The notes under the pieces: model-generated | What the model was told of the DNA's origin: nothing | Seen by the model: the letters and a program-made list of their open reading frames with translations, nothing else | Database searches by the model: none | Part shown: positions 1-38,929 of the stretch, one piece after another | Layout: every line of letters begins with the position of its first letter | How positions within the stretch are numbered: position 1 is the first letter of the stretch | Program-made: the position numbers and the translations under genes | Assembly: GCA_003138855.1 (NCBI GenBank) | Contig: PLHF01000035.1 | Span: forward strand, 1 to 38,929 | Source: Acidimicrobiaceae bacterium | Lineage (GTDB): Bacteria; Actinomycetota; Acidimicrobiia; Acidimicrobiales; RAAP-2 | Direction of reading: 5' to 3' | DNA length: 38,929 bases

Positions 1-1
1 C

Positions 2-421
2 GGGTTCCAGAGCTCTATCAGGTTGCCGAAGCTTCCCTTTCGTCACGTCCTGGCCTTGGCGCTCGTCATCCAGGTGGCATCGGACGATTACGGACGAGCA
101 TTCACCCTGGGCATCGACGTCGACCGCGTCGACGAGTTGCCGGTGATGCTCCACCAAGACTTCTCCTTCGAGATTCCCCGTGGGATCCATGCGGCGGACG
201 GGGTCAGCCACCACTACCCGGTCGACTTCTACGACGTGGGACTCCACTCGGTGATCGACGGCGACGAGGACTCAGATGTTGCACACGTCCCGTTCATCGT
301 ACAGATGGTCACCCTGCACGAACATCGACGGGTGGAGCGAGCCACGAGCCATGGGCCATCCTCTGCAGCGATCCCCCAGTTCCCGAGGTTGCTCAGCAAT
401 CAGTTACCCCATGTCTCGTGA
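2..421 (+). CDS. DUF6941-like protein, 5' end cut by window
   Basis: An open frame runs from the first bases of the window to TGA at 419-421, so the start lies upstream. Codons have G-rich first and GC-rich third positions, as expected of a real gene in this genome. The visible 139 residues have an alternating beta-strand character: GFQSSIRLPKLPFRH, then ALALVIQVASDDYGRAF, then a late PVDFYDVGLH and DSDVAHVPFIVQ segment. This pattern recalls the DUF6941 family, where a G-G-F-x-x-I opening leads to a beta-sandwich ending in a (V/I)PF-x-V strand. The function of that family is unknown to me. No catalytic residues are recognised. The tail after residue ~105 (rich in Arg, Ser, Pro) looks less conserved. 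The family assignment is tentative; the frame itself is fairly convincing. Confidence 0.42.
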   Translation, partial: GFQSSIRLPKLPFRHVLALALVIQVASDDYGRAFTLGIDVDRVDELPVMLHQDFSFEIPRGIHAADGVSHHYPVDFYDVGLHSVIDGDEDSDVAHVPFIVQMVTLHEHRRVERATSHGPSSAAIPQFPRLLSNQLPHVS

Positions 422-854
422 CCGGGGTACGAAGCACGGCTTCAGGCCGAAAACTACCAGCTCAGGGCACTGATAGGCTAGTTCTCGTCCGGTTCATTGA
501 CGATGTCACCCGCCGGTGCGGCGACTCGGCCGAAGTGCTCGCGGTGGCAGGCGCGCCGTCAGCTGAGCCCAAGGTTTTGCGACGCGTAACCGACCACAAG
601 GGGCGGCCCCTGCGCCCGGCCAGGGCCGAATGTCCCGGCTGCGAGTTCTGAGCCGATCCGGTCGCACCCCGCCGGCGAGGACCCGGGTGCGCTTTCAGCG
701 TCGAGCCCAATCGCCGTGCCGACGCCTGGCAAGGAAGGTGCCTCGACCTTCGGAAGAGCCTTTCGGCCCTTGCCACAACAGGGTGAGGACGAGACGATTG
801 GTATATCGAATGCGGCGGCGTGATCCGTCGTGACCGGATGCAAGGAGGATGAAC
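422..854. other. intergenic, no convincing gene
   Basis: The open frames here are short and mutually overlapping on both strands, and none has a recognisable domain. The last bases carry a strong ribosome binding site (AAGGAGG, 842-848) for the DsrC-like gene. An AT-rich patch, GGTATATC at about 799-806, might be its -10 region, but no clear -35 box accompanies it. Confidence 0.5.
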
Positions 855-1208
855 ATGCCAACGATGACCTTCACCGGCCTCAGTGTCGATGTGACCGACG
901 ACGGCTTCTTCACGAACCCTGGGCAGTGGAAAGAGGAGATGGCGCGCGAAATCGCCGCCCGAGAAGGCATCGGCCAGCTGACCGACGATCACTGGAAGGT
1001 CATCAGGTACATGCGGAGCCGATACCTGGGCAACGAGCGGCCGCCAACTGCTCGATTCGTTAGCAAGCACTTCGCCATATCCGTGCGCCAGGTCTACCAG
1101 CTGTTTCCCAAGCGGCCGATGAAGGTCGCCGCCAAGATCGCTGGTGTCCCCGAGCCGCGGATGTACCTCGGCGGTTGCGGTGTCAACTGGGGCAATTGGA
1201 GTTCATGA
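855..1208 (+). CDS. DsrC/TusE-family sulfur carrier-like protein
   Basis: A 117-residue protein of the DsrC/TusE/RspA family, small cytoplasmic carriers that hold sulfur on a C-terminal cysteine in sulfur oxidation, sulfite reduction or tRNA thiolation. Family features seen include the N-terminal DDGFFTNPGQW stretch, the central TDDHWKVIRYMRSRY segment and the RQVYQLFP...AAKIAGVPEP helix-turn before the tail. Start choice: AAGGAGG at 842-848 sits 6 bases before ATG 855, while ATG 849 abuts the ribosome site. Oddities: canonical DsrC ends in a flexible arm with two Cys ten residues apart. Here the inner Cys position is Ala (KVAAKIAG), and the outer Cys (C108) is pushed out by about four residues and followed by nine more residues ending in WGNWSS. 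It therefore has at most the single-Cys TusE-like chemistry. No dsrAB or tus partners are visible nearby. Confidence 0.82.
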   Translation: MPTMTFTGLSVDVTDDGFFTNPGQWKEEMAREIAAREGIGQLTDDHWKVIRYMRSRYLGNERPPTARFVSKHFAISVRQVYQLFPKRPMKVAAKIAGVPEPRMYLGGCGVNWGNWSS

Positions 1209-1275
1209 TTCTGAAATGGCCTCCCGGCACTTCGTGACTGGCGGCCAACGCTCGCGACCCGGAGGACCTGGTCTG

Positions 1276-1344
1276 CGAGCGATTGTCGCCGTGTGTGCCC
1301 AACCCGGCGCCGAGTCGTCCGGTTGGGGCGCGGTGATTGCCAAG
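1276..1344 (+). pseudogene. decayed N-terminal fragment of an LmbE/PIG-L deacetylase
   Basis: The frame here reads IVAVCAQPGAESSGWGAVIA. It parallels the opening of the deacetylase remnant at 2197 (LAVCAHPDDESFGLGALLA) both in protein and base by base. The metal-binding AHPDDE motif has become AQPGAE, so the copy is dead. No continuation is visible beyond about 1350 in any frame. It most likely marks an old duplication of the methyltransferase-deacetylase pair that follows. Confidence 0.4.
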
Positions 1345-1443
1345 CCGGAGACGAGTGCTCAGAGCGTCGCTTCGAGCGGGTCCCGGGCGACTCGGCGCGC
1401 ACATCCCGGAGAGAGCGGACCGGACGGCGACGGGTGACGCTCC

Positions 1444-2174
1444 ATGCCCGGTCGGCCTGAGCCTCTTGAGGACCTCCGGGCGGCGCCGGGGGCATCCGTG
1501 GCGCTTGCCCCGCCGGTAGAGGCAGCGGTCGCCTACGACAGGTGCTTCGACTCGCCCTGGGGCCACCACGCCTTCGAGGTCGGACGGCGCCACGCCTTTT
1601 GCGGGCCGTCGGGCCTCTCGACCGCCGGCGCGTTCTCGACGTGGGATGTGGGAGCGGGAGGTTCACCACCGCCTTGGAACAGCGCGGGGAGTTACTCACC
1701 GGAGAGGGCCTCGACCCCGCCATGCCGGCGGTCGCCGCCCGACGGGCTCGGACACCGCTGATCGTCGCCGACGCCCAGCGCCTCCCGTTCGACGACGCCA
1801 CGTTCGACGGGACCGTGGCTGTCACCCTCTGCGAGTTCGTGACCGACCCCCACCTCACGGTGGGCGAGCTCAGTCGGGTGACGCGCCGCGGCGGCCGTAT
1901 CGCCGTCGGCGCGCTCAGCCCGCTCAGTCCCCGGGGAGTGGCCCGACGTCGACACTTCCAGCGCCCACCATAGCATGCGGCCCATTTTGTCTCCCGGTCG
2001 GAGCTGGCGGCCCTCGGCCGGCAGTTCGGTCGCGTCACGCTCCACGCGGCACTGTTCGCCCCCGGCGCGCTTCCCGGCCTCGACAAGGTCGGTCCCCTCC
2101 TCGAAGGTCTCGGTCGTGCCTTCCCGAGGTTCGGGGCATTCCAGGTGCTCGTCATCGGCAAGGCACCGTCATGA
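1444..2174 (+). pseudogene. class I SAM methyltransferase, frameshift plus amber codon
   Basis: Three pieces together make a typical ~225-residue SAM-dependent methyltransferase. The first frame (ATG 1444 or GTG 1498) gives AYDRCFDSPWGHHAFEVGRR, a common N-terminus of this family. Near 1587-1600 the homology moves to another frame, LLRAVGPLDRRRVLDVGCGSG, containing the SAM-binding motif I (VLDVGCGSG). That frame runs through DAQRLPFDDATFDGTVAV and GGRIAVGALSP to TAG at 1971-1973. The same frame then resumes as HAAHFVSRSELAALG and ends GAFQVLVIGKAPS at TGA 2172-2174. In relatives a Trp normally sits where the TAG is, so TGG to TAG is the likely change. Two separate lesions make sequencing error less likely but do not exclude it. 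The pseudogene ends about 20 bases before the truncated deacetylase, which probably was its operon partner. Confidence 0.72.
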
Positions 2175-2196
2175 CCGGACCGAGGAAACCCGGGCC

Positions 2197-2409
2197 ATGA
2201 CCGCCGCTGCCACCAGCGGAGGGTTCCCCCACTTGACAGGAGTGCTGGCCGTCTGCGCCCACCCCGATGACGAGTCGTTCGGTCTCGGCGCCCTGCTCGC
2301 CACGCTGACCAGCGGAGGAAGCGCAGTGGACGTGCTGTGTTTCACCCACGGCGAGGGGTCCACCCTCCGCGGGGCCGGCGATGACCTCGACCTCGTTCGG
2401 GCCGAGTAA
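2197..2409 (+). pseudogene. LmbE/PIG-L family deacetylase, 3' truncated
   Basis: Seventy residues beginning at ATG 2197 (GAGG ribosome site ten bases upstream) match the N-terminus of zinc-dependent N-acetylglucosaminyl deacetylases of the LmbE/PIG-L type, including the AHPDDE metal motif and the following FTHGEGSTL strand-turn. The family is normally 220-270 residues. Here the frame stops at TAA 2407-2409 just after DLVRAE and no further homology appears in other frames before the convergent methyltransferase ends at 2451. The C-terminal two thirds, with the remaining metal-binding His, are gone, so it should be inactive. The break at ~2407 looks like a recombination junction. Confidence 0.72.
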
Positions 2410-2450
2410 GGGTGTTCCCCCAGAAGATCAATCCTGTAGCAAGAGAGGCA

Positions 2451-3599
2451 TCAGGGGCGCACCTCATAGAAAGCATTGATCGGGTGTTCGATGTCCAAGC
2501 GGCGAAATCGGCCGAATCCTCCGTCGCCCACAAGCTTGCGAAGCGCCGGTTCGGGGAGTCCGCAGGTCCCCAGCCCGGCGCCACCCGGCTCTGACAGGGC
2601 CGACGACAGGCACGAGTAGACCGAGGTGGAGTACAGCATGGTGGCGAAACGCCTCCGGCGAAGGTTCTGCTCGAAGGTGGGGGCGCAGTCGATATCGACG
2701 ATGAACCAGGTCCCATCGCCGACCATCGCCTTCCGGATGGCCTTGACGGTTTCGCCTGGTCGGGTCATGTCGTGCAGGCAGTCGAACGTCGTCACCAGGT
2801 CGAACATGGGTCCATCAGGGAGCGGGTCTGCATCGACACGGTGGAAGGTGACATTTCCGGCACCCAGCGCAGCGCGATGCGACTCCGCCCTCTCGAGGGC
2901 ATGGACCGACACGTCATAGCCGTGGAAGGTGGAGGTCGGGAACGCCTGGGCCATCTCGAGGAGCGCGATCCCCGAGCCGCAGCCCACGTCGGCGACCACC
3001 GCCCCTTGGTGCAGACGACTGATCACTCCCTCCAACTGCGGCAGCGCGGTGGAGATGAGCACCTGGCGATACCAGTTCCCCATCAGGACCTCGGAGTCCT
3101 GGGCGGACTCGAGACCGCGGTCATCGAAGGCAAGCCCGAGCCCGGTGTGGAACGCCTCGTCAAGCCGGGGCAGCAGGCTCAGATGGTTCGGGAGCGTGGT
3201 GAAGCTCCCACCCAGGTAGAGGATGCTCGACTCATCGGCCAGCAACGCCGCCACCGCGTCGGTCACTTCGAACCGTCCGTTGCCGGCGTAGTCGACGACC
3301 CTGGCGGCGGACTGCGCATGGAGCCATTCGAGGACCCACCGCTCGTGGAGCCCGGCTCGCTCGGCGACCTCGTTGCTGGTGAGCGGACCCTGACCGGCCA
3401 TCGCCCGGTACAGGCCGAGCCGCAGCCCGAGGGCGACGAGTCCGGCTGCATAGGCTGCGACCATCATGCCGCCGAGGAGATCGAAGGCTTCATCCGCCGG
3501 AGTGGCGGGGGTAGTCGATTGTGCCTGTCGCCGAGGTCGTGTCGATTTGGAAGCAACTGGCGCTTCGGGTCGGGATGGGCTGTCTTCCGGCTCGCTCAT
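2451..3599 (-). CDS. SAM-dependent methyltransferase with N-terminal winged helix
   Basis: A 382-residue protein of the Rv-type 'transcriptional regulator-like' methyltransferases. After a Pro/Arg-rich, probably disordered N-terminus of about 35 residues comes a helical and winged-helix part (residues ~38-125, including TSNEVAERAGLHERWVLEWL), as in plant and actinobacterial O-methyltransferases where this part mediates dimerisation. A Rossmann domain follows with SAM motif I at VVADVGCGSGIALLE and a downstream DLVTTFDCLHDM strand. Start is ATG 3599 with AAGG about nine bases upstream. The substrate is unknown. It is transcribed away from the sulfurtransferase operon, in the same direction and separated by ~118 bases from the AhpD-like gene, so it may be its last member or independent. 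It converges on the decayed deacetylase. Confidence 0.85.
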   Translation of the reverse strand: MSEPEDSPSRPEAPVASKSTRPRRQAQSTTPATPADEAFDLLGGMMVAAYAAGLVALGLRLGLYRAMAGQGPLTSNEVAERAGLHERWVLEWLHAQSAARVVDYAGNGRFEVTDAVAALLADESSILYLGGSFTTLPNHLSLLPRLDEAFHTGLGLAFDDRGLESAQDSEVLMGNWYRQVLISTALPQLEGVISRLHQGAVVADVGCGSGIALLEMAQAFPTSTFHGYDVSVHALERAESHRAALGAGNVTFHRVDADPLPDGPMFDLVTTFDCLHDMTRPGETVKAIRKAMVGDGTWFIVDIDCAPTFEQNLRRRRFATMLYSTSVYSCLSSALSEPGGAGLGTCGLPEPALRKLVGDGGFGRFRRLDIEHPINAFYEVRP

Positions 3600-3717
3600 G
3601 GACTCGACCTTGGACCGGCTCTGCCGTAGTAGTCGGCATCTGCCTCGCCGATCGAGGCCGAGACCCTCGAGGAGATGACATCGGAACCCGATTCTCCAGG
3701 TGGCATCGGGGAGCCCC

Positions 3718-4302
3718 TCAGCGATCGAGTCGATCGAGCGGAACCCCGCAACTCACCCCGACGCCTTCCATGGCCTCTTCGAGCGGAACGTCGAGAGCAC
3801 TAGCCACCGTGGTCGTGTAGCGCATCAGGGCCACCGAGGCCACGATCTCCACAATCTCCGCATCGGTCCAACCGAGAGCGCGTAGCTTGTCGGTCATCTC
3901 GTCGGTTACCCCCGCCGGCCGCCGGCCGACGATCCGTGCGAAGTCCACCGCGGCGTTCTCTTTGTCGGTCAGGCGGGGAGACGGTTTGCCCTCGATGACG
4001 TCGACGCACTCCTGACGGCTCCACTCCTTGCCCATCAGGGCGATCATGTGGGCAGCGGTGCAGTACTCGCACTCGACTTCGTAGGCGGTGACCGCGAAGA
4101 ACACCCGCTTCAGCTCTTCGCGGATGGTCCCTTCCATCGCCGTGTTCAGGCTCAAGGTCCACAGTGCATCCGTCGTTTCCGGCAGATAGTTCAATGCTTG
4201 CTGCAGCCCGGGGACCATCTTGTAGTACGCCTTCACCCGCTCGAAGACCTCGTGGGTCCGTCCCTCGGCCTGCTCGGGATCGATCAGTTTCACTCGTGCC
4301 AT
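3718..4302 (-). CDS. AhpD-like carboxymuconolactone decarboxylase family protein
   Basis: A 194-residue all-helical protein with the AhpD/CMD redox motif E-x-x-x-C-x-x-C-x-x-x-H, seen here as EVECEYCTAAH. In AhpD these two cysteines and the His carry out peroxidase or disulfide-reducing chemistry, so a thiol-redox role is likely. The second half holds the typical LTDKENAAVDFAR and LGWTDAEIVEIVASVALMRY helices. The start is ATG 4302 because GAGGAGG lies 5 bases upstream; the GTG at 4305 would sit too close. Its ATG shares one base with the sulfurtransferase stop (TGATG), so the two are translationally coupled. The pairing with a rhodanese suggests it resolves or reduces persulfide intermediates, which is inference. 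The C-terminus has an extra Cys (VGVSCGVPL). Confidence 0.85.
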   Translation of the reverse strand: MARVKLIDPEQAEGRTHEVFERVKAYYKMVPGLQQALNYLPETTDALWTLSLNTAMEGTIREELKRVFFAVTAYEVECEYCTAAHMIALMGKEWSRQECVDVIEGKPSPRLTDKENAAVDFARIVGRRPAGVTDEMTDKLRALGWTDAEIVEIVASVALMRYTTTVASALDVPLEEAMEGVGVSCGVPLDRLDR

Positions 4303-5231
4303 CACTGCCTCCTCGGTTCCTTTGGTTGATCACGATCGTGCATCGAAGCTCTCGGGCCGGTCTCGACTGGCCGGTTGGGGTCGGCACCCCACTCCATCCA
4401 CGAGGCGTCGTAGAGGGCGGCGTTCTCGTGCCCCATGACATAGAGCGCGAACAGGGCGAAGGCCCCGAACACTCCACCTCCGCAGTAGGTGATGACCCGG
4501 TGCTCGGGCTCGAGTCCGACCGGCTCCCACAGGCGGGCAAGCTCGGTGGCAGGCAACATGGTCTGAGTGGCCGGATCGACATGGGCCGGGGCGGGCACGT
4601 TGTGCGCGGTCGGGATGTGACCGGCCCGGTGGCCCGGGTACAGGCGGGCCACACCGGTGAAGAACACCTCGGGCAACGCGTCGACGATGCAGATGTCCTC
4701 ACAGCCGATGGCTGCCATCACATTGTCGGCGTCGACCCGCAGTTCGGGATGGACCCGCGCCGTGAAGACCGCCGGCGAGGGTTCGGGTACCTGTTGCTCG
4801 GTGGGACGTCCTTCCGCCTGCCACCGGGTGAAACCGCCATCGAGCAGCTTCACCGCCTCGTGGCCGTAGTAGCGCAGGGCCCACCAGAGCCGAGCCGCCC
4901 ACGTACCGCCCTTGTCGTCGTAGACGACGACGGTGCTGTCATCGCCGATCCCGAGGTGGCCCATGAGCGCTTCGAACCGGTCGGGCGGCAGCACGACGAC
5001 CGGGTCGTCGGGATCGGCCAGGTCGGCCATCACGTCGACGAATACCGCACCGGGGATGTGGGCCTCACCGTAGGCGTCGCGTTCGGCGACCGCCTCCAGC
5101 GCTCCCTCTGGGGTGGCCCGGATGTTGATGCGGGCATCCACCACCCGGACCGACGGGTCAGCGAGATGATCTGCGAGCCATTGTGGTGAGGCTAGGGCCT
5201 CGGGATGTCGGTAGGTCATCGCGTCGATCAC
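4302..5231 (-). CDS. two-domain sulfurtransferase (rhodanese, SseA type)
   Basis: A 309-residue tandem rhodanese: a cytoplasmic enzyme that moves sulfane sulfur from thiosulfate or 3-mercaptopyruvate to an acceptor through a persulfide on its active Cys. The N-terminal domain (residues ~10-140) is the inactive one, with Asp in the active loop (VVVYDDKGG) and the conserved RLWWALRYYGH and LLDGGFTRW segments. The C-terminal domain has the active loop TYCGGGVFGAF with Cys250. The loop is not the CRxGx[R/T] of classical thiosulfate or MST enzymes, so substrate preference cannot be read from it. GTG 5231 is the preferred start (GGGAG seven bases upstream and a GTGA overlap with the upstream small gene); ATG 5219 is possible. 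It is the middle gene of a three-gene overlapping operon. Confidence 0.9.
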   Translation of the reverse strand: MIDAMTYRHPEALASPQWLADHLADPSVRVVDARINIRATPEGALEAVAERDAYGEAHIPGAVFVDVMADLADPDDPVVVLPPDRFEALMGHLGIGDDSTVVVYDDKGGTWAARLWWALRYYGHEAVKLLDGGFTRWQAEGRPTEQQVPEPSPAVFTARVHPELRVDADNVMAAIGCEDICIVDALPEVFFTGVARLYPGHRAGHIPTAHNVPAPAHVDPATQTMLPATELARLWEPVGLEPEHRVITYCGGGVFGAFALFALYVMGHENAALYDASWMEWGADPNRPVETGPRASMHDRDQPKEPRRQ

Positions 5232-5464
5232 CGACCGGCTCCCGCCAGCGCGTCGACGGTGTCCTGTACGCCTTCCCCGGCGAGCGTGGCGGCGACCGCA
5301 GCCACCACCGATCGGACCTGTTCGTAGCCGGTCTGCAAGAGGAAGCTCGGCGGCCGCCCGTAGCTCTTCATCCGCATCACGTAGAACCCGACCTTAGGCT
5401 GGGCGAGCACTTCGACACCGTGGAGCTGGACATAGAGACTGCTTCGGGTGTTGGGGTCGACCAA
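5228..5464 (-). CDS. small unknown protein coupled to the sulfurtransferase
   Basis: Seventy-eight residues with TTG 5464 as the only possible start after an in-frame stop upstream; no clear ribosome site is seen. The body reads as strand-strand-helix (YVQLHGVEVLAQPKVGFYVMR, then a loop SYGRPPSF, then a long helix to the end). No Cys, no membrane segment, no signal peptide. I do not recognise the family. The last codons overlap the GTG of the sulfurtransferase by four bases (GTGA), the usual sign of coupled translation, so a role in the same sulfur-transfer pathway is likely. GC-rich third positions support it as a true gene. Confidence 0.6.
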   Translation of the reverse strand: MVDPNTRSSLYVQLHGVEVLAQPKVGFYVMRMKSYGRPPSFLLQTGYEQVRSVVAAVAATLAGEGVQDTVDALAGAGR

Positions 5465-5824
5465 TGGTGGGAAGTGGGCACGATGCGCTTTCCGTTTTCC
5501 AATGGGGCACCTGTCAATCTAGGAGTGGCCGAATGAGGTTGTGCAGGCGGCCACGGCCCGGAAGGGGCGGATCCTCGACTCGGTGAGCGGCGTTAACCGC
5601 GGCTCCGCTTCAGCCTCGGACGATAGCGCGTTCCACTCGGAACTTCGGAGTCAAAGTCAGCGCGCCGAGGCGCCGCTTCGACAAGCTCGTCCTATCCCGT
5701 TTCCAATTCGGATCGATCCAGATGCACCACGACCACGACCAGGGCGTTGGGCTGAGCGTCGCAGTGCGCGCCACCTGGCGCGAACCCGGGTGGGCTCAGT
5801 ACCGCGGCCGGGAAACGCAGGGCG
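5465..5824. other. intergenic between divergently placed operon and marR 3' end
   Basis: I see no gene here: the open frames on the plus strand are antisense shadows. It must hold the promoter of the 5464-3718 operon (a TTGACA lies at about 5510-5516 on the minus strand, without a good -10). A 16-base palindrome CGCGCCA-CC-TGGCGCG at 5766-5781, some 45 bases beyond the marR stop, may act as a terminator hairpin for marR, but it has no T-tract. Confidence 0.4.
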
Positions 5825-6295
5825 TCAATCGTGGCACCGCGTCAGTTGCTCGAGCATTTGGACAAGGTCCGCGAACCGCTCGGTACCGAGCTCCCTGGTG
5901 AAGGCCTCATCGGTTTCCCGTACTGCGTCCGCGATGACGTCGGTGGCGTGGCGACCCCTGGCCGAAAGCAGGAGGTCCGTCCGGCGGCGATCGCTGTCAT
6001 TGGGCCTTCGATCGACGAATCCGCCAGCCACCAGGGAGTCGACGAGTTTGGAGACCGCCTGCTTGCTGACCCCCATTCCGCTTATCAGCTGGCGGGCGTC
6101 GTTACCGCCTCTCGCAAGGATCATGAGCGCCCAATACCCGGGCTGTGGCAACTCCGCGAACCCGCGGTCCGCTAGGCGGTCCCTGATGGCGGCACGGTAG
6201 TGCTGGTTGGTCCGTCGGAGCAGCCACGGCAGCAGTGCCGCCGGGCCACTCGGCTCTTGGCGGACGCCCGGTGAGTCCATGCCGATATTCGTCAT
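5825..6295 (-). CDS. MarR-family transcriptional regulator
   Basis: A 156-residue winged-helix DNA-binding protein. The DNA-recognition part reads DARQLISGMGVSKQAVSKLVDSLVAGGFVDRR, followed by the MarR wing signature NDSDRRRTDLLLSARG. Helices before and after form the dimer interface. The frame is open further upstream, but ATG 6295 gives the normal family length and leaves the divergent intergenic region free. MarR proteins are usually repressors released by small phenolic ligands or by cysteine oxidation. The only Cys is near the C-terminus (TRCHD). It is divergent from the 2-TM/RCC1 gene pair at 6365-7860 and a palindrome lies between them, so it probably controls both directions. Confidence 0.88.
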   Translation of the reverse strand: MTNIGMDSPGVRQEPSGPAALLPWLLRRTNQHYRAAIRDRLADRGFAELPQPGYWALMILARGGNDARQLISGMGVSKQAVSKLVDSLVAGGFVDRRPNDSDRRRTDLLLSARGRHATDVIADAVRETDEAFTRELGTERFADLVQMLEQLTRCHD

Positions 6296-6300
6296 ATTCG

Positions 6301-6322
6301 TTGACAGTCTAACTGGTAGACT
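6301..6322. promoter_or_regulatory. palindromic operator in the marR divergent region
   Basis: AGTCTA-ACTGG-TAGACT (6306-6322) is a perfect 6-bp inverted repeat with a 5-base spacer, typical in size for a MarR dimer site. A TTGACA (6301-6306) overlaps its left arm and could be the -35 box for the rightward genes, although the -10 is weak. TAGACT and its complement TAGTCT both fit the actinobacterial -10 pattern TAnnnT. Binding is inferred from position and symmetry. Confidence 0.5.
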
Positions 6323-6364
6323 ACAGTCGCGTTTGGCACAGACGCCGGAAAAGGAGGCTTCTCG

Positions 6365-6601
6365 ATGCCCTACGGCAGCGGTCCTCTCATCCGACAAGCC
6401 CTCGTGCGAGCGACGCCTTGGCAGCGCTACGTGATCGGTGTTGCCATGGTCGTCGCCGGTGCCGTGCTCATCCTGCTCGGCCACGTCGCGGGCGGTCTGC
6501 TCGCCGTCGCCGGGGTCCTTTTGCTCTGGCGGATGGTTCGGTACCGCTTGCGTCGAAGGCAGGAGACGCCAGGGTCAGCTCCGGGGCCGGGGAGTCCATG
6601 A
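6365..6601 (+). CDS. small two-helix membrane protein
   Basis: Seventy-eight residues starting at ATG 6365 with a good ribosome site (AAGGAGG about ten bases upstream). Residues ~22-54 form two closely spaced hydrophobic helices separated by LLGHVAGG, followed by a basic cytoplasmic tail (RYRLRRRQE) and a Pro/Gly-rich end. No named family is recognised; the topology is a helical hairpin with the positive tail inside. Its stop overlaps the start of the RCC1-repeat lipoprotein (ATGA), so the two are expressed together, presumably under the divergent MarR protein. Confidence 0.7.
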   Translation: MPYGSGPLIRQALVRATPWQRYVIGVAMVVAGAVLILLGHVAGGLLAVAGVLLLWRMVRYRLRRRQETPGSAPGPGSP

Positions 6602-7860
6602 CCCGCTCCCCAGTTGGTTTTTCGAATTTCCCCGCGCCGATCTCCGGCCTGCTTGTGACGCGCGCCGCCCGCCGCCCATCAGCTGTCATCGCAGCAAGTC
6701 TGTTCGCGGTCGCCTCCGTGGTGCTCGCTGCGTGCGGCGGTGGAACGAGCAGCAACAATTCCGCCGCGGCGACCACCACCGTTTACCGATGGGGGGTCGT
6801 CGGCAACAGAGGCGCAATCACGCAGCTCGAGCTCGACACGCCGCGGGCGATCGCCGGCATCAGGGGCAAGGTTGCGCAGATCGCCACTTCTAACTCCGAT
6901 GGCTATGCCCTCACTTCGACAGGCGCCGTCTACGCCTGGGGGGTGAATAGCTATGGCGAGCTCGGGGACGGACGGCTGACGCCCTATGAGACGGTGGCCG
7001 TCGAGGTCGACTTCCCGGCCGAGGTCACGATCACGTCACTCCCGAACCCGATGCCGTTCGACGCCGGCCTTGCCATCGACTCGACCGGTCATGTCTGGGG
7101 ATGGGGCCTCAACGGTGTCGGCGACCTCTGCTTATCCGGTCTCGTCGAAAGCCGCCCTCAGAAGCTTTCCCTCACCGACGTGACGGTCGCGACGGGTGCC
7201 CGAACGCACGCCCTCTTCGACTCGCACGGCAACGTCTACGCCTGCGGGAGCGGCGACGCCGGCGAGCTCGGAAACGGGTCGACCGCCTCCTCGAGCACGC
7301 CGACGCCTGTGGTCGGACTTCCGAGCGGCCTGAGGGTCAGTGCCCTCACGTCATCCTGGGAGGGATCGGGCGCCTTGTTCGCCAATGGCGCCTACTACAA
7401 CTGGGGGTACAACGCGGCCGGCCAACTGGGCAACGGCTCCACCGCAAACAGTGCATTCCCCGTCAGGGTCGATCTTCCCGGTGCCGTCACCCAAGTCTTC
7501 CAAGGTGGGAGCGGGGCCAAGAACGGCCAGACGGTCGCCATCCTTCAGGACGGTGGCGTCTGGGCGTGGGGGAACAACGATCGTGGTCAGCTCGGCATAG
7601 GGAGCCGGATTGACTCCGATGTGCCAGTGCAGGTGCACGTCCCCCGGAACGTCGCCTTCGTCAGGGTCATCTCGGGCGGCTACGCCAGCTATGCCATCGA
7701 CTCGAGCGGACGACTCTGGGCCTGGGGCGACAACGGGAGCGGACAGCTCGGCACCGGTTCGGTAACGCACCTCGCGATCCTCCCGGTGGACGTGGGGATC
7801 CATCTCAGTCAAGTCTCCTCGACGGCACAGAATGTGGCCGGATTGGGTGTGGGGACCTGA
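6598..7860 (+). CDS. RCC1-repeat beta-propeller lipoprotein
   Basis: A 420-residue exported protein. Residues ~22-46 are a signal peptide ending in a lipobox VLAAC, so Cys46 should be lipidated and anchor the protein outside the membrane. The rest consists of about seven RCC1-type repeats, recognised by the recurring 'G-x-[VL]-x-x-W-G-x-N-x-x-G-[QE]-L-G-x-G' pattern: AVYAWGVNSYGELGDG, HVWGWGLNGVGDL, NVYACGSGDAGELGNG, AYYNWGYNAAGQLGNG, GVWAWGNNDRGQLGIG and RLWAWGDNGSGQLGTG. This predicts a seven-bladed propeller of the kind used for binding proteins or sugars; bacterial copies are mostly of unknown role. Start ATG 6598 has GGGAG upstream and overlaps the previous stop. A Ser/Asn/Thr-rich linker follows the lipid anchor. 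Confidence 0.87.
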   Translation: MTRSPVGFSNFPAPISGLLVTRAARRPSAVIAASLFAVASVVLAACGGGTSSNNSAAATTTVYRWGVVGNRGAITQLELDTPRAIAGIRGKVAQIATSNSDGYALTSTGAVYAWGVNSYGELGDGRLTPYETVAVEVDFPAEVTITSLPNPMPFDAGLAIDSTGHVWGWGLNGVGDLCLSGLVESRPQKLSLTDVTVATGARTHALFDSHGNVYACGSGDAGELGNGSTASSSTPTPVVGLPSGLRVSALTSSWEGSGALFANGAYYNWGYNAAGQLGNGSTANSAFPVRVDLPGAVTQVFQGGSGAKNGQTVAILQDGGVWAWGNNDRGQLGIGSRIDSDVPVQVHVPRNVAFVRVISGGYASYAIDSSGRLWAWGDNGSGQLGTGSVTHLAILPVDVGIHLSQVSSTAQNVAGLGVGT

Positions 7861-8462
7861 ATGGAGGGGCGCGACAGATCATCAATTCTTCGTAGCCGCC
7901 GACCGAGTAGCCCGGAACGGAGGACGCCAGCGGAGGCAAGTTCCAACCGGAGAGGCTCCTATCAACGTCAAACTCCTCCCAGGGCTCCGGGACGAAGAGA
8001 GCGGACAAGAACGTGATCAGCCACTCGTCGGGCGAGGGCACGCTCTTTTAGGGTCACGCGCCTTGAAATGAGTGATCCCGAGCCGTGGGTCGGCGCGTCG
8101 CCGGTAAGTCAGCACCCGGAGGACGACGTAGGTCCACATTCGGCAGGTTCGGAGGGTGCTTAGCCAATGGGATATGCCTCCAGGAGGCATGGTAATAGCC
8201 GACGTGCAGTCAAGTCGGAGACGGGGCTGTGACGCCCGAACCGGCAAGCGGGAGAAGGGAAAGCTCTTCGGCAAACCTGCCAACGACTTGGAGATTGCTC
8301 AGAGCATTGTTCCGCCCCCGCTCTTCTGACCTCCTCCGAGAGCACCTCGCAGTAGGTCGCCACCCTGTCCGAGCGTCGGTCGGTACACCGAGGTGTATGC
8401 CGGGCACGCGGTGTCCGCTGACGTTGACCAGGACGTGGTACTCGGCGGTAGGCGCGCTGCGG
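7861..8462. other. 600-base region without a convincing gene
   Basis: Short frames exist on the minus strand, one reading MWTYVVLRVLTYRRRADPRL at about 8050-8140 and another PDEWLITFLSALFVPEPWEEFDV at about 7960-8030. They stop quickly and lie in different frames, so this may be a decayed gene, but I recognise no family. No strong hairpin followed by T residues was noticed after the RCC1 gene. Confidence 0.35.
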
Positions 8463-9350
8463 TCAGAGTTCGGACTCGTCGACGCCCAGGTTGCCGACGA
8501 AATCCGGTAACCCAGCCAATTCGCAGAACCGAGCCGCCGCGGGCGACAGCTCACCCGATCGGTACACCAGGGCGATCCGCCGGACCGCCGCCGGATCGGG
8601 TCTGGAGACGACGGCTCCGAACTGCTCGGCGAACGTTGCGAGAGCCTCGGGCACCAGGGCCGCACCGGCACCAGCCAGGACGAGCGGGATGATGGCCTCC
8701 CGCAGCGCCGAAGCGACAGCCAGCATCGGGGTGATTCCGAGTGCCCCAAGTTGTTCGTCGAGCAACCGACGAGTAGAAGTACCTTCGGGCGCCGCCACGA
8801 ACGGGGTCTCATCCGTGACCGCCACTTCGACCCCACCCCGGGCACGTGAGGTTGACGTTCCCGGCGGATGGATGAAGACGAGCGACTGAGACCCTAGGTC
8901 GATGGATTCAAATGACTCCGGGACGTGGAGCGCGTCGGTCAGACCGAGTTCGCAGGTCCCGCCCTCTACCAGGTCGAAAAGCTCTCTACCGCTCTCGGGA
9001 GCCGCCAGGTCGACCCGCACGCCGGGGTGGTGCTGCCGGAACTGCCCGACGAGTCCGGCCAATGGGTCGGCCGCCAAGGTCGGGAGGCTGCACACACTGA
9101 GGGAGCCGGCCATGACCCCGGCGACGGCGGCCACCGCGGCCCGGCCCGTTTCGACGTCCCGCAAGGCCTGTCGGGCCGGCCCGAGAAGTGCGGCGCCTGC
9201 CGCGGTCAGTCTTACCCCCCGGCCGACCCGTGCGAACAACGGCGTGCCGAGCTCGCGCTCGAGTTCCTTGACGGCGAGTGAGAGGGCCGGTTGTGAAACG
9301 AAGACGGCCCTGGAAGCCGCGGTAAACCCGCCGTGATCAACCACGGCCAC
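8463..9350 (-). CDS. LysR-family transcriptional regulator, start codon unclear
   Basis: About 300 residues: an N-terminal winged helix (HGGFTAASRAVFVSQPALSLAVKELE, then GTPLFARVGRGVRLT) and a periplasmic-binding-protein-like effector domain from residue ~85. The protein is given from GTG 9350, but LysR homology (NRLRHFVAVVDHGGF) continues upstream for about ten codons until TAA at 9387-9389. No ATG, GTG or TTG occurs in that stretch. The codon at the expected Met is ATC (9375-9377), which would give 304 residues. So translation starts at an unusual codon, or at GTG 9350 with a clipped first helix, or the gene lost its start. It is divergent from the MFS exporter at 9424, which it probably controls. 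Confidence 0.82.
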   Translation of the reverse strand: MAVVDHGGFTAASRAVFVSQPALSLAVKELERELGTPLFARVGRGVRLTAAGAALLGPARQALRDVETGRAAVAAVAGVMAGSLSVCSLPTLAADPLAGLVGQFRQHHPGVRVDLAAPESGRELFDLVEGGTCELGLTDALHVPESFESIDLGSQSLVFIHPPGTSTSRARGGVEVAVTDETPFVAAPEGTSTRRLLDEQLGALGITPMLAVASALREAIIPLVLAGAGAALVPEALATFAEQFGAVVSRPDPAAVRRIALVYRSGELSPAAARFCELAGLPDFVGNLGVDESEL

Positions 9351-9378
9351 AAAATGCCGGAGGCGGTTCGTATCGATT

Positions 9379-9394
9379 TGCGTAACTTATCGCA
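9379..9394. promoter_or_regulatory. imperfect palindrome between lysR and MFS gene
   Basis: TGCG-TAACTTAT-CGCA is a partly symmetric 16-base element in the 73-base gap between the two divergent genes, upstream of the MFS start. It overlaps the point where the LysR frame meets its upstream TAA. Position fits a LysR regulatory site; the match is weak. Confidence 0.3.
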
Positions 9395-9423
9395 GTCAGT
9401 GGACATCGCTATTCGACTTCTGA

Positions 9424-10923
9424 GTGATAGTGCATCAGGTTGGCTTGGTGGAGGAAGCCGTCAGCAGGGGTGCGAATTCGGCTGGGTGGCAGCGGCTGCT
9501 GATCGAGCCGAAGCGCCCGGACCGGATCCGGAATCGACCGGGGGCCTTCTGGCTCACCGTCGCCGCCGTGTGCATCGGTGCCTTCATGGGCCAGCTCGAC
9601 GCCAGCATCGTGACCGTCGCCCTCCCGACCCTGCAGCGCACCTTTCATGCCAGCGTCGGCGCGGTTACCTGGGTGGGGCTCAGTTACCTCCTGGTCCTGG
9701 TGGCCACCGTGGTGGCCGTCGGCCGTTTCGCCGACATGTGGGGTCGCAAGCTCCTCTACGTCTACGGGTTCGGCATCTTCATCATCGGCTCTGCGCTGTG
9801 CGGGCTCGCCCCCGGCCTCGGGTGGCTCATCGGCTTCCGTGCGCTCCAGGCCGTGGGAGCTGCCCTCCTCCAGGCCAACAGCGTGGCCATCATCGTCCTT
9901 GCCGTGCCCAAGCCCTCGCTGGGCAAGGCGATCGGGATCCAGGGCGCTGCCCAGGCCATCGGACTGGCGCTCGGCCCCACCGTGGGCGGCTTCCTCCTTG
10001 CCGCCGGAGGGTGGCGGCTCATCTTCTTCGTGAACGTGCCGTTCGGCCTCGTCGGCATGATCGCCGGGGTCCTGTTGATTCCCCGAAGCCGCAATCTCCA
10101 GGACGCGACGCCGTTCGACTGGTCGGGTTTCACCCTGTTCTTCCCCGCCGTCATGGCACTGTTCGCCGCCATCTCGTTCGGCAACGCCCGCGGTTGGAGT
10201 TCGCCATCGATCATCGGACTCCTTGTGGGTGGATCGGGCCTTGTCGTGGCGTTCGTCCTCCGCGAGCGGCGGTGCGAGCACCCTATGCTCGATCTGCGGC
10301 TGTTCCACCAGGCACGCTTCAGCGCCGGGATCACGAGCGGGCTGCTGTCCTACCTGGTGATGTTCGGCGTCCTGTTCCTCGTGCCCTTCTACCTCGAGCG
10401 GGGAGTCGGCCTCGGTTCGGGGCGCTCCGGACTCGAACTGATGGCCATGCCTGTGGCACTGGGTGCGACGGCGCCGCTCGCCGGTCGGCTCGCCGATCGC
10501 ATCGGAGCGCGTCCGCTCACCGTGGGTGGAATGGCCAGCGTTGCGGTTGGACTCACAGCCCTCGCGGCTCTCCGGCCGGAGACGTGGCTCTTCGTGGTTC
10601 TGCTAGCTGTCGTCGGATTCGGCATGGGTGCATTCACTCCGCCGAACAACGCCACGATCATGGGCTCTGTCCCTGCGAACCAGGCCGGAGTGGCGTCAGG
10701 TGTCTTGAACATGACCCGTGGCATGGGAACCTCGCTCGGGCTGGCGGTCACCGGGTTGATCTTCGACGCGACAGGCGGCAGTTCCGCCTCGTCGGGATCG
10801 GTGGCCCACGCGTTCTCAGCCACCTGCCTGGTGCTCGCCGGCGTCGCTCTCGTCGCCGGACTCATTGCGGGGACGTCGGAAGGCGGACCGATCGCGGTGC
10901 CGGCCGGGGTCATGGCCGAATGA
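9424..10923 (+). CDS. MFS drug exporter, DHA2 (14-TM, EmrB/QacA) family
   Basis: A 499-residue integral membrane protein with about 14 hydrophobic segments. Family signatures visible are the first-helix motif AFMGQLDASIVTVALPTL, the loop 2-3 motif A (GRFADMWGRKLLYVYGFG) and motif C near GIQGAAQAIGLALGPTVGGFLL in helix 5, which is typical of antiporters. Such proteins expel hydrophobic or cationic compounds using the proton gradient. The start is uncertain: GTG 9424 gives a long N-terminal tail before the first helix, and GTG 9448 is an alternative. It is divergent from a LysR regulator and its stop overlaps the next gene (ATGA), forming a two-gene operon. Confidence 0.92.
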   Translation: MIVHQVGLVEEAVSRGANSAGWQRLLIEPKRPDRIRNRPGAFWLTVAAVCIGAFMGQLDASIVTVALPTLQRTFHASVGAVTWVGLSYLLVLVATVVAVGRFADMWGRKLLYVYGFGIFIIGSALCGLAPGLGWLIGFRALQAVGAALLQANSVAIIVLAVPKPSLGKAIGIQGAAQAIGLALGPTVGGFLLAAGGWRLIFFVNVPFGLVGMIAGVLLIPRSRNLQDATPFDWSGFTLFFPAVMALFAAISFGNARGWSSPSIIGLLVGGSGLVVAFVLRERRCEHPMLDLRLFHQARFSAGITSGLLSYLVMFGVLFLVPFYLERGVGLGSGRSGLELMAMPVALGATAPLAGRLADRIGARPLTVGGMASVAVGLTALAALRPETWLFVVLLAVVGFGMGAFTPPNNATIMGSVPANQAGVASGVLNMTRGMGTSLGLAVTGLIFDATGGSSASSGSVAHAFSATCLVLAGVALVAGLIAGTSEGGPIAVPAGVMAE

Positions 10924-11195
10924 GGCCGGGTCCGGCGCCCGCCATGGCCAGGCGCCCGGTGGTGCTCGGGGTGTTCACCTTCGTCATCCTTGCCGTCGCC
11001 ATCGTGAGTGTGGCCACGGGGAGCTGGTACTGGGCAGTGGCAACGGAGGCGGTCATCGTGACCTGGTTCACCATCGCGCTCGTGATGCCACGGACATGGC
11101 GCAACTCTGCAGGGGACCAGAGCGCTGACTCCCCGACCGCCGGGTTGCCCGCCACCGACCCTCACGGACGGGCTTTTGCATCTCGGGGAAGCTGA
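10920..11195 (+). CDS. small two-TM protein coupled to the MFS exporter
   Basis: Ninety-one residues starting at ATG 10920, which overlaps the exporter's TGA by the ATGA arrangement. Two hydrophobic helices, VVLGVFTFVILAVAIVSVATG and YWAVATEAVIVTWFTIALVM, are joined by a very short SWY turn, with a polar C-terminal tail of ~35 residues. No family is recognised. The coupling suggests an accessory subunit or a protein required alongside the exporter. Confidence 0.65.
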   Translation: MRPGPAPAMARRPVVLGVFTFVILAVAIVSVATGSWYWAVATEAVIVTWFTIALVMPRTWRNSAGDQSADSPTAGLPATDPHGRAFASRGS

Positions 11196-11218
11196 TCCAC
11201 CCCGTTCACCCCTCGTAG

Positions 11219-12304
11219 TCACACGTGAGTGCCGGTCAGCGCCTGGAGCCCCAAGCTGGTCGAGGCCACGAGGACCCACAGGATGGCACCGAGAGCGAGG
11301 GGCCGGAACCCGGCTCGGCGGATCTCCCGTGGCCGGGTGGACAGGCCGATGGCGCCCAGTGCCATCGTGATCATGCCTTCGGCGATGGCCGACAGGGCCT
11401 GGTGCCAGCTGATCGGTACCAGGCCGAACGTATTGAGAGCCACGGCGACGAGGAACCACCCGATGAATACCGGCACGACGTGGCGTATCCCTCTGGGTGC
11501 CTCAGGCCCATTCGCGGTTGTACGCGGACGGCCCGCACGGGCACGCCAGGCCGACAAGGCAATGGCAATCGGGATGATCATGAGCGTGCGGGTCAACTTC
11601 ACCACCACGGCGTAGGTCGCGGCACCGTGCCCGAAGATCGTCGATGCGGCGACGACCGAGGAGAGGTCGTTGACCGCAGTTCCGGCCCACAAGCCGAAGG
11701 CGTGGGGCGAGAGACCGAGCGCGTGACCGATGCTCGGGAAGGTGAGGACCGCAGCCACGTTGAAGGTGAAGATGGTGGCGATGGCATAGGAGACGTCGGC
11801 ATCCGAGGCGGAGATCACCGCATCGGTGGCGGCGATGGCCGATGCTCCGCAGATGCCGGTCCCCACGCCGATCAGCGTCCGCAGATCCCGGGCCACTCCC
11901 AGTGCCCGTCCGATCACGACGGCTCCGAGCAGCGCCACCGCCAACGTGCCGAGGAGAACCGGCAACGACGCACTCCCGATGGTGAGCACCTCGTGGAACG
12001 AGAGCCCGGTGCCCAGGACCACGATCGACGTCTTCAGGACCGTCTTGGCAGCGAAGTTCAGTCCCGGACGCGCCCGTTCCGCCGGCGGGCGGATGAGTGC
12101 GATGCCGATCCCCCCGACGACGGCGAACACCGGGGGTCCGACTACGGGGGCCAGGTGGCCGAGAAGCGTGGCCAGGGCGGTGAGAGCCACGACCGGCACC
12201 AACCCGGGCAGGAGTGCCGTCGCACGCTCCAACCGGGTTCGGCCCGGGGCGGCCTCCACTTCCGCTGGTGCACTCGAGGGACCAGCAGGGTGCCGTACGT
12301 TCAT
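11219..12304 (-). CDS. YeiH/UPF0324-family putative sulfur-anion exporter
   Basis: A 361-residue membrane protein with ten or so helices of the YeiH family. Family traits include the FAAKTVLKTSIVVLGTGLSF stretch, the GVGTGICGASAIAATDAVI re-entrant segment and the LWAGTAVNDLSSVVAA segment with its NDLS motif. Family members have been linked to export of sulfite, sulfolactate or related anions and are often regulated by a LysR protein encoded divergently, as here (12375). Start ATG 12304 is preferred over the longer frame because GGTGG precedes it and the upstream part runs into the divergent gene. The C-terminus ends in a helix (LGAILWVLVASTSLGLQAL). It faces the MFS operon tail-to-tail with only 23 bases between stops. 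Confidence 0.88.
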   Translation of the reverse strand: MNVRHPAGPSSAPAEVEAAPGRTRLERATALLPGLVPVVALTALATLLGHLAPVVGPPVFAVVGGIGIALIRPPAERARPGLNFAAKTVLKTSIVVLGTGLSFHEVLTIGSASLPVLLGTLAVALLGAVVIGRALGVARDLRTLIGVGTGICGASAIAATDAVISASDADVSYAIATIFTFNVAAVLTFPSIGHALGLSPHAFGLWAGTAVNDLSSVVAASTIFGHGAATYAVVVKLTRTLMIIPIAIALSAWRARAGRPRTTANGPEAPRGIRHVVPVFIGWFLVAVALNTFGLVPISWHQALSAIAEGMITMALGAIGLSTRPREIRRAGFRPLALGAILWVLVASTSLGLQALTGTHV

Positions 12305-12361
12305 GTGACCACCTTCTGTCCGGTGGACAGCTCCCGATAGACCGAATCTCGGCGCAGTCAT

Positions 12362-12376
12362 ATAAGGTTCCCTTAT
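12362..12376. promoter_or_regulatory. LysR-type T-N11-A palindrome overlapping the lysR start
   Basis: ATAAGG-TTC-CCTTAT is a perfect inverted repeat (6-bp arms, 3-base centre) and contains the T-N11-A pattern typical of LysR sites (T12363 to A12375). Its right arm includes the ATG of the regulator gene at 12375, so binding there would also repress the regulator. It lies 58 bases upstream of the yeiH-type start. Confidence 0.55.
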
Positions 12377-13289
12377 GCCACTCGCAGAACCGGTTCCTGA
12401 CATCCGCTCGCTCGACCTGCTCCGGAGCGTGGCGGAACTGGGTTCAATCCGGCAGGCCGCCGGCGCACACCACATCAGTCAGCCGGCAGCGAGCACGCGG
12501 CTCCGATCGCTGGAACGGACACTCGACCTGGAACTCCTGGACCGGTCGTCCGGTCGGGCTCGCCTCACAGGCGCCGGGCGCGCGGTCGTGCAATGGAGCG
12601 AGGCGGTGCTCGAGGGAATGCGGGATCTGCTCCTCGGGACCGCGGCCGTGCGGTCGGAGGGGCGGGGCAACCTGCGCATCGCCGCCAGCATGACCGTGGC
12701 CGAGTACCTCGTGCCGGGGTGGCTGAGCCGACTCCGGGCGTCCGACCCGGACGTCGCCGTCTCGTTGCAGATGGGCAACTCCGGGCACGTTGCCGAGATC
12801 ATGCGGGTCGGCGGGGCCGACATCGGATTCGTCGAGGGACCTGATGATCCGCCCGATCTGCACACCCGCGTTGTGGCGGGCGATGACCTCGTGGTCGTGG
12901 TGGCACCGTCCCATCCCTGGGCCCGCCGCCGGCGTCCACTGTCCCCGACCGACCTCGCAATGACACCACTCGTGCTGCGCGAAGAAGGATCGGGCACACG
13001 GGATGTACTCGAGCGAGCCCTCGGCGCCTCCGGTTTGGAGCCCACGCCCCTTGTCGAGCTGGCCTCGACCACGGCCATCAAGGCCTCCGTCGCGGCAGGC
13101 ACCGGACCCGGCGTCCTCAGTCGATTGGCCGTCGAACCAGAAGTGGCCGACGGTCGGATTGTCGTCGTGCCGACATCAGGCATCCGGCTCGAACGCCTGA
13201 TCCGTGCGATCTGGTCGAGCGAACGGCCACTGATGCCAGCGGCCACCAGGCTCCTGCGTCAGCTCAGAGAAAGCGCTGGCGAACGTTGA
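12375..13289 (+). CDS. LysR-family regulator (CysL/YeiE-like)
   Basis: A 304-residue LysR regulator with the usual N-terminal HTH (LGSIRQAAGAHHISQPAAS, then RSLERTLDLELLDRSSGRARLT) and a two-lobe effector domain. The effector segment VAEYLVPGWLSRLRASDPDV and the late REEGSGTRDVLERAL motif are typical of the CysL/YeiE branch, whose members respond to sulfite or related anions and control a divergent YeiH-type exporter. The same arrangement is present here. ATG 12375 is chosen as start; AAGG at 12364-12367 can serve as ribosome site and is part of the palindrome. The last 26 bases overlap the 3' end of the convergent methyltransferase. Confidence 0.88.
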   Translation: MPLAEPVPDIRSLDLLRSVAELGSIRQAAGAHHISQPAASTRLRSLERTLDLELLDRSSGRARLTGAGRAVVQWSEAVLEGMRDLLLGTAAVRSEGRGNLRIAASMTVAEYLVPGWLSRLRASDPDVAVSLQMGNSGHVAEIMRVGGADIGFVEGPDDPPDLHTRVVAGDDLVVVVAPSHPWARRRRPLSPTDLAMTPLVLREEGSGTRDVLERALGASGLEPTPLVELASTTAIKASVAAGTGPGVLSRLAVEPEVADGRIVVVPTSGIRLERLIRAIWSSERPLMPAATRLLRQLRESAGER

Positions 13290-13881
13290 CGGCGCGGACG
13301 ACCGTGTCGACCGCATCTCTCGGGCCATCGTCCGTGTCCACGACCCGAGTTGCCTGCTCCGCCCGTTCGACTGTCAGGCCGGCCTCGACCGCCGCCTCCG
13401 TCACCTCACTGACCCGGTAGAGCACGTCAGGGTTCTGCGGACCCCCGTGCCCGCGAATCAGGTTGTCGACATCGTGGGCGACGACGAGCAGGGTGCCACC
13501 AGAGGCCACAGCTGATGCAGCGATGGCAAGGGCCGCCGAGCGGGCAGGTTGAGGGACCTGCAGATAGAGCACGGCAACGAGGTCGAATCCGTCGGGTGGT
13601 GGCGTCCAATTCTCCACGGCGGATTCGACCCAGGTGACCTCGACGCCCCAGAGGTCAGCGAACCGCTTGGCCTTCGCCAAGCCGACCGGCGAGAAGTCCA
13701 CACCGGTCACCTTCCAACCTTGTTCCGCCAGCCAGATCGAGTTGCGCCCCTCGCCACAGGCGAGATCCACCGCCCGGCCTGCAGGAAGCCCGACGACCTC
13801 AGCCACGAGGAACTGATTGGGCGTGCTCGTCCACACCAACTCGTCGCCGCTGTAGCGCTCGTCCCACTGCTGGCTTTCCAT
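13264..13881 (-). CDS. class I SAM methyltransferase (TehB-like)
   Basis: A 205-residue methyltransferase of the TehB/thiopurine-like group, beginning with QQWDERYSGDELVWTSTPN, which is characteristic of that group. Motif I is AVDLACGEGRNSIWLAEQG, followed by VTGVDFSPVGLAKA (acidic residue for the SAM ribose) and FDLVAVLYLQVP. Relatives methylate soft anions or thiols such as tellurite, selenite or thiols, but the substrate cannot be read from sequence. ATG 13881 is chosen because GGAAGG lies seven bases upstream, whereas GTG 13887 is only one base from it. Its 3' end overlaps the LysR gene on the other strand. Confidence 0.85.
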   Translation of the reverse strand: MESQQWDERYSGDELVWTSTPNQFLVAEVVGLPAGRAVDLACGEGRNSIWLAEQGWKVTGVDFSPVGLAKAKRFADLWGVEVTWVESAVENWTPPPDGFDLVAVLYLQVPQPARSAALAIAASAVASGGTLLVVAHDVDNLIRGHGGPQNPDVLYRVSEVTEAAVEAGLTVERAEQATRVVDTDDGPRDAVDTVVRAVNVRQRFL

Positions 13882-14194
13882 GGTCACGCCTTCCGTCGGT
13901 CGGAGACCACGGAAGAGAACACTGGCGCGCCACGCGGCAAGGCCGAGATCCCAATGCCAGCAGCTGCCGGCAGATGCTCCGCCCGTTCCACCGAGCTCGC
14001 TCTCATCGACCGAACCAGCGTCGCCCCTTTGTCGCCGTCCGAGCGCGGCACTGGCACCGATCCGCTGGGGCCACGTGACCCAGGACCTGCTCCACGTGCA
14101 TGCCGCACCCGTTCCAGGACGGGCGGCTGCACCGCTTGCATGTCACTGCTGCACACATACGCCGTACCTTTCGTCAGCTCGAGCGGTGACCCGC
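13882..14194. other. intergenic, no gene seen
   Basis: About 310 bases between the methyltransferase start and the end of the sulfide-oxidation cluster. Overlapping frames occur on both strands but none is convincing. It should contain the promoter of the methyltransferase and the end of the 14195-gene transcript; no clear intrinsic terminator was found. Confidence 0.4.
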
Positions 14195-14341
14195 TCAGCG
14201 ATGTTCCTTGCGGATGATCTTCGCCATCTTCAGGTTGATGGCGAGGAAGCGCCCGAACTGGGCGATCAGACTGGTGCGGGCCCGAAGGGTCTTGGCCGTC
14301 GGGAGCGGTGCACTGGCGATGTCGTCAGTGGTGTGGTCCAT
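14195..14341 (-). CDS. 48-residue protein following the SQR-like gene
   Basis: A short frame from ATG 14341 to TGA 14195-14197. The upstream run of GGAGAGGAGAGG repeats gives an unusually strong purine-rich ribosome site ending three bases before ATG. The protein starts acidic (MDHTTDD) and ends as one amphipathic, basic helix (LIAQFGRFLAINLKMAKIIRKEHR). No Cys. It lies 19 bases after the stop of the flavoprotein gene, so they share a transcript. The basic amphipathic helix could dock to membrane or to the flavoprotein, which also ends in a membrane-binding helix. I have no family name for it. Confidence 0.68.
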   Translation of the reverse strand: MDHTTDDIASAPLPTAKTLRARTSLIAQFGRFLAINLKMAKIIRKEHR

Positions 14342-14360
14342 CGTCCTCTCCTCTCCTCTC

Positions 14361-15818
14361 CTACTCGGGAATCAGGTGCCAGCCCGGGCGGGCCTTGGCC
14401 TTGTACATGAACATGTAGTGGAGCACCAGCTTGATCCAGTGCCCCGCCAGGCCGATCTCGCCGAAGGTGTCCTTGAGGCTGCGCCCCGTGCCCGGATACT
14501 TCTGGAGGTCGGGCACGACCGGGTACATCGTCATCGACGCCGCGCTCCCGTGGCGTAGGCCGGACCCGGCCGAGGCCACGCAAGCTGCGGCCATGTCGGC
14601 CATCGAGGCCGACCGGACCTGCACCGAGGTGCCGTCCTCGATCATGGCGGCGACGTTGGTGGCGGCCAGCTTGCCCATGATCCCCGATGGCATACCCGTG
14701 CGGGGAGGTGACGGGGCGATGACAGTGCCGTTGGGGGACTTCCTCGGGCGCGAGATCTGGTGGGGTGGGGCGAAGGCGATCCCTACAGCGAAGATGTTGG
14801 GGTAGGCGGGCACCTGGTAGGTGCGGGGCCAGTCCTCGGCCCGCCACTCCTCGAACGGCTTGGCCGTGTAGTCGGCGTCGACCTTCATGAACCCGTTGGG
14901 GGCGAAGAGCTCGGCGCTGATGTCCTCGCCGTCCTTGTCGAACGCCTGGAGGTCAACCCCGCGGAACGGCGGGAGGAGCATGGCGAAGTCGAACGCCAGC
15001 GAATTGCTGGTGCCGTCCAGCTGCTCGTAGTGCACGACGCCGTCCTCGACGCCGGTCACGTGGACTCCGGTGATGGCCCGGATCCCCCGCTCCCGGAACA
15101 GCGACTCGGTCCACAGCTTGGACGTGGTCTGGAACCCCTGCTGGGTGAAGGTCAGTCCACCGACGCCGAAGTCCCCGAGCTCGTACTCGTTGGTCAGGTA
15201 GACGATGTCGGCCAGCTCGCGCACGCCGGCCTGACGCACCTCGTGCTCGACATTGAACGCGTACTCGAAGGCCGCACCCTCGCAGGTGCACGTCCCGTGC
15301 CCCATGCCGACCACGAGGACCTGGCGCTCGCCCTGCTTCATCTTGGCGATCGACGCCTGGAGGGCCGCCGACGCCTCGACGGCGTGGCCCGAGGTACACA
15401 CCGAGTAGGAGTGGCCGTCGGGGCCCAGTCCCGGGGTGGCTCCAAAGTTGAGCTTCGGGCCGGTGGCGTTGATCAGGTAGTCGTATGTGAGCTCGCCGTG
15501 CTCACCGGCCTTCGTCGGATCGGTGTACGTCAGCTCGATGTAGGGCGAATCATGTCCCGCGTCGCCCTCGGGGTGGATGGCGGTGCCAAGTGCCTGTTCG
15601 TAACCGATGCCCCTGCGCTTGTAGATCGGACCGAGCTCGAAGGTGACCTGGTCGGTCTTCATCTTGCCGACCCCGACCCAGATGTTCGACGGGATCCAGT
15701 TCCACTTGGAGTTCGGGGTGACCACCACGACCTCGTCGGAGCGCTTGAGCATCCGGGAGAGATGGAGCGCCGCCGTGTGGCCAGCGATCCCTCCACCCAG
15801 GACTACGACTCGTGCCAT
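14361..15818 (-). CDS. sulfide:quinone oxidoreductase-like FAD flavoprotein
   Basis: A 485-residue two-dinucleotide-binding flavoprotein of the sulfide:quinone oxidoreductase (SQR)/FCSD/NDH-2 superfamily. SQR oxidises sulfide to sulfane sulfur and passes electrons to quinone at the membrane. Seen: FAD-binding VVVLGGGIAGHTAALHL at residues 4-20, the second motif DYLINATGP (~113-121), NAD(P)-like VLVVGMGHG (~167-175), Cys141, the paired Cys177/Cys179 (GTCTCEG) and Cys413, and the late FAD segment NIFAVGIAFAPP. The C-terminal helix GHWIKLVLHYMFMYKAK is amphipathic and probably attaches to the membrane. Start ATG 15818 has CGGAGG upstream; the longer frame would run into the promoter. Cysteine spacing differs from the classical type I enzyme, so the exact subtype is open. 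It has its own CstR-type operator. Confidence 0.85.
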   Translation of the reverse strand: MARVVVLGGGIAGHTAALHLSRMLKRSDEVVVVTPNSKWNWIPSNIWVGVGKMKTDQVTFELGPIYKRRGIGYEQALGTAIHPEGDAGHDSPYIELTYTDPTKAGEHGELTYDYLINATGPKLNFGATPGLGPDGHSYSVCTSGHAVEASAALQASIAKMKQGERQVLVVGMGHGTCTCEGAAFEYAFNVEHEVRQAGVRELADIVYLTNEYELGDFGVGGLTFTQQGFQTTSKLWTESLFRERGIRAITGVHVTGVEDGVVHYEQLDGTSNSLAFDFAMLLPPFRGVDLQAFDKDGEDISAELFAPNGFMKVDADYTAKPFEEWRAEDWPRTYQVPAYPNIFAVGIAFAPPHQISRPRKSPNGTVIAPSPPRTGMPSGIMGKLAATNVAAMIEDGTSVQVRSASMADMAAACVASAGSGLRHGSAASMTMYPVVPDLQKYPGTGRSLKDTFGEIGLAGHWIKLVLHYMFMYKAKARPGWHLIPE

Positions 15819-15846
15819 GTCAATCCTCCGTTCGTTCGCCTCACCC

Positions 15847-15875
15847 ACACTACCAGATACCCCTGGGGGTATCAA
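15847..15875 (-). promoter_or_regulatory. promoter with CsoR/CstR-type operator for the SQR-like gene
   Basis: Reading leftward: -35 TTGATA (15875-15870), a 17-base spacer, and -10 TAGTGT (15852-15847). The palindrome GATACCCCTGGGGGTATC (15856-15873) overlaps the -35 box and fills the spacer. This matches the CsoR/CstR operator form ATACCCC-N2-GGGGTAT. The predicted transcript would start ~20 bases before ATG 15818. A repressor bound here should block polymerase. Confidence 0.8.
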
Positions 15876-15905
15876 CCCATCCGACCGGAGTCGTCATCCG
15901 TCCCG

Positions 15906-16550
15906 TCATCCCGGTTCGGACAGGGTGAAGCACCGCGCCAAGAACTCCGTCAGACGTGCTGCGTCCCTGACGATGGCCACTCCCCGTTCGGGGTCCTTGG
16001 TGATGTCGAGCGACGGACAGAACACATCGGTGCCGCCACAGAAGAAGTGCGGCGAGCCGAGTACGCCACGTCGTCCGCCTTCGTGCCAGTCCGCCACCAC
16101 GGCGGCGTGGTCGGACTCGTCGGGCATGGCCACACCGAGATCGCGGGCCAGGTCCTCGAGGGTGCCCCGGTCCGAGATGTCCCGGCCCTCTTCGAAGAGC
16201 ACGTCCCGGAGCGCGAAGCTCACCCGTTCGCCAACCTGGAGGTCAGTCCGGTAGGCCCGATTGACCAGTGCGAGCGCATCGAAGGTCGAGCGAGGGAACC
16301 GGTCGACGTCGAGGTTCCGGAACAGGTCCGGGGCGACCTGTGCGCGCAGGTCGTCCGCGTGCTCCTTGGTGACCGCGGGATCCAGTGGCGCGCCGTTGAC
16401 CAGCTCCAGCGGCCAGGCCCGCACCCGGATGCCGACGTCGGTGCGGCCGGTCCGGGCCCGTTCCTGCTCGATCGCCCGCAGGCCGACATGGGTGAAGGGG
16501 CACCAGATGTCGGCGAACACCTCGATGACCGCATGCGTCGGTGTGCTCAT
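15906..16550 (-). CDS. DsbA-family (FrnE-like) thioredoxin-fold protein
   Basis: A 214-residue DsbA-type protein without signal peptide, hence cytoplasmic, of the FrnE/2-hydroxychromene-carboxylate-isomerase-like group. The active-site motif after the first strand is DIWCPFTHVG: a C-P-F-T box with one Cys (C17) instead of the usual C-x-x-C. The helical insertion is in the middle, and the cis-Pro loop is present at VLGSPHFF. Two more Cys occur near the C-terminus (FFCGG and VFCPS), which might pair with C17 or with each other. Likely role: disulfide, persulfide or glutathione/mycothiol-type redox chemistry. It lies downstream of a strong hairpin and upstream of the SQR promoter in the CstR cluster. 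Confidence 0.83.
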   Translation of the reverse strand: MSTPTHAVIEVFADIWCPFTHVGLRAIEQERARTGRTDVGIRVRAWPLELVNGAPLDPAVTKEHADDLRAQVAPDLFRNLDVDRFPRSTFDALALVNRAYRTDLQVGERVSFALRDVLFEEGRDISDRGTLEDLARDLGVAMPDESDHAAVVADWHEGGRRGVLGSPHFFCGGTDVFCPSLDITKDPERGVAIVRDAARLTEFLARCFTLSEPG

Positions 16551-16572
16551 CGTCCTGCCTTTCGAGTCGGCG

Positions 16573-16610
16573 AGGGCGGGCGGGACCGGATTGCCGGTCC
16601 CGCCCGCCCT
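16573..16610 (-). terminator. 17-bp GC hairpin between dsbA-like and DUF2892 genes
   Basis: A perfect 17-base inverted repeat (left arm 16573-16589, right arm 16594-16610) with a 4-base ATTG loop, just after the DUF2892 stop in the direction of transcription. It lacks a run of T residues. It may end part of the transcripts or stabilise the upstream mRNA, lowering expression of the dsbA-like gene relative to mmpL-cstR. Confidence 0.65.
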
Positions 16611-16622
16611 AGTGGTGGATCG

Positions 16623-16841
16623 TCAGCTCGCCCGGACAGCCTTGCCGCTGAGCGGCTGTCCGAACAGCACGTTGAACAGGCAGACGTCGAGGGCGCCGGC
16701 GGCGAGTGGGACCAGGCCGACGACGGCGAGCGCCCACCACCCTCCGCCGAGCACTCCGCCGATCACGATCAGCGCCACGCCGGCGAGGATCCGTACTGCC
16801 CGTCCTGCAGCCGATGCCATGAATCGGGAGAATCCCATCAT
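16623..16841 (-). CDS. YgaP-like DUF2892 membrane protein
   Basis: Seventy-two residues, matching the small DUF2892 family, a two-helix membrane unit also found fused to rhodanese in YgaP. After the N-terminal amphipathic SRFMASAAGRAVRI comes a helix (LAGVALIVIGGVLGG) and a second (WWALAVVGLVPLAAGALDVC), then a cytoplasmic FNVLFGQPLSG tail. Cys56 is in the position often conserved as the start of the C-P-x-x tail in relatives. ATG 16841 has AAAGGAG five bases upstream; ATG 16838 is an alternative. In sulfur operons this protein commonly accompanies CsoR/CstR regulators and rhodaneses. It is the third gene of the CstR transcript. Confidence 0.82.
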   Translation of the reverse strand: MMGFSRFMASAAGRAVRILAGVALIVIGGVLGGGWWALAVVGLVPLAAGALDVCLFNVLFGQPLSGKAVRAS

Positions 16842-16878
16842 CCGTGCTCCTTTCCTTGGTTGGCTGTTCCTGTTCTGC

Positions 16879-17148
16879 TCACGCCAACTTGGTGAACATG
16901 CGTTGGACCTCGTCGAGGGGGTAGCCGGATTTGGCTGCCTCCTCGGGATGCTGGACGCAGAAGGTGAGCCCGCTGGCGATGAGGCGGAAGCCGACCTGCT
17001 CGAGCGCCTTGGTCGCCGCTGTGAGCTGGGTGACGATGTCCCGGCACTCTCGACCTTCGGCAAGCATCGCCTCCACGCCGTGCACCTGCCCCTCGACACG
17101 CTTCAGTCGCTTGCGGAGGTCGTCGACCACCTCCTCGGGTAGTTCCAT
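16879..17148 (-). CDS. CsoR/CstR-family repressor, probably persulfide-sensing
   Basis: An 89-residue helical DNA-binding repressor of the DUF156/CsoR family. It begins with the conserved K/R-R-L-K-R-V-E-G-Q-V-H-G stretch in helix 1, then EGRECRDIVTQLTAATKALEQ and the second-Cys segment. Copper-sensing CsoR uses Cys, His, Cys, with His four residues before the second Cys. Here Cys35 and Cys64 are present with the family spacing of 29, but the His position is Gly60. That fits CstR-type sensors, which form di- and trisulfide links between the two Cys when sulfane sulfur is present. Start ATG 17148 is chosen because GGAGG stands seven bases upstream; GTG 17154 abuts it. Matching operators lie at 15856 and 19515-19563, so it should repress its own operon and the SQR-like gene. 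Confidence 0.88.
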   Translation of the reverse strand: MELPEEVVDDLRKRLKRVEGQVHGVEAMLAEGRECRDIVTQLTAATKALEQVGFRLIASGLTFCVQHPEEAAKSGYPLDEVQRMFTKLA

Positions 17149-17199
17149 GATCACCCCTCCTTCCTCATCGCGGACACTTCTCGGGCCACCGGCCCTGGC

Positions 17200-19455
17200 T
17201 CAGTGGGAGAACGTCACCTTGGGCAGAATCCGTCCGAGCCACTTCGGCTGGTGCCAAGCACTGTGCCCACCGAGCCGCAGCATGACCGGGAGCACTACCA
17301 ACCGGACGACCAAGGCGTCGAGGGCCACGGCGATGGCCAGGATCACCCCCATCTCCTTGGGTGCCAGCGGTCCCGACAGGGCGAAGGTCAAGAAGACGGC
17401 GATCATGACGGCTGCTGCCGACAGGACGACCCGTCCCGAGGTGCGCATCGAGCCGATCATGGCGTGCTCGGGATCCGGGTGCGTTTCGTAGCGCTCCTTG
17501 GCCGCCGACAGCATGAACAGCGTGTAGTCCATGGCCACACCGAAGACCATGGCTCCGAAGAACAGCGGGGCCCAGGCGTCGATGAACCCCTGGGGCTGGA
17601 AGTTCAGCGGACCGGAAAGGAACCCGTTCTGGAAGATGAGGCGCCCGATGCCGAAGGCGCCCGCCACCGACAGGGCGGTGATGAGCACGCCCATCGCCGC
17701 TATCAGCGGCGCCCCCAGCGCGATCAGGAGCAGGAGGAACCCGAGGACCCCGAGTATGGCGAGGACGATCGGCGTGTGGGATGCCAACGACACTTGGAGG
17801 TCGTGGTTCTCGGCCGCCGCTCCGCCGATCAGCGTCCCGGCCGGGAGCACCTGACGGAGACGATCGATGGTGGCACCCGTGGCGGTCGTCGACGGCCCGG
17901 TGGTCGGGACCACCTGGTCGAGGGTCCACCCGGCATTGGTCGGACCCGGCACGGCGCCGGCCACCCCGGAGGTGTGGGCGAGGATGGCCATGGCCTTGGC
18001 CTGCTCATCAGCGGGCACGACCACCTGCAGGGTGCCCGGTGCCCCGGGACCGAAGGCGGAGGTCACCTGGTAGTAGCCGACCCGGGCGTTGGCGCTGGGC
18101 GGCACGATCGTGATCGAGGGCATGTTGGTCCGCATGCCGATGACCGGTGCGGCGGCCAGGAGCAGGAAGACCAGGGCGGCTGCACCTGCTGGGAAGGGGT
18201 GCTTCCACAGGAACTTGCCCCACCGGTGGAGCTGCCGGTCGAGTGGCCCCTCGCCCACCTTCGGGCCGCCGCGCCCGAGGCGGATCGTCCCCTTGTTGAT
18301 GTTGGTGCCGAGCTTGCCGAGGACGGCCGGAAGGAGCGTGAGGGTGGCGGCAAGCACCGCGATGACCGACAGCATGATCCCGAAGGCCATGGACCGGAAC
18401 GCCGGGCTGGGCACGATGAGGATGGCGGCCAGGGAGGCAAGCACGGTCAGGGCACTGAAGGCCACGGCCTTTCCGGCGGTGTCGACCGTCTCGGCCACGG
18501 AGGCGACGATGGCCTCCCGGTCACCCGGTTCCGCGCCGCGTCGCTGGAGTGCGGATCTGAAGCGCATGACCAGGAAGAGGGCATAGTCGATACCCAGTGC
18601 GAGGGCGAACATCAAGGCGAAGTTGAGCGCCCAGATCGAGACCGGGGTGAACTTGGTGGTGATCACCAGTGCGCCTGCAGCCACCAGTAGGCCGGCCATG
18701 GTGAGGAGGAGCGGGAGCCCTGCCGCCACCAGACTGCCGAAGGCGATGACCAGGATGATGATCGTCACCGGCCAGGACAGCATCTCCGACTTGAGCATGG
18801 CGGAGCGGTTGGCCGTGTTGAAGTCAGCCCACAGGGCGCTGTCGCCGGTGAGGGTCACGGTGACGCCGGCGGTGGAGAGCGCGGCCAGCTTCGGCTCGAC
18901 GGCGTCGGCCGCCTGCACCATCTTGTTCGAGTCGGCGGCGGCGCCGGCCGTGATGATGGCCGTCCGTCCGTCCCTCGAGATCGAGACGCCGGCCTGGGGT
19001 GCGACGACGGTGGACACCCGCGGATCGCTGCGGAGCACCCGGGTCGCCTTGGCCACGACGGCCTGGGCACGGGGGTCCGACGCGATCGGACCGTGGTGGT
19101 CGACGATCACCACCTGCAGCCCGGTGGCGCCGAGGCCGGCGAAGTCCTTTTCGATGACGGCACGGGCGGCGACGGACTGGCTGTTCGATGCCTGCCACCC
19201 GGCACCGGCGAGCGCGTTCTCCACATGGACGGCGAAGATCCCGAAGACCAAGACCACCAGGATCCAGGCGATGAGCACCCTCCGGAAGTGGGTGGCGGCC
19301 CAGCTGCCGAGACGGGCGAACGGACTGGGTCGCCCCACGTGGATCGTGTCGTCGGCCACGCCGAGGCTGTCCCCGATCGGGACCGGACCGTCATCGACCT
19401 CGGTTGCTGCCGTCGCCTGGGGTGAGTCGAGTCCGGTTCCTCGGGTCGCGGCCAT
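17200..19455 (-). CDS. MMPL/RND-family transporter
   Basis: A 751-residue transporter of the MMPL type (RND superfamily), driven by protons. Layout: N-terminal cytoplasmic ~55 residues, TM1 (VLIAWILVVLVFGIFAV), a large extracytoplasmic loop, TM2-6 with the key GIDYALFLVMRF motif in TM4, a cytoplasmic linker (IRLGRGGPKVGEG), TM7, a second outside loop, and TM8-12 with the matching VAMDYTLFMLSAAKERYE motif. Both Asp-Tyr pairs expected for proton transfer are present. Relatives export lipids, siderophores or small hydrophobics; the cargo here is not deducible. Start ATG 19455 keeps the operator region non-coding, although the frame stays open to 19545. It is the first gene of the CstR-controlled operon, 51 bases ahead of cstR. 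Confidence 0.9.
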   Translation of the reverse strand: MAATRGTGLDSPQATAATEVDDGPVPIGDSLGVADDTIHVGRPSPFARLGSWAATHFRRVLIAWILVVLVFGIFAVHVENALAGAGWQASNSQSVAARAVIEKDFAGLGATGLQVVIVDHHGPIASDPRAQAVVAKATRVLRSDPRVSTVVAPQAGVSISRDGRTAIITAGAAADSNKMVQAADAVEPKLAALSTAGVTVTLTGDSALWADFNTANRSAMLKSEMLSWPVTIIILVIAFGSLVAAGLPLLLTMAGLLVAAGALVITTKFTPVSIWALNFALMFALALGIDYALFLVMRFRSALQRRGAEPGDREAIVASVAETVDTAGKAVAFSALTVLASLAAILIVPSPAFRSMAFGIMLSVIAVLAATLTLLPAVLGKLGTNINKGTIRLGRGGPKVGEGPLDRQLHRWGKFLWKHPFPAGAAALVFLLLAAAPVIGMRTNMPSITIVPPSANARVGYYQVTSAFGPGAPGTLQVVVPADEQAKAMAILAHTSGVAGAVPGPTNAGWTLDQVVPTTGPSTTATGATIDRLRQVLPAGTLIGGAAAENHDLQVSLASHTPIVLAILGVLGFLLLLIALGAPLIAAMGVLITALSVAGAFGIGRLIFQNGFLSGPLNFQPQGFIDAWAPLFFGAMVFGVAMDYTLFMLSAAKERYETHPDPEHAMIGSMRTSGRVVLSAAAVMIAVFLTFALSGPLAPKEMGVILAIAVALDALVVRLVVLPVMLRLGGHSAWHQPKWLGRILPKVTFSH

Positions 19456-19514
19456 GGGAAGCAATCCTTTGATCAGACCGGTACACGCACTCGGAAGGAG
19501 GGGCGCATGCACGG

Positions 19515-19565
19515 ATACCTGGGTGGGTATGTGGAATAGTAACACGATACCCCCCCTGGTATCAA
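19515..19565 (-). promoter_or_regulatory. promoter with two CsoR/CstR-type operators for mmpL-cstR
   Basis: Reading leftward: -35 TTGATA (19565-19560), 18-base spacer, -10 TACTAT (19541-19536). Operator 1, GATACCCCCCCTGGTATC (19546-19563), overlaps the -35 and spacer exactly as at the SQR promoter. Operator 2, ATACCTGGGTGGGTAT (19515-19530), lies just past the -10, near the transcription start. Two sites suggest tighter repression here than at the single-site SQR promoter. Confidence 0.8.
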
Positions 19566-19866
19566 GCAGTTTGTCGAAGCGGCTTAGCGTTCCGCGCCGC
19601 CAGAGAGCCGGCCGTCAGCTCACAGCAGCATGAAGCGCACGCACGAAGGGCGGGTGAATGACGGCCCCTAACTGCCCGTAGGCGAACGAGTCTGCGCTCC
19701 TTTCACAGGAGAGCAGGGTGCCGACGGAGCCCAGTCACGGCACAAGCGCAAGTGAACATCGCGAGCGAATCCCCCGAGGACGGGATACCTGGCGAATGTC
19801 GGCCTCGCAGGGACGTGCTACCAAAGCTTGGCGACGCGCCCCTCAGTCCGAGTCGACCTGCCGCCG
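19566..19866. other. intergenic between mmpL promoter and NUDIX 3' end
   Basis: Three hundred bases without a credible gene. A single half-site GGATACCTGG at about 19785 resembles half of the CsoR/CstR operator but has no partner. Nothing else was recognised. Confidence 0.4.
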
Positions 19867-20273
19867 TTACCGATCCGCTACTAGGAGTCCGTGCTCGGTG
19901 AGGAAGTCGACCTGCTCCGTGTGCATGGGGTCGGGTGGCGCCGTGAACCACCCTCGTCCGGAGCTGGCGTCAGCCGTCAGGTCGACGTGGCAGAGGAATG
20001 CAATGCCGACGGGTGAGTCCAATCCGTTGAGGTAGTGGCTCGGGTACTCGATGTAGCCGAGGAGTGGCCCCGCTTTGATCTCCAGGCCGAGTTCCATTGA
20101 TGCGACCCGTTCGACTGCGGCGACCAACGGCTCGCCGAACCGTACCGTGCCCCCAGGGATGTGCCACAGTCCCGAACACGGCCCTTCCGTACGCTTCGTC
20201 AAGAGAATGCCGAGCGGACTCTGGATGACTACCTCAACAGTACCGATCCGATTCGCCGATGGACCTCGGGCAC
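19867..20273 (-). pseudogene. NUDIX hydrolase with probable 5-bp duplication frameshift
   Basis: The C-terminal ~125 residues form a NUDIX domain: TVEVVIQSPLGILLTKRTEG, GLWHIPGGTVRFGEP and the Nudix-box end ERVASMELGLE, where two of the usual Glu are replaced as in GDP-mannose-type relatives. YPSHYLNGLDSPVGIAF follows. The domain frame has no ATG, GTG or TTG for more than 70 codons upstream and would run antisense through the methyltransferase at 20398. A natural N-terminus, VPEVHRRIG, begins at GTG 20273 in another frame. Between them is a tandem repeat CCGATCCGAT (20243-20252); removing one copy joins RRIG directly to TVEVV. So a 5-bp duplication probably broke the gene. An unusual start inside is the alternative. 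Confidence 0.62.
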
Positions 20274-20397
20274 ACTCGGCTTGAGCAAAGGGAGAGGGTC
20301 TGCTCTGAGTCGGTGGCCAGTTGCTTCGACTGATGAAGCTGCACGAACCGCCCGGTTCGACGTACTCCGCCGTGCTCCGAGCCGGTAGCTTTCCCGT

Positions 20398-21117
20398 ATG
20401 CCTGACAGCGCCGATACGAACGAGGCCATCTGGAAGTCTGATGCTGCGATCTCGCACTGGGTATCGACGGCCGAGGACCGTGAGCGCCGACGCGCCGACG
20501 AGCGCCGGCTCATGGCTGAGCTGCTGCCGTTCGACAAGGACCAGCAGTTCACCTTCATCGACCTGGGCGCTGGGACCGGCGCTGCCGCTCGGGTGGTCCT
20601 CGACTACTTCCCCGGCGCACGAGCCATCCTGGCCGACTACTCCTTGCAGATGATGGAGCAAGGGCGCCGTGAGCTCTCCGCCTTCGGGGATCGCTATACC
20701 TATGTCGAGTTCGATCTCGCTCGCGGCCCCTGGCCGACGGAGATCCCGAGTGAGGTCGACGCAGTCATCTCGTCACTGTGCGTCCATCACCTCCCCGATG
20801 AGCGCAAGGGGCAGTTGTTTGCCGAGGTCCTGGAGCACCTGCTTCCCGGGGGCTGGTACCTCAACTACGACCCTGTCACGACCGAGGATGCAGTCGTCGA
20901 GGCAGCCTGGTTGCGGGCCGGGGACCGCCGTGACCCCGAAGCAGCAGCGAAACGGGAGAATCGAACGCCCGAAGAGCAGTCCCGCCACGAGAACCATGTT
21001 CGATACATGATCCCTCTCGCCCCTCAGCTCGACCTCTTGGAGGAAGCGGGCTTCGAGGGGGTCGACGTGTACTGGAAGCAGCTCGACCATGTCATCTACG
21101 GCGGTAGACGACCCTGA
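20398..21117 (+). CDS. class I SAM methyltransferase
   Basis: A 239-residue methyltransferase. After an N-terminal helical cap (AISHWVSTAEDRERRRADER) comes motif I FIDLGAGTGAAARVVLDYF, the acidic strand AILADYSLQMMEQG, the EFDLARGPWP segment and the post-II VDAVISSLCVHHLPDERK typical of methyltransferase domain 25-like proteins. The C-terminal part (YWKQLDHVIYGG) is a final strand. The substrate is unknown. No clear ribosome site precedes ATG 20398. It points away from the decayed NUDIX gene, with 124 bases between them, so they may have shared a divergent promoter. Confidence 0.87.
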   Translation: MPDSADTNEAIWKSDAAISHWVSTAEDRERRRADERRLMAELLPFDKDQQFTFIDLGAGTGAAARVVLDYFPGARAILADYSLQMMEQGRRELSAFGDRYTYVEFDLARGPWPTEIPSEVDAVISSLCVHHLPDERKGQLFAEVLEHLLPGGWYLNYDPVTTEDAVVEAAWLRAGDRRDPEAAAKRENRTPEEQSRHENHVRYMIPLAPQLDLLEEAGFEGVDVYWKQLDHVIYGGRRP

Positions 21118-21271
21118 AGTGCGGCTCCTGGCCACGATATTCAGGGATGCGATCGGAGTTCGCATGCCCTCACGTGTCGGGTTGGCGCGACACGGCTCCA
21201 ATTACGAGAGCGTGTCCAGGCGTGCCACGTCTCATCTCGCTTCACCTTGCGGCCCTTCTACCTGGACGTTC

Positions 21272-21418
21272 CTACCCGCTGGACCCCACCATACGCGGGG
21301 TTTCACCTTCAAGAGTTCGGCCAGAGTTAGGGCGAATCCGATCTGGATAGGAGCAGAGATCGGCTCCGCAATTCACACAGCTCGCCGGATACCGCAGCTT
21401 GAGCAGGCGATCAGCCAT
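21272..21418 (-). pseudogene. possible remnant of a zinc-ribbon protein
   Basis: The frame from ATG 21418 reads MADRLLKLRYPASCVNCGADL, close to the opening of actinobacterial proteins that begin with a C-x-x-C-G ribbon (for example, those carrying NERD-like domains). The second C-x-x-C pair, expected some 20 residues on, is missing and the remaining residues look random. Another frame over the same stretch gives a hydrophobic and Gly-rich segment, so a frameshift is possible. This is weak evidence. Confidence 0.25.
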
Positions 21419-21706
21419 CGACAGGTGGCTCGGTGTCATCAATTCCGACGGCTCCAACCATGGATTCGTTATCGACACTGCGGCCCGAAGACTGAAATCC
21501 GCGAGCTGTCGCTCTTCATCCTTCACCGGGTGAGCGGCGTGAACGTTTCTCTCCCCGGGAACGGACTTCTGACTGGCGCAGAGACAGTCCATGCCGGACG
21601 CCAACGAGTCGGGCGTGAACTGCCTCCGCTTCGGCGGAGAGGTTGCTTGTAAACCGCAGGACATCGCGGCGGTTCAGCGGCCACCGGGACCTCGACGCAT
21701 GAGATG

Positions 21707-21811
21707 AAGGTGACGTCACCCCGTCAGCCGTCTTGACGCCTGCTCGCTGCAGGGTGACGTTCACTTGCCGGCCTCATCCCTGGCCAGGATCCTCTTTCGC
21801 CAAGGTGACGT
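21707..21811. repeat. three copies of a GGTGACGT motif
   Basis: AAGGTGACGT (21707-21716), AGGGTGACGT (21751-21760) and AAGGTGACGT (21802-21811) occur at 44- and 51-base spacing just upstream of the transposase gene. A related AAGGTGACGC lies at about 23494-23503 on the other side. They could be transposase sub-terminal sites, or chance. Confidence 0.3.
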
Positions 21812-21891
21812 TGGGGGTGGGCGGATTCAAGGGGTCCGCGCAACTTTTCGGTGAGTCAACGACGCTGCAGTTGACGACCGAGGAGGTCCAC

Positions 21892-23034
21892 ATGGCATTG
21901 ACCAGAGGCGATCACAGCCGGGCACGGAAGCTGAGATCCGAGGGTTTCTCCCTGCGTGAGGTGGGCCGGCAGATTGGTTGTTCTGCACAGGAGATCTGGC
22001 GCATCTGTCGGATCGACTCGACCCGCGGGACCTACATCGACCACTGGGTTCCGGGGCCTGGGCGGTTGACGCTGGCCAATCGCGAGGAGATCAGCCTCGG
22101 GCTGGAGCGGGGCGAGACCGTCACGGCCATCGCTGGGCACTTGGGCAAGGCGGTGTCCACCGTGTCCCGCGAGGTGAAGGCCAGCGGGGGCAGAGAGGAC
22201 TACCGGGCATGGCAGGGCCACGAGCGAGCTGCGAAGTGCGCCAGGCGCCCGAAGACCCTCAAGCTGTCGTGCCCCCGGCTGGCCGCTCAGGTCACGACGT
22301 GGCTGGAGGAGTGGTGGTCACCCGAGGAGATCGCCCTCCGCTTGCGTGCGGAGTATCCAGACGATCCGATGATGTGGGTGAGCCACGAGACGATCTATCG
22401 GAACCTCTTCGTCCAGGGGCGGGGTGAGCTCCGCCGGGAGCTGGCCCGGTGCCTGCGTTCGGGCCGGACCACCCGAAGGCCCAAGGGGCGTATCGAGGCG
22501 CGGGGTCACCATCCCGACATGGTGATGATCAGCGATCGCCCGGCAGAGGTGGCTGACCGGGCCGTTCCGGGCCACTGGGAAGGCGACCTGATCATCGGGA
22601 AGGCCGGAGCCTCGGCGGTCGGCACGCTGGTCGAGCGCACCACCCGCTTCGTGCTGTTGCTGCACCTTCCCGACGGCCGATCGGCGGAGCAGGTGAACGC
22701 CGCCATGAAGGTGGCCATCGCCACTCTGCCCGGTGAAATGTTCCAGACGATCACCTGGGACCAGGGATCCGAGATGGCCCGCCATGCCAACTTCACCATC
22801 GACACCGGCATACAGATCTACTTCTGCGATCCGCACAGTCCGTGGCAGCGCGGCTCCAACGAGAACACCAACGGATTGCTCCGCCAGTACATGCCAAAAG
22901 GAACCGATCTCTCACTGCTATCCGCTGAAGATCTGGCCCGGTTCTCACGCAGCCTCAACAACCGTCCCCGCAAGACTCTTGGAATCATGAAACCATCGGA
23001 GAAGCTCGCCGAACTTCTTGCGCTGACTGGTTGA
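21892..23034 (+). mobile_element. IS30-family transposase
   Basis: A 380-residue transposase, apparently intact. Residues ~10-45 form the first HTH (FSLREVGRQIGCSAQEIWRI) and ~62-95 the second (SLGLERGETVTAIAGHLGKA, then VSREVKASGG). The DDE catalytic core follows: first Asp in GHWEGDLIIGKAG, second in TWDQGSEMARH, and the Glu in RGSNENTNGLLRQYMP. The N-E-N-x-N-G-L-L-R signature is diagnostic of IS30. The C-terminus holds LNNRPRKTLG, also typical. ATG 21892 follows a GAGGAGG ribosome site. IS30 elements are bounded by ~25-base inverted repeats, which I could not identify, so only the gene span is given. It stands between the methyltransferase and the integrase module. Confidence 0.92.
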
Positions 23035-23109
23035 GCCCGCCGTGACGCTCGTCCGGATGATGGCTGTTGCCGGAGCACGAGGCCCCGGCCATCAACCCTG
23101 GGAGACTCG

Positions 23110-23511
23110 ATGCCCGGACCATCGTCAGCCATAGACAGAAGATTGGACAGTTCGACTTGCCCAAGGGCAGGGCGATGCACGCCGACGCCAGTCGAACAAG
23201 CTCATGAAGAGCCCCTTCGATTGCTCCGAGGAACTAGCGGCCGGGACGAATGTGCCCGGACTTCACCCGAAGTTCAGGTGGTTCTCGTCACAGAAGGTGG
23301 TCTCGAGCTGCGGCTGATGGCATCGCCTGCGCAGGTTGCTCGACTCCTAGAGAGTGTCTCCGAGATGGCCGCTGGCGTTGACCGGGATGGACCGTTGCCG
23401 AGCCACGGGCCAGCCGATCGGCGACCTCACCCGGTTCGCACCGATCAGATACTCAGTCGAGTGCGAGTCGTCGTTCAGCGGGGCACGAGCACCGAAGGTG
23501 ACGCTTCGTGA
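23110..23511 (+). CDS. excisionase-like DNA-binding protein, paralogue 1
   Basis: A 133-residue protein with GGGAG five bases before ATG 23110. From residue ~55 it parallels the gene at 23850: VVLVTEGGLELRLMASPAQVARLL here against LIIRTDSGWELPLVASPAAVAPLL there. Then comes GPLPSHGPADRRPHPVRTDQILSR against GRIPTLPRASGSGAHHRIPVARLLDQ. The pattern (a short strand pair, an A-S-P-A-x-V-A-x-L-L helix, then a basic G-x-[LI]-P wing and a [HR]-x-[VI] strand) is that of MerR/Xis-like winged helices found as excisionases beside tyrosine integrases. The first ~50 residues are low-complexity and the true start may be internal. The stop overlaps the next gene by GTGA. Confidence 0.55.
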   Translation: MPGPSSAIDRRLDSSTCPRAGRCTPTPVEQAHEEPLRLLRGTSGRDECARTSPEVQVVLVTEGGLELRLMASPAQVARLLESVSEMAAGVDRDGPLPSHGPADRRPHPVRTDQILSRVRVVVQRGTSTEGDAS

Positions 23512-23750
23512 ATGGAGCTGGATCTGCCAACCGACGGTGGGACCGTAGCCAGGGAGGTCGTCGATCCAGAAGCGTGAGCCGAGCGGATCCGTATGGCTCA
23601 TACGACGCTCGCAACTGCGCCCAGTGGTTCGCCCGGTTCGAGGAACGCTCCGAACGGCCCAGAGGTCGACCAAGCTGGAGTGAGGTTCGTCGGCTGCAGA
23701 AGGAGCTCGAGGCTCTGCGTCGATTGGTGACCGGTGAGCAGATCCCGTAG
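23508..23750 (+). CDS. small basic protein coupled to the excisionase-like gene
   Basis: Eighty residues from GTG 23508, overlapping the previous stop (GTGA). The first part is rich in Arg, Ser and Gly; the last ~25 residues (SWSEVRRLQKELEALRRLVTGE) would form an amphipathic coiled helix. No family is recognised. Overlap with the upstream gene and the mobile-element context suggest it belongs to the integrase module. The opposite strand is also open here, so this is a tentative call. Confidence 0.35.
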   Translation: MNGAGSANRRWDRSQGGRRSRSVSRADPYGSYDARNCAQWFARFEERSERPRGRPSWSEVRRLQKELEALRRLVTGEQIP

Positions 23751-23849
23751 GGCCGATGGGAACGCAGACATGTTGCGACTAGAGCATGCGGTGGATATCG
23801 CATGCGGATGCTGTAGAAGGCGAGACCCGCACGCCGAAGCAGGTGCGCA

Positions 23850-24344
23850 GTGACTTCCCTCTCCCCGGTGCCGACGAATCGCGTGCTAAACGAGTTCGAT
23901 AGAACGCTGAATGAGGGCGATGCAAAGTACCGACAGCAACTGGGCACGACAAATGCTGCGCCCACCCACGTGGATCCGGAGAGAGCCACTTCCGATTCAA
24001 CCTCTGCCCCAACCGCCCTTGAGAAAAGCTTGCGGGTAGTCGGGGCAGTCGAGGAACCGCAAGACGTACTGACTGTCGAGACACACCTCATCATCCGAAC
24101 GGACTCCGGGTGGGAACTTCCCCTGGTGGCATCACCAGCGGCCGTGGCTCCGCTCCTCGGGAAGTCCGATCACGGCGTGCGGAACGACTGCATTGCCGGG
24201 CGCATTCCGACCCTCCCACGGGCAAGTGGCAGTGGTGCCCATCACCGGATCCCCGTGGCCCGCCTTCTCGACCAGCTGGGGGTTCCCTACAGGATTGAAC
24301 CCGTGGGCCCCGGGGGCGACTCGAAAGAGACGATTACCGCCTGA
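23850..24344 (+). CDS. excisionase-like DNA-binding protein, paralogue 2
   Basis: Given from GTG 23850 (164 residues; GTG 23868 is possible and no strong ribosome site is seen). The N-terminal half is Ser/Thr/Ala-rich and probably disordered. Residues ~75-155 hold the winged-helix part: VETHLIIRTDSGWELPLVASP, AVAPLLGKSDHGVRNDCIAG as helix-turn-helix, then a GRIPTLPRASGSG wing and HHRIPVARLLDQLGVPYRI. This is the layout of excisionase/MerR-like proteins. It converges on the integrase (58-base gap between stops), which fits a recombination directionality factor. Paralogue 1 lies 340 bases upstream. Confidence 0.6.
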   Translation: MTSLSPVPTNRVLNEFDRTLNEGDAKYRQQLGTTNAAPTHVDPERATSDSTSAPTALEKSLRVVGAVEEPQDVLTVETHLIIRTDSGWELPLVASPAAVAPLLGKSDHGVRNDCIAGRIPTLPRASGSGAHHRIPVARLLDQLGVPYRIEPVGPGGDSKETITA

Positions 24345-24402
24345 GATCATATCGAGGGACTGCACGGATCGTTGCCATCGCCCAACTGCCGATCCACCGC
24401 CC

Positions 24403-25656
24403 TCAGGAGATGGGGTTGAGGGCGATCTCAGGGAGATTGAGACCAGCCTCGAGCGAGTCGGCCGCCGCCTGAGCCTGAGCGTTTGTGTTCGCTGTGTAAA
24501 CCCGGAGTGTGATCGCCGGATCAGCGTGGCCAAGACGGTCCGCGACCGTTTTCGGGTTCATCCCGTCGGCGAATAGTTGGGTTGCCGTGTAGTGCCGGAG
24601 ATCGTGTAACCGGAATGACCAGCGCTCTTCGAATGGCAGATCCTTTGACGTGGCCGTCGGTTTCGTCTTACGCAGTTCGCTGAGGGCCGGTTGCTCCATG
24701 CGACGACATAGGCGTTCGAACGATTGAGTCACGGAATCCGGGTGCAGGGGCCGGGCCCCGTCGGGATCTGCGCTGAACACGTACCCCTCTGGAAAAAGAC
24801 CCACATTTGCGCCTGAGGCATCGATCTCCGCTCGAGCGTATCTGCCTCGCAGAACTGTCATTGCCTGCTCTCCCAGGACCAACCGCCGGGCCTGATGGCT
24901 CTTCGGGCCCTTCGTTCCGATCCCATCGGGCGTCTGCCAAATTGATCGGCGAACGTCGATCGCGGCGGCTTGCCAATTGACGTCGCTCCAACGGAGCCCG
25001 CAGAGTTCCCCTCGGCGCATGCCCGTGAGTGCCGCGAGCGTCACGATCGTGGCTAGCTCAGGATTCCTAGCCCCGCCACGACCGGCCTCCACGATCAGCG
25101 CACGCACCTGCTCCGGCGATGGAACGCTTGTCTCCACGTTGCGTGCCGATGGTGGTGTTGCATCATCGGCGACGTTTCGATCAACCCAGCCCCACTTCCG
25201 ACCCTGCTTGAGCGCAGCACTAATGATCCTGTGATGGTAGAGAACCGTGCTCGGGCTCAGGCCGCTGGCCAACTGGTCGGCATAGAGCCGATCGAGGTCG
25301 TGGGCGGTCAACTTGTCCAGCGGCACGGCACCAAGGGTGGGAAGGATGGCCTTGTCGATTTTCCGCTTGTACTCGTGGAGCGTCTTCGGACTCCTCCCCA
25401 TCCGGTCGGAATGATCGAGCCATTCGCTCAGGAGAGCCCCCAAAGTCGCCTTGCTGCCTCCGTACTCGCCCCGTTCGACGGCTGCTACCAATGAGGCGAG
25501 TTTCCGTTCGGCCGCTCGCTTGCCAGCGCCAGGTTCCTTTCGATTTGCAACGTATGACCGGCTGATCTGCTTCGGCTTGCCGGTGACCGGGTCACGACCG
25601 ACGAAGACTCGAATCTGCCAGTGCCCGGGTGAGCGCTCTCGCATGGTGCCTGCCAT
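24403..25656 (-). CDS. int: tyrosine recombinase (phage-type integrase)
   Basis: A 417-residue integrase: an N-terminal arm-binding domain (MRERSPGHWQIRVFVGRDPVTGKPKQ...), a core-binding SAM-like domain (TLGALLSEWLDHSDRMGRSPKTLHEY...) and a catalytic domain from residue ~165. Catalytic residues are visible: Arg in TGMRRGELCGL, Lys near IGTKGPKSHQARR, H-x-x-R in LHDLRHYTATQL, His in RLGHADPAITLRVY and the nucleophile Tyr at its end. ATG 25656 is chosen because the protein begins with the usual arm-domain sequence soon after it; the frame extends to ATG 25695. The gene reads away from a tRNA-Thr whose 3' end is only ~50 bases upstream of the start, the classic layout for integration into a tRNA. 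Confidence 0.93.
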   Translation of the reverse strand: MAGTMRERSPGHWQIRVFVGRDPVTGKPKQISRSYVANRKEPGAGKRAAERKLASLVAAVERGEYGGSKATLGALLSEWLDHSDRMGRSPKTLHEYKRKIDKAILPTLGAVPLDKLTAHDLDRLYADQLASGLSPSTVLYHHRIISAALKQGRKWGWVDRNVADDATPPSARNVETSVPSPEQVRALIVEAGRGGARNPELATIVTLAALTGMRRGELCGLRWSDVNWQAAAIDVRRSIWQTPDGIGTKGPKSHQARRLVLGEQAMTVLRGRYARAEIDASGANVGLFPEGYVFSADPDGARPLHPDSVTQSFERLCRRMEQPALSELRKTKPTATSKDLPFEERWSFRLHDLRHYTATQLFADGMNPKTVADRLGHADPAITLRVYTANTNAQAQAAADSLEAGLNLPEIALNPIS

Positions 25657-25664
25657 ACCGAGAC

Positions 25665-25684
25665 TGTAGGCCATTTGTAGGCCA
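25665..25684. repeat. 11-base-spaced direct repeat next to the integrase
   Basis: TGTAGGCCA occurs at 25665-25673 and again at 25676-25684, one helical turn apart, between the integrase start and the tRNA 3' end. The position fits an arm-type integrase or excisionase binding site. Confidence 0.45.
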
Positions 25685-25708
25685 ACCATGCGCAACTTCT
25701 CACAAACA

Positions 25709-25784
25709 TGGAGCCTGGGAGGAGAATCGAACTCCTGACCTACGCATTACGAGTGCGTTGCTCTACCGACTGAGCTACCCAGGC
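25709..25784 (-). tRNA. tRNA-Thr (anticodon CGU)
   Basis: The minus strand folds into a full cloverleaf. The acceptor stem is GCCTGGG (25784-25778) with CCCAGGC (25719-25713), the D-arm starts TAGCTCAGTCGG, and the anticodon stem ACGCA/TGCGT carries loop CTCGTAA with anticodon CGT. The T-arm is AGGAG-TTCGATT-CTCCT. The discriminator base is T and the CCA end is encoded (25711-25709). The 3' half is the likely attachment site of the element whose integrase lies beside it. Confidence 0.95.
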
Positions 25785-25839
25785 GCGGGTGTACAAGCTA
25801 TCCGAACGAGGAACAGGGCTCCGTCCGACGGCGGGGGGC

Positions 25840-26964
25840 TCAGTCGAGCATCTCCGACAGCTCGACCATCAAGGCGTCCATCAGGAGCGACTCGTTGGCA
25901 TTGCGGCCGAGCGCAGCCGATGCCTCGCTGATGGCGTCCACCTGGCGTGCCGCCCGGCGCCGTTCCGAGGCGGTGCCCGGGGAACCCGGCCCGGCGGCCG
26001 CCCCGACGGTGTCCACCAGCCGGTCGCGATAGACCTCGGCGAGGGTGGCCAACCCGAACCGGAGGTCATCGGTCCGCCACCGCCGCTCTTCCCGCTTGTG
26101 CCGGTCTTCCATCTGCTTGCGGCCCGGGACCCCCTTCGACCCACCGGCCTCGGCCTGCTCCACGAGTGCCGCGATCTCCTGGGCGTGCTGCTCCCGCAGG
26201 GGGGCCAGGGCCTCGCCGGCCGAAGCCAGCAGTTCGGAGGCCACCGTGGCGGCCGCTGCGCCGGTTCCGTCCAGTCGGGTGGGCACCGACCGCCACCGCT
26301 GTTGGCGTGCTGCGAACCCGGCATCGTTGACCAGCAGGCGGGCCCGGTCGAGGCGCCCACCGGAAGCCGCTGCCACCGACTCGGCCAGAGCCACGTCCAC
26401 CCCGTGGCCGACGAGCCACCCCGTCATGACCGTCGGCGAGATCGCGTCGAAGGGGATCTGCACGCACCGGCTGACGATGGTGGTCAGGCTGGACGGGAGG
26501 TCGTCGGCCACCAGCACGAACACGGTGGACGCAGGGGGCTCCTCGATGGTCTTCAGGAGCGCCGGGGCGGCACGGCCGGCAAGGTGGATGTCATTCACCA
26601 TCAGGACCTGGCGTGCCGATTCGAGCGGACGCCGCTGGGCGCGCATGGTGATCACCCGGGCCTCGTCGATGTCGAGGGTGGCACCGGAACGCTCCACCGT
26701 CACCAGATCGGGATGGCTTCCCGCCAGGGCCCGGCGGCACGAGTTGCATCTCCCGCATCCCCCCGACGGGCAGAGCAGCGCTGCTGCCAGGCCACGCGCC
26801 GCGGCCCGCTTGCCCGAACCAGGGGGCCCGTGCAGCAGGTAGGCGTGGACCGGATGACGGGCCGCCGCCATCAGCTGGGCCACCGCTCGGGGCTGGCCCA
26901 CCACTCCCTCGAAGAGCTCCGGGGTGGGCAGCTCCCCGGTGCCCACCGATCCGCTAGCTCCCAT
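25840..26964 (-). CDS. holB: DNA polymerase III subunit delta'
   Basis: A 374-residue clamp-loader AAA+ subunit. Walker A GPPGSGKR at residues 46-53, then a zinc module with four Cys (C65, C70, C73, C76) as in bacterial delta' and gamma/tau subunits, DIDEARVITMRAQRRP, VLMVNDIHLAGRAAPALLKTIEEPP (Walker B region) and the S-R-C sensor motif SRCVQIPF. The C-terminal part is helical, contains a charged KQMEDRHKREERRWR stretch and forms the collar. Start ATG 26964 overlaps the tmk stop by 11 bases. It is the last gene of the leftward topA-tmk-holB operon. The open frame upstream of 26964 is antisense noise in tmk. Confidence 0.93.
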   Translation of the reverse strand: MGASGSVGTGELPTPELFEGVVGQPRAVAQLMAAARHPVHAYLLHGPPGSGKRAAARGLAAALLCPSGGCGRCNSCRRALAGSHPDLVTVERSGATLDIDEARVITMRAQRRPLESARQVLMVNDIHLAGRAAPALLKTIEEPPASTVFVLVADDLPSSLTTIVSRCVQIPFDAISPTVMTGWLVGHGVDVALAESVAAASGGRLDRARLLVNDAGFAARQQRWRSVPTRLDGTGAAAATVASELLASAGEALAPLREQHAQEIAALVEQAEAGGSKGVPGRKQMEDRHKREERRWRTDDLRFGLATLAEVYRDRLVDTVGAAAGPGSPGTASERRRAARQVDAISEASAALGRNANESLLMDALMVELSEMLD

Positions 26965-27589
26965 CGGGGCCCTCGGGGCCGACCAGGCGCCCGACGCCGG
27001 CCCACACGGCGGCGGCGACCTGCTCCACCGATCCGCTGCCGTCGACCACCAGCCAGGGGGCACCCGACTCTGCGGCAAGGTGGCGGAAGCCTTCGGCCAC
27101 CCGCTGTTGGAACCCGTCACCCTGCGCTTCGAAGCGGTCGGCACGCGTGCTGCCGCGGCGGTCGCGGGCCACTGCCAGGGAGACGTCGACGAGCACGTTC
27201 AGGTCGGGGGCGAGCCCGCCGGTTGCGAAGAGGACCAGTCGGGCCAGCTCCGACCGGTCGAGCCCGCGACCGGACCCTTGATAGGCCAGGGTCGAGGCCG
27301 AGAAGCGGTCGCTGACCACCCAGGTCCCGGCGTCGAGCGCCGGCTTCACCACCTCGGCGACGTGCTGGGCCCGGTCGGCGGCCATCAGCAGAGCCTCCGA
27401 ACGTTCGGCGACCGGTGCCTGGTCGTGGTCGAGCAGCAACTTCCGGAGTGACGCCCCCAGCCCGGTGGCCCCCGGCTCGAATGTCAGGACCGCCCCCAGC
27501 CGGTCGGCGAGCAGGGCGGCCTGGGTGGACTTGCCGCAGCCGTCGATCCCCTCCAACGCGATCAACCGACCCCGTGGGCTGCCGGTCAC
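26954..27589 (-). CDS. tmk: thymidylate kinase
   Basis: A 211-residue dTMP kinase, which makes dTDP from dTMP and ATP in the cytoplasm. The P-loop [11 protein letters not shown] sits at residues ~12-22, and the substrate-binding segment is [21 protein letters not shown] with the conserved [23 protein letters not shown] forms the lid region, with Arg in the lid. Start GTG 27589 overlaps the topA stop (GTGA), so translation is coupled. The order topA-tmk-holB is common in actinobacteria. Confidence 0.95.
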
Positions 27590-30585
27590 TCTGCGCCGCT
27601 GGTGCTCTTCGCCTCGGCGCCGGTGCCGCCGCCACCCGCGACCGTCGCCCCTGGTGCTGCTGCCTTCGTGGCCGCTGGCTTCTTGGCAGGCGCCTTCTTG
27701 GCGGTGGCCTTCTTGGCCGGCGCCTTCTTGGCGGTGGCCTTCTTGGCGGCAGCCTTCTTGGCCGGCGCCTTCTTGGCGGCAGCCTTCTTGGCCGGCGCCT
27801 TCTTCCGTGTGGACGGGCCGGCCGCCCTGCGGTCGGCCAGCAGCTCCGAGGCCCGCTCCACGGTGAGGTCCTCGACGTCGTCGCCCTGCCGCAAGGAGGC
27901 GTTCGTGGTCCCGTCGGTCACATAGGGGCCGAAACGGCCGTCCTTGACCACCATGGTCAGGCCGGTGTCGGGATCGGCCCCCATCTCCCGGAGCGGCCCC
28001 TTGGCATTGCGCCCCCGCGTCTTGGGCTGGGCGAACAGGGCCAACGCCTCGTCGACGGTCACGGTGAGGATCTGGTCTTCGGTCAGCAGGCTGCGGGTAT
28101 CGGTCCCCTTCTTCAGGTAGGGACCGAACTTCCCGTTGTGGGCGACGATCTCCTCGCCGCCCTGGGGGTCGGTCCCCACCACGCGGGGGATCCGCAGGAG
28201 CTCGAGTGCCTGCTCGAAGGTGATCGTGGCCGGCAACATCGAAGCGAACAGCGACGACGTCCGCGGCTTCGGGCCCCCCTCGGCCAACTCGCCGAGTTGG
28301 ATGTAGGGGCCGAACCTCCCGGCCCGTACCTGGACGGGCAGGCCCGTCTCCGGGTCGTTGCCGAGGACGCGGTCGGACGACGGGGCGGCGAGCATCGACT
28401 CCGCCCGCTCGACGGTCAACTCGTCGGGGGCCAGTTCCTCGGGGATGGAGACTCGGTCCTCCCCGTGCTGCAGGTAGGGGCCGTAGCGACCCACCCGGGC
28501 CACGATCTCCTGCCCGTCGGTGCCCGCCCCGATGGGGATCGAGTTGATCTCCCTGGCGTCGATCTCTCCGAGGTAGGTGCTGACTTCGCGCTTGAGTCCG
28601 AGCCCGACCCGCTGCCCGCTGTCCGCTGTCCGCCCCGATCCGTCGTCGCCGCCGCCGCCGCCGCCGACATGCGATCCGTTGCCGTTGCCGTTGCCGTTGC
28701 CCGGGCCTGGCGTCCCGAAGTAGAACCGGGTCAGCCAGGGCAGGGCCTCCTCGTCGCCGGAGGCGATGGCGTCGAGGTCGTCCTCCATCGACGCGGTGAA
28801 CCCGTAGTCCACCAGCTCCGAGAAGTAGCGCTCGAGGAGGCCGACCACCGCGAAGGCGGTAAAGGACGGGACCAGCGCGGTGCCCTTCTTCCAGACGTAG
28901 CCGCGGTCGAGGATGGTGGCGATGACGCTGGCGTAGGTGGACGGGCGGCCCACCCCCAGCTCCTCCATCGCCTTGACCAGCGATGCCTCGGTGTAGCGGG
29001 CGGGCGGCTGGGTGGCGTGGGATCCCGGCTCGAGGTCGTCGACCGACGCCGGGTCCCCTTCGGCCATCGCCGGCAGGTGGACCTCGCGGTCCGCGAGCTC
29101 GGCCTCCGGATCGTCCTCGCCCTCCACGTAGGCCCGGAGGTAGCCCGGGAACTGGATGACCTTGCCCGAGGCGGAGAACTCCGCCTCGCGGGCGACGCCC
29201 TCCGGCTCGGACGACACACCGGTCAGCCGCACCTGGGCGTTGGTTCCGGTGGCGTCGGACATCTGGGAGGCGACGGTCCGCTTCCAGATCAGGTCGTAGA
29301 GGCGGAACTCGTCGCCCGACAGCGACCGGGCCGCCTGGTCGGGGGTCCGGAAGGTCTCACCGGCCGGCCGGATGGCCTCATGGGCCTCTTGGGCGTTCTT
29401 CACCTTGCGCTCGTACCGGCGGGGCTGGGCCGGAACGTACTCCGGCCCGTAGAGCGAACGGGCCTGGGCCCGGGCCGCGTCGAGGGCCTGGCTCGACAGC
29501 GTGGTCGAGTCCGTGCGCATGTAGGTGATCCACCCCTCCTCGTACAGGCGCTGGGCCACCTGCATGGCCCGCTTGGAGCTGAACCGGAGCTTGCGACCGG
29601 CCTCCTGCTGCAGGGTCGACGTCATGAACGGCGCCGACGGCGAGCGGCGGAACGGCTTGTGGGTCATCGACTTCACGGTGAAGGGGGATCCGGCCAGCCC
29701 GACGGCCATCGTGCGGGCCTCGGCTTCGGCCAGCACGACCACCGACTGGGGCGAGGTCAGCGTCCCGGTCTCGTCGAAGTCCCGTCCCGAGGCGAGCGCC
29801 TTGCCGTCCACGGCCACCAGGGAAGCGGTGAACGCCCTCGGGGAGCCCTCGGCGACATCGCCACCCTCGGCGGTGAAGGTGGCGTCGATCCCCCACCAGC
29901 CAGCCGAACGGAATGCCATCCGGGCCCGCTCGCGCTCGACCACCATGCGGGTGGCCACGCTCTGGACCCGGCCGGCCGACAGGCGGGGCATGATCTTCTT
30001 CCACAGGACGGGCGAGACCTCGTAGCCGTAGAGGCGGTCGAGGATGCGCCGGGCTTCCTGGGCATCGACCAGGCGCCGGTCGAGGTCACGCCATTCGAGC
30101 ACGGCCCGCTCGATGGCCGGGCGGGTGATCTCGTGGAAGACCATCCGCTTCACCGGCACCTTGGGTGCCAGCACCTCGAGGAGGTGCCAGGCGATCGACT
30201 CGCCCTCGCGGTCCTCGTCCGAGGCCAGGTAGACCTCGCTGGCCTGCTTGACCAGCTTCTGCAACTTGGCGACCTGGGACTTCTTCTCCGAAGAGACGAT
30301 GTACAGCGGCTTGAAGCCGTTGTCGACGTCCACCCCCAGACGTGCCCATGCCTCTCCCTTGTAGGCAGCCGGCACCTCGTCGGCCCGCCGGGGGAGGTCC
30401 CGGATGTGCCCGATGGAGGACTCCACCACGTAGCCCGGGCCGAGCAGTCCGGCGATCGTCTTGGCCTTGGCCGGCGACTCCACGATGACCAGCGGTCGGA
30501 GGCCACCCCGGGGGCGCGGGCCCCCAGGGGCACCGTTGCCGGCGTCGGTGTCCAGGGACGTCTCTGTCAGGTTGGTGGTTGCCAT
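27586..30585 (-). CDS. topA: DNA topoisomerase I, type IA
   Basis: A 999-residue topoisomerase that relaxes negative supercoils. The Toprim domain begins at residue ~35 ([13 protein letters not shown] with the catalytic Glu, and [10 protein letters not shown] with the metal-binding acidic triad). The nucleophile is Tyr355 in [10 protein letters not shown]. The C-terminal half has repeated topoisomerase C-terminal units with the recurring G-R-[FY]-G-P-Y core and no zinc fingers, as in actinobacteria. The tail is a run of [10 protein letters not shown]-type repeats (~55 residues) as in mycobacterial Top[12 protein letters not shown] and poly-Gly linker stands at the join of core and C-terminal part. 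ATG 30585 gives the standard N-terminus; the frame is open upstream. Confidence 0.96.
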
Positions 30586-30674
30586 GGCTGTGGCCAAGGG
30601 TGAACGGTGGGGAGAGCTGTTGTCAACCCCGCAGACAGGCCACCAGGGTCTCAAGGCCCCGGTGACCTGCGGAT

Positions 30675-33089
<2,415 letters not shown>

Positions 33090-33219
33090 CGGTGCGGCTC
33101 CCTTCGGTGTACTGCATGAGTATGGTCGAGACAGTCCCGGCTTCGACGACCGCGACCGACCGGGGACGTCCGGAGACAACGTCCGCCCGCATGGTCACGA
33201 CCGCCTGGCCGTTCGCCGA

Positions 33220-33240
33220 GGCGCGCCGTCAGGGCGCGCC
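33220..33240. terminator. GC-rich hairpin between the KimA-like gene and hppA
   Basis: GGCGCGCC (33220-33227), a 5-base GTCAG loop and GGCGCGCC (33233-33240) can form an 8-bp stem. It lies 109 bases beyond the KimA-like stop in the direction of transcription and 130 bases before hppA. It has no T-run, so factor-independent termination is uncertain. The rest of 33090-33348 holds no gene and should include the hppA promoter. Confidence 0.4.
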
Positions 33241-33348
33241 GTGCCCGGCAGTGGGGTCAAAAGATACCGACAAAATGGGGTGTCCGGCAAGGAAGCAGCC
33301 CACAGGCCCTCCCGGGAGTGCCGGTTCGCCCGGCGACGTCCGGGCCGA

Positions 33349-35838
33349 TCAGGTCGGCTCGACGGCCGCCTCCGGTCCGGCGATGAGCTCGTAGTCGGGG
33401 TTGAGGATGGCCTGGCGGCGGGCCCAGTCCCCCACCATCCCCTCGACCACCAGCCGGGCGCCGGGTTGGATCCCCGGGATCCGGCGCCGACCCTGGAACA
33501 CCAGGAGCAGCTTGCCGGTGTCGTCCACCAGCATGCACTCGAGGTTGGAGGTACCTGCCCGGGGCTGCACGCGGACCGACTTCACCCGGCCGGCCACCCT
33601 GACCCGATGCCGCCACTGGGCCTCGCCGATGGGCGTGGTCCCCCGCCTCTGCTCGCCGAAGGCCGATCGATCGAAGGACGCCTTGATCGCCGCCTCACGG
33701 TCGGCGGCCCGGTCGGCGGCCCGGGCCCCTCTGGCGGTGGTGGCCGAGCCGTCCGGGTTCCTCCGCCACTGGCGTCGGCGCGAGAACCAACCACCGGTCA
33801 ACTGGTAGGGGACCATGGTGGCGTTCACGTGGGGGAGCTGCGCCACGGCGGCGGCGATCTGGTCGGCGGTCGCGTCGTGCAGCACCCGCTGCCACCCACC
33901 GGCGAAGCCGCGGCGGGGCAGCAGGATGGTCAACTCGGTCTGCTGGTCGGCGACCGTCTCGGCGGCCAGCTCGAGCGTGGCCCTGGTCAGCCGGCGGTCC
34001 TCGCACGCTTCGACATCGAGGGGGAGGTGGGCGAGGCCGAGACGCCGCCACTCGGCTTCGAGTTCCTCGGACTTCTGGGCGTCCAGTGCGAAATGGACCG
34101 CTCGGAGCTCATCGGGGTGCAGGGTGCGGGCGTACTGGAGGGCGCGGGCGCTGGCCATGTCGAGCTGATCGACGAGGACCACCACCACATGGCGGTTGAG
34201 GACCGGCGCCTCGGCGGCCTCGGCGGCCCCTTCCTCGAGCTGGTGCTCCTCGGTCGTGTACTGGCGGTGCAGCCGGACCAGCCCGACGTACATGAGCGGC
34301 CCCACCACGACGACCACCCATGCCCCCTCCTTGAACTTCACGGTGGCGAAGATGAGGACGATCAGGGCAGTGAGGAACGCGGAGATGGCGTTGATGGCGA
34401 CGTTGCGGCGCCAGTGGGCCTCTTTGTTGTCCCAGTGGTGCTTGACCATGCCCGCCCCGGCCATGGCGAAGCCGGTGAACACCCCGATGGCGTAGAGGGC
34501 GACCAGGCTGGACACCTTGGCCCCGGTGGCGATCAACAGGGCCACCGCCACCACGGTGAGCACGATGATCCCGTTGGAGAAGGCCAGGCGGTGCCCCCGG
34601 CGGGTCAGCTGCTTGGGCAGGTAGGCGTCCTGGGCGACGAAGCTGGCCAGGAACGGGAAGCCGTTGAAGCTGGTGTTGGCGCCGGTGTAGAGGATGAGGA
34701 CCGTGGCGAACTGCACCACGTAGAAGAGGAACCTCGCGACCGGGCCGGTGCCGAGGACGTAGCGGACCTCCTGGGAGACGACGGTCGGCGACCCGGCCGC
34801 GTAGGGAACGGCGTGGGTCCAGTGGGCGATGAGGGTCACCCCGAGCACGAGGAAGGCCAGGACGCTGCTCATGATCACCAGGGTCTGCCGGGCGTGCCTG
34901 GCCGTCGGCTCGCGGAACGCCCCGACGCCGTTGGAGATGGCCTCGAGGCCGGTCAGCGACGAGCCGCCGTTGGCGAACGAACGCAGGATGATGATGAACG
35001 AGGCCCCGTAGAGGAGGCCCGACCCGGCATGGCCGATGGGCAGCGTGCCTGCGTGTTGGACCGAGTGGACCTGCAGAGTGCCCAACGCCTCCTTGACGTA
35101 GCCGGCGATCACCACGAAGCTCAGGCTGAAGATGAAGAAGTAGGTGGGGAAGGCGAAGAACTTGCCCGCCTCGCGGATGCCCCGCAGGTTGCCGTAGAGG
35201 AGGAAGAGAACCACCGCCACGGTGATGGGGACCGTGAGGCGGAGGCGGAGGAGGGTCGGGAAGGCGCTGGTCAGGGCAGCGGTGCCGGCGGCGGTCTGGA
35301 CCGCCACGGTCACCGTGTAGTCGATCAGGAGGGCGACCGCGGCGATCTGGGCCACCTTCGGTCCGAAGTTCTCACGGGCCACCACATAGGCCCCGCCGGC
35401 CTTGGTGTAGAGCGCGATGACGTCGAGGTACGAAAGGGTGACGAAGAACAGCACGCCCAGGATCGCCATGGTGATCGGGACCACCATGGCGAAGGCCGCC
35501 AGCCCGATATAGGGCACCAACTGGGTGAGCATCTCCTCGGTGCCGTAGGCCGACGAGGAGATGCAGTCCGGTGCGAGGACACCGAGGGCCGAGGGCCGTC
35601 CCAGCCGCTCGTCGCCCAGTTGCTCGTTGACCAGCGGCGGGCCCAGCAGCTTGTTCTTGAGCCGGTAGCGGAGCGTCTCGGGGAGGTCCACCTTCACCAC
35701 GGCCGCCGCGGCGGGCATCATCCGGGACACCGGACCGGGCATGGCCGCCGGCACAGCCTCCGGCACAGCCGCCGGCTCCGTCACCCCTGATGGCGCCGGA
35801 TCATCTGGACCCCTGACACCGGTGGCCGCTGGATCCAT
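33349..35838 (-). CDS. KimA-like APC permease fused to an OB-fold domain
   Basis: An 829-residue protein in three parts. Residues ~85-500 are a 12-helix APC permease of the KimA (YdaO) type, with the conserved opening LAPDCISSSAYGTEEML and YTKAGGAYVVARENFGP; KimA imports potassium. Residues ~510-680 form a cytoplasmic universal-stress-like domain (HVVVVLVDQLDMASARALQYA, then a late LTILLPRRGF), the part that binds c-di-AMP in KimA. The last ~75 residues (RVRVAGRVKSVRVQ, ECMLVDDTGKLLLVFQGRRR, GARLVVEGMV) are an OB-fold domain that in mycobacteria is a separate protein (Rv2694c) encoded near the permease and the TrkA genes. ATG 35838 avoids a long, unlikely extension. It is divergent from the two trkA genes. 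Confidence 0.88.
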   Translation of the reverse strand: MDPAATGVRGPDDPAPSGVTEPAAVPEAVPAAMPGPVSRMMPAAAAVVKVDLPETLRYRLKNKLLGPPLVNEQLGDERLGRPSALGVLAPDCISSSAYGTEEMLTQLVPYIGLAAFAMVVPITMAILGVLFFVTLSYLDVIALYTKAGGAYVVARENFGPKVAQIAAVALLIDYTVTVAVQTAAGTAALTSAFPTLLRLRLTVPITVAVVLFLLYGNLRGIREAGKFFAFPTYFFIFSLSFVVIAGYVKEALGTLQVHSVQHAGTLPIGHAGSGLLYGASFIIILRSFANGGSSLTGLEAISNGVGAFREPTARHARQTLVIMSSVLAFLVLGVTLIAHWTHAVPYAAGSPTVVSQEVRYVLGTGPVARFLFYVVQFATVLILYTGANTSFNGFPFLASFVAQDAYLPKQLTRRGHRLAFSNGIIVLTVVAVALLIATGAKVSSLVALYAIGVFTGFAMAGAGMVKHHWDNKEAHWRRNVAINAISAFLTALIVLIFATVKFKEGAWVVVVVGPLMYVGLVRLHRQYTTEEHQLEEGAAEAAEAPVLNRHVVVVLVDQLDMASARALQYARTLHPDELRAVHFALDAQKSEELEAEWRRLGLAHLPLDVEACEDRRLTRATLELAAETVADQQTELTILLPRRGFAGGWQRVLHDATADQIAAAVAQLPHVNATMVPYQLTGGWFSRRRQWRRNPDGSATTARGARAADRAADREAAIKASFDRSAFGEQRRGTTPIGEAQWRHRVRVAGRVKSVRVQPRAGTSNLECMLVDDTGKLLLVFQGRRRIPGIQPGARLVVEGMVGDWARRQAILNPDYELIAGPEAAVEPT

Positions 35839-35969
35839 TCCCTCAGTAAACCATGGGTGCCCCCGCAGGCCCGAACCCGGCTCCGCAGGCACGCAAGGCA
35901 CCGCAATCCGCCGACGACAGGCACCAGACCGCGGCGGGTGAGTTGTCATCTCCCCACGATGCGTGTTGC

Positions 35970-36740
35970 ATGGTTCGGGTGCACATCATCATCGTCGGTT
36001 GTGGTCGGGTCGGATCGGGCCTGGGGGTCGGACTGGTCGAGCAGGGCCATTCGGTTGCCATCATCGATCGCAACCCCAAGGCGTTCCGGAGGTTGCCCAG
36101 CGATTGGGCCGGCACGACGGTGGTCGGATCGGGCTTCGACCGCGACGCCCTCGAGCGGGCGCGCGCCGGGGAGGCAGCGGCGCTGGCCGCGGTGACGAGC
36201 GGTGACAACTCGAATATCCTGACTGCCCGCATCGCCCGCGAGACCTACGAGATCCCCCATGTGGTGGCCCGCATCTACGACCCCCGACGGGCGCAGATCT
36301 ACCTGCGCCTGGGCATCTCCACCGTGGCCACCGTGGCGTGGACCATCGACCAGGTCCAACGGCGCCTGAACCCCGCCGACACGGAGGGTCAGTGGTCCGA
36401 CCCCACCGGAACGCTCTCCCTGGTCGAACGCGAACTGCCCGAGCGCTGGGCAGGCAAGCGCCTGGCCGACCTGTCGGTGCCCGGGGAGGTCACTCTGGTG
36501 GCGGTCACCCGGGCCGGGGTGGCCCGCCTCGACTTCAACGACCTGGTCGGCCAGGACGGGGACGTCCTCCACCTGATGGTCGCCGACGCCGCCCTCGAGC
36601 GCCTCCAGGCGCGGATCGTCGGGACCCCCGCCGCCGGCTTACGCGGTACGGACCGGCCTTCCGATGACCGTGACGTGACCGACGGCGCAGGGGCAGACGC
36701 CCCCGTTGCCGAAGGCACAGTGACAGGGAGCCGCTCATGA
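35970..36740 (+). CDS. TrkA-family potassium channel/uptake regulator 1
   Basis: A 256-residue cytoplasmic RCK protein. The Rossmann N-domain starts HIIIVGCGRVGSGLGVGLVE, the nucleotide-binding acidic residue is in VAIIDRNPKAF, and the TSGDNSNILTARIAR segment is typical. A C-terminal RCK_C/TrkA_C domain lies at ~residues 135-215 (GTLSLVERELPERWAGKRLADL). The extra ~35-residue acidic tail is not conserved. ATG 35970 is used; GTG 35979 is an alternative. The order permease / trkA / trkA matches the mycobacterial ceoB-ceoC locus. Its stop overlaps the next ATG (ATGA). Confidence 0.9.
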   Translation: MVRVHIIIVGCGRVGSGLGVGLVEQGHSVAIIDRNPKAFRRLPSDWAGTTVVGSGFDRDALERARAGEAAALAAVTSGDNSNILTARIARETYEIPHVVARIYDPRRAQIYLRLGISTVATVAWTIDQVQRRLNPADTEGQWSDPTGTLSLVERELPERWAGKRLADLSVPGEVTLVAVTRAGVARLDFNDLVGQDGDVLHLMVADAALERLQARIVGTPAAGLRGTDRPSDDRDVTDGAGADAPVAEGTVTGSRS

Positions 36741-37399
36741 GGGTTGCCATCGCCGGTGCGGGAAGCGTGGGGACGGCCATCGCCTCCGATCTCCACGCCA
36801 ACGGCCACGACGTGCTGGTCATCGAGCGCGATCCCGATCTGGTCGACCGCATCCGGGCCGACCTCGACGTCACCTGGGTGGTGGCTGACGCCTGCGAGGT
36901 CTCGTCCCTGGACGCCGCCGGACTGGCCACCGTCGACGTGGTCGTGGCCGCCACCGGAGACGACGAGGACAACCTGGTCGTCTCCCTCCTGGCCAAGCAG
37001 GAGTTCGCGGTCCCCCGGGTCGTCGCCCGGGTCAACCACCCGAAGAACCAGTGGCTGTTCACCGAGAGCTGGGGGGTCGACGTGTCGGTGTCGACGCCGC
37101 AGCTGCTCACCGCCCTGGTCGAAGAAGCCGTCTCCGTCGGCAGCCTGGTGCGCCTGCTCCGGTTCGAGGGCGGGACCGCACACCTGGTGGAGGTCACCTT
37201 GGCCGAGGACTCGCCGGCGGCCGGCGTCGACCTCGCCGAGCTCGGGTTCCCCCGGGAGGCCACCGTGGTGGCCGTGGTCCGTGCCGACAGGCTGGTGGTC
37301 CCCCGGGGCGACACCCGCCTCGCCGTCGGGGACGAGGTCCTGGCCCTGGTGACCGCCGACGCCGAGGAGGCTGTCCAGCAGCTGTTGGTCGGACATTGA
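36737..37399 (+). CDS. TrkA-family potassium channel/uptake regulator 2
   Basis: A 220-residue RCK protein, the partner of the preceding gene: VAIAGAGSVGTAIASDL nucleotide-binding loop, VLVIERDPDLVDRI with the ribose-binding acid, VVVAATGDDEDNLVVSLLAKQ and a C-terminal TrkA_C domain (AHLVEVTLAEDSPAAGVDL onward). Such proteins gate potassium transporters in response to NAD(H) or ATP/ADP and c-di-AMP. Coupled to the first trkA by ATGA, and the two probably form hetero-oligomers. Confidence 0.92.
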   Translation: MRVAIAGAGSVGTAIASDLHANGHDVLVIERDPDLVDRIRADLDVTWVVADACEVSSLDAAGLATVDVVVAATGDDEDNLVVSLLAKQEFAVPRVVARVNHPKNQWLFTESWGVDVSVSTPQLLTALVEEAVSVGSLVRLLRFEGGTAHLVEVTLAEDSPAAGVDLAELGFPREATVVAVVRADRLVVPRGDTRLAVGDEVLALVTADAEEAVQQLLVGH

Positions 37400-37407
37400 C
37401 GACCCGG

Positions 37408-38199
37408 ATGCGCGCCGCGTTCTTCGACCTGGACAAGACGGTCATCGCCAAGGCATCCATCGCCGCCTTCGGCCTGCCGTTCTACCGGGGCGGTCTCATC
37501 AACCGGCGCCTGATCGTCCGTTCGGTGGTCTCCCAGATCGTCTACCTCCACCTCGGGGCCAGCGAGCAGAAGCTGGCCCGGGTGCGCGAGTCGATGCTCA
37601 CCCTGACCAAGGGCTGGGACCGCGACCTGATCAGGGAGATCGTGCGGGAGGCGCTCGAGGAGACGGTCGAGCCCATCATCTACGCCGAGGCCCTCGACCT
37701 GATCGAGGCCCACCGTGCCGCCGGCCACAAGGTCTACCTGGTGTCGGCGTCACCCGAGGAGATCGTCCAGCCGCTCGCCGAGCATCTGGGCGTGGACGGC
37801 TCCATCGCCACCCGGGCGGTGGTGGACGCGGACGGCCTGTATGCGGGGGAGATGGAGTTCTACGCCTACGGCCCGTTCAAGGCCGAGGCGATGAGGGCGC
37901 TCGCCGAGGAGGAGGGGCTCGATCTCGAGGAGTCGTCGGCCTACTCCGACTCCTACACCGACCTTCCCATGCTCGAGGCGGTCGGGCACCCCGTGGCGGT
38001 CAATCCCGACCGGGTACTGGCCAAGGTGGCCCGCGAGCGCGAGTGGGAGGTCATGCAGTTCACCAAGCCGGTCCGCCTGCGCGACCGGGTGAGCGTCCCG
38101 CGCCTGTCGATCACGGCCACCGCCGTCGGTGGCGCCGCCGCGGCAGCGTCGATCGGGGCGTTCGTGGCCTGGCGAATGGCCCGCAGAGCGCAGGGTTAG
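37408..38199 (+). CDS. HAD-superfamily IB phosphatase with C-terminal membrane helix
   Basis: A 263-residue HAD subfamily IB hydrolase (SerB/PSPase-like; CicA-type in actinobacteria). Motif I FFDLDKTVIAKAS (nucleophile Asp and acid Asp two residues on), motif II VYLVSASPEEI, Lys in FKAEAMRAL and motif III YSDSYTDLPMLEAV are all present. The last ~30 residues form a membrane helix (VGGAAAAASIGAFVAWRMARR) ending in basic residues inside, so it is probably anchored. Likely substrates are phospholipid or lysophospholipid intermediates, a guess based on relatives. ATG 37408 lies eight bases after trkA; TTG 37396 overlapping the trkA stop is possible. Confidence 0.9.
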   Translation: MRAAFFDLDKTVIAKASIAAFGLPFYRGGLINRRLIVRSVVSQIVYLHLGASEQKLARVRESMLTLTKGWDRDLIREIVREALEETVEPIIYAEALDLIEAHRAAGHKVYLVSASPEEIVQPLAEHLGVDGSIATRAVVDADGLYAGEMEFYAYGPFKAEAMRALAEEEGLDLEESSAYSDSYTDLPMLEAVGHPVAVNPDRVLAKVAREREWEVMQFTKPVRLRDRVSVPRLSITATAVGGAAAAASIGAFVAWRMARRAQG

Positions 38200-38236
38200 G
38201 GAGGCGGGCCGCCGCAGGCGCAGGTGCGGAGAGTGC

Positions 38237-38311
38237 TCAGGAGGCGCGCAGCCGCTTGGCGGCGACGACACCCAGGGCAACGATGATGGCGAGGATCAGG
38301 AGCTTCTTCAT
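38237..38311 (-). CDS. 24-residue DLW-39-like microprotein
   Basis: A frame from ATG 38311 to TGA 38237-38239 encodes one N-terminal membrane helix and a basic end (MKKLLILAIIVALGVVAAKR, then LRAS). This is the opening of the short DLW-39-type proteins common in actinobacteria, here without the usual C-terminal D-L-W part. There is no ribosome site; instead TACGAT (-10 type) stands eight bases before ATG, so the mRNA is probably leaderless. Confidence 0.6.
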   Translation of the reverse strand: MKKLLILAIIVALGVVAAKRLRAS

Positions 38312-38410
38312 GGAAGGAGATCGTACCCGCTCCCCAGCCCGGCTGCTCCGGCCGGTTCCGCGGTCCGCATCGGGGCGTGGTCGGACAGTGCGCAGACCGC
38401 GAGGAGATCC

Positions 38411-38929
38411 TCAGACCGTCAGAAGGTCGCGAGCGCCGGTGTCCGACGAAGGGTGCCGCAGCTTGGACATGGCCCTCGCCTCGATCTGGCGGATCCGCTC
38501 ACGGGTGAGGTTGAAGTGCTCGCCCACCTCTTCGAGTGTGCGCGGCTCGCCGCGGTCGAGGCCGAAGCGGAGCCGGAGGATCTCGCGCTCCCTCTCGTCG
38601 AGTGGCGACAGGAGGCGACCGATCTCCTCAGGGAGGAGGGAGACCGCAGCAACCTCGAAGGGTGACTCCGCCGACCGGTCCTCGACGACGTCACCGAGCT
38701 CGGCGTCGCCGTCCTCGCGCAAGGGCTCCGACAAGGAGAGGGGCTCGGCCCGGAACCGAAGGGCCTCCACCAGCTTGTCCTCGGGCATCTCGACTTCGGC
38801 GCCCAGCTCGGCCAGCGTTGCCGGCCGGCCGTACTTCAGTTCGAGGCGCGCCTGTGCCTTCTGCACCCGGGCCAGCGTGTCGCCGGCGTGGACCGGCAGC
38901 CGGATGGTGCGCCCGGTGTTGGCGATCCC
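38411..38929 (-). CDS. RNA polymerase sigma-70 factor (group 1/2), N-terminus outside window
   Basis: The visible 172 residues are the C-terminal part of a primary-like sigma factor. Present are the end of region 2/3 ([20 protein letters not shown]), region 3 ([20 protein letters not shown]), region 4.1 ([16 protein letters not shown]) and region 4.2 HTH ([31 protein letters not shown]), which contacts the -35 element. The gene starts beyond base 38929. The I-R-x-P-x-H motif and region 4.2 fit the RpoD/SigA-HrdB group; whether it is the housekeeping factor or a paralogue cannot be told from this part. Confidence 0.93.

Follow-up and report, generated by a model that had tools for sequence, protein, structure and literature searches.

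Why does a gene for an MMPL-type transporter come first in a cluster whose other members point to the handling of sulfide and sulfane sulfur? The question is posed by a 38,929-nucleotide stretch of DNA from an Acidimicrobiaceae bacterium (the window), which is contig C49 of a 155-contig, 4.0-Mb assembly. The original prediction placed the cluster under a CstR-type repressor and proposed that, with neither a dioxygenase nor a rhodanese in it, sulfane sulfur or a sulfur compound may be exported rather than oxidised. The relevant features of the window are as follows.

19547..19562: first mmpL operator, lying over the -35 box (palindrome and genome motif search)
19536..19565, minus strand: candidate mmpL promoter, TTGATA-18-TACTAT (sigma-70-like scan)
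19515..19530: second mmpL operator, 32 bp from the first (genome motif search)
17200..19455, minus strand: mmpL, MMPL/RND transporter, 751 aa (PF03176, E 9.6e-65)
16879..17148, minus strand: cstR, CstR-type repressor (PF02583, E 3.7e-21)
16623..16841, minus strand: DUF2892/YgaP-like transmembrane protein, 72 aa (PF11127, E 2.2e-7)
16573..16610, minus strand: 17-bp perfect hairpin between the DUF2892 gene and dsbA (inverted repeat in the sequence)
15906..16550, minus strand: DsbA-fold protein (PF01323, E 1.9e-10)
15857..15872: operator ATACCCCTGGGGGTAT before SQR (palindrome and genome motif search)
15847..15875, minus strand: candidate SQR promoter, TTGATA-17-TAGTGT, with a weak -10 box (read directly in the sequence)
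14361..15818, minus strand: SQR, sulfide:quinone oxidoreductase, 485 aa (phmmer to 3hyv E 1.9e-31, to 3sz0 4.6e-31)
14195..14341, minus strand: 48-aa basic protein 3' of SQR, with homologues after SQR in other loci
14003..14158, minus strand: 51-aa cysteine-rich ORF, MCxxxTCxxC...WxGCGxHV
13264..13887, minus strand: TPMT/TehB-like methyltransferase, a conserved neighbour with a relative in the cluster on contig C25
12375..13289, plus strand: LysR regulator, a conserved neighbour with a relative at C25
11219..12475, minus strand: YeiH family (Cons_hypoth698) permease, start codon uncertain, with a C25 relative (PF03601, E 8.2e-67)
4302-5231: two-domain rhodanese

The identities and coordinates first read for the CstR repressor, DUF2892, DsbA-like, SQR-like and MMPL genes were right. 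The DsbA-fold protein has CPFT at the DsbA CxxC site, which sets it apart from classical dithiol DsbA, and phmmer at E 0.001 returned no PDB relative for it. The hairpin at 16573-16610 is possibly a processing or termination site; it was absent from the terminator-like elements of the motif scan. Four loci carry SQRs that are 92–93% identical. Their labels are Acidimicrobiaceae in three cases and Dormiibacterota in the fourth, and three of the four have isolate names that refer to bog or palsa. A transposase and an integrase, beside a tRNA-Thr gene, lie 2–6 kb from the cluster.

There are exactly two copies of the palindrome GATACC...GGTATC in the window, and none appeared in 100 shuffles. The shorter-armed pattern ATACCN{4,8}GGTAT (5-nt arms) had seven matches in the 4.0-Mb genome, against one for a reversed control pattern. 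Three of the seven are in the window (15857, 19515 and 19547), three on C25 and one on C150, so that six fall in two sulfur clusters. Next to the C150 match is a gene whose product looks like a pilin-type protein; it is not a sulfur gene. In arms and spacing the window sites are the same as the site ATACCn6GGTAT bound by ScCsoR of Streptomyces coelicolor, for which two sites in the dioxygenase promoter, weakening of DNA binding by polysulfide through modification of Cys37 with participation of Cys66, and a resemblance of the operator to copper CsoR/RicR-family sites are also described (PMC7533328). The repressor thus probably controls both SQR and the MMPL exporter through these predicted binding sites.

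The promoters themselves needed some revision. They had been described as two promoters of identical design that flank the cluster. An operator does lie over the -35 box in both cases, and the likeness ends at the -10 box. The second promoter is internal, between dsbA and sqr, so the pair does not flank the cluster. A single operator stands before SQR, and mmpL is preceded by two operators 32 bp apart. The mmpL promoter was the sole sigma-70-like match in 13200-19900, which is weak evidence when taken alone since 0.5 matches were expected from shuffles; the SQR promoter was not recovered by the same scan of that interval.

The operator is also found near related SQR genes. In the best 80 of 544 confirmed SQR loci (1.18 Mb) there were 124 matches to ATACCN{4,8}GGTAT. 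An exact operator was present within 300 bp before SQR in 55 of the 78 SQRs from these loci that had at least 200 bp upstream, and a one-mismatch operator only in 12 more. Among the other genes adjoining operators in the same best 80 loci were those for MMPL, CstR, thioredoxin, DUF2892, PIG-L and CoA-disulfide-reductase-like proteins. Dioxygenase-like, TauE-like and channel-like neighbours were also seen, these three being named by eye.

The window repressor carries C35 and C64, 29 positions apart as are C37 and C66 in ScCsoR. It has G60 where the CsoR protein on contig C126 has a His, four positions ahead of the second Cys; we take this His to be a copper ligand of CsoR. PF02583 had four matches in the genome and, in an alignment without the C149 member, the His was present in the C126 protein and absent from both cluster repressors, which are 74% identical to each other. 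Lacking the His, the window repressor does not have the Cys-His-Cys site of a CsoR copper sensor. Its PF02583 domain, its two cysteines, the missing copper His and the operators at its own unit and at sulfur genes are those of the CstR type, and CstR-type regulation of the cluster is a well-supported prediction. A regulon responding to copper or a thiophilic metal would use the same protein family and a similar operator, and plasmid loci are near metal-type genes (for a P-type ATPase, a cadmium transporter, an alkylmercury lyase and a multicopper oxidase). No His occupies the CsoR position in the repressors of the window, C25 or five plasmids, however, and the promoters lead to SQR in the window and to sulfur-type genes at C25. 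With the His missing and a gene content of this kind, the copper reading is disfavoured, and we regard it as highly improbable. By contrast, a CstR-type reactive-sulfur regulon, with the repressor at both promoters and with mmpL and sqr co-controlled, is likely from these sequence features.

Residues C141, C179 and C413 of the SQR, presumably the three catalytic cysteines, align in a profile alignment to cysteines of the solved SQRs 3hyv and 3sz0, the alignment of C413 lying in a weaker second stretch. All three were invariant in 16 aligned sequences. The FAD/NAD fold and these cysteines place the protein with SQRs of the 3hyv/3sz0 type; on the type III model (NCBIfam SQR_III_seleno) it scored 45.6 bits against a cut-off of 525.

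The regulon is accompanied by two small proteins that no family model covers, one of them encoded 3' of SQR. A short basic protein starts 7–135 bp after SQR in 78 of the best 80 of 544 loci, with consensus APLPTxxTLRxRxnlxxQxxRF, and was not detectable after SQR in the remaining two (L079 and L080). The 48-aa window copy had no match among Pfam, NCBIfam and PHROG families. It is predicted to form a single helix over residues 16–47 (AF2, single sequence, pLDDT 81.7), the amphipathicity of which is weak (mean z 1.3 over shuffles). Behind SQR relatives on plasmids of Sulfurovum, Marivivens and Thiodictyon there are likewise ORFs of about 52–53 aa, annotated as hypothetical. By eye, a similar RF...N stretch was seen in two translated plasmid ORFs following SQR relatives. 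The motif of the cysteine-rich ORF, MCxxxTCxxC...WxGCGxHV, was found in 18 of 82 loci; an exact operator lay within 200 bp upstream of 12 of its 21 matches, the window copy not being among the 12.

The cluster on C25 is a paralogue of that in the window, their SQRs being 68% identical. Its first operator precedes a DUF2892-methyltransferase gene pair. Another lies between mmpL and a divergent thioredoxin-cstR-DUF302-sqr series that ends in the short basic protein, with YeiH and LysR genes beyond. The third overlaps the beginning of a small ORF rich in cysteine; next comes a CoA-disulfide-reductase-like/rhodanese fusion, which scored 428 bits where the cut-off for CoA-disulfide reductase is 579. 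Both copies have a nudix gene together with the genes for the methyltransferase, YeiH and LysR. C25 also encodes a PIG-L protein whose highest scores were on bacillithiol deacetylase models, with weaker ones on mycothiol amidase, below every cut-off; it has relatives in 14 of the best 80 of 544 SQR loci.

These genes bear on the suggestion that sulfur is exported rather than oxidised, which had been drawn from the lack of a dioxygenase and a rhodanese in the cluster. It finds no support at the level of the genome and is rejected in that form. There were ten rhodanese matches in the genome, and a protein on C145 is 46% identical to the dioxygenase-like protein of locus L129 (residues 1–445) and has a rhodanese match as well. 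The C25 fusion stands behind an operator, a rhodanese is encoded in the window itself at 4302-5231, and relatives in L129 and on plasmid pBD2 have MMPL, an MBL-fold protein and TauE in one run. No operator was found in the retrieved flanks of the C145 gene, even with one mismatch, and the gene may therefore not belong to the regulon. Given the dioxygenase-like and rhodanese proteins of the genome, the exporter would act in addition to oxidation and reduction, with no obvious sign that it takes their place.

MMPL pumps serve envelope lipids, siderophores and drugs. The window protein belongs to the MMPL superfamily by its PF03176 score (219 bits, over the cut-off) and by its MmpL-like modelled fold (AF2 from 11 sequences, pLDDT 65, pTM 0.59), for which the best PDB match was MmpL3 (7n6b, TMq 0.78, 23% identity). 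The pairs D290-Y291 and D643-Y644 were invariant in the 11 sequences; such Asp-Tyr pairs, we assume, carry protons in MmpL3. The protein falls outside the MmpL3 equivalog of NCBIfam (190 against 1400 bits) and the HAE3 family (TIGR00921; 97 bits against 351.9). Thus it resembles the trehalose monomycolate exporter MmpL3 in full-length modelled fold and differs from it in sequence (22–24% identity to the MmpL3 rows in the structural matches), in model score and in its sulfur-regulon context.

To place the transporter more widely, the window MMPL was searched against 198 genomes of the order (E 1e-100), giving 24 matches in 23 genomes, and against a phylum sample of 396 genomes (E 1e-90), giving matches in 27, five of them already in the order set. 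Wide stretches covered 12 of the 24 order matches and 20 of the 30 phylum matches; the others had about 1.5 kb of neighbours. A set of 62 MMPLs at 37% identity or more was formed by two from the genome itself, ten from the SQR search, 45 from the MMPL searches and five plasmid loci hand-chosen from 20 listed among 43 records. It includes near-copies (the window with L016–L018, and L039 with L043).

Of the 62, 30 had an exact operator in the 500 bp upstream, or 31 when 40 bases of gene start are included (the extra row being L027), and 31 had a CstR gene within 2 kb. Either was found in 39, whichever way the operators are counted, and neither in 23, L120 being counted among the latter since its CstR is more than 2 kb away. 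There were 43 exact sites in the 29.5 kb upstream of these genes and none in 200 shuffle rounds, and among the 12 rows in which the exact operator is repeated upstream, nine had sites 31–35 bp apart. As controls, other MMPLs were taken from 32 loci, of which L210 was dropped for want of a usable ORF and L235 for want of a match; none of the remaining 30, three of which are fragments under 400 aa, had an exact operator in their upstream sequence, which was about 400 bp compared with 500 bp for the clade. In the genome itself MMPL domains occur in six proteins, one weakly, with operators at the C25 and C49 genes only.

The fairest subset, the 45 rows from the MMPL search alone, had 17 with an exact operator and 16 with CstR. 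The 22 order rows contributed 13 and 11 of these, and the 23 wider phylum rows four and five, an ArsR-type regulator being dominant in the latter (14 of 23). Overall, an ArsR-type regulator was within 700 bp of the MMPL in 15 of 62. In the midpoint-rooted MMPL tree, a well-supported clade of 31 rows had 26 with CstR or operator, one with ArsR and four with neither; the 17 rows branching with it had 14 with ArsR and three with neither. A second deep clade of 14 rows had 13 with CstR or operator and one with neither. Regulator exchange between CstR and the ArsR type across MMPL-bearing families is possible. The ArsR-type neighbour has an invariant pair C90xxxC94 in nine aligned sequences. BigR cysteines are widely spaced, and with this pair no SqrR/BigR identity is claimed for it.

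Absence of the gene combination from every relative would have counted against the original prediction, and this was not the case: MMPL with CstR and/or the operator recurs; the full set of MMPL, CstR or operator, DUF2892, DsbA-fold protein and SQR was found in L016, L017, L018 and L020. Arrangements vary: operator-CstR-MMPL-dioxygenase-like-TauE-like-DUF302 in L129 (by similarity to references), operators-MMPL-CstR-DUF302 in L173–L175, and MMPL-YgaP-TM-DUF302-TauE-CsoR family-MBL/rhodanese on Rhodococcus erythropolis pBD2. The dioxygenase-like, TauE-like and SLAC1-like names of the references in L090, L067 and L077 were given by eye; among by-eye reference names the one checked, the pBD2 relative, has an MBL fold and a rhodanese domain. 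A Tsukamurella plasmid carries MMPL-DUF2892-DsbA-SQR-like beside CsoR family-DUF302, with no operator seen at the MMPL locus. Its DsbA and SQR-like proteins were considered as orthologues of those of the window and rejected, the former matching Rv2466c-like proteins and the latter scoring best on the type III SQR model, below cut-off. At the plasmid loci L180 and L183, where a CstR-family gene is near MMPL, no operator was found even with one mismatch. Might the neighbourhood owe itself to chance or to hitchhiking on an island, given the nearby transposase and the integrase beside tRNA-Thr? Operators that are rare genome-wide yet recur before MMPLs of several families make this hardly credible. 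The link between MMPL and CstR or its operator is real and wider than this genome.

Cysteine is nearly absent from this clade of transporters. The window MMPL has none, and neither do 54 of the 62, the remaining eight having one each (8 Cys in 43,702 residues). The other MMPLs had 56 Cys in 22,387 residues and four of 30 were cysteine-free, a contrast slightly favoured by counting control ORFs at full length and clade members over the aligned part only. Fisher values of 2e-7 for the operator and 5e-12 for cysteine overstate independence as the rows are related. ArsR-linked members are cysteine-poor as well, so the feature marks the clade and not the CstR link; it is compatible with a pump that meets thiol-reactive cargo, without proving it.

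What the pump carries admits two readings within the regulon. It may move an ordinary envelope lipid or repair the membrane, being merely induced by sulfur stress and having no sulfur cargo. This is a realistic possibility: the best structural matches are MmpL3, one of them titled as a lipid transporter binding trehalose monomycolate and phosphatidylethanolamine, and added sulfide alters the fatty acids of Enterococcus faecalis (PMC9405070). It is less expected from the joining of MMPL with SQR, MBL/rhodanese, TauE and DUF302 in varied arrangements, from the one locus where the DsbA and SQR-like partners are non-orthologous, or from the near absence of cysteine, although a lipid remains compatible with the arrangements and the cysteine poverty alike. 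The second and more tentative reading is that the pump is an outlet for a reactive sulfur compound, working alongside oxidation and reduction; a hydrophobic polysulfane, a persulfidated lipid or a low-molecular-thiol persulfide conjugate would be candidates for this compound. The company of the regulon and the cysteine-poor clade speak for it, as does the PIG-L protein of C25 with its relatives near SQR; against it, that protein scores below every family cut-off and cysteine poverty extends to the ArsR-linked rows. That the whole clade of cysteine-poor, MmpL3-like pumps consists of dedicated exporters of a hydrophobic compound laden with reactive sulfur is more doubtful still.

Known systems share parts of this arrangement. 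The S. aureus CstR operon reportedly contains SQR and TauE, thereby combining CstR with SQR and an exporter as in the window, with TauE and not MMPL as that exporter. The ScCsoR circuit of S. coelicolor is alike in its two-cysteine CsoR-family repressor, its operator, its sulfur-handling targets, its release by sulfane sulfur and the two sites in a target promoter; it is unlike the window in that the four genes named in the part of the source available encode the regulator, a dioxygenase, a rhodanese and a sulfite transporter, with no SQR or MMPL among them (PMC7533328). In E. faecalis, as far as the available part of the report extends, the CstR operon comprises two sulfurtransferases and coaP, with SQR and MMPL not named there, and the CstR target CoAPR is a CoA-persulfide reductase with a rhodanese domain, which the C25 fusion resembles in domains (PMC9405070). 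Arthrobacter plasmid SUL modules, as excerpted, join a CsoR regulator, a sulfur dioxygenase, TauE and DUF302; their further transporter is of MFS type, and MMPL belongs to another module (PMC6305408). In the open literature searched, no paper brought MMPL together with CstR and sulfane sulfur, and none combined MmpL with hydrogen sulfide and persulfide. 'MMPL family' was absent from the sulfur-related papers among the matches listed, and the accessible portions of the CsoR, MMPL and DUF302 papers did not describe a link between MMPL and a sulfur regulon. In its repressor, operator and SQR the regulon closely resembles known systems; the MMPL and the two small protein families are its new elements.

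Taken as a working model, the repressor of resting cells would sit on ATACCN6GGTAT at the two promoters and silence mmpL-cstR-DUF2892, perhaps with dsbA, and sqr with the gene of the 48-aa protein. As sulfide is oxidised and persulfides accumulate, C35 and C64 would be modified, the repressor would leave the DNA and both units would be switched on, a mode of sensing and derepression that we infer from ScCsoR and CstR. The SQR would pass sulfide electrons to quinone and make sulfane sulfur, and the cargo exported by the MmpL3-like MMPL would be amphiphilic or hydrophobic, a compound either formed under persulfide stress or required then. The CoA-persulfide-reductase-like enzyme of C25 and the dioxygenase-like protein encoded elsewhere would probably also deal with sulfane sulfur. 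Enzyme activities and operon structure in this model are taken by analogy from characterised relatives.

The pairing of exporter and CstR in distant relatives is a hint that cells may meet sulfur stress in a way not yet recognised. If the dedicated-exporter reading is true, export of sulfur-laden cargo would give sulfane sulfur a third way out, next to oxidation and reduction, through pumps placed under CstR in several actinobacterial families and beside an ArsR-type regulator with an invariant CxxxC in others. The 48-aa follower of SQR is likely an overlooked partner of a well-studied enzyme. A clade tied to this operator over several actinobacterial families would give MMPL pumps a new physiological trigger, and the tie to the regulon offers a direct route to their cargo.

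The gene for the sulfide:quinone oxidoreductase (SQR)-like protein was followed by a gene for a 48-aa-type basic protein in 78 of the best 80 of 544 confirmed SQR loci. The window's example, directly 3' of SQR, had no match among the family models, and it is a candidate partner of SQR.

14195-14341, minus strand, 48-aa basic protein
14003-14158, minus strand, cysteine-rich ORF of 51 aa
L012:15943-16104, second example of this ORF (L012, the paralogous sulfur cluster)
L012:6898-7578, PIG-L protein
4302-5231, minus strand, two-domain rhodanese
16573-16610, perfect GC-rich hairpin of 17 bp
21733-23034, rve/HTH_38 transposase
24403-25695, phage-type integrase
25709-25784, tRNA-Thr

Both cysteine-rich ORFs (51-53 aa) carry the motif TCxxC...WxGCGxHV, and a predicted CstR-type operator was found upstream in 12 of 21 matches, the window's own match not being among the 12. 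The PIG-L protein, which scored highest on bacillithiol deacetylase models, was recurrent in sulfur loci (14/80 of the same best SQR loci), with an operator directly upstream of its gene in a few. No exact operator was found near the two-domain rhodanese, approximately 9 kb from the cluster. The hairpin lies between DUF2892 and dsbA.

The integrase gene adjoins the tRNA gene and, together with the transposase, likely marks an integrated island adjoining the cluster. An 18-base perfect inverted match was observed between 18586-18603 in mmpL and 20451-20468 in a methyltransferase gene; across 238 scanned loci it was present only in six stretches of the organism's own genome and at one site in L017, a near-copy of the window locus, and may be due to chance.

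An ArsR-type regulator adjoined 15 of the 62 clade MMPLs (among others in loci L156-L161, L163, L166-L169, L171, L172 and L125). A CxxxC near its C-terminus was invariant in the nine sequences aligned, and this regulator could be a further sensor of sulfur or thiols.
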